A stretch of DNA of 64,000 bases from Methyloceanibacter sp. (GTDB lineage: Bacteria > Pseudomonadota > Alphaproteobacteria > Rhizobiales > Methyloligellaceae), in NCBI GenBank assembly GCA_018067145.1, contig JAGPVD010000071.1, positions 1-64,000 of the forward strand, read 5' to 3'. How positions within the stretch are numbered: the first letter of the stretch is position 1; every line of letters begins with the position of its first letter. This document shows, one piece after another, positions 1-64,000 of this stretch. The translations under genes and the position numbers were made by a program. Under the pieces are notes generated by a model. It ran no database searches. It was not told the DNA's origin and saw nothing but the letters and a program-made list of their open reading frames with translations.

Positions 1-2
1 AT

Positions 3-878
3 CGCGCCGAGAAGGATGCGCTGATCGCCGAGCTTGAGAAGTCAAAGTCGATCTCCGACGACGCACGTCTGCGCGCCGAGGAAGCCAACCTCGCCAAATC
101 GCGCTTTCTTGCCACCATGAGTCACGAGTTGCGCACACCGCTTAACGCCATTCTCGGCTTCTCCGAGATCATGCGCGCGGAGATTCTGGGGGCTCACGCC
201 AACCCTACTTATAAAGAATACGCCAACGACATCCACGAGAGCGGCCAGCACCTGCTCAACCTCATCAACGAGGTTCTCGACATCAGCCGCATCGAGGCCG
301 GCCGTTACGAACTCAACGAGGCGCCTATCGTGCTCGCCGATGTGGCCGAGGATTGTCAGCGCCTCATGCGGCTGCGCGCCGAGAACAAAGCGCTAAAAAT
401 TGTCGAGGCGTTCGATGAGAACCTACCGAAACTCTGGGCCGACGAACGAGCCGTCCGGCAGATTTGCCTCAACCTTCTGTCCAACGCCATCAAGTTCACG
501 CCCTCCGGCGGCACCGTCACGCTCGCGGTTGGGCGCACGCTGCATGGCGGCCAATATCTGAGTGTGAAGGACACAGGCCCCGGAATCCCCGACGAGGAAA
601 TGCCGCGCGTACTGCGCAGCTTTGGCCAGGGGTCGCTGGCCCATGAGACGGCGGAAGGCGGGACCGGGCTCGGCCTCCCCATCAGCAAGGGGTTGGCCGA
701 ACTGCATGACGGTATTTTCGAGCTGAAAAGCAAGCTCCGCTATGGCACCGAGGTCATCGTCACCCTGCCCCGCAGCCGGGTCATGAAGGTCTTGCCGCGG
801 CTCGTCGAGCCCGGCGAGAAGCGGTTAGCGGCGCCCCTCGTGCCTTGGCGCGAGGCGGAAGATAAGCGGGCCAGCTAG
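3..878 (+). CDS. Histidine kinase C-terminal part (HisKA + HATPase), PdhS/PleC-like; 5' end outside window
   Basis: Frame stays open from base 3 upstream of the listed ATG ([16 protein letters not shown]...); H-box [17 protein letters not shown]-box [12 protein letters not shown]-box [10 protein letters not shown]. Confidence 0.9.
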
Positions 879-988
879 CAGCCATTTTTCGACCGTCCGG
901 CAGCGATTGCCCTCCCCCGACAGACTCCCTACATAGGTCCCGGGACTTATGTCCCCTATGCCGCGAAGCTCTTGCACTGGCACCAATC

Positions 989-1183
989 TTGGAAACGCCT
1001 TGCGTCAATATCTGTCTGCTCGACGGTCCGTCAGGGTTCTGCATCGGCTGTGGCCGCAGCGGCGATGAAATCGCGGGCTGGGTCGACATGACGCCGGCCG
1101 AACGCCGTGCCATCATGGACATTCTGCCTGAGCGCTTGGAGCACCTGGAGCGCCAGAAGAAAGCGGAAGGTTCGCACGCGTGA
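989..1183 (+). CDS. DUF1289 family small Cys-rich protein
   Basis: [31 protein letters not shown] motif. Confidence 0.85.
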
Positions 1184-1881
1184 CCACTTGGCTCGCCCTG
1201 TTCATCCTCGCGCTCGGCGCCATGATGCTCGTAGGCGACGACAACGGCATGATCGCCGGGCTCGACGCCACGACCTTCGGCTATGTGGCGTTTTTTCTCG
1301 CACTCCTCGTCTATGTCGCTGGCGGACTCGTGACGCGATATGCGGGCGGCACGTCCGCCATGTTCCGCGACGCGGTGACCTGGCTTGCCCTCGGGCTCGG
1401 GCTCGTGACGCTCTATGCTTACAAGGATGAGCTGACACCGATTGCCACGCGCGTCGTGGGCGAGCTTCTGCCCGGCACGGCCATGACCGTCGAGGAGAGT
1501 TCGAACGGACTCACCGAGGTGCGTATCAGGCGGCGTCTCAACGGACATTTCACCGCCACCGTGGAGGTCAACGGCAAGGCGATCTCGATGATCGTCGACA
1601 CTGGTGCCTCGTCCATTGTGCTCCGTCCCGAAGACGCGAGGAAAGCCGGCATCGATCCCGACACGCTCACCTACCGAACGCCGGTGATGACAGCCAATGG
1701 GCGCACCGTGGCGGCGCGGGTTTGGCTCGACGTGGTCTCCGTGGGAACGTTGGACCGCACCAAGGTTGAGGCTCTCGTGGCCCAGCCCGGCTCACTGAGC
1801 CAAAGTCTGCTCGGTATGAGTTTCTTAAGCCGCCTCCGCTCCTATGAGTTTTCCGGCGATTTCCTAACCCTGCGCGGCTAA
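1180..1881 (+). CDS. Retropepsin-like aspartic protease, TIGR02281/clan AA type, with N-terminal TM segments
   Basis: [10 protein letters not shown] active-site motif; C-terminal [10 protein letters not shown]; overlaps upstream ORF by 4 nt. Confidence 0.85.
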
Positions 1882-1917
1882 GGCCCGCAGAAAAGGCCGG
1901 TTTCGGAGCGAGGCATT

Positions 1918-2466
1918 TTGCGTTCAGCCACTAAACATGCGCTGCGCGAAGCGATGCAGTGGGGCACTCTCGCGCTCGGCATCGCCGCCGCGATCTATTT
2001 CTTTGACGATCTGCGTGCGGCTTTCACGCACGCAAACCCCGCCTCATCGATCGCTAGTCTAGCCATGGGTGAAAAGAAGGGTTCCTCGGGCTTCTCCGGC
2101 GAAGTACGGCTGAGAGGAGATCGCCGCGGTCATTTCATCTTCAAAGGGGCCGTCGACGATCGCCCCCTGACATTCATGGCCGACACTGGCGCCACCATCG
2201 TGGTGCTCAGCTACGATGGTGCAAAACAGGCCGGCCTGGCGCCGCATAATCTTGATTTTTCCGCCCACGCTCAGACCGCGAACGGCATCGCCCGTGTCGC
2301 CCCCGTGACGCTCGACCGCGTGCGCGTTGGAAGCATTACGGTCCGGGACATCCGCGCAGCCTTAGCCGAGAAAGGCATGCTGAGCACCAATCTTCTCGGC
2401 ATGAGTTTTTTAGGCCGGCTCAAGAGTTTCCATATCCAAGACGGCGAACTGGTCCTTATTCAATAG
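1918..2466 (+). CDS. Second retropepsin-like aspartic protease (tandem paralogue), TTG start
   Basis: ADTGATIVVLSYDGAKQAGL and LLGMSFLGRL motifs; one N-terminal TM segment. Confidence 0.83.
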   Translation: MRSATKHALREAMQWGTLALGIAAAIYFFDDLRAAFTHANPASSIASLAMGEKKGSSGFSGEVRLRGDRRGHFIFKGAVDDRPLTFMADTGATIVVLSYDGAKQAGLAPHNLDFSAHAQTANGIARVAPVTLDRVRVGSITVRDIRAALAEKGMLSTNLLGMSFLGRLKSFHIQDGELVLIQ

Positions 2467-2577
2467 CGCCACTTGGCCGCCTGGCCCGGCACATTTCGAT
2501 TTGCTGATTTCGGTGGACTTCTGCTACCCCTCTGAGCCGCCGATCATCCAACGAACCGTGCCTATTCAGGGGGAAGT

Positions 2578-4080
2578 ATGTTTCCAAAACCGCGCCAAGA
2601 CCTCGTTCCCAACACCGCCGAGTTCGAGCGTCTGCCTTTGGTCAAAGTGACTGGATTCCGCGAATACGACGCGCGCTGGCTTTACCCACAAGAGATCAAC
2701 CTGCTTGGCATGGAGGCGGTCGGGCTTGGCATCACCACGTTGATGCGCGAACGCCGCGTGCCGCTGCGCATAGTGGTCGGCCACGACTTCCGCTCGTACT
2801 CGATGGCGATCAAGGCGGCGCTAACCACGGGCCTGCTCGCCGGCGGTGCCGAGGTGCACGACATCGGCTTGGCGCTCTCGCCCATGGCGTATTTCGCACA
2901 GTTCGATCTCGACGTCATGGCCGTCGCCATGGTCACCGCCAGCCATAACGACAATGGCTGGACGGGCATCAAGATGGGCATTCAGAGGCCCCTGACCTTC
3001 TCGCCCGAGGACATGACCGATCTGAAGAATATCGTGATGAACGCGAAGTTCGCGCCCTATCACGAGGGCGCCAAATATATCTACGTCCCGGATATGCCTG
3101 AGCGCTACATCGCGGACTTGCTCAAGCGCCCCAAACTGAACCGCCCTCTGAAGGTGGTGGTCTCATGCGGCAACGGTACGGCCGGCGCGTTTGCCCCGCA
3201 GGTCCTTGCCGCAATCGGCTGCGACGTCATCCCGCTCAATTGCGAACTCGACCACTCCTTCCCGGCTCACAACCCGAACCCCGAAGACCTGGCCATGCTG
3301 AATGCCACGCGCGATGTCGTGCTTGAGCATAAGGCGGATCTCGGGCTGATCTTCGACGGCGACGGCGACCGCTGCGGCGTCGTGGACAATACGGGCGAGG
3401 CCATCTATGCAGACAAAGTCGGCGTGATGCTCGCCCGCGACATCGCCAAGCAGAACCCAAACGCGCATTTTGTCGCCGACGTAAAGTCCACCGGCCTTTT
3501 CCAGACCGACCCGGTGCTGAAGGAACACGGTGCCAAGACGGCCCTTTGGAAGACGGGACACTCTTATATCAAGCGCTACAGCCACGAAACCGGCGCGCTT
3601 GTCGGCTTCGAGAAATCGGGTCACTTCTTCTTCAACCCGCCTCTCGGCCGGGGCTATGACGATGGCTTGGTCTCCGCGCTCGCCGTGCTCGACATGCTCG
3701 ACCGCGCGCCCGACAAGACCCTTGCCGATCTCAAAGAGGCACTGCCGCGCACGTGGCAGTCGCCCACCATGTCGCCCCATTGCGCCGACGAAATAAAATA
3801 CGACGTTGTCGACCGCGTGGTGAAACGCTTCGAGGAAATCGCCGCGCAAGGCGGCAAGCTGGCCGGGCAGAGCATTCGCGAGGTGATCACCGTCAACGGC
3901 ATCAGGATCGTGCTCGAGGACGGCACGTGGGGGCTGGTGCGCGCATCGTCCAACAAGCCGGAGCTAGTGGTCGTGGTGGAGAGCCCGACCTCGGAGGCGA
4001 ATATGCGCGCCATCTTCACCGAGATCGATGACGAGCTTGCGAAGCACAAGGAAGTCGGCGAGTACAACCAGAAAATCTAG
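2578..4080 (+). CDS. Phosphomannomutase/phosphoglucomutase
   Basis: 500 aa; TASHNDNGWTGIK catalytic loop, FDGDGDRCGVVD metal loop, GFEKSGHFFF. Confidence 0.93.
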   Translation: MFPKPRQDLVPNTAEFERLPLVKVTGFREYDARWLYPQEINLLGMEAVGLGITTLMRERRVPLRIVVGHDFRSYSMAIKAALTTGLLAGGAEVHDIGLALSPMAYFAQFDLDVMAVAMVTASHNDNGWTGIKMGIQRPLTFSPEDMTDLKNIVMNAKFAPYHEGAKYIYVPDMPERYIADLLKRPKLNRPLKVVVSCGNGTAGAFAPQVLAAIGCDVIPLNCELDHSFPAHNPNPEDLAMLNATRDVVLEHKADLGLIFDGDGDRCGVVDNTGEAIYADKVGVMLARDIAKQNPNAHFVADVKSTGLFQTDPVLKEHGAKTALWKTGHSYIKRYSHETGALVGFEKSGHFFFNPPLGRGYDDGLVSALAVLDMLDRAPDKTLADLKEALPRTWQSPTMSPHCADEIKYDVVDRVVKRFEEIAAQGGKLAGQSIREVITVNGIRIVLEDGTWGLVRASSNKPELVVVVESPTSEANMRAIFTEIDDELAKHKEVGEYNQKI

Positions 4081-4139
4081 GGCACTTCCGGCGCGCCTGA
4101 ACGCAACAGAACCGTTAGATCTCTGTTGCAAATCTGCAA

Positions 4140-4302
4140 TCCGAATCTGTTTCCTTCGCGCTTGTCGAGGAGGCTTGGCTCGACTGGCATTGCGGCGCCT
4201 CCTACAGGGAGTATAGGGAGCGCACCGCGCGGTTCTTCGACGCGTCAGGGCTTGTCCTTGCCGTACTCGAGAAGAAGCAACCCTCGCGTCATACCAGCTA
4301 AC
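4140..4302 (+). pseudogene. C-terminal remnant of an isoprenylcysteine methyltransferase-like membrane protein (tentative)
   Basis: Frame reading ...VSFALVEEAWLDWHCGASYREYRERTARFF..., with no start or N-terminal domain. Confidence 0.35.
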
Positions 4303-4310
4303 GCCAGACG

Positions 4311-5333
4311 CTATTCGGCGGCAACGACTTGGGCGGCTGCGCCCCTGACGATACTGTGCGCCTGCTCTAGCACCGCGAACCCAGCCCCATCCAAATGCGC
4401 GTTTTCGGCGAGATGGCGGCGGAAGGCCCGCGCCCGGGGCTGCCCATGGAACAGTCCGAGGATGTGGCGGGTCATGGAATTGAGCCGGGCCCCGCGGGCA
4501 AGTTCGCGCTCCACGTAAGGCTTGAACGCGTCGAGCACCTGATCCCGCGTCAGCACCGGCGTATCAGCACGATAGAGCGCCCGGTCCACCTCGGCCAGAA
4601 GATATGGATCGGCATAGGCCGCACGGCCCAGCATCACACCGTCCGTAAGCTCGAGATGCGGCTGCGCCTCAGTTAAGGACGCGATGCCACCATTGATGAT
4701 GATCTCAAGATCCGGCCGGCGCGCCTTCAGCCGATGAACGCGGTCATGATCGAGCGGCGGCACGTCCCGGTTCTCTTTAGGGCTCAAACCTTGCAGCCAG
4801 GCTTTGCGCGCATGGACGATGAAAGTGGTGCAGCCGGCCTTGGCCACCTCGTTGATGAAGCGATCCAGGCTCTCTTCGGCATCCTGATCGTCGATGCCGA
4901 TGCGGCACTTCACGGTGACGGGCACGGAAGCAGCTTCGCCCATGGCGGCCACGCATTCGGCAACGAGCTTCGGGTCGGCCATGAGACAAGCCCCGAAGCG
5001 CCCCGACTGCACGCGGTCCGAGGGACAGCCGATATTGAGATTGATTTCGTCGTAGCCCCAGTCCGCGCCGATGCGCGAAGCCTCGGCCAACTTCTTAGGA
5101 TCGCTGCCGCCAAGCTGGAGTCCGACCGGCTGCTCGGCGGGATCGAAACCCAGCACGCGCTCGCGGTCGCCATAGAGCACAGCCTCCGCCGTCACCATCT
5201 CGGTGTAGAGAAACGCGCGCGCGGACATTAGGCGCAGGAAGCTGCGGCAGTGGCGGTCGGTCCACTCCATCATGGGCGCGACGCAAAAGCGGTGTTCTTT
5301 TTTTGTGGACTGGTTCAACATCTCTTCAAGCAT
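4311..5333 (-). CDS. dusA: tRNA-dihydrouridine synthase DusA (start re-assigned to ATG at 5333)
   Basis: FCVAPMMEWTDRHCRSFLR, NLNIGCPSDRVQSGRFGACLM, NGGIASL. Confidence 0.92.
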   Translation of the reverse strand: MLEEMLNQSTKKEHRFCVAPMMEWTDRHCRSFLRLMSARAFLYTEMVTAEAVLYGDRERVLGFDPAEQPVGLQLGGSDPKKLAEASRIGADWGYDEINLNIGCPSDRVQSGRFGACLMADPKLVAECVAAMGEAASVPVTVKCRIGIDDQDAEESLDRFINEVAKAGCTTFIVHARKAWLQGLSPKENRDVPPLDHDRVHRLKARRPDLEIIINGGIASLTEAQPHLELTDGVMLGRAAYADPYLLAEVDRALYRADTPVLTRDQVLDAFKPYVERELARGARLNSMTRHILGLFHGQPRARAFRRHLAENAHLDGAGFAVLEQAHSIVRGAAAQVVAAE

Positions 5334-5495
5334 GTTGATTATGCACTCATAGACCCGTCTGCTCTTTGAGGTCTGGGCATCGCTGCTCTTTGCACAATCG
5401 CAAGTACTACAAATTGTGGCAAACGGTGGTGATGCGCTAGGGGCCGACGAACTCCTGCAACGGCTTCTACTTGGCACCAATTCCGCACCACTCCC

Positions 5496-5813
5496 TCAGC
5501 GGTGTTCCTCGCCCCAGTTATAGAGCGCCTTTAGCACAGGGCCGAGCGCGTGGCCCTTGTCGGTGAGAAGGTATTCGTAGCGGGGCGGGTGGCTCTCATA
5601 AAGCCGCGTGGTGATCACGCCTTGGGCCTCTAGTGTCTTGAGCCGCGCCGACAGCGTATTGGGCGCAATACCGGGCAGCTCCGCCTCAAAACCCTGAAAG
5701 CGCAAAGGGCCTCTGCGGAATAGGTCGCGCAGGATAAGCAGCGACCATTTCTCGCCAATCACATCCAGCGCCCGGGCCACCGGGCAATCTTCCTGACCAT
5801 ATCCGCTCGCCAT
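5496..5813 (-). CDS. HxlR-family winged-helix regulator
   Basis: CPVARALDVIGEKWSLLILRDLFRRGPLRFQGFEAELPGIAPNTLSARLK. Confidence 0.93.
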   Translation of the reverse strand: MASGYGQEDCPVARALDVIGEKWSLLILRDLFRRGPLRFQGFEAELPGIAPNTLSARLKTLEAQGVITTRLYESHPPRYEYLLTDKGHALGPVLKALYNWGEEHR

Positions 5814-5865
5814 ACCAGTGACTTAGCCATCTCCCTCCTAAATGTCAAGCTTCTTGCTATTGACA

Positions 5866-5890
5866 AGTCACTATCATAATAATAGTTACT
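5866..5890. promoter_or_regulatory. Imperfect inverted repeat AGTCACTAT-N7-ATAGTTACT, candidate HxlR operator
   Basis: Arms at 5866-5874 and 5882-5890, 8/9 complementary, in the divergent gap between 5813 and 5925. Confidence 0.45.
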
Positions 5891-5924
5891 GGTCACTCTT
5901 CACCGCCCTAAGGAGGATATTCCA

Positions 5925-6830
5925 ATGACCACCAAAAATGCCGACAGCTACACGAGGACTTGGAGCCCCGATGGCGACATCGCCAATCTCGCCCTCGCCG
6001 ATGGCACCCATCTCAGATATCTCAAAACCGGGCGAGGCCCGGCGCTGGTCCTGCTACACACGCTCAGGACCCAGCTCGACTATTACCAACGCTTGATCCC
6101 GCTTCTGGCAGATAAGTTCACCGTCTACGCCGTCGACTTTCCAGGTCTCGGCTGGTCCGACATCAAGCCCGGCGCCAGCTACGAGGAACCGGCGCTGCGC
6201 GGAGCGATCGTTGAATTTGTCGAGGCGCTGAACCTTGAGGACGTGACGCTCGTCGGCGAGTCCATCGGCGCCACGGTCGCCCTCACCGCCTCGACGGAAC
6301 TCGGGTCACGCGTCCAACAGGTCATCGCGCTCAACACCTACGACTATCCGCAAGGGGTGGAGCGGGCGAACTTGCTGGCTTCCATCGTTGTCAAGGGCAT
6401 GCGGATTCCGGTGATGGGTCTCATGTTCTCCAAGCTAGCCAATCCGGCAATTCTCGGCGGGATCATGGGAGGCGGATTCTACGATCCGAAAAAGCTGCCG
6501 AAGGACTTCGTTCTCGAACAGCTTCGGAGCGGCAAACGGCCCGGCTATGCCAGCGTCGAAACCAAATACTTCCGCGCGCTCCCGAGCTATATCGCGGCGC
6601 GCAACCTCTATCCGCGCATCACCGCACCCGTTACCTTGTCTTACGGCGATCATGACTGGTCGACCCCGCAAGAGCGGCGCGACGTGGCGCGGCTGGTCCC
6701 CGGCAGTCGGATGATCACACTGCGGCAGGCGGGTCATTTCTCAGCGCTTGAGCACCCTGAGGACATCGCCCGCATCGCGCTCGACGTGACGGCCTCGGCC
6801 AATCACACGCCGATGCTGCGAAGCGCCTAA
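5925..6830 (+). CDS. Alpha/beta hydrolase
   Basis: GRGPALVLLHTLRTQ, nucleophile elbow VGESIGATVA, C-terminal QAGHFSALEHPE. Confidence 0.88.
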   Translation: MTTKNADSYTRTWSPDGDIANLALADGTHLRYLKTGRGPALVLLHTLRTQLDYYQRLIPLLADKFTVYAVDFPGLGWSDIKPGASYEEPALRGAIVEFVEALNLEDVTLVGESIGATVALTASTELGSRVQQVIALNTYDYPQGVERANLLASIVVKGMRIPVMGLMFSKLANPAILGGIMGGGFYDPKKLPKDFVLEQLRSGKRPGYASVETKYFRALPSYIAARNLYPRITAPVTLSYGDHDWSTPQERRDVARLVPGSRMITLRQAGHFSALEHPEDIARIALDVTASANHTPMLRSA

Positions 6831-6861
6831 CGGCGGCAGAAAGACTACTCCCTAGGTGAAA

Positions 6862-6894
6862 CGCCGGGGCTTCGGGAAAGACGAAGCCCCGGCG
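6862..6894 (+). terminator. Strong hairpin with perfect 13-bp stem downstream of the hydrolase; no T-tract
   Basis: CGCCGGGGCTTCG-ggaaaga-CGAAGCCCCGGCG. Confidence 0.55.
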
Positions 6895-6937
6895 CGACGC
6901 GTGAGCACTCCACCGGCCAGCCGCCAACGGTGAACAC

Positions 6938-7252
6938 CGGTAACCCGGAAGCGCTTGTCTCAGGAACCGGGCTTGCCATGACGGAAGTCTATGTGCTGGC
7001 GGGCGAGCTGCATCGCGCGAAGGGGGCGACTATCGCGAAGCCTTCCGCCGCCAAGAACAGCTCTTGCGCCCGTTCGTTGAGGGAAAGCAGGAGTCGGCGA
7101 AGGATTTCGCCTCCTCATTCGTACCAAAGACAGCGTTCGGCGTCTGGGTCCGCAACCAAGCGACAAAGCTCATGGCGATCCCGCAGGTGGCCAATTTCTT
7201 CATCGGCCGAACTCTGCGGGACGATATCGATATGCCCGATTACGACATGTGA
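6938..7252 (+). pseudogene. C-terminal remnant of FAD-dependent monooxygenase, frameshifted
   Basis: SGTGLAMTEVYVLAGELHRA in one frame, then GDYREAFRRQEQLLRPFVEGKQESAKDFASSFVPKTAFGVWVRNQATKL in another; shift at GGGGG (7022-7026). Confidence 0.7.
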
Positions 7253-7283
7253 TTTCGGAGAGCGCTGGCGCCTCAAAGCCTCA

Positions 7284-8168
7284 TCACGGCTGAGCCGGTG
7301 GCGTCTCCGCGTCCTCGTCCGTCGGCGCATCTTCAGCTTGCGGCTCGGGAACAGATTCCGGCGGGGCCAGCGGATGAGGATGGGAGATCATATAGGCCGC
7401 CACGTCCCAGGCCTCCTGCACGCTAAGCACTGGCGCTTGGTAGTCGGCGCCGGTCGGCATGTTGGCGCGGATATAAGAGGCGGCGTAAGCGGTTTGAGCC
7501 ATGCCCGCAGCGGCGTTGAAACTCGTATCCCCCCAGAGCGGCGGCACGTAATAGCCGACTTCCGGGCTCGCCTTGGGTTCCCCCTGGCCGTTCGCCCCAT
7601 GGCAACTCGTACAGTGCTTGACGTAGACTAAATCCCCGCGCCTCGCATCGGGAGCGTCTTGCGGAAAAGCGATCGGCATCAAACCCATGCCCGGCACCCG
7701 CACACCTTCCGGCGTGTCCGTGCCGATGAACTTCATGTAGGCGATCAGTCCCGCCATCTCGCGGCTTTCGTCCGGCAAGGCGCGGCCGTTCAGGCCTAGC
7801 TCCATGCAGGCATTGATGCGCGTCGTCAAGGGGATCACACGGTTATCGACCATCATCGGGAAGGTAGCGACGGTGGAGACAAAAGGCGCCGCGAAGGGTT
7901 GGAGACCCGCTTTCAGATGGCAACTTTGGCAGGCGAGATCGTTGCCGCCATAAGCCATGGCCGGATCTTCAGCGCTCTTGCCGATATGGCGCGGCGTGTT
8001 GACGATCAGCTCCTTGCCGTAGCGGATCAAATCGCTGTCAGGGCCAGGTTCAAGCTTGGCGATGTCCGCCTTGTACCAATTGGCCTGCTTGTCCCATAGG
8101 AGATAGCCGCCGCCGAACCCGGTCAGGACCGCGAGCACAATAAGAATATCAGTCAGAATCGTTCGCAA
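7284..8168 (-). CDS. Membrane-anchored diheme c-type cytochrome, TsdA/thiosulfate dehydrogenase-like
   Basis: Two CXXCH motifs (CQSCH, CTSCH); GNDLACQSCHLKAGLQPFAAPFV, INACMELGLNGRALP, YVPPLWGDTSFNAAAGM. Confidence 0.8.
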   Translation of the reverse strand: MRTILTDILIVLAVLTGFGGGYLLWDKQANWYKADIAKLEPGPDSDLIRYGKELIVNTPRHIGKSAEDPAMAYGGNDLACQSCHLKAGLQPFAAPFVSTVATFPMMVDNRVIPLTTRINACMELGLNGRALPDESREMAGLIAYMKFIGTDTPEGVRVPGMGLMPIAFPQDAPDARRGDLVYVKHCTSCHGANGQGEPKASPEVGYYVPPLWGDTSFNAAAGMAQTAYAASYIRANMPTGADYQAPVLSVQEAWDVAAYMISHPHPLAPPESVPEPQAEDAPTDEDAETPPAQP

Positions 8169-8274
8169 AATGCCGGCTCCCCCAACAGGCCCGATCTTTA
8201 CACTATGCTAGGCGCATCTGTGCCACGCACGTTGAATCCTTATATGAGCTGTGAGCCCACATGGTCTTGAAAGC

Positions 8275-10596
8275 ATGACAGAACCCGCATCCGCCGACGC
8301 AAACTCAGTCTTAGATCCCGTCTGCGGCATGACGGTCGATCCTCATGTGGGCAAACCCACCCATGACCACCAGGGGCACATCTATCATTTCTGTTCCGCT
8401 GGCTGTCAGGCGAAATTCGCCGCGAACCCCGAGCACTATCTGAACAAGCAAGATGAGCCGGAGCCAGCGCCGCCCGGCACGCTCTTCACCTGCCCCATGC
8501 ATCCCGAGATCATGCAGGAAGGTCCGGGGCCCTGCCCAATCTGCGGCATGGCCCTGGAGCCCATGGGGGTGATAGCGGAGGACGCGCCCAATAAAGAGCT
8601 GATTGACTTCACCCGACGGCTCAAGGTCGCCGTGCCGCTATCGTTGGTGATCTTGGTCCTCGACATGAGCGCCCATGTCTTCGGCCTCGATGTCCTGCCT
8701 TTCCTGTCGCCTCACGCCGAACAGTGGCTCTTGCTGGCGCTCGCGACCCCTGCCGTCTTGTGGTGCGGCTGGCCGTTCTTCGAGCGCGGCTTCAAGTCAC
8801 TTCGCACGGGGTGGCTCAACATGTTCACTCTGATCGCGCTCGGGACCGGCGCCGCCTATCTCTACAGCGTCGTCGCCACGATCGCGCCGGACTTATTTCC
8901 GGCCTCCATGCATGACGCGCACGGCCTCGTCCCCGTTTATTTCGAGGCGGCAGCCGTCATCGTGGCGCTGGTGCTGGTGGGCCAAGTGCTCGAACTCCGT
9001 GCACGCGAAAAGACCGGCGGCGCGATCCGCGCTCTGCTCGATCTGGCGCCCAAGACGGCGCTGCGCGTGCTCAAGGACGATAAGACCGAGACGGTGCCCC
9101 TCGCCGAGGTCAAAGTCGGCGACGTGTTACGCGTGCGCCCCGGCGATAAAATCCCGATCGACGGCACGGTGATCGAAGGCCGCAGCGCCGTCGACGAGGC
9201 CATGCTCACCGGCGAAGCCGTTCCCGTCGAGAAGACACAGGGCGACGCTGTGACTGGCGGCACGCTTAACGGTTCAGGCTCATTCGACATGCGCGTCGAT
9301 CGCACCGGCGCCGAGACCACGCTCTCCCAAGTCGTGAACATGGTCACCGACGCCCAGCGTTCCCGCGCACCGATCCAGGCTTTGGCGGATGTGGTCGCCG
9401 GCTATTTCGTACCGGCCGTCATTGGCGTCGCAATCATCGCTTTCATCGCCTGGGTCGTTTTTGGCCCGGCGCCGCAACTCGCCCACGCGCTCATCGCCGC
9501 CGTGAGCGTACTCATCATCGCCTGCCCCTGTGCCCTGGGACTTGCCACGCCGATATCCATCATGGTGGCCACGGGCCGTGGCGCCCAAGCCGGAGTGCTG
9601 GTGCGGAACGCCGCGGCGTTAGAGCGGCTCGCCGCGGTCAATACGTTGGTGGTCGACAAGACCGGGACCGTGACTGAAGGCAAGCCGGCCCTGACTGGTG
9701 TCGAGGCGGCGCAAGGTTTCGACGAGGAGGACGTGCTGCGTCTCGCTGCGGCGCTCGAGGCGGGCAGCGAGCATCCCTTGGCCGAGGCTATCCTGCGTGG
9801 CGCCGAGGCCAAAAGATTGAAGCCGGAGAAGACCCTAGGCTTCGAGGCGGTCACGGGCCAAGGCGTCAAAGGCCGCGTTGGCAACCGCGAGGTCCTGTTC
9901 GGCAACGCGCGTCTGATGGAAGCCTCAAACATCGACGTAGCGCCGTTGGTGAAAGCCGCCGAGACGCTGCGCCAAGGCGGCGAGACGGTGATGTTCTTAA
10001 GCGCTGACGGCAAGCTCGCCGGCATCGTCGCCGTCGCCGATCCGATCAAAGAAAGCGCCGCAGACGCCATCGCCAAACTGCACGCGCTTGAGCTGCGCAT
10101 CGTCATGGCGACCGGCGACAACGAGTCCACGGCGAAGGCCGTCGCGGCCAAGCTCGGCATCGACGAAGTGCATGCTGGCTTGCGGCCCGAGGACAAGCTC
10201 GCCCTGATCGAGGGCTTGCAGAAAAAGGGGGCGGTGGTCGCCATGGCCGGTGACGGCATCAACGATGCACCGGCACTGGCCAAAGCAGACGTGGGCATCG
10301 CCATGGGCACCGGTGCCGACGTCGCCATGGAGAGCGCCGGCCTCACGCTGCTCAAGGGCGATCTTCGCGGGGTGGTGCGCGGCGTGAAGCTTGCTCGCGC
10401 CACCATGCGCAATATCAAACAGAACCTGTTCTTCGCCTTCTTTTACAACGCCATCGGCGTGCCCATCGCGGCGGGCGTGCTCTATCCCATCGCCGGGATC
10501 CTGCTGTCGCCCATCGTGGCGGCGGCGGCCATGAGCCTGTCATCCGTATCTGTGGTGGGCAACGCGCTACGCTTGCGCACCGTCAAGCTCGACTAG
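8275..10596 (+). CDS. Heavy-metal (Cu-type) P1B ATPase with YHS and heavy-metal-binding N-terminal domains (ORF opens at 8251)
   Basis: [13 protein letters not shown] motif, [53 protein letters not shown]. Confidence 0.93.
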
Positions 10597-10645
10597 AGTC
10601 AGAACGCCCTCAAAGAGCGAACTCAAAAGGACGATTTCACCAGCC

Positions 10646-13291
10646 ATGACCAGCCGCGAAACCAAGTTCCTCAAGGACTATACGCCCCCCGCCTTTCTCA
10701 TAGACGAGGTCGCACTTGATGTAAGCCTGGAACCCAAGGCAGCCCGTGTCGCCTCCAAGCTGAAAATGCGTCCAAACCCAAAGGCGGTCGCAAGCGGGCA
10801 GAAGCTGGTTCTCGATGGCGAGGCGCTCACGCTCGAAAGCGTCGCCGTGGACGGGAAGGCGCTGTCGCCCGACAAATACGCGCTGACAAAAAGCTCGCTC
10901 ACCATTCCCAACCTGCCAGATCAGCCCTTCACCTTGGTAATCGTCACGCTGTGCGATCCGGAAGCCAACACGGAGCTGTCGGGACTCTACAGGTCGAATG
11001 GCACTTATTGCACGCAGTGTGAGCCGGAAGGCTTTCGCCGCATCACCTATTCCATCGACCGGCCCGACGCACTCGCCGTCTATACGGTGAGGATCGAGGC
11101 CGACCGCGCCACGACGCCGGTGCTGCTGTCGAACGGCAACCCCGTGGAACAGGGCGACATCCCCGGCACGGGCCGTCACTTCGCCATTTGGCACGACCCC
11201 CACCCCAAGCCATCCTATCTGTTTGCATTGGTCGGCGGCGACCTTGCGTCGGTGCACGACAGCTTCACCACGGCCTCGGGCCGGGAAGTCGCGCTCGGCA
11301 TCTATGTAGAGCCCGGCAAGGAAGACCGTTGCGACTGGGCCATGGAGTCCCTGAAGCGCGCCATGCGCTGGGACGAAGAGCGCTTCGGCCTCGAATACGA
11401 TCTCGACGTGTTCAACATCGTCGCCGTCAGCGACTTCAACATGGGGGCGATGGAGAATAAGGGGCTCAATATCTTCAACGACAAACTCGTGCTGGCCCGC
11501 CCCGACACGGCAAGCGATGGCGACTATGCTTCGATCGAAAGCGTGATCGCGCATGAATATTTCCACAACTGGACGGGCGACCGCGTCACGTGCCGCGACT
11601 GGTTTCAGCTCTGCCTGAAGGAAGGGCTCACCGTCTTTCGCGATCAGGAATTCACCGGCGACGTCCGCATGGGGCCCGTCGAGCGCATCATCACCGCACG
11701 TCTATTGAAGAGGCGGCAATACCCGGAAGATGCCGGCCCCCTCGCCCACCCAGTGCGTCCCGGCTCCTATATGGAGATCAACAATTTTTACACGGCCACG
11801 GTCTACGAGAAGGGCGCCGAGGTCTGCCGCATGTTGCAGACTTTGCTCGGACAGGAAAACTTCCGCAAAGGCCTCGACCTCTATTTTGAGCGCCATGATG
11901 GCGAGGCGGCGACGGTCGAGGACTTCGTCAGCGCCATGGCCGACGTCTCGGGCCGCGACATGTCGCAGTTCATGCGGTGGTACACGCAAAGCGGCACGCC
12001 GGAACTTGCCTGCTCCTTGGACTATGATCCGCACGCCAAGATCGCTCGGCTGCATGTGAGCCAGGTGATGCCCGCGACTCCGGGACAGACCAGCAAGGAA
12101 CCGATGCTGATCCCGCTAAAGGTCGGACTGATCGGCGCGAATGGCGATGAGCTACCGCTCAAGCTCAATGGGGAGGATGGTCCCATCGACGGACTCTTGG
12201 AGGTGACGGAGCGCGAGCAGGTCTTCGAGTTTCACGACGTGCCGGCCCCGCCCACGCCGTCACTCCTGCGCGACTTCTCGGCGCCCGTGCGTCTCACCAC
12301 CAGCCTCGATCCCGATCAGGTCGAGTTTCTGATGATGCATGACAGTGACAGTTTCAATCGCTGGCAGGCCACCCAAACCTACGCCACCAATTTGCTTACA
12401 ACGGCTGCGCGAAACGATACTGGCAAGACGACGGGCAAAGAAGCGACACGGCTTGCCCAGGCTCTGGCCACTGCCGTCAGGGACGAAGATTTGCTCCCGG
12501 CTTATCGTGCCGAAACGCTGAATCTGCCAAGCGAGTCCGACATCGCCCGGGAGCTTGCGCACAATGTCGACACCGATGCCATCCACACCGCGCGCGATGC
12601 CCTGCGCGGCAAGATCGGCCACACCATTGGCGACACGTTGCGCGAGCTTTACGCCTCGGCCGAATTATCGGGACCGTTTTCTCCCGATCCCGACAGCGCG
12701 GGCCTTAGGGCGTTACGCAACGCCGCGCTCGATCTCCTAGTCGCGACGGACGCGCCCGACGAGATTGCCCGCGCCGAACGCCACTACCACGACGCGACAA
12801 ACATGACCGACGCCATCATCTCGCTGTCGATTCTGTCTCGACTGCAGTCGCCGGTCCGCGACGCCGCGCTCGACCACTTCTATGCGCGCTGGGAGAACGA
12901 CCCGCTAGTCCTCGACAAATGGTTTGCCGTGCAGGCGCGTGCCGCGCGGCCCGACTCCGTCGAAACTGTACGTGCGCTCCTCGGCCACAAGAAGTTCTCG
13001 CTGAAGAATCCCAATCGCGTGCGCGCGTTGCTCGGCAACTTTACCCAGGCCAACCCGTCAGGCTTCAATCGCGGCGATGGCGAAGGCTATCGGCTGCTGG
13101 CCGGTCAGGCGCTCAAGATCGACCGCTTCAACCCCCATGTGGCCGCGCGGCTTCTCGGCGCATTCGAAAGCTGGCGTACGCTTGAACCGGTCCGTCAGGC
13201 CCACGCGAAAGCGGCGTTAAAGGATCTCGTGGGACAAAAATTATCCACTGACAGCTACGAGATTGTCAGCAAAACCCTGGGCAGCGCCTAG
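10646..13291 (+). CDS. pepN: Aminopeptidase N
   Basis: 881 aa; GAMENKGLNIFN, HEYFHNWTGDRVTCRDWFQLCLKEGLTVFRDQEF. Confidence 0.96.
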   Translation: MTSRETKFLKDYTPPAFLIDEVALDVSLEPKAARVASKLKMRPNPKAVASGQKLVLDGEALTLESVAVDGKALSPDKYALTKSSLTIPNLPDQPFTLVIVTLCDPEANTELSGLYRSNGTYCTQCEPEGFRRITYSIDRPDALAVYTVRIEADRATTPVLLSNGNPVEQGDIPGTGRHFAIWHDPHPKPSYLFALVGGDLASVHDSFTTASGREVALGIYVEPGKEDRCDWAMESLKRAMRWDEERFGLEYDLDVFNIVAVSDFNMGAMENKGLNIFNDKLVLARPDTASDGDYASIESVIAHEYFHNWTGDRVTCRDWFQLCLKEGLTVFRDQEFTGDVRMGPVERIITARLLKRRQYPEDAGPLAHPVRPGSYMEINNFYTATVYEKGAEVCRMLQTLLGQENFRKGLDLYFERHDGEAATVEDFVSAMADVSGRDMSQFMRWYTQSGTPELACSLDYDPHAKIARLHVSQVMPATPGQTSKEPMLIPLKVGLIGANGDELPLKLNGEDGPIDGLLEVTEREQVFEFHDVPAPPTPSLLRDFSAPVRLTTSLDPDQVEFLMMHDSDSFNRWQATQTYATNLLTTAARNDTGKTTGKEATRLAQALATAVRDEDLLPAYRAETLNLPSESDIARELAHNVDTDAIHTARDALRGKIGHTIGDTLRELYASAELSGPFSPDPDSAGLRALRNAALDLLVATDAPDEIARAERHYHDATNMTDAIISLSILSRLQSPVRDAALDHFYARWENDPLVLDKWFAVQARAARPDSVETVRALLGHKKFSLKNPNRVRALLGNFTQANPSGFNRGDGEGYRLLAGQALKIDRFNPHVAARLLGAFESWRTLEPVRQAHAKAALKDLVGQKLSTDSYEIVSKTLGSA

Positions 13292-13440
13292 AGTCGTAGA
13301 TTCTGTCAACGGTTTGTTAACCTGATTTCCACAGGTTTTCACTAGACAGAGACTCTTTTCATCGATTCCATGGATGGAAGTGATTCGGAGATGCGGCAAC
13401 TTCTCCGGGATACAAAACGGCAGAAGTATAGGGGGACCGG

Positions 13441-15741
13441 ATGACGCGCGCACGTTCTGCGCGAGGTGAGGGAGTCTTGTCTATCGCGGTGCCGCGATGG
13501 CAGGACCTGCGTGCGACCCTAGACGTTCACTTGCCCTCCACCGAAGTTCTGCGCCGTCTCGTTCCCATTCTTCTCATCATTTTTGGCGTCGTAGCCTTCG
13601 CCGGTCTTGCCTCACAAATCGGCAACGACAAAGACGCGGCGCTCACTTCTGCTCAACGTGAGCTGTCCCTGATCGCCAGCGTCACCGCCCTAACCCTCAA
13701 GGAATATACCCCTAAATCCAGCAAGAGCTGGCAGAAGGCACTCGCCAACAGCCTGCCAAAACGTGCAACCCGCGATGGCCGCACCGCCCTTGTCGCCGAC
13801 GCCGAGGGCAACATTCAGGCCCGCGCCCCGATCAACAATTTCCAACAGGATAACCTCCTCACGATTCTCGGTCCGCAGCAACCCCTAACGATCATGGGGG
13901 AAGACGCGGGCGTGCTGCAAATTTTCCTGTCGGATGGCACCGACGCCATCGTCACGGTCCGCAACATCCCGCAGACCGACATGCAAGTTGCCTTCGTCCA
14001 GCCCATTAGCGAGGCACTTCGCGAGTGGCGCGGCGACGCTATTATCGAGATCACCCTGCTTGTATGCGCCGGCCTCGTGCTCGCGCTGATCGCAGGCGGG
14101 CTTTGGTATCTCGTGCCGTCCGCCGCGCGCGAGGGCGCCGATACGTTGGCCCGAGAGCTTTCCGAAGCCCTGCCCGGTTGCGGCGTGTGGCGCTGGAACC
14201 TCGCTCGCGGTCATGTGCACTGGTCCGCGTCGATGTACCGCCTACTCAACCTGGAACCATCCGCCGACGCCATGCCGTTCCGCGATTTGGCGAAAGCGCT
14301 CCATCCTGACGACGATCTTCGCGCGGAGTTGGACCGCCATATGCGTGAAAGAATTTCCACTTTCGATCAGTGCTTCCGTCTTCGCCATGCCGAGGGCCAC
14401 TGGGTCTCGGTGCACTTGCGTGGTCACATTACTCGCAGCTATGGCGACAGCGAACCCTATCTGATCGGCATGGCTGTGTTCGCCGATCAGGACATCGCGC
14501 CCGGCTCGCCCGACGCCAATGCAAGACTGCGCGACGCGGTGGAGACGATCTCCGAAGCCTTCGTGCTGTGGGACAACCAAAATCGGCTTGTGATGTGCAA
14601 CAGCAAGTATCAGCAATTCCACGGCCTGCCAGACGACATGGCACGGCCCGGCAGTTCCTATGACGACGTGATTGCCGCCGCATCCGAGCCCATCGTTTCC
14701 AAGCGGATCGCCGTCGCCGGCAAGAACGGCATCGACACCCGCACCTACGAGGCGCAGATCGAGGACGGTCGCTGGCTTCATATCAATGAGCGCCGCACGC
14801 GCGACGGTGGTTATGTCAGTGTCGGCACCGACATTACCATCCTGAAGGAAAGCCAGCAGCGGCTCGGCGAAAGCGAGCACCAGCATCGCGACACGATCAC
14901 CGAACTCAGGACCTCGCGCCGCGAGCTTGAGCAGCAAAAGCAACAGCTTGTCGATCTCGCCGAAAAATACGGACTGGAGAAAAACCGCGCCGAGGATGCG
15001 AACCGTGCCAAGTCCGAGTTCCTGGCGAATATCAGCCATGAGCTGCGTACACCGCTCAACGCCGTCATCGGCTTCTCGGAGGTCATGCAGCAGGCGCTAT
15101 TCGGTCCGCTCGGCCATCCCAAATATCAGGAATACGCGCGCGACATCTACGCGAGCGGTGCCTACCTCCTCGAGGTCATCAACGACATCCTCGACATGTC
15201 GAAGATCGAAGCCGGACGCATGGGCCTCGATGTTAGCCGTGTCGATGTGGCCGACATCATAGAGGACAGCATGAAGGTGGTGAACCAAGCCGCCAACGAG
15301 CGCGACATCACTCTCAAGCGCCATGGCCAAGAGCGTCTCTCCATCGAGGCTGACCGCCGCGCACTGAAGCAGATTTTCCTTAATCTCCTGTCAAACGCCG
15401 TCAAGTTCACCCGCGACAGCGGCAACATCGACGTCCATATGTCCCGCGTTCGCGGCCAAGTGAAGATTGCCATCAAAGACACCGGCATTGGCATTGCCGA
15501 CACCGACATCGCCAAGCTGTGCAAGCCATTCGAGCAGGTCGAAAACCAATTCTCCAAGAGCCATCAGGGCAGCGGCCTTGGTCTCGCCATTTCCCGCGCG
15601 CTTGTGGAACTGCATGGTGGTAGCCTTAAGATCAAGAGCCGCGAAGGTCAGGGCACGACCGTCACCTGCCTCCTGCCGTCACGGGCCGTGGCCGCCGACG
15701 ATACGCCGGTCGCCAAAGCGCGTAGCGCTGAGAACGTTTAG
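13441..15741 (+). CDS. PAS-domain sensor histidine kinase, PdhS/PleC-like
   Basis: TM N-terminus, PAS regions, [61 protein letters not shown], HATPase. Confidence 0.92.
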   Translation: MTRARSARGEGVLSIAVPRWQDLRATLDVHLPSTEVLRRLVPILLIIFGVVAFAGLASQIGNDKDAALTSAQRELSLIASVTALTLKEYTPKSSKSWQKALANSLPKRATRDGRTALVADAEGNIQARAPINNFQQDNLLTILGPQQPLTIMGEDAGVLQIFLSDGTDAIVTVRNIPQTDMQVAFVQPISEALREWRGDAIIEITLLVCAGLVLALIAGGLWYLVPSAAREGADTLARELSEALPGCGVWRWNLARGHVHWSASMYRLLNLEPSADAMPFRDLAKALHPDDDLRAELDRHMRERISTFDQCFRLRHAEGHWVSVHLRGHITRSYGDSEPYLIGMAVFADQDIAPGSPDANARLRDAVETISEAFVLWDNQNRLVMCNSKYQQFHGLPDDMARPGSSYDDVIAAASEPIVSKRIAVAGKNGIDTRTYEAQIEDGRWLHINERRTRDGGYVSVGTDITILKESQQRLGESEHQHRDTITELRTSRRELEQQKQQLVDLAEKYGLEKNRAEDANRAKSEFLANISHELRTPLNAVIGFSEVMQQALFGPLGHPKYQEYARDIYASGAYLLEVINDILDMSKIEAGRMGLDVSRVDVADIIEDSMKVVNQAANERDITLKRHGQERLSIEADRRALKQIFLNLLSNAVKFTRDSGNIDVHMSRVRGQVKIAIKDTGIGIADTDIAKLCKPFEQVENQFSKSHQGSGLGLAISRALVELHGGSLKIKSREGQGTTVTCLLPSRAVAADDTPVAKARSAENV

Positions 15742-15758
15742 CTGCCCTCTTCCAGACC

Positions 15759-18668
15759 TCAAGCAACAATGCGGTCAAAGGCCTCGCGCACAGCGGCGAG
15801 CGTTTCCTTCAACATCGCCTCAAGCGTATCGAAATCCGGCATGTCGGACGCGCGCGCCAATAGCTCGCGCAGTGCCAGTGGCGCTTCGGCCGCAGCGAAC
15901 GGATTGTCGAGACAGAGCCGCAAGACTTGCGTGAGCGTGTGATAGAGCCGTGCCGCCGGAATTAGAATCTCGGCGTCGCCTGGACTGAGCACACCGGCAG
16001 CCGAGAGCTTGGTCAATGCCATCTCGGTATTTTGATCAAGCACGTCTGGATGCTCGGCGGCATTCACGATCTGAAGGAATTGAGCGAGAAATTCGATATC
16101 GACCAACCCGCCGCGCACCTGCTTCAGGTCCCAGATGTCGGACGTGCCCTTCTCCTGCGCGATCTTGGCCCGCATGGTCTTGACCTCTTCCGCCACGGCA
16201 GTGCGGTCACGGGGCAGCAAAAGCACGTCTTTGATCATGTTGTTGATTTCATGCCGAAGCGTGACGGGGCCAGAGACTACATGGGCACGGGTTAGCGCCA
16301 AATGTTCCCAGTTCCAGGCCGAGCTGGTCTGATAGTCGATGAAACTTGAGAGCTTCGTCGCTACCGGCCCTTGGCTCCCGGATGGACGGAGCCTCATATC
16401 CACTTCGTAGAGCGCGCCTTCCGCGGTCTGGGCCGAGAGCGCCGCGATCAGGCGCTGGGTGAAGCGCGTGTAATACTGCGTGCCCGGCAGGCTCCTGGTG
16501 CCGTCGGACTGGGCATCGTCGCCGGCAAAATCATAGACGGTAATGAGATCGAGATCGGAGGCCGCGGTCATCTCGCCGCCGCCGAGCTTGCCCATGGCGA
16601 CAACCGCGACTTCGCCACCCGGCAGGCTCCCATGCTGGAGGACGAGTTCGTCGGCAACACGCGCCGCAAGCGCCTCGATCAATGTCTCGGCGAGCGCGGC
16701 ATAGGCAGCGCCCGCCTGCCGAGCCGAGATCGTGCCGGACAACACCCGCACACCAATCAAGAAGCCCTGCTCGCGGCCAACGATGCGTGCCCGGTCAAGC
16801 GCATCCTGATAGTCGCTGGCGAGGTCAAGCGCGCACCCCACAAGCTCACTGAGCTTGGCCGGCGTCGGCACGACGCCGAAGAAGCCTGGATCGAGGACAG
16901 CATCCAAAAGTCTGGGGCGCCGGCCAATGATGTTGGCGAGACGTGGCGCCGTCCCCATGATGTCGGCGACCAGACGCAGCAGGCTCGGATTGGCGGCCAG
17001 CAGCGAAAATAATTGCAGGCCCGTCGGCATATTCGCGATCACCTTGTCGAAGGTGGCGAGCGCCAGGTCGGGTTCTGCCGTACGGCCAAAGGCATCAAGC
17101 AACAGCGGCAGAAATTCCGTCAGCCGCTCCCGGGCCTTGGCGCTGCGTGTGGAGGCATAGCGACCCGACTGCCATGCCCGAATGGCGGAAATCGCGGCCT
17201 CTGGATTGCGGAATCCTAGCTCCTCGAGGATCGCAAGCGCCCCGGGATCGCCCTCATCGACGACGACAATGCCAGCCACCGGCGTGGATGGTTCGGGCAT
17301 TTTCTCGAACAGCTCACGATAAAGACTCTCGACAAGTTTGAACTGCTCCAAGAGCGCGTTGCCAAATTCGTCGGTGTCACCAAATCCGGACAGCCTGGCG
17401 ATGCGGTCCAGCTCCGGCCGGTCCGCCGGGATGATGTGGGTCTGCTGGTCCCCCACCATTTGAATGCGGTTCTCGACGCGCCGCAGAAACAAATAAGCGC
17501 GCGTCAGGTCGTCCGCCGTCTTCTGTTCGATCCACCCGCCTGCGGCCAACCCGACAAGCGTCTCGATGGTCCCACGCGTTCGAAGCTCAGGATGGCGTCC
17601 GCCAGCGATCAATTGCTGGGTCTGAGCGAAGAACTCGATGTCACGAATGCCGCCGCGGCCAAGCTTGATGTCGTGGCCCTCCACCGCGACCACGCCATGG
17701 CCCTTGAACGCGTGCACGCGGCGCTTCATCGCGTGAATGTCGGCAATGGCCGCGAAATCGAGATATCGGCGCCAGATGAAAGGCGAGAGCTGCTCTAAGA
17801 ACGCCTCGCCCAAGGCGATGTCGCCAGCCGCGATCCGAGCCTTGATCATCGCGGCCCGCTCCCAGTTCTGGCCGAAGCTCTCGTAATAGGTGAGGCCAGC
17901 GTCAGTGGAGAGCGCGATCTGGGTCGCCCCCGGATCGGGACGCAGCCGCAAGTCGGTGCGGTAGGCGTAACCGTCGCCGGTATGTTCTTGGATTAGTCGG
18001 ACGAGATCGCGGGTCAGGCGCACGAAGAAGGATGACGGCTCCACATCGGGAGCAAGTCCCGCGCGCTCGGCGTCGTAGAACACCATGAAATCGATGTCGC
18101 TCGAATAGTTGAGCTCCATGGCGCCGAGCTTGCCCATGACGATTATGAAATAGCCGGACGCAGCCTCCGTCGAAGTGATCTTCCCTGCCTCGTGCGCTTT
18201 GCGGAACAGAAACTTGACCGCCTCTTGAATCGTAGCGTCGGCGGCCTCGCTCAAAGCCCGCAGAGTCACTTCCGTCGGCCACACGCCGCCAAGATCAGCC
18301 AGCCCAGTCAGCAACGCAGTGCGTTGCTTGAATTGCCGCAGCAGCGTCATGACCTCGTTCGAGCCAGGCGCCTCAGCGATGTCTTGGGTCAGAGCCGCAC
18401 GTGCCTCAGCCAAATGTATGTCGGGATCGCGCAACAAGCAGTCGGCGAGGAGATGGGGGGAACGCTGGGCGAGTGCCGCGAGATAGGGCGCGGCCGAGAA
18501 CACAGCTTCGAGAAGCGCCGCAGGTTGCGGCGCGGCTGCGGCCTCGGCGGCCTCGGCAAGCGCGGGATCGTCACGCAGGGCTTTCAACACGCCCTCGAGC
18601 ACGTCAGCGCCACGGGCCGCGTCGTAGATTTGGGGAAGCTCGGTGATACGCTCGGCGAACGCCGTCAC
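15759..18668 (-). CDS. glnE: Bifunctional glutamine synthetase adenylyltransferase/deadenylyltransferase; GTG start at 18668 proposed (ORF extends to 18755)
   Basis: GKLGAMELNYSSDIDFMVFYD and GKLGGGEMTAASDLDLITVYD nucleotidyltransferase motifs; RGGIRDIEFFAQTQQLI. Confidence 0.93.
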   Translation of the reverse strand: MTAFAERITELPQIYDAARGADVLEGVLKALRDDPALAEAAEAAAAPQPAALLEAVFSAAPYLAALAQRSPHLLADCLLRDPDIHLAEARAALTQDIAEAPGSNEVMTLLRQFKQRTALLTGLADLGGVWPTEVTLRALSEAADATIQEAVKFLFRKAHEAGKITSTEAASGYFIIVMGKLGAMELNYSSDIDFMVFYDAERAGLAPDVEPSSFFVRLTRDLVRLIQEHTGDGYAYRTDLRLRPDPGATQIALSTDAGLTYYESFGQNWERAAMIKARIAAGDIALGEAFLEQLSPFIWRRYLDFAAIADIHAMKRRVHAFKGHGVVAVEGHDIKLGRGGIRDIEFFAQTQQLIAGGRHPELRTRGTIETLVGLAAGGWIEQKTADDLTRAYLFLRRVENRIQMVGDQQTHIIPADRPELDRIARLSGFGDTDEFGNALLEQFKLVESLYRELFEKMPEPSTPVAGIVVVDEGDPGALAILEELGFRNPEAAISAIRAWQSGRYASTRSAKARERLTEFLPLLLDAFGRTAEPDLALATFDKVIANMPTGLQLFSLLAANPSLLRLVADIMGTAPRLANIIGRRPRLLDAVLDPGFFGVVPTPAKLSELVGCALDLASDYQDALDRARIVGREQGFLIGVRVLSGTISARQAGAAYAALAETLIEALAARVADELVLQHGSLPGGEVAVVAMGKLGGGEMTAASDLDLITVYDFAGDDAQSDGTRSLPGTQYYTRFTQRLIAALSAQTAEGALYEVDMRLRPSGSQGPVATKLSSFIDYQTSSAWNWEHLALTRAHVVSGPVTLRHEINNMIKDVLLLPRDRTAVAEEVKTMRAKIAQEKGTSDIWDLKQVRGGLVDIEFLAQFLQIVNAAEHPDVLDQNTEMALTKLSAAGVLSPGDAEILIPAARLYHTLTQVLRLCLDNPFAAAEAPLALRELLARASDMPDFDTLEAMLKETLAAVREAFDRIVA

Positions 18669-18675
18669 GTCTATC

Positions 18676-20169
18676 TCAACTTTTTTCCGTGGACGACTCA
18701 ACGGCCGCCCCGTTGGTGAGCGCGTCCCCCTCCATGGGCAAAGAGAGGACGACACGGAGGCCCGGTTCGTTATCCTCGAGCCTCAGTTTCCCACCATGCA
18801 ACCTTGCCACCGCCGCGACAAGGCTCAAGCCAAGCCCACTGCCAGGCTCCGACCGGCTCTCCTCAAGCCGCACGAAGCGGCTGAGGACGCGAACGCGTTC
18901 GGTGTCAGGCACACCAGGGCCCCGGTCAGAGACCACGATCCGCGCCACTCCGCCGCGCGCATCGGCCTGCACGTCCACTTCCGGCGCGTAACCATTGCCT
19001 GCCCCGGCACTTGGCGCTCCGTATTTGAGCGCGTTGTCGATGAGATTGGCGAGAGCCTGACCAAGCAGCTGGCGATCACCGTGAATGATGATTGGATCAG
19101 CGGCTTGCGCCTTTAAGGCGATACCGCGCTCCTCGGCCACGGGCTCGTAGAGCTCGGCCACGTCCTGCACCAAGGCAGCCATATCGAGCGTATCGCGGTT
19201 TTCGCCACCGGCGCCCGCCTCGAGCCGCGCAATGGAGAGCAACGCGTTGAACGTCTTGATCAGGCCATCGGCCTCCTCGATGGTCCGCTCCAGCACGTCG
19301 CGATAGGCGGTCTCGTCCTGGGGCTCACGCAACGCCTCTTCGACCCGGTTCCGCAAGCGGTTCAGCGGCGTCTTCAGGTCATGGGCGATATTGTCGGAAA
19401 CTTCCCGCAAGCCCGCCATGAGTTGCTCGATCCGCGCCAGCATGAGGTTGACGCTTTGCGACAAGCGGTCGAGCTCGTCGCCCGAGCCACTGACGGGCAG
19501 CCTACCTGCGAGATCCCCCGCCATGATGGTGCGTGTGGTGGCGGCAAGCCCGTCGATCCGCGTCAGCAATTTGCGGCTGACCCAATACCCGCCGCCAATT
19601 CCGACAAGCGCCATCGCGCCGAGGCCCCACAACATCGTGTTGAGGATCAACCGCGACAGTTCGCGGCGATCCTCGATGTCGCGGCCAACGATCAGGCGAT
19701 AGCCGCCGGGCAAGCGAAACACGTTGGCAAAGGCAAGCCGCCGCTCGACACCACCCGACGCAGGCCGGCTATAGACAAACTCTACCGGGCCCACGCTATC
19801 CCAGAGCTGCGGCGACACAGCGCTGAGATTTCCCGCGAGCTGCTTGCCGTCTTTGTCCGCAACGAGATAGAGGCTGTTGCCCGGCGTTTCGCTGCGCTCG
19901 GCGACGATGCGGACGAGCTGATCGAGGCCTCCGGCTCTATATTGCTCGGCGAGGCCTGTGAGCTCCGCTTCGATGGTCTGGTTGAGCTGCCGCGACAGCA
20001 AAACCGTGGTGTTCCAGTAGATGAAGAAGATGGCCACGGCGGCGGCCGCGCTGAACAGCGCCAGATAGCTCAGCGACAGGCGGAAAGTCGTGGTCCGGAA
20101 AAGTTTAGTGAACGCTGTCACGGATTGTGTAACCGGCGCCACGGACCGTGTGCAAAAGCGGTTCGTCAA
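18676..20169 (-). CDS. Two-component sensor histidine kinase (HAMP, HisKA, HATPase)
   Basis: DNIAHDLKTPLNRLRNRVEEAL, NLIDNALKYG, GSGLGLSLVAAV. Confidence 0.92.
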   Translation of the reverse strand: MTNRFCTRSVAPVTQSVTAFTKLFRTTTFRLSLSYLALFSAAAAVAIFFIYWNTTVLLSRQLNQTIEAELTGLAEQYRAGGLDQLVRIVAERSETPGNSLYLVADKDGKQLAGNLSAVSPQLWDSVGPVEFVYSRPASGGVERRLAFANVFRLPGGYRLIVGRDIEDRRELSRLILNTMLWGLGAMALVGIGGGYWVSRKLLTRIDGLAATTRTIMAGDLAGRLPVSGSGDELDRLSQSVNLMLARIEQLMAGLREVSDNIAHDLKTPLNRLRNRVEEALREPQDETAYRDVLERTIEEADGLIKTFNALLSIARLEAGAGGENRDTLDMAALVQDVAELYEPVAEERGIALKAQAADPIIIHGDRQLLGQALANLIDNALKYGAPSAGAGNGYAPEVDVQADARGGVARIVVSDRGPGVPDTERVRVLSRFVRLEESRSEPGSGLGLSLVAAVARLHGGKLRLEDNEPGLRVVLSLPMEGDALTNGAAVESSTEKS

Positions 20170-20806
20170 AGCTCTTGTCGATCTTGGACCTGAGCCGCGA
20201 AATATGCACGTCGATCACGTTGGTCTGTGGGTCGAAGTGATAGTCCCACACTTTCTCAAGGAGCATCGTCCGCGTCACCACTTGCCCTGCATGCTTCATC
20301 AGATATTCGAGCAACCGAAACTCGCGAGGCTGCAATATAATGGCTTCACCGGCGCGCGTCACCTTATGGGACAGCCGGTCGAGCACCAGGTCGCCCACGA
20401 CGAAGCGCGTTGAGCCTTCCTCGGGCGACGTCCGCCGGGCAAGAGCCTCGATGCGGGCCAGCAACTCGCTAAACGCATAGGGTTTGGTGAGATAGTCGTC
20501 GCCGCCGGCGCGCAGGCCCTTAACGCGGTCATCGACTTCGCCAAGCGCGCTCAAGATAAGCGTGGGCGTGTGGATTTCTTCGTCACGCAGCGTCTTGATA
20601 ACGTCTAGCCCATCGCATTTCGGCAACATGCGGTCGACGATGAGAATGTCGTAAGCATTTGCTCTGGCGAGATCGAGCCCGGTCAGACCATCTGCCGCAT
20701 ATTCGGCGACATGTCCTGACTCTTTGAGAGCCCGCTTGAGGAAGGCAGCGGTTTCTTGATCATCTTCGATCACCAGAACACGCATATCGACGGGCCTCCC
20801 TGACAA
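20105..20806 (-). CDS. OmpR/PhoB-family response regulator
   Basis: MRVLVIEDDQETAAFLKRAL receiver; C-terminal winged helix LQPREFRLLEYLMKHAGQVVTRTMLLEKVWDYHFDPQTNVIDVHISRLR. Confidence 0.94.
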   Translation of the reverse strand: MSGRPVDMRVLVIEDDQETAAFLKRALKESGHVAEYAADGLTGLDLARANAYDILIVDRMLPKCDGLDVIKTLRDEEIHTPTLILSALGEVDDRVKGLRAGGDDYLTKPYAFSELLARIEALARRTSPEEGSTRFVVGDLVLDRLSHKVTRAGEAIILQPREFRLLEYLMKHAGQVVTRTMLLEKVWDYHFDPQTNVIDVHISRLRSKIDKSFDEPLLHTVRGAGYTIRDSVH

Positions 20807-20838
20807 TGCTGTCTCAAACTAAGGTGGAGAAAAGGGGC

Positions 20839-20870
20839 GGGCGGCGCGGCGGGGGGAAACCACGCCGCCC
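20839..20870 (-). terminator. GC-rich hairpin downstream of degP
   Basis: GGGCGGCG / CGCCGCCC 8-bp stem, followed on the minus strand by GCCCCTTTTCTCC. Confidence 0.4.
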
Positions 20871-20893
20871 ATTCCGGCGTAAGAAGGCTGAAC

Positions 20894-22471
20894 TCAAGCC
20901 TTCTTCAGTGTTAGCGCCACGAAGCGCGTCTGTTCGCCGGACTTCACTTGCATCAGCACCTTGACGGTTTCCTTGTCCGCCTTAGCGCCGGCCATGGCCT
21001 TCTTGATGCCGGTCGCGACATCGTCCGGCTCGGACACGGTGACGCCCGCGACCTGGAGGATGACATCGCCGGGCTTCAAGCCCTTGTCGGCGGCATCGCT
21101 AGAGGAATCGACCTCGGTGATAACAACACCCTCGTCGCCCGCGCCCGGAAAGTTCGTCGCCGGGGCAAGGGACAGGCCGAGCTTCTTCATCTGCTGGCCG
21201 GCATCGGCAGGCTTCTGATCCCTGAGCGAAGCGAGCTTCTTGGCGGTCGGGAAGGCGCCCAGCTTCATATCGACCATCCGCTTGTCGCCGTAGCGAACGA
21301 TAGCCAACTCGACCTTGGAGTCGGGGTCCAGCTCGGCAATCTTGCGGGCGAGGTCACGAGAGTCTTTCACGTCCTGACCGTTCACTTCGACGATCACGTC
21401 TCCAGCCTTAATGTCTTCTTTCGCGGCAGGACCATCCTCGGTCACCTTGGTGATCATGGCGCCCATCGGCTCGGAAAGACCGATCGAGTCGGCGATATCG
21501 TCATTCACATTCTGGATAACTACACCAAGCCAGCCGCGATCGACGCTGCCGTCGCTCTTAAGCTCGGTCACAACCTGCTTGACCAGGGCCGCCGGCACGG
21601 CGAACGCGATGCCGACATTGCCGCCGGAGGGCGAGAAAATTGCGGTGTTGACGCCAATGACGTTGCCGTCGAGGTCGAAGCTCGGGCCGCCGGAATTGCC
21701 GCGGTTCACCGCCGCGTCGATCTGGAGGTAGTCATAGGGGCCGGAGCCGATGTCGCGATTATGCGCCGAGATGATACCGGCCGTCACCGTGCCACCGAGG
21801 CCAAACGGGTTGCCAACCGCCAACACCCAGTCGCCGACGCGCGGCCTCTTGCTTGAGAACTCCACGAAGGGGAACTTCGTCTTTGTGTCGTTTACCTGAA
21901 GCAGCGCCAAGTCGGTGCGCGGATCGGTACCGACGAGCTTGGCCGAATATTTCTCGCCATCCTCCATCGTCACGGTGATGTCGTCAGCGTCCTCAACCAC
22001 GTGGTTGTTGGTCACCACCAAGCCGTCCTCGGACACGAAGAAGCCGGAGCCCTGCGCAAGGCTCGGGTTGGGCTTCGACGGGCCCTGGGGCATGCCCTTG
22101 CGGAATTGCTTGAAGAAGTCGTAGAGCGGATTGTCCTCAGGCACATTTGGCATGCCCGGGATCTGCATGCCCTCATTCTGGGCGACCTTCATCTCACTCT
22201 TGACATGGATGCTCACAACGGCGGGGCTCACCTTGGCCACAAGGTCGGCAAAGGTCAGCGGTGCATGGCCGAAAGGCATCTCAATGGTCTGTGCCGCTTC
22301 TGCCTTCTCAGCCGGTTCGGCCATGGCGAAGGGCACGCCGTTTCCGAGCGTCAGTCCCAATGCGCCCGTGGCGATCAGGGCGGCAACGGCGAGGAGCGCG
22401 GGCTTGCGGGTTAGCTTCCGCAACCGCGGGCTCTCATTCGCAGTAGGACTCTTGTCAGTTGTCATTGTCAT
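20894..22471 (-). CDS. degP: Do-like periplasmic serine protease (DegP/MucD type)
   Basis: TNNHVV, LLQV, GNSGGP catalytic motif, two PDZ domains. Confidence 0.92.
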   Translation of the reverse strand: MTMTTDKSPTANESPRLRKLTRKPALLAVAALIATGALGLTLGNGVPFAMAEPAEKAEAAQTIEMPFGHAPLTFADLVAKVSPAVVSIHVKSEMKVAQNEGMQIPGMPNVPEDNPLYDFFKQFRKGMPQGPSKPNPSLAQGSGFFVSEDGLVVTNNHVVEDADDITVTMEDGEKYSAKLVGTDPRTDLALLQVNDTKTKFPFVEFSSKRPRVGDWVLAVGNPFGLGGTVTAGIISAHNRDIGSGPYDYLQIDAAVNRGNSGGPSFDLDGNVIGVNTAIFSPSGGNVGIAFAVPAALVKQVVTELKSDGSVDRGWLGVVIQNVNDDIADSIGLSEPMGAMITKVTEDGPAAKEDIKAGDVIVEVNGQDVKDSRDLARKIAELDPDSKVELAIVRYGDKRMVDMKLGAFPTAKKLASLRDQKPADAGQQMKKLGLSLAPATNFPGAGDEGVVITEVDSSSDAADKGLKPGDVILQVAGVTVSEPDDVATGIKKAMAGAKADKETVKVLMQVKSGEQTRFVALTLKKA

Positions 22472-22661
22472 CTCTCTCCTGAGAAGGAAAAAATCCCGTT
22501 GATATTGTCTGGCCTCGTTACGAAGGGGCAGACATCCATGATCAACATATAGTCCTTCGCCGATTACCTCGGCGTTTCGGGGGGATTAAATTTCTGTAAG
22601 GTTCGCGGCCGCCAACGGCACGGAAATCAAAGGGTTTTACAGACCCTCGGGGCGGGCGCGC

Positions 22662-23147
22662 TCAACCTTCGCCGATGAGGCGCTTGAGGCGGCGCTTCTC
22701 ATTGGCGGTCAAGGGCTTAGGCCCCTCTGTGGCCAAATTCCGCCGTCTATGAGCGAAAATGATCGCGGCGGCAGCCGCCAATAGGACGACCGGCGTCGCG
22801 AGCCATAGCAGCCAAGTGTGTGGCGTGAACCGTGGCTTGAGCAGCACGAACTCCCCATAGCGAGCGACGACGAAATCAAGGATTTCGTCATCGCTGTCGC
22901 CAGCCGTCAGCCGCTCGCGGACGAGCACCCGCAAGTCCTTGGCCAAGGGTGCATCCGAATCGTCGATCGATTGATTCTGGCAAACAAGGCAGCGCAAGCC
23001 CTCCGACAACGCGCGCGCCCTCGCCTCAAGAACGGGGTCTTGCAGCACTTCGCCGGGCTGAACCGCATGGCTTGGACTGACGGCTGCCAAGCCCATCGCC
23101 AATGTTAGAGCCAAGATTTCGAGAAGCCGGCGGGCGGACATCGTCAC
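22662..23147 (-). CDS. ccmH: Cytochrome c biogenesis protein CcmH
   Basis: LRCLVCQNQSIDDSDAPLAKDLR. Confidence 0.94.
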   Translation of the reverse strand: MTMSARRLLEILALTLAMGLAAVSPSHAVQPGEVLQDPVLEARARALSEGLRCLVCQNQSIDDSDAPLAKDLRVLVRERLTAGDSDDEILDFVVARYGEFVLLKPRFTPHTWLLWLATPVVLLAAAAAIIFAHRRRNLATEGPKPLTANEKRRLKRLIGEG

Positions 23148-25129
23148 TTCCCCCCCGTGGCCATGGCAGCCTTCGTCCGCGCCCGCTTCGGCGCGCCGAC
23201 TCTCAGGCGGCGATCCGACAACGACACCGCGCCACCAAAGAACATGACCAGCGCCCCGATCCAGATCAGGCGCACAAGCGGGTTAAAATAGACTCTGACG
23301 CTGAAGGCGCCGTCCTTCAGTTGATCGCCGAGCACCACGTAGAGGTCGCCCCGCCAGCCATTGTGGATGCCGGACTCCGTCGTGGTGCTACGCTCCACGG
23401 TGAATTCACGCTTCGACGGGTGAAGCACGGTGAATTGGCTGCCGCCACGTGAAATGACAAACGTCCCAACACGCTCCCTGTAGTTCGGACCAATACGCGG
23501 CGCGACACCTTTGAACGTGAGCTGATAGCCGGCGATGTCCACAGACCCGCCCGGCGCCAAAGCGACGATGCGCTCCTCACGCCAAGCCGAGGTGGCGACA
23601 AGGCCGATGACCATGACGCCAACGCCAGCATGCGCCAGCGCCCCGCCATAAGCCGCGCGCGGCAGGTTCCGCAAACGCCGCCAGACCTCTTCGCCTGAGG
23701 CGTCGAACATTTTGACCCGATAGGCGATCTCGGTCGCGGCCCCAACGATGAGCCAGACGCCGATCCCGATACCGAGCGGTGCGAGCCACGGACCGTTTTG
23801 ATGGAGCGCGAGCACGACGATAATCACTGCAAGGCTGACAACCGCCGCCGCCGTCAAGCGCTGCGCCGCCGCCAAGAGATCGCCGCGTTTCCAGGCGAGC
23901 AACGGCCCGAACGGCATGGCAATGAGTAGCGGCACGATGAGCGGCACGAAGGTAAGATTGAAGAACGGCGCTCCCACCGAAATTTTGTCGCCAGTCAGCG
24001 CTTCGAGCGCCAGCGGATAGAGCGTGCCGACGAGCACCGCAGCGCAGGCCACTGTCAGCAAAAGATTGTTGAGGACGAGACTGCCCTCGCGGCTGATGGG
24101 CGCGAACAACCCGCCTTGTGTCAGGAGTGGCGCGCGCCAGGCAAACAGTACCAGCGCCCCGCCGATAAACACACCCATGATGGCGAGGATGAACACGCCA
24201 CGTTCGGGATCGACGGCAAACGCATGCACAGACGTCAACACGCCCGAGCGCACAAGGAACGTCCCCATCAGGCTCAGGGAGAAGGTGATGATGGCGAGCA
24301 GGATGGTCCAGACTTTGAGCGCGTCGCGTTTCTCCATCACCAGCGCCGAATGGAGCAACGCCGTGCCCGCGAGCCACGGCATGAAGGAGGCGTTCTCCAC
24401 CGGATCCCAGAACCAGAACCCGCCCCAACCAAGCTCGTAATAAGCCCACCACGAACCCATGGCGATGCCGAGCGTGAGGCACATCCACGCGGCGAGTGTC
24501 CATGGCCGCACCCAGCGCGCCCAGGCAGCGTCGATGCGCCCATCGATCAGGGCGGCAACGGCGAAGGAGAAGGCCATGGAGAATCCGACATAGCCCACAT
24601 AGAGAAACGGCGGATGGAAGGCGAGCGCCGGGTCCTGCAACACCGGGTTGAGCCCCTCCCCGTCGAACGGCGCCGGGTCGATACGCATAAAGGGATTTGA
24701 GGTGATGATGATGAACAACAGAAAGGCGACGGCGATCGAGCCCTGCACCGCAAGCACATTGGCCTGGAGCTGACGCGGCAGGTTCTTACCAAAAGTGGAA
24801 ACCGCCGCGCCGAACAACGCGAGGATCAGCACCCACAAAAGCATGGAGCCTTCGTGGTTCCCCCACACGCCGGAGATCTTGTAGAGCATCGGCTTCGCGG
24901 AGTGGGAATTCTGCCAGACATTTGCGACCGAGAAGTCCGAGGTCACGTAAGCCGTCATCAGCGCCAAAAAGGCAAAGCCGATGAGTATGAACTCCGCTTG
25001 CGCGGCGGGAACGGCGACGGCCGTCAGCTGCGGATCGCGCAAGCGCGTGCCGATGAGCGGCAGCACCGTCTGCACGATGGCGACGCCCAATGCGAGGATC
25101 AGCGCGTAATGGCCGACTTCGGCAATCAT
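23144..25129 (-). CDS. ccmF: Heme lyase CcmF
   Basis: GWGGFWFWDPVENASFMPWLAGTALLHS WWD-type domain; multi-TM. Confidence 0.95.
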   Translation of the reverse strand: MIAEVGHYALILALGVAIVQTVLPLIGTRLRDPQLTAVAVPAAQAEFILIGFAFLALMTAYVTSDFSVANVWQNSHSAKPMLYKISGVWGNHEGSMLLWVLILALFGAAVSTFGKNLPRQLQANVLAVQGSIAVAFLLFIIITSNPFMRIDPAPFDGEGLNPVLQDPALAFHPPFLYVGYVGFSMAFSFAVAALIDGRIDAAWARWVRPWTLAAWMCLTLGIAMGSWWAYYELGWGGFWFWDPVENASFMPWLAGTALLHSALVMEKRDALKVWTILLAIITFSLSLMGTFLVRSGVLTSVHAFAVDPERGVFILAIMGVFIGGALVLFAWRAPLLTQGGLFAPISREGSLVLNNLLLTVACAAVLVGTLYPLALEALTGDKISVGAPFFNLTFVPLIVPLLIAMPFGPLLAWKRGDLLAAAQRLTAAAVVSLAVIIVVLALHQNGPWLAPLGIGIGVWLIVGAATEIAYRVKMFDASGEEVWRRLRNLPRAAYGGALAHAGVGVMVIGLVATSAWREERIVALAPGGSVDIAGYQLTFKGVAPRIGPNYRERVGTFVISRGGSQFTVLHPSKREFTVERSTTTESGIHNGWRGDLYVVLGDQLKDGAFSVRVYFNPLVRLIWIGALVMFFGGAVSLSDRRLRVGAPKRARTKAAMATGGK

Positions 25130-25143
25130 CCTTCTGCCCTACC

Positions 25144-25614
25144 CTAGTTCGTGGCCTGCGGGCTCGCGCCACCGGCCTCACTATCGCCCCGCCACATGCC
25201 CTTGGTCTTCAGCTTCGCGGCGACCTCCGGCGGCATATAATTCTCATCGTGTTTGGCGAGCACGCTGTCGGCATGAAACACACCGTCGGCCTGCACCGTC
25301 CCTTCGGCGATCACCCCCTGCCCCTCACGGAACAGGTCGGGCAGCATGCCGGTAAATGTCACCGGCAGCGTCTTCCCTCCGTCGGTGATAACGAAGCGGA
25401 TGGTCGTGCCCGCGGCCCGCTCCACGCTGCCCCTCTCGACGAGACCGCCAAGCCTAATGCGCTGAGTGGGTGCGAGCTGCATCTCGGCGATGTCGCTCGG
25501 ACTATAGAAGAAGACGATGGAATCCCGCATGGCGTAAAGCACGAGGCCCACCGCGAGCCCAAGCACTACGAGACATGTGCCGATCAGAACGCCTCTACGC
25601 TGCTTCCGTGTCAT
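25144..25614 (-). CDS. ccmE: Heme chaperone CcmE (start re-assigned to MTRKQRRG)
   Basis: ADSVLAKHDENYMPPEV heme-binding His motif. Confidence 0.94.
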   Translation of the reverse strand: MTRKQRRGVLIGTCLVVLGLAVGLVLYAMRDSIVFFYSPSDIAEMQLAPTQRIRLGGLVERGSVERAAGTTIRFVITDGGKTLPVTFTGMLPDLFREGQGVIAEGTVQADGVFHADSVLAKHDENYMPPEVAAKLKTKGMWRGDSEAGGASPQATN

Positions 25615-26771
25615 GACTTCAATCCAAGCTCCGCGGCGAGCGCGTCGAGCTGTTCGATGGCTTGCGCGTTGCCGGCAAACTCGCTCTTGGCGCGGGCCAA
25701 CGCTTTTTGTGCATCGTCCTTGCGGTCGAGCACCGTATAGGCTCGGACCAGCCGGAGCCAACCGGGAAGATCGTCGCTGCCCTGCTCCAGCCGCGCCGCA
25801 AGCCTTTGCACCATGGACTCAACCAACGCCTGGCGGTCAACCGGACTCAAAGTCTGCGCGGCCTCGATATCGCTCGCGTTTGGACCTCGCAGGCCTTCCG
25901 GCGACACCATATCAGTCCCGTCTTGTTGGGGCTGACCTGAAAGATGCGCCTCAGCATTGGCAATGCGCGTCTGCACCATCGCGCGCCAAGCCTCATCGGC
26001 CCCGTCCTTTTTGAGCAACCCGCGCCAATCCTTGACAGCGGCCGCGTATTCGCCGTCCTGCTCTTTAGCAATGGCAATCAGAACGCGCGGCTCGACTAGC
26101 GTCGCATCGAGCGACAGCGCCCGTTCGAGCATGGTCCTCGCCTGCTCGGTCACCACGCCGTCTTTCTCAAGCACAAGCGCCTGACCGTAGCCCGAGAGTC
26201 GTTTCGCCGAGGCGCCGAGAAGCCGAATGGCTTGCGCGTACGCCTCCGCGGCGGCGCTAAAGCTGCGGACGCTCAAATAGACCGGCGCGATGGCGTCCCA
26301 GCCTTCGCCTTCCTCCGGATGTGCGCGAAGCCGCGCCTCGACCCTGGCGACTAGAACCGCAATATTCTCACCGTTGACGGGTTCTTGCAGGCGTGCGGCG
26401 AGCGGTTGATCGGGAAGACGTGGAGAGCCGTAAAGGAGATAGACGCCGAGCACAGCGAGCGGAAGCGCTAGAGCCACGCCAATCTGGGCCGCGCGGGCCG
26501 GCCGGCCGCCTTCCTGTGCACCGCCCGTTCCAGACTTCTTAGCGTCGGCGGCGAGCAACCGGCGCGCAACTTCGATACGCGCCGCTTCGGCCTCCGCTTC
26601 CGGAATAAGCCCACGGGCGCGATCGCTTTCGACCTCTTCAAGCTGGTCGCGATAGACAGCGGCGTTGAACGCCTCGCGCGCGGGCTCGTCTCCGCCGCCA
26701 CCCGCGAGCGGGCGCAACAGAAAGAAGAGGACGGTCGCCGTAAGGCCGGCGAGAATGACCCAAAGCAGCAC
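25611..26771 (-). CDS. ccmI: Cytochrome c biogenesis protein CcmI
   Basis: N-terminal TM plus YRDQLEEVESDRARGLIPEAEAEAARIEVARRLL; TPR region; operon position. Confidence 0.9.
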   Translation of the reverse strand: MLLWVILAGLTATVLFFLLRPLAGGGGDEPAREAFNAAVYRDQLEEVESDRARGLIPEAEAEAARIEVARRLLAADAKKSGTGGAQEGGRPARAAQIGVALALPLAVLGVYLLYGSPRLPDQPLAARLQEPVNGENIAVLVARVEARLRAHPEEGEGWDAIAPVYLSVRSFSAAAEAYAQAIRLLGASAKRLSGYGQALVLEKDGVVTEQARTMLERALSLDATLVEPRVLIAIAKEQDGEYAAAVKDWRGLLKKDGADEAWRAMVQTRIANAEAHLSGQPQQDGTDMVSPEGLRGPNASDIEAAQTLSPVDRQALVESMVQRLAARLEQGSDDLPGWLRLVRAYTVLDRKDDAQKALARAKSEFAGNAQAIEQLDALAAELGLKS

Positions 26772-26910
26772 GAGGGGCCCTAACCTTCAAAAGACAAACG
26801 AGGGCTAGGCATAGGGAAAGGAGCTAGGCGGGGCAAGGTCCGGCCTCTTGCGGAAATTAAATCCCAGCAATGAAAGAGATGCTGGCTTCAGCCACGATCC
26901 AAGCGGAGCG

Positions 26911-27375
26911 CTAACCGACCGTCTTCCAGGTGCCGTCAGGCCCCCGGCAAGCAGTACCCCGAGCCGTTTGCGGCTCTCCGCTCACATAGATCGTGTGCGT
27001 ATAGGGGCGGCAGAAGGAATTGCCCTGCTGATAAGGCTTGCCTGGCACGATCTGGCCACGGTGCTGGTTCGCGGGGTTGTTCCAAGCGGTGGCAACGCCG
27101 GGATTGCCCGTTTCCAGGGCCCGGTATTGAGCGGCCGCCGCCAGCTCGCGGTCACGTTGATCCATATCCGCGCCGATCAGGTTGCCGAGAAGGCCGCCGG
27201 CCATTGCGCCGATCGCCACGCCACCGATGCGATTCTTCTCACCGCCGATGGCCGCACCTGCGGCGCCGCCGGCAACGGCGCCAACAATGGTGCCGGTACC
27301 CTGCTTATTCCCTGGCCCACAGGCCGCGAGAAAAAGCGGCACAAGAGCGATGGCGATGATCGGCGTAAGTCTCAT
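26911..27375 (-). CDS. Glycine-zipper lipoprotein (17 kDa surface antigen-like)
   Basis: Lipobox FLAACGP; GTGTIVGAVAGGAAGAAIGG; C-terminal CRPYTHTIYVSGEPQTARGTACRGPDGTWKTV. Confidence 0.8.
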   Translation of the reverse strand: MRLTPIIAIALVPLFLAACGPGNKQGTGTIVGAVAGGAAGAAIGGEKNRIGGVAIGAMAGGLLGNLIGADMDQRDRELAAAAQYRALETGNPGVATAWNNPANQHRGQIVPGKPYQQGNSFCRPYTHTIYVSGEPQTARGTACRGPDGTWKTVG

Positions 27376-27516
27376 TGTCTTCTTGTCTTCCCTTTCAACC
27401 TAGAGCGAAGAAATTGGCTCCGGCGATAGATAAAATTTGGCGTTGAACGTCTCAGATAGTGGTTAAGAATAACAAAACTGGCCAAATTAGGTTGCAGTGA
27501 GGCAAGCCGCCGGAAA

Positions 27517-28881
27517 TCAAGCTGCAGGCAAGGTTAGCCGGGCCCTCAACCCCCCGTCCGGCGAGGGTTCAAGCTCGAAACGTCCTTTATAAAGATGAGC
27601 TAAGTCAGCGACGATGGAGAGGCCCAAGCCTGAACCAGGCTTGCTCTCATCGAGACGCTGCCCGCGCTTCATCGCCCTCTCCCGCTCAGCCGCCGTCAGG
27701 CCGGGGCCGTCGTCGTCGACAACGACGCCAAAGCTCGTGCTGCCATGCAAGCGTTCGACTTTCACCGTGACGCGCGCATCGGCCCATTTGCAGGCGTTAT
27801 CCATCAGGTTACCGACCATCTCCTCGAGGTCTTGTTTTTCTCCCTGAAATTTCAGGTCGGGGCTCGGCGTCAGCTCAAGCTTGATCCCGCGCTCCCCATA
27901 GATCCGGTCGAGCGTACGCTGCAACGCCTCGAGTACGGGCACGACATCGGTCGTACCACCGATCACTCCGGACCGTGCGGCGACCCGCGCCCGGTCGAGA
28001 TGGTGGGTAATCTGGGTGCGCATAATTTCCGCCTGCTCGCCAACCTTGCCGGCAAGCGCACTCTCATGAGCCCGCGCCTCGTTGCTAATCACGCTGAGTG
28101 GCGTCTTCAGCGCGTGCGCCAGATTGCCCACATGGGTGCGGGCGCGATCCACGATATCGCGATTGGATTGGATCAACGCGTTCAGCTCCTGCTGCAGTGG
28201 CCTAATCTCGTCGGGAAGTTCCCCTTCGAGGCTCTCGGCATCGCCCGAACGGATGGACGCGAGATCCTCGCGAATGACACGTAGCGGAAGCAGCCCAAAA
28301 CGAACTTGGAAGAAGGTTGCCGCCACAAGGCCAAGCCCGAGCACGCCAAGCGCCAGGATGAGCATGGTGGTGAACGCGGCGAGATCGTCGTCGATCTCAG
28401 CGGCGTCGCCGGCCACGGCATAGGAATAAGGAGCGGAGTCCGGTCCTGCCGTCCTGATCTCGCGTTCGACGATACGCAGATTCTGGTCGTCGGGACCTTC
28501 CGCGTAGCTTCGCCGTGTCACGGTGTCGTCGGGGAGAAAACCGCTTCCGCTCGGCAACTCAAGCTGCTGATCGAGCAGCGAGTCGGAGATATAGAGCGGA
28601 CGCTCGGCGCCTCGGAGCGGCTTGATCTGCCAATACCAGCCCGAGAACGGGATGGTGAAGATCGGATCGCCGAGATTGGCGGGCTCTTGGGGGGAGGCTT
28701 CGCCCTCGCCGGTGGTAGAGGCCACAAGGCTCGTCAGATAGACGTTGAGGCGCGCATCGAAATTACGTTCGATGGCTTGGCGATAAAGCGAAACAAGCAG
28801 AATGGCGGCAATGGGGATGACCACAAGGGTCCATACCACCGCCGAGATAAACAGCCTAAAGGCGAGGGATTTAGGCCCCAT
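27517..28881 (-). CDS. Two-component sensor histidine kinase (PhoQ-like)
   Basis: VGNLAHALKTPLSVISNEA, NLMDNACKWA, GSGLGLSIVADLAHLY. Confidence 0.9.
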   Translation of the reverse strand: MGPKSLAFRLFISAVVWTLVVIPIAAILLVSLYRQAIERNFDARLNVYLTSLVASTTGEGEASPQEPANLGDPIFTIPFSGWYWQIKPLRGAERPLYISDSLLDQQLELPSGSGFLPDDTVTRRSYAEGPDDQNLRIVEREIRTAGPDSAPYSYAVAGDAAEIDDDLAAFTTMLILALGVLGLGLVAATFFQVRFGLLPLRVIREDLASIRSGDAESLEGELPDEIRPLQQELNALIQSNRDIVDRARTHVGNLAHALKTPLSVISNEARAHESALAGKVGEQAEIMRTQITHHLDRARVAARSGVIGGTTDVVPVLEALQRTLDRIYGERGIKLELTPSPDLKFQGEKQDLEEMVGNLMDNACKWADARVTVKVERLHGSTSFGVVVDDDGPGLTAAERERAMKRGQRLDESKPGSGLGLSIVADLAHLYKGRFELEPSPDGGLRARLTLPAA

Positions 28882-29542
28882 CTTCGATGTCCGTGAGGCG
28901 GTAGCCCAACCCCCGAACGGTCTTGATGAGGTCTCCGGGAAGCTTCTTCCGCAGGCGCCCGATGAACACCTCGACCGTGTTTGAGTCGCGGTCGAAATCC
29001 TGTTCGTAGAGATGCTCGACGAGCTCGGTGCGGGAAACGACGCGTTCCCGATGCAGCATGAGGTAATGCAGAACTCGATATTCGTGGGAGGTGAGCTTTA
29101 CACCCTGACCATCGACCGTGACGCGTGACGTCCTGGTGTCGAGCCGCATTGACCCGCATTCCATCTCGTTGCGAGCATGACCGGCTGAGCGCCGAACTAG
29201 GGCACGAAGCCGCGCCAGCACTTCTTCCATGTGGAAGGGTTTGGCCACGTAGTCGTCGGCGCCGGCATCCATGCCGGCCACCTTGTCGCTCCAACGTTCG
29301 CGCGCGGTGAGGATCAAGACCGGCATCTTGCGGTCGTCGCGCCGCCACTGCTCGAGCACGCTCAAGCCGTCCTTCTTGGGCAGGCCGATGTCGAGCACGA
29401 CGGCGTCATAGGGTTCGGTATCGCCGAGGAAGTGCCCTTCCTCGCCGTCGAATGCGGTGTCTACGGCGTAGCCCGCTTCGCCAAGCGCGGTCACGAGCTG
29501 ACGGTTAAGATCTGGATCATCCTCGACGACGAGAAGCCGCAA
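28871..29542 (-). CDS. OmpR-family response regulator (PhoP-like)
   Basis: MRLLVVEDDPDLNRQLVTALGEAGY; LTSHEYRVLHYLMLHRERVVSRTELVEHLYEQDFDRDSNTVEVFIGRLRKKL. Confidence 0.93.
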   Translation of the reverse strand: MRLLVVEDDPDLNRQLVTALGEAGYAVDTAFDGEEGHFLGDTEPYDAVVLDIGLPKKDGLSVLEQWRRDDRKMPVLILTARERWSDKVAGMDAGADDYVAKPFHMEEVLARLRALVRRSAGHARNEMECGSMRLDTRTSRVTVDGQGVKLTSHEYRVLHYLMLHRERVVSRTELVEHLYEQDFDRDSNTVEVFIGRLRKKLPGDLIKTVRGLGYRLTDIEDGA

Positions 29543-29583
29543 ACGACTGCCCTCCCTGGGCTCAGGACGCCCTTAGCGCCTCA

Positions 29584-29886
29584 CTAGAAACGCCCCGTGC
29601 GGGCGTCGACGTTGAGATTCCGCACATCACCCTTCTTGCCCAGAACGCTGACCTTGTAGACGAAACTGTTGCCGTTCTGGCACAGGGTTGCGGAGATCAC
29701 TTTGCCGCCGGTCTTGGCTTGGACGTTCCGATAGATGACGTTGCCCGGAACGAGAGAATTCTTGGCGATGAGCGCGCCCGCGGATTTCCACGGCACGCAA
29801 CCCGCATGGACACGCGCAGCGGCCCCGGTCAACGCGACCGCAGTGATTAGCACCACGGCAATTCGCTTTATCGTTCGACGTACCAT
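29584..29886 (-). CDS. Small secreted PepSY-like protein upstream of the two-component pair
   Basis: Signal peptide; GGKVISATLCQNGNSFVYKVSVLGKKGDVRNLNVDARTGRF. Confidence 0.65.
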   Translation of the reverse strand: MVRRTIKRIAVVLITAVALTGAAARVHAGCVPWKSAGALIAKNSLVPGNVIYRNVQAKTGGKVISATLCQNGNSFVYKVSVLGKKGDVRNLNVDARTGRF

Positions 29887-30024
29887 CTCAGTCCTACTTA
29901 TCCCTCATTGCAGGCAACCCTAGAACAACGCCAATGAACGGTGCATGAACGGTGCCCCCACCGTTTTGCGCCGCCAGACGGTCTTTTTACTTCCGCCGTG
30001 CGGACTTGACCACGCCTGGTTTAT

Positions 30025-30222
30025 TCACCGACGCATCGTCCACCTTAGCGCCGCAAGGCCAAGTCCGCCACGCGCGATGGGAAGCGTGGCTATCAGATCG
30101 GGCAGAGACATCTCGCCGACCGCCAACAAACCTATCGTTGAGAGCGCGGCGGTGACGCCAAGAATTTGGGTCCGATGACCTTTGGCAAAGCCGCCAGTGA
30201 TGAGCCAAGTGAGAGTGTTCAT
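30025..30222 (-). CDS. Small membrane protein, possibly holin-like
   Basis: MNTLTWLITGGFAKGHRTQILGVTAALSTIGLLAVGEMSLPDLIATLPIARGGLGLAALR; same strand as and just downstream of the NlpC/P60 remnant. Confidence 0.4.
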   Translation of the reverse strand: MNTLTWLITGGFAKGHRTQILGVTAALSTIGLLAVGEMSLPDLIATLPIARGGLGLAALRWTMRR

Positions 30223-30373
30223 GGAGAAGCTCCTTTCGAGTTGAACCGATTGGGGTGCTGGGAAATGGGTTGTGCAGCGCGCCCGCGCTCAAGCAGCGGA
30301 GCGGCAGCGCATAGAGGGATGCCCGTAGCGCACCAACATCGCGCTCAAGCAGGCCAAAGGCCGGTAGCGCATG

Positions 30374-30694
30374 AACAAGGACACCGGCATGCTTCGCGAC
30401 ACCGCCGTCACGCATGCGTAACACCAGCACGTCGCCCGACCCTGCCTCATTCACGTCCGAAAGCTCTGCAAGATGCCGGCAGGCTGCGGCGATCAATGCC
30501 TCTGACCCGGTGGCGTTACCCCAGTCGCGCTTTTAAGGCGGCATCTTTTCCGGCTCCGGCCCGCAGAGTTCCCGCCACAGTCCACGGATCAACCCGAGGC
30601 AATCGCAACCGACGCCCTTCACGCTTGCCTGATGGTGATAGGGCGTGCCGAGCCAGCCGCGCGCCGCCGCAACGATGGTCTCACGTTCGATCAT
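30374..30694 (-). pseudogene. GTA/phage NlpC/P60 tail-associated peptidase with in-frame TAA at codon 54 (30533-30535)
   Basis: MIERETIVAAARGWLGTPYHHQASVKGVGCDCLGLIRGLWRELCGPEPEKMPP*KRDWGNATGSEALIAAACRHLAELSDVNEAGSGDVLVLRMRDGGVAKHAGVLV, one continuous frame. Confidence 0.82.
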
Positions 30695-30765
30695 GGGGCG
30701 CGCATCGACAGACTTGGTTGGTTTCGTTGTGATATGAAGGCCGCGCTTAATGGAGAATCGCCGTC

Positions 30766-31632
30766 ATGCCTGACGAAAAGGCCCCAATTGGCCGTCGCAA
30801 ATTCTTGAAGACCGCGAGCCTCGCCGGCGTCGCCGCTCTGTCGGCACGCGTGGCGAAAGCCGACGAGCCAGTGAAGGCGCCCGAGGCGACGCAAGAGCCG
30901 CCGTCCGGCGCAACGCCAGTGTTCTCACCAGACGCGCCCGCTGAGTCGCTGGTCCACCCCGCCAAAGCGATGCCCGACGACGTGCCCGCCAAACGCATCC
31001 GCGATCTGCTTAAGCTCGAGCCGGACCGGAGATTTGGCTACGCGCGCGACAGCTATCGAAGCGCGCTCTATGTCCCGCCCGACGCTCTGCCCAAACCCTT
31101 CGAGACTGGGCGTCCGTTAGGCAGTGCACTATACTTCATGGTGACGCCGCAGGAGCCAGTGAAGCTTCACCGCATCCAGAACGACCAGATCTATCATTAT
31201 TATCAAGGCGACCCGATCGAGATGCTGATGCTCTACGAAAGCGGCACCAGCGAGCTCGTCGTGCTCGGTCCGAACATCGTCGGCAGTCAGCTCGTGCAGC
31301 TCTTCATTCCCGGCGGCACGTTTCATACCGCGCGCATCACCGGCAACCGACGCTGGTTCTTAGGCGGCGTCTCCGCCTGGCCTGGCATCGATCCATCACG
31401 CGATGTCGAGCTTGGCGATGCCGAGGCGCTTGCCGTGCAATATCCAGAAGCCGCCTCCGACTTGCGCGACTTCCCGAAGCCCATGGAGCCCCCAGAACCG
31501 ACTAAGCCCGAACCCGAATCGGATAAATGTTCGGAACCTAAGGACCCGGCTGCGCCGGCGGAAGCGTCAGCGCCGGAGGAGACTGCTGCGCCAGAGGCTC
31601 AATCAAAGCCTGCGACACCCTCGGAGCCTTAG
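30766..31632 (+). CDS. DUF985 (cupin_5)-like protein with Tat-type signal and Pro/Glu-rich tail
   Basis: GRRKFLKTASLAGVAALSARVAKA; GSALYFMVTPQEPVKLHRIQNDQIYHYYQGDPIEMLML; IPGGTFHTARITGNRRWFLGGVSAWPGID. Confidence 0.8.
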   Translation: MPDEKAPIGRRKFLKTASLAGVAALSARVAKADEPVKAPEATQEPPSGATPVFSPDAPAESLVHPAKAMPDDVPAKRIRDLLKLEPDRRFGYARDSYRSALYVPPDALPKPFETGRPLGSALYFMVTPQEPVKLHRIQNDQIYHYYQGDPIEMLMLYESGTSELVVLGPNIVGSQLVQLFIPGGTFHTARITGNRRWFLGGVSAWPGIDPSRDVELGDAEALAVQYPEAASDLRDFPKPMEPPEPTKPEPESDKCSEPKDPAAPAEASAPEETAAPEAQSKPATPSEP

Positions 31633-31637
31633 AAAAG

Positions 31638-31660
31638 CGTGGCGAATAGTTGCCGCCACG
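31638..31660 (+). terminator. Hairpin just downstream of the cupin gene; no T-tract
   Basis: CGTGGCG-aatagttgc-CGCCACG. Confidence 0.35.
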
Positions 31661-31704
31661 GAAATCGTTCTGGGACAGCCCGTCAACCTCCAGCGCCCAG
31701 GGGT

Positions 31705-32031
31705 TTACAGGCCCACAGTTGCAAAAGGGGCCGTGCTGGCGGCCGTTCGTGCGCGCTGCCTCAGACTGTTACCAAAAGCCTGGCTGATGGGTACGAGCGC
31801 CGCCTCTAATTTGCTCTGTGACAGCGACAATGCGAGGGACTTGAGCACATCCGAGAGGTCGCGTCCTTTGACCGACGCATCGGTAAAGGCGCGCGTCAAA
31901 CTACTGGCAAAACTATTGCTCAAACAACTCGCGTCACCGAGAGCGCCGCGCAAAACTGCCTCGAGTTCGCACGGCGTCATCGACCAGAAGACTTGCGGGG
32001 AAAAACGTAACATCCCAAGCCGCGTCGCCAT
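31705..32031 (-). pseudogene. Fusion remnant: GTA tail assembly chaperone (DUF2376-like) N-part joined to tape-measure C-part
   Basis: Upstream frame APFPWAETMATRLGMLRFSPQVFWSMTPCELEAVLRGALGD, then SLSNSFASSLTRAFTDASVKGRDLSDVLKSLALSLSQSKLEAALVPIS. Confidence 0.7.
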
Positions 32032-32072
32032 CGTCTCGGCCCAAGGGAACGGCGCGCGAGGCGTCTATACTG

Positions 32073-32273
32073 TTACGCAGCCGTCGCTTCGCCGAAAGAG
32101 GCGTCTGGCTTGCTCTCACGCTCCGCCGTGAAGGTAGCGGCGAGCAGCCGGGCCACGATGTCGACAAAGCCCGCAGCGCCGCCTTCCGACCGCATGGCCG
32201 CGACCGTCGCGAAGCTTCCTGCTCCGTCGTTATCGACCTTGAGCAGCAGGTCCTTACGCTTCTGCACCGTCAT
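32073..32273 (-). pseudogene. Fusion remnant: GTA major tail protein (TP901-1-like) N-terminus joined to GTA gp10/TAC-like C-terminus
   Basis: MTVQKRKDLLLKVDNDGAGSFATVAAMR then SEGGAAGFVDIVARLLAATF. Confidence 0.7.
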
Positions 32274-32296
32274 GCTTCGCCCTCATGTTTTTAGAC

Positions 32297-32324
32297 AAAG
32301 AAAAAGGGCGACCGAAGCCGCCCT
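32297..32324 (-). terminator. Rho-independent terminator of the terB-like gene
   Basis: Minus strand AGGGCG-gcttcggt-CGCCCT followed by TTTTCTTT. Confidence 0.7.
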
Positions 32325-32368
32325 CACCACCAACGCTAAACCTGGCCGGAGCCAGGTGCGCTGAGAAA

Positions 32369-32836
32369 TTATACGGGCACGCGTTCCTCGGCCTTCTTCC
32401 GCAAAATAACACGGTCTCTTGTAGAGACGCCGATCAGCTCGGCCACGCGCCAGACGAGGTTCGACTCGAACTCGTCAACGACGCCGTCGGCCATCACCAC
32501 TTCCCACAGCATCTCGACGATGCGCTTGCGGCCATCCTGGTCGAGCTGGCGGCACAGAACGCTGGTGAAGCGATAGAGATCGACCGCATCCCGCTCGCGC
32601 ACCTCGGAGCCCTCAAACAGCTGGCGGACTTCCTTGGGCTCGAGGGCGAAGCGCGTCTGCAGAAGGGCTTTGACCTTCCGCTTTTCGTCCGCGTCGAAAT
32701 TGCCGTCGATCGTTCCGGCAGTGACCAGCAGCGCGCCAGCCGACAGCCGCAATTCCTCTTCCTGCAAATTTCCGGCGCGCGATGCGTCAGCGTCGACGCC
32801 TTCGACGAGATCCTTGAGCTTGTTCCACAGCGACAT
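32369..32836 (-). CDS. TerB-family tellurite-resistance-like protein
   Basis: LSAGALLVTAGTIDGNFDADEKRKVKALLQTRFAL; MLWEVVMADGVVDEFESNLVWRVAELIGVS. Confidence 0.88.
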   Translation of the reverse strand: MSLWNKLKDLVEGVDADASRAGNLQEEELRLSAGALLVTAGTIDGNFDADEKRKVKALLQTRFALEPKEVRQLFEGSEVRERDAVDLYRFTSVLCRQLDQDGRKRIVEMLWEVVMADGVVDEFESNLVWRVAELIGVSTRDRVILRKKAEERVPV

Positions 32837-32986
32837 CAGGCGCTCCCTCTGAGCTTTACGCGCAAATTTGAAGGTCCCCTATAGCCTAGCGGGCCATGCG
32901 CATGCGAGTCCTCGAACGCGCGAACACACAAGGCGCCGAACGGCACCCATGTTGAGGCGGCTCGCTTTCTTTGGAGTTTAGGGACC

Positions 32987-33409
32987 TTAAGCCGCAACCT
33001 GCTGCATGGGCTCTGTCACGGCGCGATAGCGCACGATGCCATGCATCGTTTCACCATCGGGATCGAGCCGCGCCTCCATGAATTCGTGACGGAGGTTGAC
33101 GAGGTAGTGATCCTCTAACGCCAGCAGCTGATCGTGCAGCACGGTGCGGATCATTTCCAAAATCTCATGCACTTCGCGCGCGCCATCGGCTCGCGACCAA
33201 ACATGCAAAGTCAGACTGTGCTCGGCGCCCTCATCAGTGCCCGTGCTCCAATCGAGGTTCACGGTCTGGCCGAGGGTAATGAACGGAAACTGCGCGGCGG
33301 GCGGGGCCTGGCTGTAGATGCGGTCGCCGCCAAGGAGCGACGTCAACTCGCTCGAGTTCCTCAGCGCTTGGTAGATCTTGCGTTGTAACGCCCAGCTTGC
33401 TGCGGTCAT
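32987..33409 (-). CDS. DUF3168 phage/GTA tail-completion protein, apparently intact
   Basis: LQRKIYQALRNSSELTSLLGGDRIYSQAPPAAQFPFITLGQTVNLDWST...HSLTLHVWSRADGAREVHEILEMIRTVLHD. Confidence 0.85.
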   Translation of the reverse strand: MTAASWALQRKIYQALRNSSELTSLLGGDRIYSQAPPAAQFPFITLGQTVNLDWSTGTDEGAEHSLTLHVWSRADGAREVHEILEMIRTVLHDQLLALEDHYLVNLRHEFMEARLDPDGETMHGIVRYRAVTEPMQQVAA

Positions 33410-33493
33410 GGCAATTCTCCACTAACGTCCATTGACAAACATGTAGGTACCGAAGCACCAAACGCAAAGACCTGCTCAATCACTAAATTGAGA

Positions 33494-33721
33494 TCAGACG
33501 TCGCGGCGCGACCTCTTAAACGACGCAGACAGAATATTTCGGAGGTTCTGCTTAACGCGAGGTAAACGCGCCCGAAAAACAGGAAAAAGCCAATGCGTCA
33601 CGGGGTGCCGCAACGTGCCGTGTTCGATGAAACGCGCCGCCTGATGGGCGCTCCCGACGGTGTAGGCAATTTTGTCGCCTTGGCTTGCGTCCTTGACCTC
33701 GACCGTGCGCCCAAGACTTCC
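33494..33721 (-). pseudogene. C-terminal remnant of HK97 gp10-like head-tail protein
   Basis: Frame not in ORF track: GSLGRTVEVKDASQGDKIAYTVGSAHQAARFIEHGTLRHPVTHWLFPVFRARLPRVKQNLRNILSASFKRSRRDV*. Confidence 0.65.
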
Positions 33722-33920
33722 GGGCGCCGCGCGAGGACAAGCTTTCGCGAAACACGCCAGGCATCACCAAGTCCTGGCCGAGATCGACCGTGCCGAACAG
33801 GCTAGCATAGCCCGAGAACGTACCGTCGGCCGCAACCGACTTGAGATCCACGGGCGCGAACTTGACCTCGCGCTCCGGCGCCATTTCGCCAAAGCGTTGC
33901 AACATATTCATATCTTTCAA
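33722..33920 (-). pseudogene. N-terminal remnant of HK97-family prohead protease
   Basis: REVKFAPVDLKSVAADGTFSGYASLFGTVDLGQDLVMPGVFRESLSSRGA, homology ends at the gp10-like fragment. Confidence 0.78.
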
Positions 33921-33945
33921 GGTACGGAGCGAAGGCTCCGGGCGA

Positions 33946-34146
33946 TCAGACGCCCTTCATAGCGACGCCTACCGCTAAGAGCCCCCAGCCAATGATCGCG
34001 ATCCAGAAGGCGATATGGGCCACGGCCGCGAAGCCGCCGCCGATGAGCCCGCCTACGCCGCACAGATAGAGTACGATCGCGATGACGATTAAGAGGACCG
34101 AGAGATAAAAGACGTTCTTTGTCGGTGGTGTGAGCCCTAGTGCCAT
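33946..34146 (-). CDS. Small two-TM membrane protein
   Basis: MALGLTPPTKNVFYLSVLLIVIAIVLYLCGVGGLIGGGFAAVAHIAFWIAIIGWGLLAVGVAMKGV. Confidence 0.6.
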   Translation of the reverse strand: MALGLTPPTKNVFYLSVLLIVIAIVLYLCGVGGLIGGGFAAVAHIAFWIAIIGWGLLAVGVAMKGV

Positions 34147-34333
34147 GATTGCCTCCCTCAATGACTGTGAGCGAAACCTATCACGGCGGCCGCGACTGGC
34201 CTATCCTGCACGGGATCAGGCACCGCTTCAGTTCTGCGGTCAGTGTACGACCGACGCAAATTGCGGGACTGGCCACAAATGCTGCGGGCCGTCGAATTGC
34301 TTGGAGTGCGTCAAGGTCGTGACCTGCCCTTAA
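34130..34333 (+). CDS. Orphan Cys-rich mini-ORF (8 Cys in the last 34 residues)
   Basis: QFCGQCTTDANCGTGHKCCGPSNCLECVKVVTCP*. Confidence 0.35.
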   Translation: MSPSAMIASLNDCERNLSRRPRLAYPARDQAPLQFCGQCTTDANCGTGHKCCGPSNCLECVKVVTCP

Positions 34334-34360
34334 ACGGGCTGTTCGGTCACGAGCATCGCG

Positions 34361-34840
34361 TCATTCGCTCGCTTGGGCGGCTTCGTCCGCGCCCAAGGTA
34401 TCAGGCATGACTTTGTCGGAAGCGGCGGCGTCAGAACTGGCGCCGCCGGACTTAGCGCCGTCGGACTTAGCTTCACCAGACTTGGGCCGGCACGGAATGG
34501 CTTGCGCGAAGCATTTGCTATAGAGCCCCTGCACCACGCAGCTCACGCCACTGTCCTTGGCGGTGTCCCAAGTGGCTTCCGGATAGACCTTGATCGCCTT
34601 CTCGAGCCAAATCTTGCGCGCCGCATCCTCGGAATCATCCCGCGAATTGGAGAAGCCGGGTCCGCTGCCCGTCACCGGCTCCGCGGAGCATTCGGAATTG
34701 GCGAAGGGGTCCGACAACTCGCCGCCAGGCAGCATCGGCTGGGCCAGGGCCGGCAGCGCCAACAGGGCGACGGCTGCGGGCAATGCGAAGCGGCGGACGG
34801 TGCGAAGGACCGTGCGACGGGCTTTGGCGAAATTCGGCAT
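34361..34840 (-). CDS. Secreted protein of unknown function with low-complexity tail
   Basis: Signal peptide RRFALPAAVALLALPALAQP; tail SGEAKSDGAKSGGASSDAAASD. Confidence 0.6.
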   Translation of the reverse strand: MPNFAKARRTVLRTVRRFALPAAVALLALPALAQPMLPGGELSDPFANSECSAEPVTGSGPGFSNSRDDSEDAARKIWLEKAIKVYPEATWDTAKDSGVSCVVQGLYSKCFAQAIPCRPKSGEAKSDGAKSGGASSDAAASDKVMPDTLGADEAAQASE

Positions 34841-35176
34841 AAGCAGACTTCTTCCCTGGATAAATTCGGGGCGGACCCAGTTTTCAAGGAGTCTTAGCAC
34901 AGAGTATTGCTTGGTTTGAAAGGGCCTCGTCTCTTTAGAATGGGGCTTGGCTAGTTGGCGGCGCCCCTCTCACCCCATCGTGAAATCGCCAAGATGGCGT
35001 GCTTTGACCTCGTCTTGGTATTAATGGGGCAATCGCCTCTTCACCTTTCGGGGTTACGTTTGGGCTTTCGACTTCGGCGATAAGGGCCGTATCGGGCCGC
35101 GAAAGAGTATGAGCACGGCCAGTTACGGGGCGACGCCTTCGCTTTCAAGGCCAGAAGACGCGGGGGCGTATTCGTT

Positions 35177-35464
35177 ATGTGGAGGGCTGGCGTCTTGCTT
35201 TTGGCAGCGTGTCTGCTCGGCTTGCCGCTCTCGGCTTGCAGCCGCTCCAAAGCGCCGGATGTCGACTTCACGCCGACCCGGGCGGTGGAAGAGACCCCAG
35301 ACCCCAAAGCCAAGCTCAAGGAAGATGAAGAGGCGTGCACCGACGACGCCCGGCGGAAGGGCATCTCCTCAGTGACGCGCATCCTTTTGCTCCGGGGCAA
35401 GATCTCGAAATCCGATTACGTCTCCTGCATGAAGGAGCGCGGCTACGACGTCCCCGACGAATAG
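35177..35464 (+). CDS. Small putative lipoprotein
   Basis: MWRAGVLLLAACLLGLPLSAC lipobox. Confidence 0.6.
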   Translation: MWRAGVLLLAACLLGLPLSACSRSKAPDVDFTPTRAVEETPDPKAKLKEDEEACTDDARRKGISSVTRILLLRGKISKSDYVSCMKERGYDVPDE

Positions 35465-35622
35465 GACGGATTATCCCCATTGGTTAACGAGGGTGCTGTA
35501 GCCTTAGATTCTCTATAAAACGCCGCAATCTGGGTGTAGGTTGCGGTCGAAACTGACCCTTTAAGACGGGCGGGTTTGGTGTGCCTGTTCGTTTGGAACA
35601 GCAGCGAGAGGTCGAGGTTTAA

Positions 35623-37917
35623 GTGCGGGATTTTCTTCAAGGTAATCACCGCGGCAAGCTCATCGACTGGCTGAAGATCGATTCCTGGATCGATTCCGGC
35701 CTCTACGGCGCTTGGATTGGATTCCGCGACTGGTGGAGTTCCTATTCCTCGTTTTTCGGCCGTTTCGAGGTCAAAGGCTTTGTCCGCGCCTGCAACGAGT
35801 TGGCCTGCGAAGCCTTGAGCTTGGCCGTGGTCGGTTTCCTGGTGTTGCTCACCTTTGCGCTACCCGCCTTCGAGATCGCCCAAGGCAAGATCAACCTTTC
35901 GGATGAGTTCAGCGTCACCTTCCTCGATCGCTACGGCAACGAGATCGGCAAGCGCGGCCTCCTGCGCGATGACTCGGTGCCGCTTGAGGAGATCCCCGAC
36001 CATATGATCAAGGCCACGCTGGCCACCGAGGACCGTCGCTTCTTCGACCATTTCGGCATCGACGTCATGGGCACGCTCCGAGCTTTGGCCGAGAATGCTC
36101 GCGCCGATTCGGTGGTGCAAGGCGGTAGCTCGCTCACCCAGCAGCTCGCCAAGAACATGTTCCTGACGCCCGAGAAGGCGTTGTCGAGAAAGATCAAAGA
36201 GGCGTTCATCGCCATCTATCTCGAAAATCACTACACCAAGCCTGAAATCCTCAAGCTCTATTTCGACCGCGCTTATCTCGGCGGCGGCTCTTATGGGGTC
36301 GAGGCCGCGGCCCAGTATTATTTCGCCAAGTCGATCCGCGAAGTGACGCTGTCGGAGTCAGCGATGCTGGCCGGCATGTTCAAGGCGCCGACGCGCTACG
36401 CACCGCACGTCAACCTCGCCGCCTCTCGTGCGCGCGCCAATGAGGTGCTGAGCAACATGGTCGAGGCTGGCTATTTGAGCGAAGGCCAAGTCTATGGCGC
36501 CCGGTTGACGCCTGCCAGGATCGTCGGGCGTGGCGACCTCAAGACCCCCGACTATTTCCTCGATTGGGGCTTCGAAGAGGTGCGACGGCTGATGCACGGC
36601 AAACCAAACCGCATCGTCGTCGCCCGCACGACCGTGGATCTCGGTTTACAGAGAGCCGCCGAGGACGCGCTTGAGGGCACCATCGAAAAATTTGGCAAGT
36701 CCCGCAATTTCAACGCCGGCGCCTTGGTCTCAATGGAGATCGACGGTTCGGTGCGCGCCATGGTGGGCGGCAAGGACTATGGCCAAAGCCAGTTTAACCG
36801 TGCAGCGCACGCCTATCGGCAGCCTGGCTCCTCGTTCAAGCCCTATGTCTATCTCACGGCGCTCGAGAACGGCTTCACCCCTGATACGGTCGTGAGCGAC
36901 GGCTATGTCAGTTGCGGCCGCTGGTCGCCGAAGAACTATTCCGGCGGCTTCAGGGGACGCATGACGGTTCGAACCGCGCTCGCCAAATCGGTCAATACGG
37001 TCGCGGTGAAGCTGTCGCTGAAAGCCGGCCGTGAGAAGGTGCTCGCCAACATGCAGAAGATTGGCGTCAAGCATCTCAAGAAGACATGCTCGCTGGCGCT
37101 CGGCGACACCGGCATGACGCCGCTCCAGCATGTTGGCGGCTACGCGGTCTTTGCCTCCGGCGGCATCGAGGTGCGCCCCTACGGGATCGAGGAGATCCGC
37201 ACCCTTCCCGGCGAGCTATTGTATAACCACGACCGTGACGAGCCCCCGCGCAAGCGCATTTTCGAACGCAAGGTTGTGGAGCAGCTTAATTCCATGCTGC
37301 GGACAGTCGTAACCGCGGGCACCGGGAGACGATCGACGCTCGACTACACCAATAACGTCGGCAAGACGGGAACGAGCTCGGCCTACCGCGACGCCTGGTT
37401 CATGGGCTTCACCGGCCAGTACGTTACCGGCGTTTGGTACGGCAACGACGACTACACCCCCATGGCCCGCGTGACCGGCGGTAGCTTCCCGGCGCAGACC
37501 TGGAAGACCTATATGACCGCGGCTCACGACACCGACAACATCCCGCAGATCCCCGGTGTGGAGCTCCACCCTCGCCAAGTCGCCGAGCAGACGCGGATCG
37601 CCGCCGTCATGGCACAGAGCACGACAGCTGACTTGCCGGTGCCGCCACCGTCTGAGAACGTCAAGGACATGTCCGCGGCAACGCGCCATGTGCTGGAAAT
37701 GATCAGTGGCCTGCTCAAGGACGCACCCCGCCTGAACCCAAACAAAAAGGCTCGTCCGCGTCCCGCCGCGGCAGCGCCTGCCGCAGCTGCACAGCCGAAC
37801 TTAGCCTCAGCGATGAGTACCGATGAGAGCCCGCGTCCACGGCCCACACCCGCAGCCATTGCAGCGGGGGGTGCCGCTTCCGCTGAACAGACTGGCAGCG
37901 CGCCTGTTCCACAATAG
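35623..37917 (+). CDS. Penicillin-binding protein 1A (transglycosylase/transpeptidase)
   Basis: TEDRRFFDHFGIDVMGTLRAL, GGSSLTQQLAKNMFLT, QPGSSFKPYVY, KSVNT, KTGTSSAYRDAWFMGFT. Confidence 0.94.
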   Translation: MRDFLQGNHRGKLIDWLKIDSWIDSGLYGAWIGFRDWWSSYSSFFGRFEVKGFVRACNELACEALSLAVVGFLVLLTFALPAFEIAQGKINLSDEFSVTFLDRYGNEIGKRGLLRDDSVPLEEIPDHMIKATLATEDRRFFDHFGIDVMGTLRALAENARADSVVQGGSSLTQQLAKNMFLTPEKALSRKIKEAFIAIYLENHYTKPEILKLYFDRAYLGGGSYGVEAAAQYYFAKSIREVTLSESAMLAGMFKAPTRYAPHVNLAASRARANEVLSNMVEAGYLSEGQVYGARLTPARIVGRGDLKTPDYFLDWGFEEVRRLMHGKPNRIVVARTTVDLGLQRAAEDALEGTIEKFGKSRNFNAGALVSMEIDGSVRAMVGGKDYGQSQFNRAAHAYRQPGSSFKPYVYLTALENGFTPDTVVSDGYVSCGRWSPKNYSGGFRGRMTVRTALAKSVNTVAVKLSLKAGREKVLANMQKIGVKHLKKTCSLALGDTGMTPLQHVGGYAVFASGGIEVRPYGIEEIRTLPGELLYNHDRDEPPRKRIFERKVVEQLNSMLRTVVTAGTGRRSTLDYTNNVGKTGTSSAYRDAWFMGFTGQYVTGVWYGNDDYTPMARVTGGSFPAQTWKTYMTAAHDTDNIPQIPGVELHPRQVAEQTRIAAVMAQSTTADLPVPPPSENVKDMSAATRHVLEMISGLLKDAPRLNPNKKARPRPAAAAPAAAAQPNLASAMSTDESPRPRPTPAAIAAGGAASAEQTGSAPVPQ

Positions 37918-38037
37918 GCGTTCACCAGCTTCGCCCCATCGAAAGACGATGTCCGCTTGACCATCGCCCCACCAGACCTGCCGATAACGGACACTTCGAC
38001 GCACACCAGCCTGTGGCGCGAAGAGGGCAGCACGTCC

Positions 38038-38628
38038 ATGCGTGCGCTCGGCTACTTTATCGGCACGTTCGCCGTGGCCTTGATCCTTGGCATTGGCTCT
38101 GCCTGGTTCATGATCGAGCGCGGCTCACGGCTAACAACTGAGCGGTTCGGACCGTGGCAGAGCTGGCTCAGCGAAGGCAATCCCAACGCCGACCCCTATA
38201 CGCGAGCCCATCTCGCACGGAGCGGCCGGCTTCCCCTCACCTCCACTGTCGCCCGCTACTTTGTCGCGCGCACGGATGACGGAGGCCGCGGTCTAAGCTC
38301 AGGCTGCGAGTATTCGATTGTCGGCTCCGCGCTCAACGCGCGCTGGTGGTCCCTCGCGGTTTATGACGAATATGGCTCGCTGATTGCCAACCCCTCCAAC
38401 CGCTATAGCTTCAATAGCGAAGAAGCCATTCGGCGCGCCGATGGAACCTTTCGCGTCAATCTTTCCCGCCAAGCCCGGCCCGAAAATTGGCTGCCGGGCG
38501 GCGCCGGGCCGGACCGCGACCTCGTTCTGCTCTTGCGCGTCTATGGCTCTCGCGACACCGACATCAATGGAATTGGCCAGGTCCCGCCGGACCGCCTCCC
38601 GAAGATCAGGCGCGTACGATGCGAGTAA
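38038..38628 (+). CDS. DUF1214 protein, membrane-anchored
   Basis: GSRLTTERFGPWQSWLSEGNPNADPYTRAHLARSGRLPL; W-rich C-terminal region WSLAVYDEYGSLIANPSNRYS. Confidence 0.8.
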   Translation: MRALGYFIGTFAVALILGIGSAWFMIERGSRLTTERFGPWQSWLSEGNPNADPYTRAHLARSGRLPLTSTVARYFVARTDDGGRGLSSGCEYSIVGSALNARWWSLAVYDEYGSLIANPSNRYSFNSEEAIRRADGTFRVNLSRQARPENWLPGGAGPDRDLVLLLRVYGSRDTDINGIGQVPPDRLPKIRRVRCE

Positions 38629-39182
38629 GCCTCCCAGGACTCTATATCGCGCTCTGCGTCGTACTTGCGGGCCTGATCCACGTGGTTGCGGTGCTCACGC
38701 TGCCAATGCTGGCATCGCGTGATGCCCATGCGCGATTAGCCGCGTTGGGTCCAGCCAACACGATAATCCAGTTACCGCCAGCCGCGCCGGGTCGGAAAGT
38801 CATGCCGATGATGGCGCCTGATATTCGCTACGCTGTCTGCCGTTACGACCTGTCGAAGGGGCCGGTTCGCCTCAGGGCGCAGATCGCCGACGGGCTCTGG
38901 TTGATCGCGTTTTACACACCGCTCGGCGAAAATTTCTACGCGGTCGTGGGCGCGGACATGAAGCAGTCGGAAGTCGACCTGATTATCGCTACCGAGGACC
39001 AGACCGTCGCGGAAGTTGGCGTCGACTCGACGGAGGCGTTCGACAATGTCGTCGTTGTGAGTTCGCCGGTCGTCGAGGGAATTGCCCTGATCCGCGCGCC
39101 GCTCGCCGGACCGAGCCGTGGCCCCGCAGCCAAACGCGCGCTCGAGGCCACTTATTGTGGGACTCACAAGAGTTCGAGCTAG
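38619..39182 (+). CDS. DUF1254 protein, overlaps the preceding gene
   Basis: MRVSLPGLYIALCVVLAGLIHVVAVLTLPMLA; DIRYAVCRYDLSKGPVRLRAQIADGLWLIAFYTPLGENFY. Confidence 0.78.
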   Translation: MRVSLPGLYIALCVVLAGLIHVVAVLTLPMLASRDAHARLAALGPANTIIQLPPAAPGRKVMPMMAPDIRYAVCRYDLSKGPVRLRAQIADGLWLIAFYTPLGENFYAVVGADMKQSEVDLIIATEDQTVAEVGVDSTEAFDNVVVVSSPVVEGIALIRAPLAGPSRGPAAKRALEATYCGTHKSSS

Positions 39183-39379
39183 CCCTCAAGCGCGGGGCTT
39201 CTTCGGAGTGCGCGGCAACGGCGCCGGTTCGTCGATCCCGTATGCTGCGGCTCATCACTCAACGGCCGTTCGATTTTCACACCTGGGAAGATGATAATCT
39301 TACCCAGCAAACCATCGGGCGGTTGGTCGAAGTGGCTCGCAGCGTCGTCGGGCCGGTGGAATTCCAAGATGGTCGCCAT
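39179..39379 (-). CDS. Small hypothetical protein
   Basis: MATILEFHRPDDAASHFDQPPDGLLGKIIIFPGVKIER. Confidence 0.4.
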   Translation of the reverse strand: MATILEFHRPDDAASHFDQPPDGLLGKIIIFPGVKIERPLSDEPQHTGSTNRRRCRALRRSPALEG

Positions 39380-39490
39380 TCTAGGTCTCCACGGAGTACC
39401 GCGCCCCTAAGGGCACGATCACGGGCGCCAATACGCCCGTCGTGAATTAGGACCCGGCAAGGTTAACGAAGGCCTAACGAATCGACCCCT

Positions 39491-39838
39491 TCAGTCTTCG
39501 ACCGCGTCGTCACCGAGAAAGTGCCGACCCGCCCGGTCCTCCACCTCGACGATCCAGAGATCGGAATCGAACTCAAGCTGCCGCGCGAGATAGATGCTGG
39601 CTTCGCTCGAGACGACTGGCGACGCGCCGAGGCAGCGGACCCAACGCCGGTCCGTCTCGGCTCCGTCAAGCCCAGCCGGCGCCGGGCCGTAAAGGCAAAC
39701 GGTCCCGTCGAGCCGGTCGATGGAGACATAGATCGCGCCAGCCGCCCCGTCCCCGCGCCGCACGATCACCGCCGGGATGGCTTCGGCTTGGCAACGGCGG
39801 AGATAGGCCCCGACCCAGATCTCACTCTTCACACGCAT
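39491..39838 (-). CDS. DUF1491 family protein
   Basis: MRVKSEIWVGAYLRRCQAEAIPAVIVRRGDGAAGAIYVSIDRLDG; FDSDLWIVEVEDRAGRHFL. Confidence 0.85.
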   Translation of the reverse strand: MRVKSEIWVGAYLRRCQAEAIPAVIVRRGDGAAGAIYVSIDRLDGTVCLYGPAPAGLDGAETDRRWVRCLGASPVVSSEASIYLARQLEFDSDLWIVEVEDRAGRHFLGDDAVED

Positions 39839-39861
39839 GGGCGATGAGCCTAGCGCGAATT

Positions 39862-40554
39862 CTAAGGATTTGCGGCTGTCTTGGTGACGTCACGTCCACT
39901 CACCTTCTGAACCTCGTCCAGAAGCTCGGGCGTGATCCGCCCGGTCTCGGCGATGTCGTGGTCGCGCTGGAAAGCCTTGACAGCGTCCGCCGTTCTGGTG
40001 CCCCAAGCGCCGTCGATCGCCCCGGGCCTGTAGCCAAGTTCGGCGAGAACCTGTTGCACACCCAGCACCGTGACAGGCCCGGCGGCAGTCGCCGCAATCT
40101 TGTCAGGCGAAGGCAGGGAGCCTGTAGCTCCACCGGACATAACAGTGTGACCAAGCAAGATTTGGCGCAGCAGGTCGTCGCTCGGGAGCCCCGTCAACGC
40201 GATGCCCTCTTTGGTCTGAAAGGCCGAGATCGCGGCGCGCGTCTTGTCGCTCAAGCTGCCGTCCACCGCTCCCACATCGTAGCCCAAAGTAGCGAGCTCG
40301 CGCTGCACGGCCCTGACGACCAGCTGCGATTCACCCGCTCCAGGCTCTAAGGGTGGCAGGTCGGTGCTGACCGGTGCAACATTTACGGCGGACGTACCGG
40401 CTCGATCAGGCCGTGACATGGCCTGCGGCGGGGTCGCCGCCGCAGTGGCACCACCGTTCGGCTGACGCTCCTGAAGATAGAGCGCGTTATAGGTGATCGT
40501 TCCTGCGAGGCCGAAGAAGGCCAGGAACATCAGTCGCGCTGTGACTACACTCAT
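39862..40554 (-). CDS. Protein with two peptidoglycan-binding (PG_binding_1) domains
   Basis: VQRELATLGYDVGAVDGSLSDKTRAAISAFQ and VQQVLAELGYRPGAIDGAWGTRTADAVKAFQ. Confidence 0.88.
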   Translation of the reverse strand: MSVVTARLMFLAFFGLAGTITYNALYLQERQPNGGATAAATPPQAMSRPDRAGTSAVNVAPVSTDLPPLEPGAGESQLVVRAVQRELATLGYDVGAVDGSLSDKTRAAISAFQTKEGIALTGLPSDDLLRQILLGHTVMSGGATGSLPSPDKIAATAAGPVTVLGVQQVLAELGYRPGAIDGAWGTRTADAVKAFQRDHDIAETGRITPELLDEVQKVSGRDVTKTAANP

Positions 40555-40669
40555 TGGAACCAGTGACTGTTGAGAGTAAACGAAAGAGAAGCATGGCTCT
40601 TCTCCAGGAACATCTTGGCTGGCGAAACTGAAGAGAAGCTAAACAGGCGCCGTATCGCGATGACGCATG

Positions 40670-42448
40670 TCATGCTGCCGACACCTTCAACGGGTGCGAC
40701 GGCGCCTCGACCTGCTCGACCGGTGCATTGAGAGGCAGCGCGATCGTCGCGGTCGTGCCCTCGCCGAGCTTGCTCCTGAGTTCGAGGCTCCCGCCATGGA
40801 GACGGGCCAAGCCTTTCACCACCGATAGTCCGAGCCCAGTGCCCTCTTGGCCGCTGTCAGAAGAATTGTTCGCCTGGACGAAGGGGCGGCCGAGCTTCGG
40901 TAGGTCTTGATCGGCAATGCCGATGCCATTGTCGGCGACGGTGAACACGACGTCGCGGGCCTCGACATGCGCCGATACACGCACCCATCCACCGGGCTTG
41001 GTGAACTTGATGGCGTTGGCGATCACGTTGAGAAGAATTTGCTTGCAGGCACGATTGTCGGCCGCAAGTTTTGGAATGCCCGGCGCCACATCGACCTTGA
41101 GAGTTATCGAACTCTTTTCGGCTGTGTGCCGCATGAGATCGCAGCAGGAATTGATCAAAGAGGCGACGTCAAACAACTCCCTGACGATCTGGAACTTTCC
41201 GGCCTCGATCTTCGACATGTCGAGAATGTCGTTGACGACGCCGAGGAGGTGTTCGCCGCTTTCGTGGATGAGCCGTGCATAATCCCGATAGCGGGCCTCG
41301 CCGAGCGAGCCGTAGAGCTCTCGGTTCAGGACTTCCGAAAAACCAATGACGGCGTTGAGCGGCGTGCGCAGCTCATGACTCATACGCGCTAGGAACTGCG
41401 TCTTGGCCTGGTTTGCGCCCTCCGCGATGTCACGGGCCTTAAGCAACTCAGTCTCCCGCGCCTTGCGCCCGGAGATGTCTCGTATGATAGCAACGATGCC
41501 GGCATGATCGCGCTTGCCACGATCCGCACGCTGCGTGGAGCGGCACTGCATTTCCACCCAAGTATAAGTAGCCGCCTCGCCGCTTCCAGCCCGGCGCACC
41601 CTGAATTCCACGGAGAGCGACTCACTATTGGCCCGGCAGCGCGAGAGCGTTGTGAGGTAAGCAGGCCGGTCAGACACATGCACGCGCTCGAATAAACCAT
41701 CGCCGAGGAGTCTTCGCGTGGGCTCGCCAAGAAGCCGTTGTGCGGCCGCGGAGGCGAAGACCACACGGCCTTTGTCGTCGTGGCGCGTAACCAGATCGTT
41801 GGTTGCCTCGGCGAGCAACTGGTAGCGCTCTTCGCTAGCGCGAACGGCGCCCTCCGATTGTGCATGCACCAACTGAACGATCGCCACCAAGCCTGCGGCA
41901 TAGGCCATCGCCGAGGCGGCGCCAATGAAGACAAATACTGCCGGGGACAAGGCATATAATGCCGGCACGAGACCGAGCCCTGTGAGAACAGCAAGGACGC
42001 AGAGCCCAAGTCCCGCGGCTGCCGCCGACCAGACAACGGTGCGACGGTCTGTGGCGAGCGCCGCCTCAAGCGGCACCACGACCAACCACGGGAGCAGGCC
42101 CGATACGAGGCCGCCAGTCGCCCACGCGCAATATGTGACGAGGCCCGCGAAGTTCACGCCGGAAATCAATTGAGCGGTGGCGAGCCGTCCTGTCCGCGAC
42201 ACGAGGACAGCGATGGCGATTGGCGACAACAGCCAAAGAAATGCGATAGCGCCTAGAAGTGACGGCCTGCCGACCAGTGCGAGATAGATGGGAAAGACGC
42301 ACAGCGCGATGCCACCGCAGAGCAGGCGCGAAGCGATGAAGGACTGATGGCGAGCGGAAGTTAACGCGTCGCCGCGCGCCGAATGGTGGACTAACGAGCC
42401 AAGAGAAGTGGCTAGCCCACGTATAGTTTCACTACCAACCACGCGCAT
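40670..42448 (-). CDS. PAS-domain sensor histidine kinase, PdhS/PleC-like
   Basis: [74 protein letters not shown]. Confidence 0.92.
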   Translation of the reverse strand: MRVVGSETIRGLATSLGSLVHHSARGDALTSARHQSFIASRLLCGGIALCVFPIYLALVGRPSLLGAIAFLWLLSPIAIAVLVSRTGRLATAQLISGVNFAGLVTYCAWATGGLVSGLLPWLVVVPLEAALATDRRTVVWSAAAAGLGLCVLAVLTGLGLVPALYALSPAVFVFIGAASAMAYAAGLVAIVQLVHAQSEGAVRASEERYQLLAEATNDLVTRHDDKGRVVFASAAAQRLLGEPTRRLLGDGLFERVHVSDRPAYLTTLSRCRANSESLSVEFRVRRAGSGEAATYTWVEMQCRSTQRADRGKRDHAGIVAIIRDISGRKARETELLKARDIAEGANQAKTQFLARMSHELRTPLNAVIGFSEVLNRELYGSLGEARYRDYARLIHESGEHLLGVVNDILDMSKIEAGKFQIVRELFDVASLINSCCDLMRHTAEKSSITLKVDVAPGIPKLAADNRACKQILLNVIANAIKFTKPGGWVRVSAHVEARDVVFTVADNGIGIADQDLPKLGRPFVQANNSSDSGQEGTGLGLSVVKGLARLHGGSLELRSKLGEGTTATIALPLNAPVEQVEAPSHPLKVSAA

Positions 42449-42638
42449 TCCGGAGCGGGCATTTCCCGCTACGTCCCCGATTCTTATGAACCCGGATTAT
42501 TGGCGCGCGCACTTAAGGAAAGCATAAGGCGCCTCCTCGAAGGCGGCTGATCGGCTCCACAGCGAAGAGTCGCAAGCGGAGGCGGAGAGCGCGGCTCTTG
42601 ACTCAGCGCTTTGCCATTCGACCTCAATTCGAGACAAA

Positions 42639-42653
42639 TTAACGAACAAATAA
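42639..42653. promoter_or_regulatory. Near-consensus CtrA-like site TTAA-N7-ATAA
   Basis: TTAACGAACAAATAA, 7/8 match to TTAA-N7-TTAA in the AT-rich gap. Confidence 0.3.
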
Positions 42654-42848
42654 TGATGAATCAGAAATTAACTATTACCGAATTCATAATGGAGAGATAC
42701 TTAGTATTGAATGAAATTATCGATTCAAAATTTTTCGAATGAAGTGAAGCTCCTTTATTTTATTTGCGCTGTATTGTGGTGATCTGCAGGGGAAATGCAG
42801 GGGCTAAATGTGGCCGGCAAGCCGCAGCCCGACAGAGAGGGTGAATCG

Positions 42849-43325
42849 ATGAAGTTTCTTCTTAAGTCCGTCTTTTGGTTGGTGCTGCTGCTCTTGCTGA
42901 TCCCGACGGACAAGGACCAGCAAAACCAGATTTATGGCACCGCACAGGCGGCGATGAACGACGTGGCAGCCTTCTGCACGCGCAATCCGCAGACCTGCGC
43001 CACGGGCCAAGACGCCTTTGCGGTGTTGGTGCAAAAGGCGAAATACGGCACCGATTTGGTGATGGGATTGGTTGAGGGTCGAAGCGCACCCCTCGGCAAT
43101 AGCCTGGCCCAGGACAGCCTGTCCCCGAACAACCCGCCCCAGAACAATGTCTTGCCCCAGGCCATTGACCCGCCTCAGACGGCGACTCTGCAGGGCGAAC
43201 CAAGCGGCGTTATGCCCGTCCCGGCGGCGCTGCCGCTGGAACCCGCGCCTTGGGACGACACCACGCCCCAAGACACGCTCAACTCTCAGGACCGCGATGC
43301 GGCCTGGGACGGACCGGACGCCTAA
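42849..43325 (+). CDS. DUF5330-like membrane-anchored protein
   Basis: MKFLLKSVFWLVLLLLLIPTDKDQQNQIYGTAQAAMNDVAAFCTRNPQTCATGQDAFAVLVQKAKYG. Confidence 0.75.
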   Translation: MKFLLKSVFWLVLLLLLIPTDKDQQNQIYGTAQAAMNDVAAFCTRNPQTCATGQDAFAVLVQKAKYGTDLVMGLVEGRSAPLGNSLAQDSLSPNNPPQNNVLPQAIDPPQTATLQGEPSGVMPVPAALPLEPAPWDDTTPQDTLNSQDRDAAWDGPDA

Positions 43326-43487
43326 TTTTGCCAGAGCGCGATCAGAACTAAATTCCTTGGCAGTCTCCCGCCTGCCAACAGCGCGCGTGGTTTGGGAAGG
43401 TCGCACCCTTTCCCTCCCAAGCTCCGCGCCCAATCCTTTTGACGCAGACCCGTCGCAGCCGCCGCAATTGACCTCTATATTGGTTCC

Positions 43488-43943
43488 ATGGACACGCTAG
43501 CCCGATCAAACTCGGCCAGTTTCGAGGACATCCGTGAGGATTTCGAGCTTCTCGACGACTGGGAGGATCGCTACCGCTATGTCATCGAGCTCGGCCGGAA
43601 GCTGGAGCCCCTTCCCGACGACATGCGGAATGCAGTCAACAAGGTGCAGGGCTGCGTCAGCCAAGTCTGGCTTTCGACGACCGTCGATCCCGATGGCGGC
43701 ACCCCTCGCCTCTTCTTCATCGGGGACAGCGATGCTCACATCGTGCGTGGGCTGGTCGCAATCCTGTTCGCCATCTATTCGGGCAAGACGGCCGACGAGA
43801 TCTTGAGCACCGACGCGCAACAAACATTGGGAGCGCTGCATCTCAGCGAACATCTGACCCCGCAGCGCTCCAACGGCCTCATGGCCATGGTGCAGCGGAT
43901 CCGGAAAGACGCCGAGGCCGCGCGGACGGCTGCATCGCACTAG
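43488..43943 (+). CDS. sufE: SufE family Fe-S assembly protein
   Basis: DDWEDRYRYVIELGRKLEPLPDDMRNAVNKVQGCVSQVWL. Confidence 0.93.
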   Translation: MDTLARSNSASFEDIREDFELLDDWEDRYRYVIELGRKLEPLPDDMRNAVNKVQGCVSQVWLSTTVDPDGGTPRLFFIGDSDAHIVRGLVAILFAIYSGKTADEILSTDAQQTLGALHLSEHLTPQRSNGLMAMVQRIRKDAEAARTAASH

Positions 43944-44310
43944 GCGTCTTGATCGGCGGGCTAAGCCTTGCCCCCCGGCACCCGTCGATGCTTGGGCGGT
44001 AGTCGTCCTCGCACCAATGACGCATGCCCCTCCCTCGCCTCTCGCTGCTCTCGCCGATCAGTCCGTAATGCTTGGCGAGCGGCGTTAGAGCGATCTGCAG
44101 CACGACCTTGCCAGCCCGCTGCGGCCGGCCATTGGTTTTCTCGGCCTCCTCGAGGCCTTTCAGTTCACAGCAAATGTCCGCGAGAACGCCGGAGGTCTCT
44201 GGACCGACAGCCATGAGCGCGCGCATGACCCGTTGCTTGGCGGCGAGGACTTCGTCGCGCAAGCCGCCCGCATCCGATGGCGCCCCACGCCGCGACCGGT
44301 CCGCCGGCGC
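43879..44310 (-). pseudogene. DUF6456-like C-terminal part, N-terminus missing
   Basis: DRSRRGAPSDAGGLRDEVLAAKQRVMRALMAVGPETSGVLADICCELKGLEEAE...RHWCEDDYRPSID; in-frame TAG at 44311-44313 immediately upstream. Confidence 0.55.
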
Positions 44311-44581
44311 CTATGTCAGATCACGCGATCTGCCGAGACTGCTCGCGCTCTGGCCTCACGAGATTGAGGATCAAACAGCGGAGGGTGGGACACGTCTACT
44401 CGCCAAGTTGCGCCGGGCGCTCCGTACTGAACGGCGCCGCGCACGCACCAACCATTGGAGTTACGACCTGAACCGGCATCTCGGGCTCTTGAGTGCCTAT
44501 CAGGGAGAACTCTTGAATTTACGCGTAAAATCTATTGGCACTCGGCCTAACTGCACCCGCTGCGACAGTAGGACCGGGTGA
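44309..44581 (+). pseudogene. Conserved-looking hypothetical lacking a plausible start
   Basis: AYVRSRDLPRLLALWPHEIEDQTAEGGTRLLAKLRRALRTERRRARTNHWSYDLNRHLGLLSAYQGELLNLR. Confidence 0.45.
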
Positions 44582-44652
44582 AGCTGGGCGCGGGGATAAG
44601 GCTGCGCGAATTCGGCTTGGCGCAGAACTGCGTTTCGACGCGTTTTCGTGAA

Positions 44653-45060
44653 CTATCGGCGTCGCTGACCGAGCCCCATGCGTTTGGCGAGATCCGAACG
44701 CGCGGCCGCGTAGTTCGGCGCCACCATGGGGTAGTCGTGGGGCAGACCCCACTTCTCGCGATATTCCTCGGGGGACAAATCGTAATGCGTGCGTAGATGC
44801 CGCTTCAGTGATTTGAACTTCTTGCCGTCCTCGAGGCAGATGAGGAATTCGGGCGTGACGGACTTCTTCAGCGGAACCGCGGGCTTCAGCTCTTCCTTGG
44901 CCGGCTGTCCAACTGAGTTGGAGGCTTTGTTCAAAGCTTCGAACACATTGTGGATGACCGCAGGTAAGTCCGTTGCCACGACCGTGTTGTTGGTGACATA
45001 GGCGGAGACAATCTCAGCCGTCAGCTCAACGAGTTCGTTCGTCTCCAGATCCGCTTCCAT
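44653..45060 (-). CDS. mucR: MucR/Ros-family zinc-finger regulator
   Basis: VTPEFLICLEDGKKFKSLKRHLRTHYDLSPEEYREKWGLPHDYPMVAPNYAAARSDLAKRMGLG. Confidence 0.95.
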   Translation of the reverse strand: MEADLETNELVELTAEIVSAYVTNNTVVATDLPAVIHNVFEALNKASNSVGQPAKEELKPAVPLKKSVTPEFLICLEDGKKFKSLKRHLRTHYDLSPEEYREKWGLPHDYPMVAPNYAAARSDLAKRMGLGQRRR

Positions 45061-45522
45061 GAATTGGCTCCTTGGTCTTTCTCTACGCCTCGAATCGATT
45101 CAAGCGCGCCGCGATTTTCTAGCGGACTACACTTCCTTCGGGACGGAGTGACTCTTTAAAGTCACCAGATTACGCCGTTTTTGTAACGAGAAACTGCAAT
45201 GTTATACAACTACAGACTATACGCTATACAATCATGCCTAGCTATTTCGCTCTCTATAGCATTTCTTGATAAAATTACAACACCGATATTCTAGAGAACA
45301 CGCGCCAACCAACGATATTCGGGAATAAACAGACTTTCTCTACTTTCAGTCCCCATTTCGTGAGCGGAATTATTTAAATTCTCGCACTCGCACCTCTAAG
45401 CGAGCGAGATATTAGGTTCATCTCAATCAAGCTTGCGTGAGAGCGGCGCGAGACCTCTGAGACTGGTGCAATGCAGTTCCTATATTCTGCAAATGCCAAC
45501 CCAATTGAAAGTGTTCCGCATA

Positions 45523-45984
45523 ATGAGCAAAGCTGAGAAGAACGAGAAGGCTGGTTCTGGACATCCCGCCACATCGAAGGCGGAGTGGCGTGAGAAACTG
45601 TCTCCGGAGGCCTTCCATATCACCCGCGAGCACGGCACCGAGCGCGCCTTCAGCCATCCCTATAATGCCGAGAAGCGCGATGGGATGTATCGCTGCGTCT
45701 GCTGCAGCGCGCGCCTCTTTAGTTCGGGCACGAAATTCGATTCCGGCACCGGCTGGCCGAGTTTCCACGCGCCGTATGGGGACGAGGCGGTCGGCGAACA
45801 GGACGACCGGTCGTTATTCAGGCGCCGCACCGAGGTTCACTGCGCCAAGTGCGAGGCCCATCTTGGCCACGTGTTCCCCGACGGGCCCGAGCCTACCGGC
45901 GCGCGCTACTGCATCAACGGGGTAGCCTTGGCATTCGATAGTGAAGACGGTAACAGCGACACCAACGGCAACGAACCCGAGTAG
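45523..45984 (+). CDS. msrB: Peptide-methionine (R)-S-oxide reductase
   Basis: [55 protein letters not shown]. Confidence 0.95.
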
Positions 45985-45994
45985 TCCTCTCAGC

Positions 45995-48085
45995 ATGCAG
46001 AGCAACCCGTCCCGCGCGGACGCACCACGCGCGCGCAAACATCCCTTGGCGTCATCCAACCACGGCATCGAGCGGGTAGACGACTACGCGTGGCTCCGCG
46101 CCTCGAATTGGCGGACGGTAATGCGCGATCCTTCTGTGCTCGATCCGGAAATCCGCAACCATCTCGAGGCCGAAAACGCCTACACCTCCTCGGCAATGGC
46201 GGACACGGACGCGCTTCAGGAGACGCTCTTCGCCGAGATGAAGGGGCGCATCAAGGAGAACGATGAGAGCGTTCCCGCCCCGGACGGCCCCTTCGCCTAC
46301 TACACGCGCTTCGTGGTCGGCGGTCAGCATCCGCTGTTCTGCCGCAAGCCGCGCGGCGGCGGCGAAGAGCAAATTCTGGTCGACGGCAACGAGCTCGCTG
46401 AGCCCCACAGCTATTTCCGTATCGCCAATGTGGCCCATAGCCCCGACCACAGCCTGATCGCCTATGCTGTCGATACCAGAGGCTCGGAGTTCTACGCCGT
46501 CAACATCATCGAGGCTCACACCGGCAAGCTCGTCGACTTTCAGATCACCGACAATAACGGCGCACTGCAATGGGCCGCCGACAGCCGGACGCTGCTCTAT
46601 ATCTGGCTCGACGAAGAGCACCGTCCCCGCCGCGTCCTCGCCCACGAAGTCGGCGCGCAGAGCACGGACCGTGTCGTTCATGAGAAACCCGACCCCGGTT
46701 ATTTCCTCGAGATTGACGCCACCCAGGACCAGCGTTTTCTCTTGCTCGGCGTCCACGACCACGAGACGGCTGAGGTCAGCCTGATCGACGCGAGTCAACC
46801 GGACGCAACGCCCCGCCTCGTGTCACCGCGCGAAACCAAACACGACTATTCGGTCGACCATCACGATGGCCGCCTCATTATCCTCACCAATTCCGACGGC
46901 GCCGAGGACTACCGCATCGTCGAAGCGCCGGCCGACAATCCTGGCCGCGAGAACTGGCGCGAGATCGAGCCACACCGGTCGGGGCGGCTCATTCTCAACA
47001 TCGTCGCCTATAAGGATTTTCTCGTTCGGCTTGAGCGGGAGGATGGCCTGCCCCGCATCGTGATCCGTCGCTTTGCTGACGGTGAGGAGCACAGCATCGC
47101 CTTCGACGAGGAGGCCTACGCGCTCGGCCTTTCTCAAGGTTACGAGTACAGCACGAATATTCTGCGCTTCACCTATTCGTCCATGACCACGCCCGCCCAG
47201 GTCTTCGACTACGACATGGCTGAGCGGACGCGTGAGCTGAGGAAGACTCAAGAGATCCCGAGCGGCCATGACCCAAGCCAATACGTCACCCAGCGCGTCA
47301 TGGCCCCGGCGAAAGACGGCGAGACCGTCCCTGTTACGCTGCTCTACCACACGGAAACGAAGCTCGACAGCACGGCACCGCTCCTGCTTTACGGCTACGG
47401 CGCTTACGGCATGACCATGCCCGCCAGCTTCTCGACCACCGCGCTTTCCCTAGTCGATCGTGGCTTTATCTATGCCATCGCCCATGTGCGCGGCGGCCAG
47501 GAGAAGGGCTATCGTTGGTATAAGGAAGGCAAGCGCGAGAAGAAGGAGAACACCTTCACCGACTTCATTGCCGCCGGCGAATATCTTGCGTGCGAAAATT
47601 TCACAACCAAGGGCCGTATCGTCGCCCATGGCGGCAGTGCGGGCGGCATGCTCATGGGCGCGATTGCCAACATGGCGCCTGATCTTTTTTTAGGGATCAT
47701 GGCTGAGGTGCCGTTCGTCGATGTCCTCACCACCATGCTCGACGCCACCCTGCCGCTGACCCCGCCCGAATGGCCGGAATGGGGAAATCCCATCGAGAGC
47801 GCCGATGACTATCGGACCATCGCCGTCTATTCGCCTTACGACAATGTGCGTGCGCAATGCCATCCGCACATCATTGCCCTAGCCGGTCTCACCGACCCGC
47901 GTGTGACCTATTGGGAGCCCGCGAAATGGGTGGCAAAGCTGCGCGAGCTCGACAGAAGCGACAATCTCATTCTACTGCGCACCAATATGGAGGCGGGCCA
48001 CGCCGGTGCCTCGGGCCGCTTCGAGCGCTTAAAGGAAGTTGCGCTGTCATACGCCTTCGCCCTCAAGATTGCCGGCCGCTCCTGA
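45995..48085 (+). CDS. Oligopeptidase B-like S9 peptidase
   Basis: YGAYGMTMPASFSTTALSLVDRGFIYAIAHVRGGQEKGYRWY; GGSAGGMLMGAIANMAPDLF catalytic Ser. Confidence 0.93.
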   Translation: MQSNPSRADAPRARKHPLASSNHGIERVDDYAWLRASNWRTVMRDPSVLDPEIRNHLEAENAYTSSAMADTDALQETLFAEMKGRIKENDESVPAPDGPFAYYTRFVVGGQHPLFCRKPRGGGEEQILVDGNELAEPHSYFRIANVAHSPDHSLIAYAVDTRGSEFYAVNIIEAHTGKLVDFQITDNNGALQWAADSRTLLYIWLDEEHRPRRVLAHEVGAQSTDRVVHEKPDPGYFLEIDATQDQRFLLLGVHDHETAEVSLIDASQPDATPRLVSPRETKHDYSVDHHDGRLIILTNSDGAEDYRIVEAPADNPGRENWREIEPHRSGRLILNIVAYKDFLVRLEREDGLPRIVIRRFADGEEHSIAFDEEAYALGLSQGYEYSTNILRFTYSSMTTPAQVFDYDMAERTRELRKTQEIPSGHDPSQYVTQRVMAPAKDGETVPVTLLYHTETKLDSTAPLLLYGYGAYGMTMPASFSTTALSLVDRGFIYAIAHVRGGQEKGYRWYKEGKREKKENTFTDFIAAGEYLACENFTTKGRIVAHGGSAGGMLMGAIANMAPDLFLGIMAEVPFVDVLTTMLDATLPLTPPEWPEWGNPIESADDYRTIAVYSPYDNVRAQCHPHIIALAGLTDPRVTYWEPAKWVAKLRELDRSDNLILLRTNMEAGHAGASGRFERLKEVALSYAFALKIAGRS

Positions 48086-48132
48086 GCCCCAGCCTCTAGG
48101 CGGACGCGCGAATTCTGTGCAAGAGTGCGCCC

Positions 48133-48687
48133 ATGCTGCTCTCCCGCGACAAGTCTCAGCTCCTGATCGTTGATGTCCAGGACAAGCTCCTCCGCGCCAT
48201 ATCAGGCAGAGACAGGGTCATCGACCGCTGTGTGCGGCTCGCCCAGGCGGCGCGCAGGCTCGGCGTGCCAATCACCCTGTCCGAGCAATATCCTCAAGGG
48301 CTAGGACCGACGGCCGATTCAGTCCGCGATGCCGTCGCCGATGAGGGCTATGTGTTCGACAAGGTCGAGTTCTCCTGCCCTAAGAACGAACCGCTGCGCC
48401 GCAGGCTGCATGAGCTTCGCCGCCAAGGCCGATCGCAAGTCGTGGTTGGCGGGATAGAGGCCCATGTCTGCGTGACGCAAACCGCGATGGATCTTGTGGG
48501 CCAGGGCTTCGAGGCCTTCGTGGTCTCCGATGCCGTCGGCTCGCGCTCCAAGGCGAGCTGCAAACTCGCACTGTCCCGGTTGCTCAAGTCCAGCGTCGAC
48601 GTAGTCGACAGCGAGATGGTCTTATTTGAATGGCTGGAGCGTTCCGGCACGCCTGAATTCAAGGAACTTCAGTCACTCATCAAGTGA
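48133..48687 (+). CDS. Isochorismatase-family hydrolase
   Basis: SQLLIVDVQDKLL; QVVVGGIEAHVCVTQTAMDLVGQGFEAFVVSDAVGSRS. Confidence 0.92.
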   Translation: MLLSRDKSQLLIVDVQDKLLRAISGRDRVIDRCVRLAQAARRLGVPITLSEQYPQGLGPTADSVRDAVADEGYVFDKVEFSCPKNEPLRRRLHELRRQGRSQVVVGGIEAHVCVTQTAMDLVGQGFEAFVVSDAVGSRSKASCKLALSRLLKSSVDVVDSEMVLFEWLERSGTPEFKELQSLIK

Positions 48688-48798
48688 GCGGTGGTTTTCT
48701 GAACGGAAGCTGCACCCCCAGTTCATGCGCGGTTCAGGCGGACCAGCGCAACATGCTCCTCGTCAGGTCCCTGGGCTGGCATTAGCGAACCTTCCTCG

Positions 48799-48832
48799 GC
48801 ACCGGGCGCGGAGTTCAGGGGCTCCGCGTCCA
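48799..48832 (+). repeat. 34-bp repeated palindromic element, copy 1
   Basis: GCACCGGGCGCGGAGTTCAGGGGCTCCGCGTCCA with hairpin CGCGGAG-ttcagggg-CTCCGCG. Confidence 0.85.
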
Positions 48833-48852
48833 TCCTCCCCAGCATTCGTCGC

Positions 48853-49000
48853 ACCGCTCTAGCTCGTCGAGATCAGCCCGCTGGAGCGGCAGAGCGTCCT
48901 CCCATACGCGCTGCAATTCGAGCCCGCTTGGGTCGAGATCGGACACGAAGTAGACGATGGCCGTCTGCCCTATCCCGGTGCGCTACAGTGTGCGCGGTGC
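48853..49000 (-). pseudogene. Short fragment reading RTGIGQTAIVYFVSDLDPSGLELQRVWEDALPLQRADLDE
   Basis: Coherent amino-acid stretch but no start codon and no flanking domain. Confidence 0.3.
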
Positions 49001-49047
49001 TAGGTTGATATGCTCGGCTTGCGGGGAACGCCAATGAGGGAGGCTTC

Positions 49048-49269
49048 GTGGTGCCTAAGCAGAAGTACGAAAACGACAACCTCACCGTCTTCTACGATCC
49101 GAAGGTTTGCATCCACGCCGGAGACTGCGTGCGAGGTCTTCCGTCCGTCTTTGATATCGCAAAAAAGCCATGGATCAATGTGGACGGCGCGCCCACCGAA
49201 AAGATCGTCGAGCAAATCAAGCAGTGCCCCTCTGGCGCGCTTAGCTACAAGCTGTCAAAAGACGTGTGA
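49048..49269 (+). CDS. Small (4Fe-4S) mono-cluster-type protein (Fer4_19/divergent), GTG start
   Basis: CIHAGDCVRGLPSVFDIAKKPWINVDGAPTEKIVEQIKQCPSGALSYK. Confidence 0.87.
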   Translation: MVPKQKYENDNLTVFYDPKVCIHAGDCVRGLPSVFDIAKKPWINVDGAPTEKIVEQIKQCPSGALSYKLSKDV

Positions 49270-49303
49270 AATCAGTGTAGAATTGGCCAACCCACCTTAA
49301 CGG

Positions 49304-49519
49304 CTAATTGCGATACTTGCGCTTCTTGGTTGGCTTTGGCGTGAGGTCGGCTATGCAGTTAGCCATGAACGCTTCCCACGCCCCTCGCCGTAGCGGCAAC
49401 GTTGCCTGCCGCGCCTTCTCAAAACAGAAGGCTTCGATTTCCCGTGGCGCAGCCGAAGCGAGGGTCACGCTCATCAACGCCAGAAAGGTGACCGCCACCA
49501 GCACACATTTCGGTTTCAA
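49304..49519 (-). CDS. Small secreted hypothetical protein
   Basis: Signal peptide MKPKCVLVAVTFLALMSVTLASAAPR. Confidence 0.5.
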   Translation of the reverse strand: MKPKCVLVAVTFLALMSVTLASAAPREIEAFCFEKARQATLPLRRGAWEAFMANCIADLTPKPTKKRKYRN

Positions 49520-49607
49520 CGTTTGGCTCCTTACCTTCCAGCCAAGGCTGGCACATCAGCAGGTCCAAAAGGGTACCATGAAGCTCGGCGCATTGCCGTG
49601 AATGTTG

Positions 49608-49844
49608 CTAAGCTGCCGGGACTGCTTTGGCCCGTCGGGTGAGCGAATTTCGGTAAGCATCGGCGGCGGTATCGCCTGAGGGAAAGCCTTGTCGGAAGTT
49701 GTAGGCATCCGCGCCTTGTGCAGAAGAAATCGTTCCGTCAAGCAAGAGGTCTTCGTCGGAGGCATTTACCTGTTCGGCAGTTGTGGCAACCAGCGCCAAC
49801 GCTAGTGCACCGAATGCCGCACGGTTTAGGAAGGACTTGGTCAT
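49608..49844 (-). CDS. Small secreted hypothetical protein
   Basis: Signal peptide MTKSFLNRAAFGALALALVATTAEQVNA. Confidence 0.5.
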   Translation of the reverse strand: MTKSFLNRAAFGALALALVATTAEQVNASDEDLLLDGTISSAQGADAYNFRQGFPSGDTAADAYRNSLTRRAKAVPAA

Positions 49845-50011
49845 CAAGATTTCCTCTGCTTGGATTGCAAACGAGATCGACCTCCTAAGAGGCGTCGTCC
49901 ATAGGCGCCTAACCTTTACCATCAAAAGAAAATGCATCGCCTAATGTCGACTTTGTCCACATCTTGGCCACCCATCATTCGGGGATCCCGCTTTCCCGCA
50001 GGCCGTGCCGT

Positions 50012-50045
50012 GCACCGGGCGCGGAGTTCAGGGGCTCCGCGTCCA
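50012..50045 (+). repeat. 34-bp repeated palindromic element, copy 2
   Basis: Identical to 48799-48832, same orientation. Confidence 0.85.
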
Positions 50046-50209
50046 CCCGGGCCCAGTCCCAGAACCACAATTTTCGCCTGCGACATTCAGTTTTCGAATG
50101 TGAGCAAGCGTGCGGCCTTACGATATGTGGACCCGCTTGCCTCACCCCGGTGGAAGCATTAGCTTTCGGTCGTCTTTCCCAACCCTCATACATTCGCCGG
50201 AGACCTATC

Positions 50210-50815
50210 GTGGCATTCGAACTCCCACCCCTGCCCTATGGCTACGACGCGCTTCAGCCTTATATGTCGGCCGAGACGCTCGAATATCATCATGACAAGC
50301 ACCACAAGGCCTATGTGGACAATCTCAACAAGTTCCTGCCTGGCACCGAGTTTGAAGGCATGGGGCTTGAGGAAATTGTCACGGCGAGCTTCGGCAAGAA
50401 CGCCGGCGTGTTCAACAACGCAGCCCAGGACTTCAACCACATCCAGTTCTGGAACTGGATGAAGAAGGACGGCGGCGGTAAGAAAATTCCTGGCTCGATC
50501 CTCGCGCTGATCGACCGCGACCTTGGCGGCTACGACAAGTTCCGCGCCGACTTCATCAACGCCGGCGTGACCCAGTTTGGCTCAGGCTGGTGCTGGCTTA
50601 CACTCAAGGACGGCAAGCTTGAAGTAACCAAAACGCCAAACGGAGAGAACCCTCTGGTTCATGGCGGCTGGCCGTTGCTCGGTTGCGATGTGTGGGAGCA
50701 CTCCTATTACATCGACTATCGCAACGCGCGGCCGAAATATCTCGAAGCATGGTTTGACGATCTCATCAACTGGGCTCATGTCGAAGAGATGTACGCACAG
50801 GCGCCGGGTAAATAG
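50210..50815 (+). CDS. sodB: Fe/Mn superoxide dismutase, GTG start
   Basis: VAFELPPLPYGYDALQPYMSAETLEYHHDKHHKAYVDNLN; GCDVWEHSYYIDYRNARPKYLEAWF. Confidence 0.96.
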   Translation: MAFELPPLPYGYDALQPYMSAETLEYHHDKHHKAYVDNLNKFLPGTEFEGMGLEEIVTASFGKNAGVFNNAAQDFNHIQFWNWMKKDGGGKKIPGSILALIDRDLGGYDKFRADFINAGVTQFGSGWCWLTLKDGKLEVTKTPNGENPLVHGGWPLLGCDVWEHSYYIDYRNARPKYLEAWFDDLINWAHVEEMYAQAPGK

Positions 50816-50841
50816 TCCTCGCCTAAGCGCAATAATTTCAG

Positions 50842-50876
50842 CGGGCGGTCTTCAATAGAGACCGCCCGTTTTCTGT
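50842..50876 (+). terminator. Rho-independent terminator of sodB
   Basis: CGGGCGGTCT-tcaatag-AGACCGCCCG then TTTTCTGTTT. Confidence 0.9.
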
Positions 50877-50887
50877 TTAGTTGGGCG

Positions 50888-52768
50888 TCAGCCCTCGGCG
50901 CTCTCGCCACTGGCACTCTCAGCAAGCTCGGTCGCTTTCATCCAGTCCGCCTCGGCGGCCGTAAGATTCCGTTCTAAATCGCCGCGTTTCCTCATGAGAT
51001 CACTGGCGGATGTGCCTGTCGCCTCCGGCGCCGCCAGCAAACCATCAATCTCTTCGCGCTTCTGCCAAAGCCGCTTCATCTCGGCCTCGGCCTGAACCAC
51101 GGCCTTGCGTAAAGTCTTGTTGCGCTCCCGCGCCGCTGCCGCCTGCCGACGCTCCTCCTTGCGGTTGCCCCGCTTCGCGGAACTTCCATTGCCCCCCTTC
51201 GCGGCACCGGAACTGAGGATCTGATCGCGATAGTCATCGAGGCTTCCATCGAACTCCGTGACCGTACCGTCGGCGACGAGCACAAGCCTGTCGGCGATCA
51301 ACCCCACCAGATGGCGATCATGACTGACCACCACCACGGCGCCACCGAACTCAGCCAGGGCTTGGACCAGCGCCTCCCGCGCGTCCACGTCGAGATGGTT
51401 GGTCGGCTCATCGAGGATCAGGATATGCGGCGCGTCTCTCGTGATCAGCGCCAGGGACAGCCGCGCGCGCTCCCCGCCGGAAAGCTGGCCCACTGGAACC
51501 ATCGCCTTGTCGCCAGAGAAGCCAAAGCGACCGAGATGTGCCCGAACCAGACCGGGCTTCGCGTCCGTCAGCAGCCGCTCCATATGTTGGATCGGCGTGT
51601 CGTCCGCGACCAGTTCCTCGATCTGATGCTGCGCGAAATACCCGACCTTCAACTTGCCGCTGGCAGCAACGCATCCATCCATCGGCTCCAACTGGCCCGC
51701 CAGCAGACGCGCCAATGTGGTCTTGCCGTTGCCGTTACGGCCCACGAGCGCGATGCGATCGTCCGGATCAATCCGGAAATTCAGCTCCGACAGAACCGGC
51801 AGGCCGGGTGCGTAACCGACCGCGGCATCATCGAGCACAACCAGCGGCGGTCGTAATTCCTTCGGACTGGGAAAGTCAAAGACGAGCGAACCGTCCTCCG
51901 CCGAAGCGGCGACGGGCTCCATTTTCGCCAGCGCCTTCAGGCGACTTTGCGCCTGGCGCGCGGTATGGGCCTTGAAGCGCCAGCGATCCACGTAGTCCTG
52001 CAGCCTTTTGCGTTTCGCGTCTTGGCTCGCCCGCGCCGCTTCCGTCTGCGCTTGGCGCTCACGCCGCTGCCGCTCGAACTGATCGTAGTTTCCTGAATAG
52101 AGGAGGGTCTTGCCGCCCTCCACATGAAGGATGTGGTCGACCACATTGTTTAGGAGGTCGCGCTCATGGCTCACCACGATCAGGCTGTTGCGATAGCCCT
52201 TTAGGAAGGACTCGAGCCACAGCGCCGCTTCGAGATCGAGATGGTTGGACGGCTCGTCCAGCAGCAGCAGATCAGGCTCTGAGAACAACAGTGCGGCGAG
52301 CGCCACGCGCATGCGCCACCCGCCCGAGAATGTGTCGAGCGCTTGATGCTGAGTTGCCTCGGAAAAACCAAGGCCGGCGAGAATGCGGGACACCCGTGAC
52401 GGCGCCCCATGCGCGTCGATGGTGTTAAGCCGCTCATGGATATCGGCGATGCGATGGGGGTCCGTGGCATGCTCCGCTTCCGCCAGGAGCTCGTTGCGCT
52501 CCGTGGCCGCGGCCAGCACGGTCTCGAACGGCGTAGCCGACCCGCCCGGCGCCTCTTGGGCAACATAGCCGATGGTTAGGTCCGACCGCCCTTCGATCTT
52601 GCCGTCGTCAGCTTCGTAAAGCCCGGCGATAAGCTTCAGAAGCGTGGACTTGCCCGCGCCGTTGCGGCCAACCAGCCCAACGCGCGACTTTGGCGGTAGC
52701 GCTGCAGAGGCATGGTCAAGGATGAGATGGCCGCCAAGGCGGAGCGTGATGTCATCAATTGTGAACAT
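50888..52768 (-). CDS. ABC-F family ATP-binding protein
   Basis: Two Walker A (GRNGAGKSTLLK, GRNGNGKTTLAR), two ABC signatures (FSGGWRMRVALA, LSGGERARLSLA), linker. Confidence 0.94.
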   Translation of the reverse strand: MFTIDDITLRLGGHLILDHASAALPPKSRVGLVGRNGAGKSTLLKLIAGLYEADDGKIEGRSDLTIGYVAQEAPGGSATPFETVLAAATERNELLAEAEHATDPHRIADIHERLNTIDAHGAPSRVSRILAGLGFSEATQHQALDTFSGGWRMRVALAALLFSEPDLLLLDEPSNHLDLEAALWLESFLKGYRNSLIVVSHERDLLNNVVDHILHVEGGKTLLYSGNYDQFERQRRERQAQTEAARASQDAKRKRLQDYVDRWRFKAHTARQAQSRLKALAKMEPVAASAEDGSLVFDFPSPKELRPPLVVLDDAAVGYAPGLPVLSELNFRIDPDDRIALVGRNGNGKTTLARLLAGQLEPMDGCVAASGKLKVGYFAQHQIEELVADDTPIQHMERLLTDAKPGLVRAHLGRFGFSGDKAMVPVGQLSGGERARLSLALITRDAPHILILDEPTNHLDVDAREALVQALAEFGGAVVVVSHDRHLVGLIADRLVLVADGTVTEFDGSLDDYRDQILSSGAAKGGNGSSAKRGNRKEERRQAAAARERNKTLRKAVVQAEAEMKRLWQKREEIDGLLAAPEATGTSASDLMRKRGDLERNLTAAEADWMKATELAESASGESAEG

Positions 52769-52811
52769 GGGCGGCGTGATAGCACAGGAAGAAGCAGCCG
52801 CGTGCGTCTTG

Positions 52812-54374
52812 CTATCGGCGTCTCACTCCGCCCAAAGCGCCGCGCTTGATCGCGTCCTCTGCGACCCGCGTGATCATGGGCACGACCGAGCGGACGAAGA
52901 CCTTACTGAAGGCGGTCCAAAAGCCGTCGCCGCGCGATCCGCTACTGGACTTCTTCTTGGTCGCCTTTTTTTTCCCGCTCTCCTTCGCCTCGGCTGCCTC
53001 TGCCTCAGCCTCGGCTTCCGCCTTGACCCGCTCCGCCGTTCGTTTCTGCAAAATCTCGAAGGCCGACTTGCGATCGACGGGCTTGTCATAGTCGCCGGCG
53101 ACTGGGCTCTCCTTGATGACCGTCTTACGCTCTGCGGCCGTGAGCGGACCCGGCCTCGATGACGGCGGCTTGATGAGCGTGCGCTCAACCATGGTCGGCC
53201 GCCCTTTGCGATCCAACGTCGAGATGAGCGCCTCGCCGATGCCGAGCTCCATGATCGCCGTTTTGGTATCGATGTCCGGATTGGCGCGGAAGGTCTCGGC
53301 CGCTGCCTTGATGGCCTTTTGCTCCGCCGGCGTGAAGGCACGCAAGGCATGCTGCACGCGGTTGCCGAGCTGAGCCGACACGCTATCGGGCACATCAAGC
53401 GGATTCTGCGTCACAAAATAGACGCCCACGCCCTTGGAGCGAATAAGGCGCACAACCTGCTCGATCTTCCGCAGCAGTGCTTTCGGTGCATCCCGGAACA
53501 AGACATGCGCCTCGTCGAAGAAGAAGACGAGCTTCGGCTTGTCGGGATCACCCACCTCGGGCAGTTCCTCGAACAACTCCGACAACAGGAACAACAAGAA
53601 CGTCGCGTAGAGGCGCGGGCTCTGCATGAGCTGGTCGGCGGCAAGGACGCTGATATAGCCACGCCCATCGCGTGCGGTCCGCATCAGATCCTTTACCTCC
53701 AGCGCCGGCTCGCCGAAGAAATACTCAGCGCCCTGTCGCTCCAGAACCAGGAGCGAGCGCTGAATGGAGCCCACCGAAGCCTTGGTGATATTGCCGTATT
53801 TGGTGGTGAGATCGGCGGCGCGCTCGGCCAGGTTCACGAGCAACGACTGCAAGTCCTTGAGATCGAGAAGTAGCAGCTTCTCGTCATCAGCGATCTTAAA
53901 GGCGATGTTAAGCACGCCCTCTTGCGCCTCACTCAGTTCCATCAAGCGCGACAAAAGAAGCGGCCCCAGCTCCGTGATGGTGGTCCGGATCGGATGGCCC
54001 TTCTCACCGAACAGATCCCAGAAGATCACCGGATACGCGTTTAATTCGACGTCATAGCCGATCAGCTTAGCGCGATCCTCAATCCAGCCTTTGGCGACGC
54101 CTTTCTCGGCCAAGCCGGAGAGGTCGCCCTTCACATCAGCGCAGAACACTGGAACGCCCTCGTCTGAGAAGCTCTCGGCCAAGCCCTGCAAGGTCACCGT
54201 CTTACCGGTTCCCGTAGCGCCGGTGACCAGCCCATGCCGGTTGGCGAGCTTCAGCAGGATAAACTCGGCCTTGTCGCTCTGGCCGATATAGATGCTCTCA
54301 GCGGGAGCGGTCACGGCCTCAGCCACCTTGTCCTGCTTCGTGGCCTTCTTGGGTGCCGCCTTGCGCCTCGCCAT
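52812..54374 (-). CDS. DUF853 / HerA-like ATPase
   Basis: [56 protein letters not shown]. Confidence 0.93.
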
Positions 54375-54526
54375 TCTCGTCCCTCCTACTCGCTTGCCTG
54401 CGGCACTCTAACGGGTGCGATGGCCGCAAGCCAAGGCGGTCTGTCACGGGTCAGCGGCATCGTATCCTGACGGCTTTCTTGCCCTGTGGGCTTCGTGCTA
54501 GGAGACAACCAAGAACCAACTAGAGC

Positions 54527-56389
54527 ATGCTGGACATGGATAAACTTCCCTTGGCCCGAGACTTTCCCGCCACCGACGAGGCGGCGTGGAAGACACTCGT
54601 GGAAAAGGCGCTGAAAGGCGCCCCCTTCTCTGTGCTCGAATCGAAGAGTTATGACGGCTTCGCTGTCGAGCCGCTCTACGGTCGCGCCCCGGATGCCCAA
54701 ATCATTCCTGGCCGCGCGCCCGGAAAGCCGTGGGAGGTGCTTCAGCGCATCGAGCTTGGCGACGCCAAAGCGGCCAACGACCAGATCCTTGAAGATTTGA
54801 ACAACGGCGCGAGTGGGCTCGCACTCGTGTTTCAGGGCTCACCCGGTGATGACGGTTATGCGTTTCCACCGTGCCCGACCGCGCTGAGCGCAGCACTCGA
54901 AGGTGTCCACCTTGAGTGGGGCGTCCCAATCGAGCTCCAGCAGGGCCTAGCCTGTAGAGACGCAGCGCTCACGCTCTCGAACCTGGTCAAAACGAGAGGC
55001 GTCGCGGCAAGTGATGTGAATATCCGCTTTGGCCTCGATCCGATCGGTGTTCTCGCAGCGAACGGATGGAGCTACGTCGTCTGGCCCGACATGGCGCCGG
55101 TGTTCACCAGCCTAGTCGCGGAGCTGATCGAGCAAGGCTTCAAGGGCCCGTTCGCCGTCGGGGACGGACGCCCAGTGCATGCTGCTGGCGGCTCTGAGGC
55201 ACAAGAGCTCGCCTTCGCGCTCTCCACCGCTATCGCTTATCTCCGAGCGCTGGAGACAGGCGGCATCCCGCTCGACGACGCGCGGCGCCTTATCTTCTTC
55301 CGCCTTGCCGCCGATCAGAAGCAGTTCCTCACTATCGCCAAGTTCCGGGCTTTGCGGAAACTTTGGGCGCGTGTGGAGGAGGCTTGTGGACTCAAACCTG
55401 AAACTGCGTTTGTCAGCGCCGAGACCGCTTGGCGCATGATGACAAAGCGCGATCCGCACGGGAACATCGTGCGCGGCACCATCGCGGTGTTCTCCGCCGC
55501 ACTCGGCGGCGCCGATGCGGTGACGGTACTGCCCTTCAGTTCAGCACTCGGTTTGCCGGACCCGTTTGCCCGCCGTGTCGCGCGCAACACCCAGACGGTG
55601 CTCGTCGAGGAGGCGAACCTCTATCGCGTCGCCGACCCGGCTGCGGGCGCGGGCGCCATCGAGGCGCTGACCGATGAGCTCTGTACCGCCGCATGGGCAC
55701 TCTTCCAAGACATCGAGAAGGCTGGTGGCGCTGCCGAAGCTTTGCGGGCCGGCCTGATCCAGCGTGAGGTCGCAAAGGTGCGCGCCGAGCGCGAGAAGGC
55801 TGCCGCGTGCCGGAAGGACTCACTGGTCGGCACCAGCGACTTCCCCGATCTCGCCGAGAAGGCGGTCGCCGTGCGCGATGCCGCGCCCTGTCCGCCATGC
55901 GACGATCCGGAGGAACAGAGCGTAGAGCCGTTGCACCGCATGCGCTCGGCCGAGCCATTCGAAAATTTGCGCGACCGTAGCGATGACTTTCTCGCCAAGC
56001 ATGGCGAACGTCCCAAGGTTTTTCTCGCCTGTCTCGGACGACCCGCCGACTTTAACGCGCGGGCGAGCTTCGCCCGGAGCCTCTTCGAGGCGGGCGGCAT
56101 CGCCGCGATCACGCCCGAAGGCGCACAAGACATTGACGGCCTGACAAAAGCCTTCAATGCGTCGGGTGCAAAACTCGCCTGCCTCTGCTCCTCCGACAAA
56201 GTCTATGCGTCCGAGGGCGCGGAAACGGCGAAAGCCTTCAGCGAGGCTGGCGCGCAACATATCTATCTGGCCGGAAAGCCGGGCGAACACGAGGCCGCGT
56301 TAAAGGCGGCCGGCGTGACCGGCTTCGTATCGGTAGGCACCGACATTCTCGCGATGCTTCGCCAAGCCTACGCAAACTTGGGACTTTAG
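54527..56389 (+). CDS. Methylmalonyl-CoA mutase small subunit
   Basis: PLYGRAPDAQIIPGRAPGKPWEVLQRIE; partner of downstream large subunit. Confidence 0.92.
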   Translation: MLDMDKLPLARDFPATDEAAWKTLVEKALKGAPFSVLESKSYDGFAVEPLYGRAPDAQIIPGRAPGKPWEVLQRIELGDAKAANDQILEDLNNGASGLALVFQGSPGDDGYAFPPCPTALSAALEGVHLEWGVPIELQQGLACRDAALTLSNLVKTRGVAASDVNIRFGLDPIGVLAANGWSYVVWPDMAPVFTSLVAELIEQGFKGPFAVGDGRPVHAAGGSEAQELAFALSTAIAYLRALETGGIPLDDARRLIFFRLAADQKQFLTIAKFRALRKLWARVEEACGLKPETAFVSAETAWRMMTKRDPHGNIVRGTIAVFSAALGGADAVTVLPFSSALGLPDPFARRVARNTQTVLVEEANLYRVADPAAGAGAIEALTDELCTAAWALFQDIEKAGGAAEALRAGLIQREVAKVRAEREKAAACRKDSLVGTSDFPDLAEKAVAVRDAAPCPPCDDPEEQSVEPLHRMRSAEPFENLRDRSDDFLAKHGERPKVFLACLGRPADFNARASFARSLFEAGGIAAITPEGAQDIDGLTKAFNASGAKLACLCSSDKVYASEGAETAKAFSEAGAQHIYLAGKPGEHEAALKAAGVTGFVSVGTDILAMLRQAYANLGL

Positions 56390-56427
56390 GCGCAAGCCAA
56401 CGTGGCAGCCTGAAAGGGAACGACTAA

Positions 56428-58587
56428 GTGACCGGGATACCGAAATTCTCTGAGATCGACTTCCAGGAGCCCCGCGAACCGTCGCAGGCGTCCGACGCGT
56501 CCAATTGGGAGACGCCGGAAGGCATCGCCGTGAAGCCTGCCTATGGCCCTGACGATCTGAACGGTCTCGACTTCCTCGAAGGCATGCCGGGCGTGCCGCC
56601 TTATATTCGCGGCCCCTACCCCACGATGTATGTGCAGCGGCCCTGGACGATCCGGCAATATTCCGGCTTCTCGACAGCGGAGGATTCCAATGCTTTCTAT
56701 CGGCGAAATCTTGCCGCCGGCCAGCAAGGCGTCTCCATCGCCTTCGATCTCGCCACCCATCGCGGCTACGACTCCGATCATCCGCGCGTAACCGGCGATG
56801 TGGGCATGGCGGGCGTCGCCATCGATTCCATCTACGACATGCGCACCCTATTTGACGGCATTCCGCTCGATCAGGTCTCCGTCTCGATGACTATGAATGG
56901 TGCGGTGCTGCCGGTGCTTGCGCTCTTCATCGTCGCCGGTGAGGAGCAAGGCGTGCCACACGAGAAGCTCTCGGGCACGATCCAGAACGACATCCTCAAA
57001 GAATTCATGGTGCGGAACACCTATATCTATCCGCCTGAACCATCGATGCGCATCGTGTCTGACATCATCGGCTACGCCTCGAAGCAGATGCCGAGGTTCA
57101 ACTCCATCTCGATCTCCGGCTATCACATGCAAGAGGCGGGAGCGACGGCCGACCTTGAGCTTGGCTACACGCTCGCCGACGGCATCGAATATGTGCGCGC
57201 CGGCATCGCCACCGGTCTGGACGTCGATGAGTTCGCGCCACGGCTCTCTTTCTTCTGGGCCATTGGCATGAATTTCTCCATGGAGATCGCCAAGATGCGT
57301 GCCGCGCGTCTCTTGTGGGCGAAGCTCATGATGGACGAGTTCAAGCCGAAGAACCCCAAATCTCTGGCGCTGCGCACCCATTGCCAGACCAGTGGCTGGA
57401 GCCTCGCCGCCCAGGACGTATTCAACAACGTGGTGCGGACCTGCGTCGAAGGCATGGCCGCAACGCAAGGCCACACCCAGTCGCTCCACACCAACGCGCT
57501 GGACGAAGCGCTGGCACTGCCGACGGATTTCTCCGCCCGCATCGCCCGCAACACCCAGCTCATGTTGCAGCAGGAGAGCGGCACCACAAACATCATCGAT
57601 CCGTGGGGCGGCAGCTTCTACATAGAACGCCTGACCTACGATCTCGCCGCCCGCGCCATGGAGCATATCGAAGAGGTCGAGAAGTTTGGCGGCATGGCCA
57701 AGGCCATCGAGGCCGGCATCCCTAAGCGCATGATCGAGCAGGCGGCGACGGCTACGCAGGGGCGCATCGATTCAGGCCGCCAGACCATCGTCGGCCTGAA
57801 CAAATACCAGCCAGAGAGCGAAGCCGACATCGCCATTCTAAAAGTGGACAATCGCTCCGTGCGCCGCCAGCAGCTCAACAAACTCGAGCGCCTCAAGGCC
57901 GAGCGCGACGAGGAGGCCGTTACGCGCGCTCTTGACGCGCTGACCGAAAGCGCTGAGACAGGCAAAGGAAATCTGCTTGAGGGCGCTGTCGTAGCTGCCC
58001 GCGCCATGGCCACTGTCGGCGAGATTTCCTATGCCCTGGAAAAGATCTATGGCCGCCACCGGGCAAGCGTTTCGGCAATCTCCGGCGTCTATAAGGCGGA
58101 GATGGGCCGCGAGGACGGAAACATGACCCGCGTCAACGAACTGATCGAGAGCTTCGAGACCGAGCACGGGCGCAGGCCCCGCATTCTCGTGGCCAAGATG
58201 GGTCAGGACGGCCATGACCGTGGCCAAAAAGTCATCGCCTCCGCCTTTGCCGACCTCGGCTTCGATGTCGATATTGGTCCCCTGTTCCAGACGCCCGACG
58301 AGGCTGCCCGCCAGGCCGTCGAGAACGACGTACATATCCTCGGCGTATCGTCGCTCGCCGCCGGTCACTTGACCCTCGTGCCGGCGCTGCGCGAAGCATT
58401 GGAGTCTCAAGGACGCGGCGACATCATGGTCGTCGTCGGCGGCGTCATCCCACCGCAGGATTATCCCGAGCTCTACGAAGCCGGTGCCAAGGCCATTTTC
58501 GGCCCTGGCACGCCGATCGCCGATGCCGCAATCGACATCCTTGGCAAACTCGGTGCCGAGGGCGACGCCAAAGCAGCCGCCGAGTAG
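56428..58587 (+). CDS. Methylmalonyl-CoA mutase large subunit, GTG start
   Basis: [71 protein letters not shown]12 motif [24 protein letters not shown]. Confidence 0.97.
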
Positions 58588-58598
58588 CTCGGTATCCC

Positions 58599-59606
58599 AT
58601 GAGCGGCAACACTAAGACTGACGACGATTTCCAAGACACCGTCGAGGCCATCCGCGCCGGCGACCGCGTGGCCTTGGGGCGCGCCATCACTCTGGTCGAG
58701 AGCACCAAGCCGGAGGACCAGCTCCGCACGCAAGAGCTGCTTGAGGCGCTGCTGCCTCATACCGGCCAGTCCATCCGCATCGGCATTAGCGGCGTTCCCG
58801 GTGCCGGCAAGTCCACCCTTATCGACCAGCTCGGGATGAATCTCATCGCCGAGGGCCACAAGGTGGCCGTGCTTGCCGTCGACCCGACCTCATCGCGAAC
58901 CGGTGGTTCCATTCTCGGCGACAAGACCCGCATGGGTCGGCTTTCTGGTGAGACATCAGCCTTCATCCGCCCCTCTCCTGCGGGCACGAGTCTAGGCGGC
59001 GTAACCAAGACCACGCGCGAGACCATCGCGCTGGCCGAAGCGGCGGGCTTCGATATCGTGCTTGTGGAGACGGTCGGCGTCGGCCAATCGGAAACCGCTG
59101 TCTCCGGCATGGTGGATGTGTTCGTCGTGGTCGCTATCCCCGGCGCGGGCGATGAGCTTCAAGGCATCAAACGCGGCCTGCTTGAGCTGGCCGACATCAT
59201 CGCCGTCAACAAAGCCGACAGCGACAATGTCGAGCGCGCCAATCGCGCGGCGACGGAATACAAAACCGCCCTGCATATTCTTGCCGCTGGCCATCCGAAC
59301 TGGTCGCCCTCAGTGCTGACCATGTCGGCGCGGGACAATCTCGGCCTCGACACGCTGTGGGAAAAAATCACCGAGCGGCAGAACACGCTCTTAGAGTCCG
59401 GTGCGTTGATGGAACGCCGGGCCGATCAGGCTACATCGTGGATGCGCGAAATCTTCGAGCAGCGCCTACTCGCCGCTTTCAAGGGTAGCCGGCGCGCCGC
59501 GCGCCACGTCGAGGCGCTTGAGGACAAGGTCCGGGCTGGCGAGATGACCGCAGGCGCGGCGGCCGAAGAACTTGGCCGATTGGTCGGGCTCAAAGAGCCC
59601 AAATAG
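58599..59606 (+). CDS. meaB: Methylmalonyl-CoA mutase-associated GTPase MeaB
   Basis: GISGVPGAGKSTLIDQLGMNLIAEGHKVAVLAVDPTSSRTGGSILGDKTRM. Confidence 0.95.
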   Translation: MSGNTKTDDDFQDTVEAIRAGDRVALGRAITLVESTKPEDQLRTQELLEALLPHTGQSIRIGISGVPGAGKSTLIDQLGMNLIAEGHKVAVLAVDPTSSRTGGSILGDKTRMGRLSGETSAFIRPSPAGTSLGGVTKTTRETIALAEAAGFDIVLVETVGVGQSETAVSGMVDVFVVVAIPGAGDELQGIKRGLLELADIIAVNKADSDNVERANRAATEYKTALHILAAGHPNWSPSVLTMSARDNLGLDTLWEKITERQNTLLESGALMERRADQATSWMREIFEQRLLAAFKGSRRAARHVEALEDKVRAGEMTAGAAAEELGRLVGLKEPK

Positions 59607-59661
59607 ACCAGGCCCCGCGAATTCACTTTCCTCCCGCGCGAGCGGCTTGTAAGCCAGAGAT

Positions 59662-60324
59662 ATGGCACAGTCACGCGTCCTCATTACCGGTTTTGGCCCC
59701 TATCCCGGCGTCGCCGAGAACCCTTCCGGCTGGCTCGCCGAGACGTTGGCCGCGCGTAAATCCCACGACTGCAATCTGCAGGCGCACGTGCTGCCGACGG
59801 AGTGGAAGGCGGTTGCTGAACTCACGCCCCGCCTCCACGAGAGCGTCCAACCCCATGTAATGATTCACTTTGGCGTCAGCCCGCGTGCGAAGGCCCTTCG
59901 TATCGAGCGCTCGGCGCATAACCGAATTGCGTCCCGCGCCGATGCCAATGGCAGCGTCCCGGACGCACGCATGATCTCGCCGAACAGCACCATGCGCCTC
60001 GACACCGGCTTTCCGGTCACACAGATCGCTGCGCATCTCAGAACCCAAGGCACGCCCGCCCACAGCTCGCGATCCTGCGGGCGCTATCTCTGCAACTTCC
60101 TCTATTACCGTTCGCTGCAATGGGCACAAACTCACGGAAGTGACGCCCTGTTCGTGCACGTGCCGCATCGGGCATCCGAAGACACCCCGTTCAGCGCCGA
60201 TACCTTGCTCCATGCGGCGGAAGAGATCCTGCGCCTCGTCCTCGACGCCACCACCGGACCAGACGCGCGCGCGGCCCAGGCCCAAAACCCGTCTCCCTCA
60301 CACATCGAGGAGTTGCGGCAATGA
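59662..60324 (+). CDS. Pyroglutamyl-peptidase I family protein
   Basis: LITGFGPYPGVAENPSGWLAE, ERSAHN, SCGRYLCNFLYYRSL, VHVPH. Confidence 0.9.
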   Translation: MAQSRVLITGFGPYPGVAENPSGWLAETLAARKSHDCNLQAHVLPTEWKAVAELTPRLHESVQPHVMIHFGVSPRAKALRIERSAHNRIASRADANGSVPDARMISPNSTMRLDTGFPVTQIAAHLRTQGTPAHSSRSCGRYLCNFLYYRSLQWAQTHGSDALFVHVPHRASEDTPFSADTLLHAAEEILRLVLDATTGPDARAAQAQNPSPSHIEELRQ

Positions 60325-61649
60325 CCATTGGCCGCCGCGAACTCATGTTGGCCGGACTTGGAGTCGGCCTCGCCGTAGTGGGCCCGCGCTTGGTGGCCGC
60401 ACAAGGCTCGTCCAACGCAGGCGGTGTGACCCCGGGAGACGGCGTTACCGACCAGACCGCAGCGCTCCAGGACGCCGCCGATGCGGCAGCCCGTTCGGGT
60501 GCACCCTTACGTCTCGCGGCGGGGACCTATTCGACCGAGCGGCTCAACCTCAAATCGGGCACGCACATTGAGGGTGTGCCGGGGCGAACGATCCTTCGCT
60601 ACCGATCAGGCGGCGCAATCCTCGCAACCGAGAAGACCGACAATGTGCGCCTATCCGGTCTCGTGCTTGACGCCGGGGGCAAACCGCTCGGCGAGGACGG
60701 CGCGCTTCTCCTGGCGACTGGGGCGACGCATCTCGACATCTCTGACTGCCGCTTCATGGGCAGCAGTGAAGGCGGCATCGTGTTCCGCCGCGTAGCGGGC
60801 CGCATCGCCAATTGCGAGATCGGCCACATCGGCAAGACCGCGCTGTTTAGCGAAGACGCGGACGGGCTAGAGATTGCCCATAGTCACGTGCATGACTGCG
60901 GCGACAACGGCATCCTCGTCTGGCGGTCGAAGATCGGCGAGGACGGCACCATCGTGACCTCGAACCGCATCGAGCGTATCGCCGCTAAGAGCGGCGGCAG
61001 CGGCCAAAACGGCAATGGTATCAATATCTTTCGCGCTGACTCGGTGGTGGTGAGTGCGAACAGAATCACCGACTGCGCTTTTTCGGCGATACGCTCCAAC
61101 GCCGGCTCTAACTGCCAAATTATCGGAAATTTCTGCGCCCGCCTCGGTGAGGTTGCGCTCTATGCCGAGTTCTCCTTCCAGGGCGTGGTGATCGCGAAAA
61201 ACATTGTCGACGCCGCGGCCATGGGCGTGTCGGTCACCAATTTTCAGCAAGGCGGCCGACTCGCTGTCGTTCGGGGCAATATCATCCGCAATCTCTTCTT
61301 CCGGAAAAGCATCGACACCCGCGGTGTCGGCATCGCCGTGGAGGCCGACGCCATAGTCAGTGACAACGTCATCGAAAATGCGCCTGCCTACGGCATTCTG
61401 CTGGGCTGGGGCGATTATCTCCGTAATGTGAGCGTCACCGACAATCTCATCCGCAACGCCCATACCGGCATCGGCGTCTCGGTGAGCCCGTCAACGGGGG
61501 CGGCCCTGATCACCGACAATCTGATTACCGATACCAAGGACGGCGCTATCCGCGCCATGAAGGGGCCAACGCCTATCGGCCCCGATTTCGCGCATCACAG
61601 CGCGAAGACCTTTCGCAACCTCACCGTCTACGCCAACGTCGCCCGCTAG
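60321..61649 (+). CDS. Tat-exported right-handed beta-helix protein (TIGR03808-like)
   Basis: Tat-like GRRELMLAGLGVGLA signal; repetitive beta-helix; ATGA overlap with upstream gene. Confidence 0.85.
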   Translation: MTIGRRELMLAGLGVGLAVVGPRLVAAQGSSNAGGVTPGDGVTDQTAALQDAADAAARSGAPLRLAAGTYSTERLNLKSGTHIEGVPGRTILRYRSGGAILATEKTDNVRLSGLVLDAGGKPLGEDGALLLATGATHLDISDCRFMGSSEGGIVFRRVAGRIANCEIGHIGKTALFSEDADGLEIAHSHVHDCGDNGILVWRSKIGEDGTIVTSNRIERIAAKSGGSGQNGNGINIFRADSVVVSANRITDCAFSAIRSNAGSNCQIIGNFCARLGEVALYAEFSFQGVVIAKNIVDAAAMGVSVTNFQQGGRLAVVRGNIIRNLFFRKSIDTRGVGIAVEADAIVSDNVIENAPAYGILLGWGDYLRNVSVTDNLIRNAHTGIGVSVSPSTGAALITDNLITDTKDGAIRAMKGPTPIGPDFAHHSAKTFRNLTVYANVAR

Positions 61650-62134
61650 CTGCCAGCGGTCGCAATCTCCGTCGGCACGCCGGCGGCGTGTTTCGAGGTG
61701 CGGATCACGAGAGACGTTTTCACGCTCGCGACATTGGGCGCTGCCGTCAGCTCGTGGATGATGAAGTCCTGAAAGGCACCGAGGTCGAGCGCCACGCAAC
61801 GCAACACGAAGTCGGTCTCGCCTGACAGCATGTGGCAGTCGCGCACGATGGGCGAATCTTGCACGCGTTCTTCGAAGGCGATCAGTTCGGCCTCCGCCTG
61901 GCCGTGCAGCTTGATCATGGCGAAAGCGGTGACATCGAAGCCGAGCGCCTTGTCGTTCAGGATCGCGTTGAAGCCCTCAATGATGCCCGCCTCCTCAAGC
62001 GCCCGTACGCGGCGCAGACATGGCGGCGCTGAAAGGCCGACCTTGCGGGCGAGATCCACGTTGGTGATGCGCCCATCGTCCTGAAGCTCGCGCAGGATTA
62101 GCCAGTCGGTCGTATCAAGGCGGGCGCTACGCAT
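61646..62134 (-). CDS. Lrp/AsnC-family regulator
   Basis: LDTTDWLILRELQDDGRITNVDLARKVGLSAPPCLRRVRALEEAGIIEGF. Confidence 0.95.
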   Translation of the reverse strand: MRSARLDTTDWLILRELQDDGRITNVDLARKVGLSAPPCLRRVRALEEAGIIEGFNAILNDKALGFDVTAFAMIKLHGQAEAELIAFEERVQDSPIVRDCHMLSGETDFVLRCVALDLGAFQDFIIHELTAAPNVASVKTSLVIRTSKHAAGVPTEIATAGS

Positions 62135-62183
62135 GGGTGTTTTCGTTCCCTGGACGATCGCTGGGCCATCGCGCTAGAAGGCG

Positions 62184-64000
<1,817 letters not shown>

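Follow-up and report, generated by a model that had tools for sequence, protein, structure and literature searches.

The stretch of DNA analysed here (the window, 64,000 nucleotides of contig JAGPVD010000071.1 of a Methyloceanibacter sp.) contains, between an isochorismatase-family gene and sodB, the gene of an Fe/Mn superoxide dismutase, two exact and co-directional copies of a 34-mer at positions 48799–48832 and 50012–50045 on the + strand. An earlier note on this DNA had described both copies as hairpin-forming and had placed between them a gene for an Fe-S mono-cluster protein and two small ORFs, all of which we can confirm, the first of the three genes being of the Fer4_19 type (Table 1). 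The chance expectation for such a pair of 34-mers was 0 (100 dinucleotide shuffles). Ungapped identity between the copies reaches 37 nt with one mismatch, and the hairpin was calculated to fold with −22.4 kcal/mol on the + strand (z −3.8) versus −16.1 kcal/mol on the − strand. No additional copy was found at up to three mismatches in the 2.34-Mb genome bin (82% complete); single-copy statements for this genome (G000) and for those of two congeners, G001 and G005, are lower bounds, the draft bins being incomplete.

Table 1. Features at and around the two hairpin copies, numbered from the first nucleotide of the window
Feature	Position	Strand	Basis
Isochorismatase-family gene, usual 5' neighbour of the element	48133..48687	+	
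Operator-like box TGAAC-N15-GTTCA-N6-GTTCA, conserved, upstream of copy 1	48700..48736	+	Pattern search; aligned in 21 copies
Candidate -10 hexamer CANNNT (CAACAT), 7 nt before stem 1	48749..48754	+	Alignment of 21 copies
Copy 1, complete candidate RNA element	48754..48839	+	Covariance-model match, 88.5 bits
Stem-loop 1, CGTCAG / loop GTCCCTGGG / CTGGCA; outermost C-A unpaired here	48761..48781	+	Structure and alignment analyses
Pyrimidine-rich linker TTAGCGAACCTTCCTCGGCACC, conserved	48782..48803	+	Comparison
Stem-loop 2 of copy 1, loop TTCAGGGG complementary to loop 1	48804..48831	+	Fold and alignment
Inserted pocket, 1179 bp, exactly between the hairpin copies	48833..50011		Absent at this site in relatives
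Fer4_19 divergent 4Fe-4S mono-cluster protein (PF06902, E 4.9e-26)	49048..49269	+	Pfam match
Small ORF, signal-like N-terminus	49304..49519	-	No Pfam or PHROG match
Dispersed-repeat fragment (EARRIAVNVAKLP coding tail)	49578..49625	+	
Small ORF	49608..49937	-	No Pfam or PHROG match
Copy 2, 3' stem-loop only, at its ancestral place upstream of sodB	50012..50045	+	44.1 bits, 5' part matched poorly
Candidate sodB promoter, sigma70-like, conserved (TTGCnTC ... TTAGCTT)	50137..50166	+	Conserved alignment block; inference
sodB, Fe/Mn superoxide dismutase, GTG start	50210..50815	+	

Conservation upstream of sodB and at a second locus

When 40 relatives were searched for the 23-nt core of the 34-mer, it was found singly, upstream of and co-directional with sodB, in 14 of the 16 sampled Methyloceanibacter genomes, two of these 14 (G001 and G005) having at sodB only the 3' part of the larger element described below. 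The earlier note had considered a simple local duplication, with the 34-mer present only twice and missing from relatives; it does occur just twice in this genome, but relatives have it, so that local duplication by itself explains the finding only in part. In Methyloceanibacter the hairpin lies on the same strand as sodB and 137–280 nt from its start, and the element usually follows the isochorismatase gene in congeners. The element is also present in a second genus, Methyloligella, there ~660–680 nt upstream of sodB. Outside these two genera, covariance model R1 detected none in a sample of 298 genomes of the order, and a class-level match (G584, E 0.0036), weak and without the box, was taken as chance. 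In Rfam no family scored above the gathering score, the sub-threshold matches all lying outside the element, for which no tRNA or tmRNA identity was found. Phages yielded no element match, plasmids only matches at chance level, and pattern matches in viral contigs were likewise attributed to chance. Some congeners carry TTCAT repeats at ~11-nt spacing between the element and sodB (L028, L030, L035), possibly a further operator.

With the box pattern and model R2 a second conserved copy of the element was found in G003, G004, G009, G014 and G000, in each case ~50 nt upstream of a sequence for a 31-aa hydrophobic peptide (MSSFKLLATSVVLVAAWAGAVGLVTVFFATI and variants), which is frameshifted in G003. 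The copy in G009, picked by model R2 at 46.5 bits and complete with box, both stems and peptide, is an independent match, since G009 was not used to build the model. IS6 and resolvase-like pieces lie near the second locus in G000; that the locus is cargo of a mobile element was ruled out by its conservation in G003, G004, G009 and G014. A conserved stretch (CGCACTTCGTTCTGACTGAGCGTGATTGGTAAT) follows the 31-aa peptide downstream of the second-locus element (L208, L209, L210, L211).

Structure of the element and its candidate promoter

On these comparisons the 34-mer is not a scattered repeat but probably the 3' stem-loop in a structured RNA element of ~70 nt that is restricted to this lineage. 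The conserved region reaches ~100 nt upstream of the 34-mer hairpin and comprises, from 5' to 3', a GTTCA box, a CANNNT hexamer, stem-loop 1 with the loop CCCUG, a pyrimidine-rich linker (AACCTTCCTCGGCAC) and stem-loop 2, which is the 34-mer, with the loop CAGGG. RNAalifold predicted both stems without being given them. In an alignment of 18 sequences, which was fitted to model R1 and hence leans towards the structure, 96.9% of the cells were paired versus 31–49% for slid structures, four pairs had changes on both sides, and the covariation score was reached by no shuffle; an earlier MAFFT alignment had given 98.5% versus 22–50%. Imperfect pairs on the + strand were G-U in 20 cells and A-C in 5, a bias suggesting that the RNA is transcribed in the direction of sodB. 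The covarying pairs together with this G-U bias on one strand make a conserved structured RNA likely. Loops 1 and 2 were complementary in all 14 complete copies tested (5–8 bp). Since CCCUG and CAGGG are invariant in the native copies, support for loop pairing comes from the divergent copies, the three most divergent of which have 7–8 Watson-Crick pairs between the loops (shuffled-loop frequency ≤0.0008).

In 21 of 21 complete copies the CANNNT hexamer stands below the GTTCA box and 6–8 nt before the GTCA(A/G) of stem 1, a spacing that would suit a promoter from which transcription begins at stem 1. The box pattern TGAAC-N15-GTTCA-N6-GTTCA was found 1–3 times per genome and the reversed pattern, used as a control, 0 times; the GTTCA box resembles tandem response-regulator sites and is a candidate operator. 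It also fits GTTC-N7-GTTC, the form of alphaproteobacterial LexA boxes, but recA of the genus has TGTTCGCAAGATGTTCT, whereas the box of the element reads GGTTCA-N5-GGTTCAG plus an upstream TGAAC. LexA (SOS) control was considered and set aside as doubtful because the recA box of the genus (TGTTCnnnnnnTGTTCT) is unlike that of the element. A related box (CTGAACCG..CTG....CCGTTCATC..GTTCAGC) is present near small secreted proteins (L187, L189, L198), which suggests a wider regulon of the same regulator.

Foreign DNA at the 3' hairpin

Comparison of the window with its relatives shows foreign DNA inserted at the hairpin: the site is empty in relatives, the direct repeats cover the 3' end of the element, and a complete element is present on one side only. 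When DNA integrates at the 3' end of an RNA gene, it typically leaves the gene whole on one flank and a 3' fragment of it on the other. Three of 17 genomes of the genus are split at this same element. In G005 only the 3' hairpin is left at sodB, with other DNA, including a gene for an Mrr endonuclease, upstream of it. In G001 the 5' half of the element follows the isochorismatase gene and is itself followed by a VapE-type gene, and on another contig a phage-type integrase gene (phrog_1, E 1.4e-8) stops ~90 nt short of the 3' part that has remained in front of sodB; the enzyme is a tyrosine integrase. G001 also has a second complete, divergent element with its own box, ~2 kb beyond the native 5' half, which is truncated (L077 13915-14052). 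The earlier note had supposed that recombination between the copies could excise the pocket; that they are prone to recombination is supported by the absence of the pocket from the site in relatives and by the other DNA in the element of two congeners.

Pieces of the pocket have partial, scattered homologues elsewhere in the genus and no counterpart at this site, and no integrase or recombinase is encoded in it. The dispersed repeat (~40–47 nt) has at least eight further copies in the genome bin and others in congeners, and several of the copies read DEARRIAVNVAKLPELL near the end of an ORF. In G005, too, a copy of this repeat marks the point upstream of sodB at which the contig breaks off.

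A site-specific integration event at the RNA gene's 3' end is the most likely origin of the split. Foreign DNA would have entered at the 3' hairpin in this genome, the complete element (copy 1) would have stayed on the isochorismatase side with a second hairpin (copy 2) at sodB, and the 1.18-kb pocket would be the remainder of the inserted DNA. We infer this mechanism rather than observe it, since the pocket lacks an integrase and the two junctions in G001 have no clear core sequence in common; relatives of the G001 integrase have no copy of the element and use other sites. Islands and prophages at the 3' ends of tRNA, tmRNA and sRNA genes show the same arrangement of a complete gene and a short identical 3' fragment with foreign DNA between them, and in one congener an integrase adjoins the site as it does there; the window differs from them in having no integrase and in that the crossover can be placed only approximately. 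It is quite conceivable, if not the reading that we favour, that the second hairpin came instead from an event without site specificity, be it illegitimate recombination, gene conversion or a break that happened to fall at the hairpin. Such an event would agree with a pocket devoid of recombinase, with the scattering of its homologues through the genus, and with a flank of copy 2 that differs between G000 and G005, but it accounts less well for a perfect identity of 34 bp that covers just the 3' end of the element and for splits of the same element in three genomes, in one of which an integrase gene lies next to the remaining 3' part.

Leader or small RNA

The explanation that best covers the whole, and that we consider probable, is an RNA element with its own regulated promoter, serving as a leader or as a processed sRNA, that was split by foreign DNA. 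The element would be transcribed towards sodB from this promoter, and its two complementary hairpin loops, with the pyrimidine-rich linker between them, could form a kissing interaction. Most likely it would be a 5' leader tuning the downstream gene, which is sodB at one locus and that of the 31-aa peptide at the other; alternatively a short sRNA might be processed from the leader. Two features lead us to prefer a 5' leader: at either locus the element invariably points the same way as the gene that follows, and it has no canonical terminator, a U-run being absent after the 3' stem-loop. At sodB a leader function is uncertain owing to the second promoter-like block downstream of the element. 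Sequestration of the Shine-Dalgarno sequence by the linker was not consistently predicted, the partners varying between copies.

The main rival to a leader is an independent trans-acting sRNA gene with incidental neighbours, its linker and loops pairing with target mRNAs. This is possible, though we are doubtful: the promoter-like box and the spacing of the start site would suit such a gene, as would a sodB with a promoter-like block of its own and at a varying distance (137–280 nt), but the missing terminator after stem 2, the invariable co-direction with the next gene and the mere ~50 nt from the element to the start of the peptide at the second locus speak against it. A precedent is ChvR of Caulobacter crescentus, a two-component-controlled sRNA with pairing stem-loops, which is restricted to that species, where it is located upstream of recF/gyrB (PMC6237742). 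As an alphaproteobacterial RNA with several stem-loops, two-component control and pairing via stem-loops, ChvR is the nearest functional analogue of our element, not a shown relative; no sequence relationship is claimed, and the ChvI motif TTGC-N3-GCAA (PMC9731502) is unlike the GTTCA box. No work on sRNAs in Methyloceanibacter came up in a literature search.

That the palindrome acts as DNA only, as an attachment or protein-binding site from which no RNA is made, we regard as improbable. The palindrome resembles the core site of a tyrosine recombinase in having 10-bp inverted arms with an 8-bp spacer between them, and insertions do happen there, but an RNA would better explain why G-U pairs favour one strand, why the two hairpins have complementary loops and why a promoter-like box stands at a constant distance. 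The REP-like family mobilised by a RAYT transposase, which the earlier note had envisaged, is hardly credible, since the palindrome is GC-rich and intergenic as in REP/RAYT elements but is not repeated across the genome, its copy number (two here, one core copy in most relatives, always at the sodB locus) excluding this identity, and since the conserved unit, promoter included, is far longer than the palindrome.

Returning to an RNA element with its own promoter, we tentatively suggest, going well beyond the probable reading given above, that it might represent a new class of RNA in Methyloceanibacter and Methyloligella, namely a two-hairpin kissing-loop leader. At both loci this leader would be driven by the same response-regulator-type promoter, it would control superoxide dismutase at one of them and a 31-aa membrane peptide at the other, and its 3' hairpin would double as an attachment site of mobile elements. 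The analysis adds an undescribed candidate RNA, possibly a loop-loop switch, to an oxidative-stress gene of methylotrophs, cultured strains included. It also indicates that the end hairpin of an RNA gene can turn into an insertion point, parting the gene from its upstream control, and that what appeared to be a repeat would be a regulatory element and its scar.
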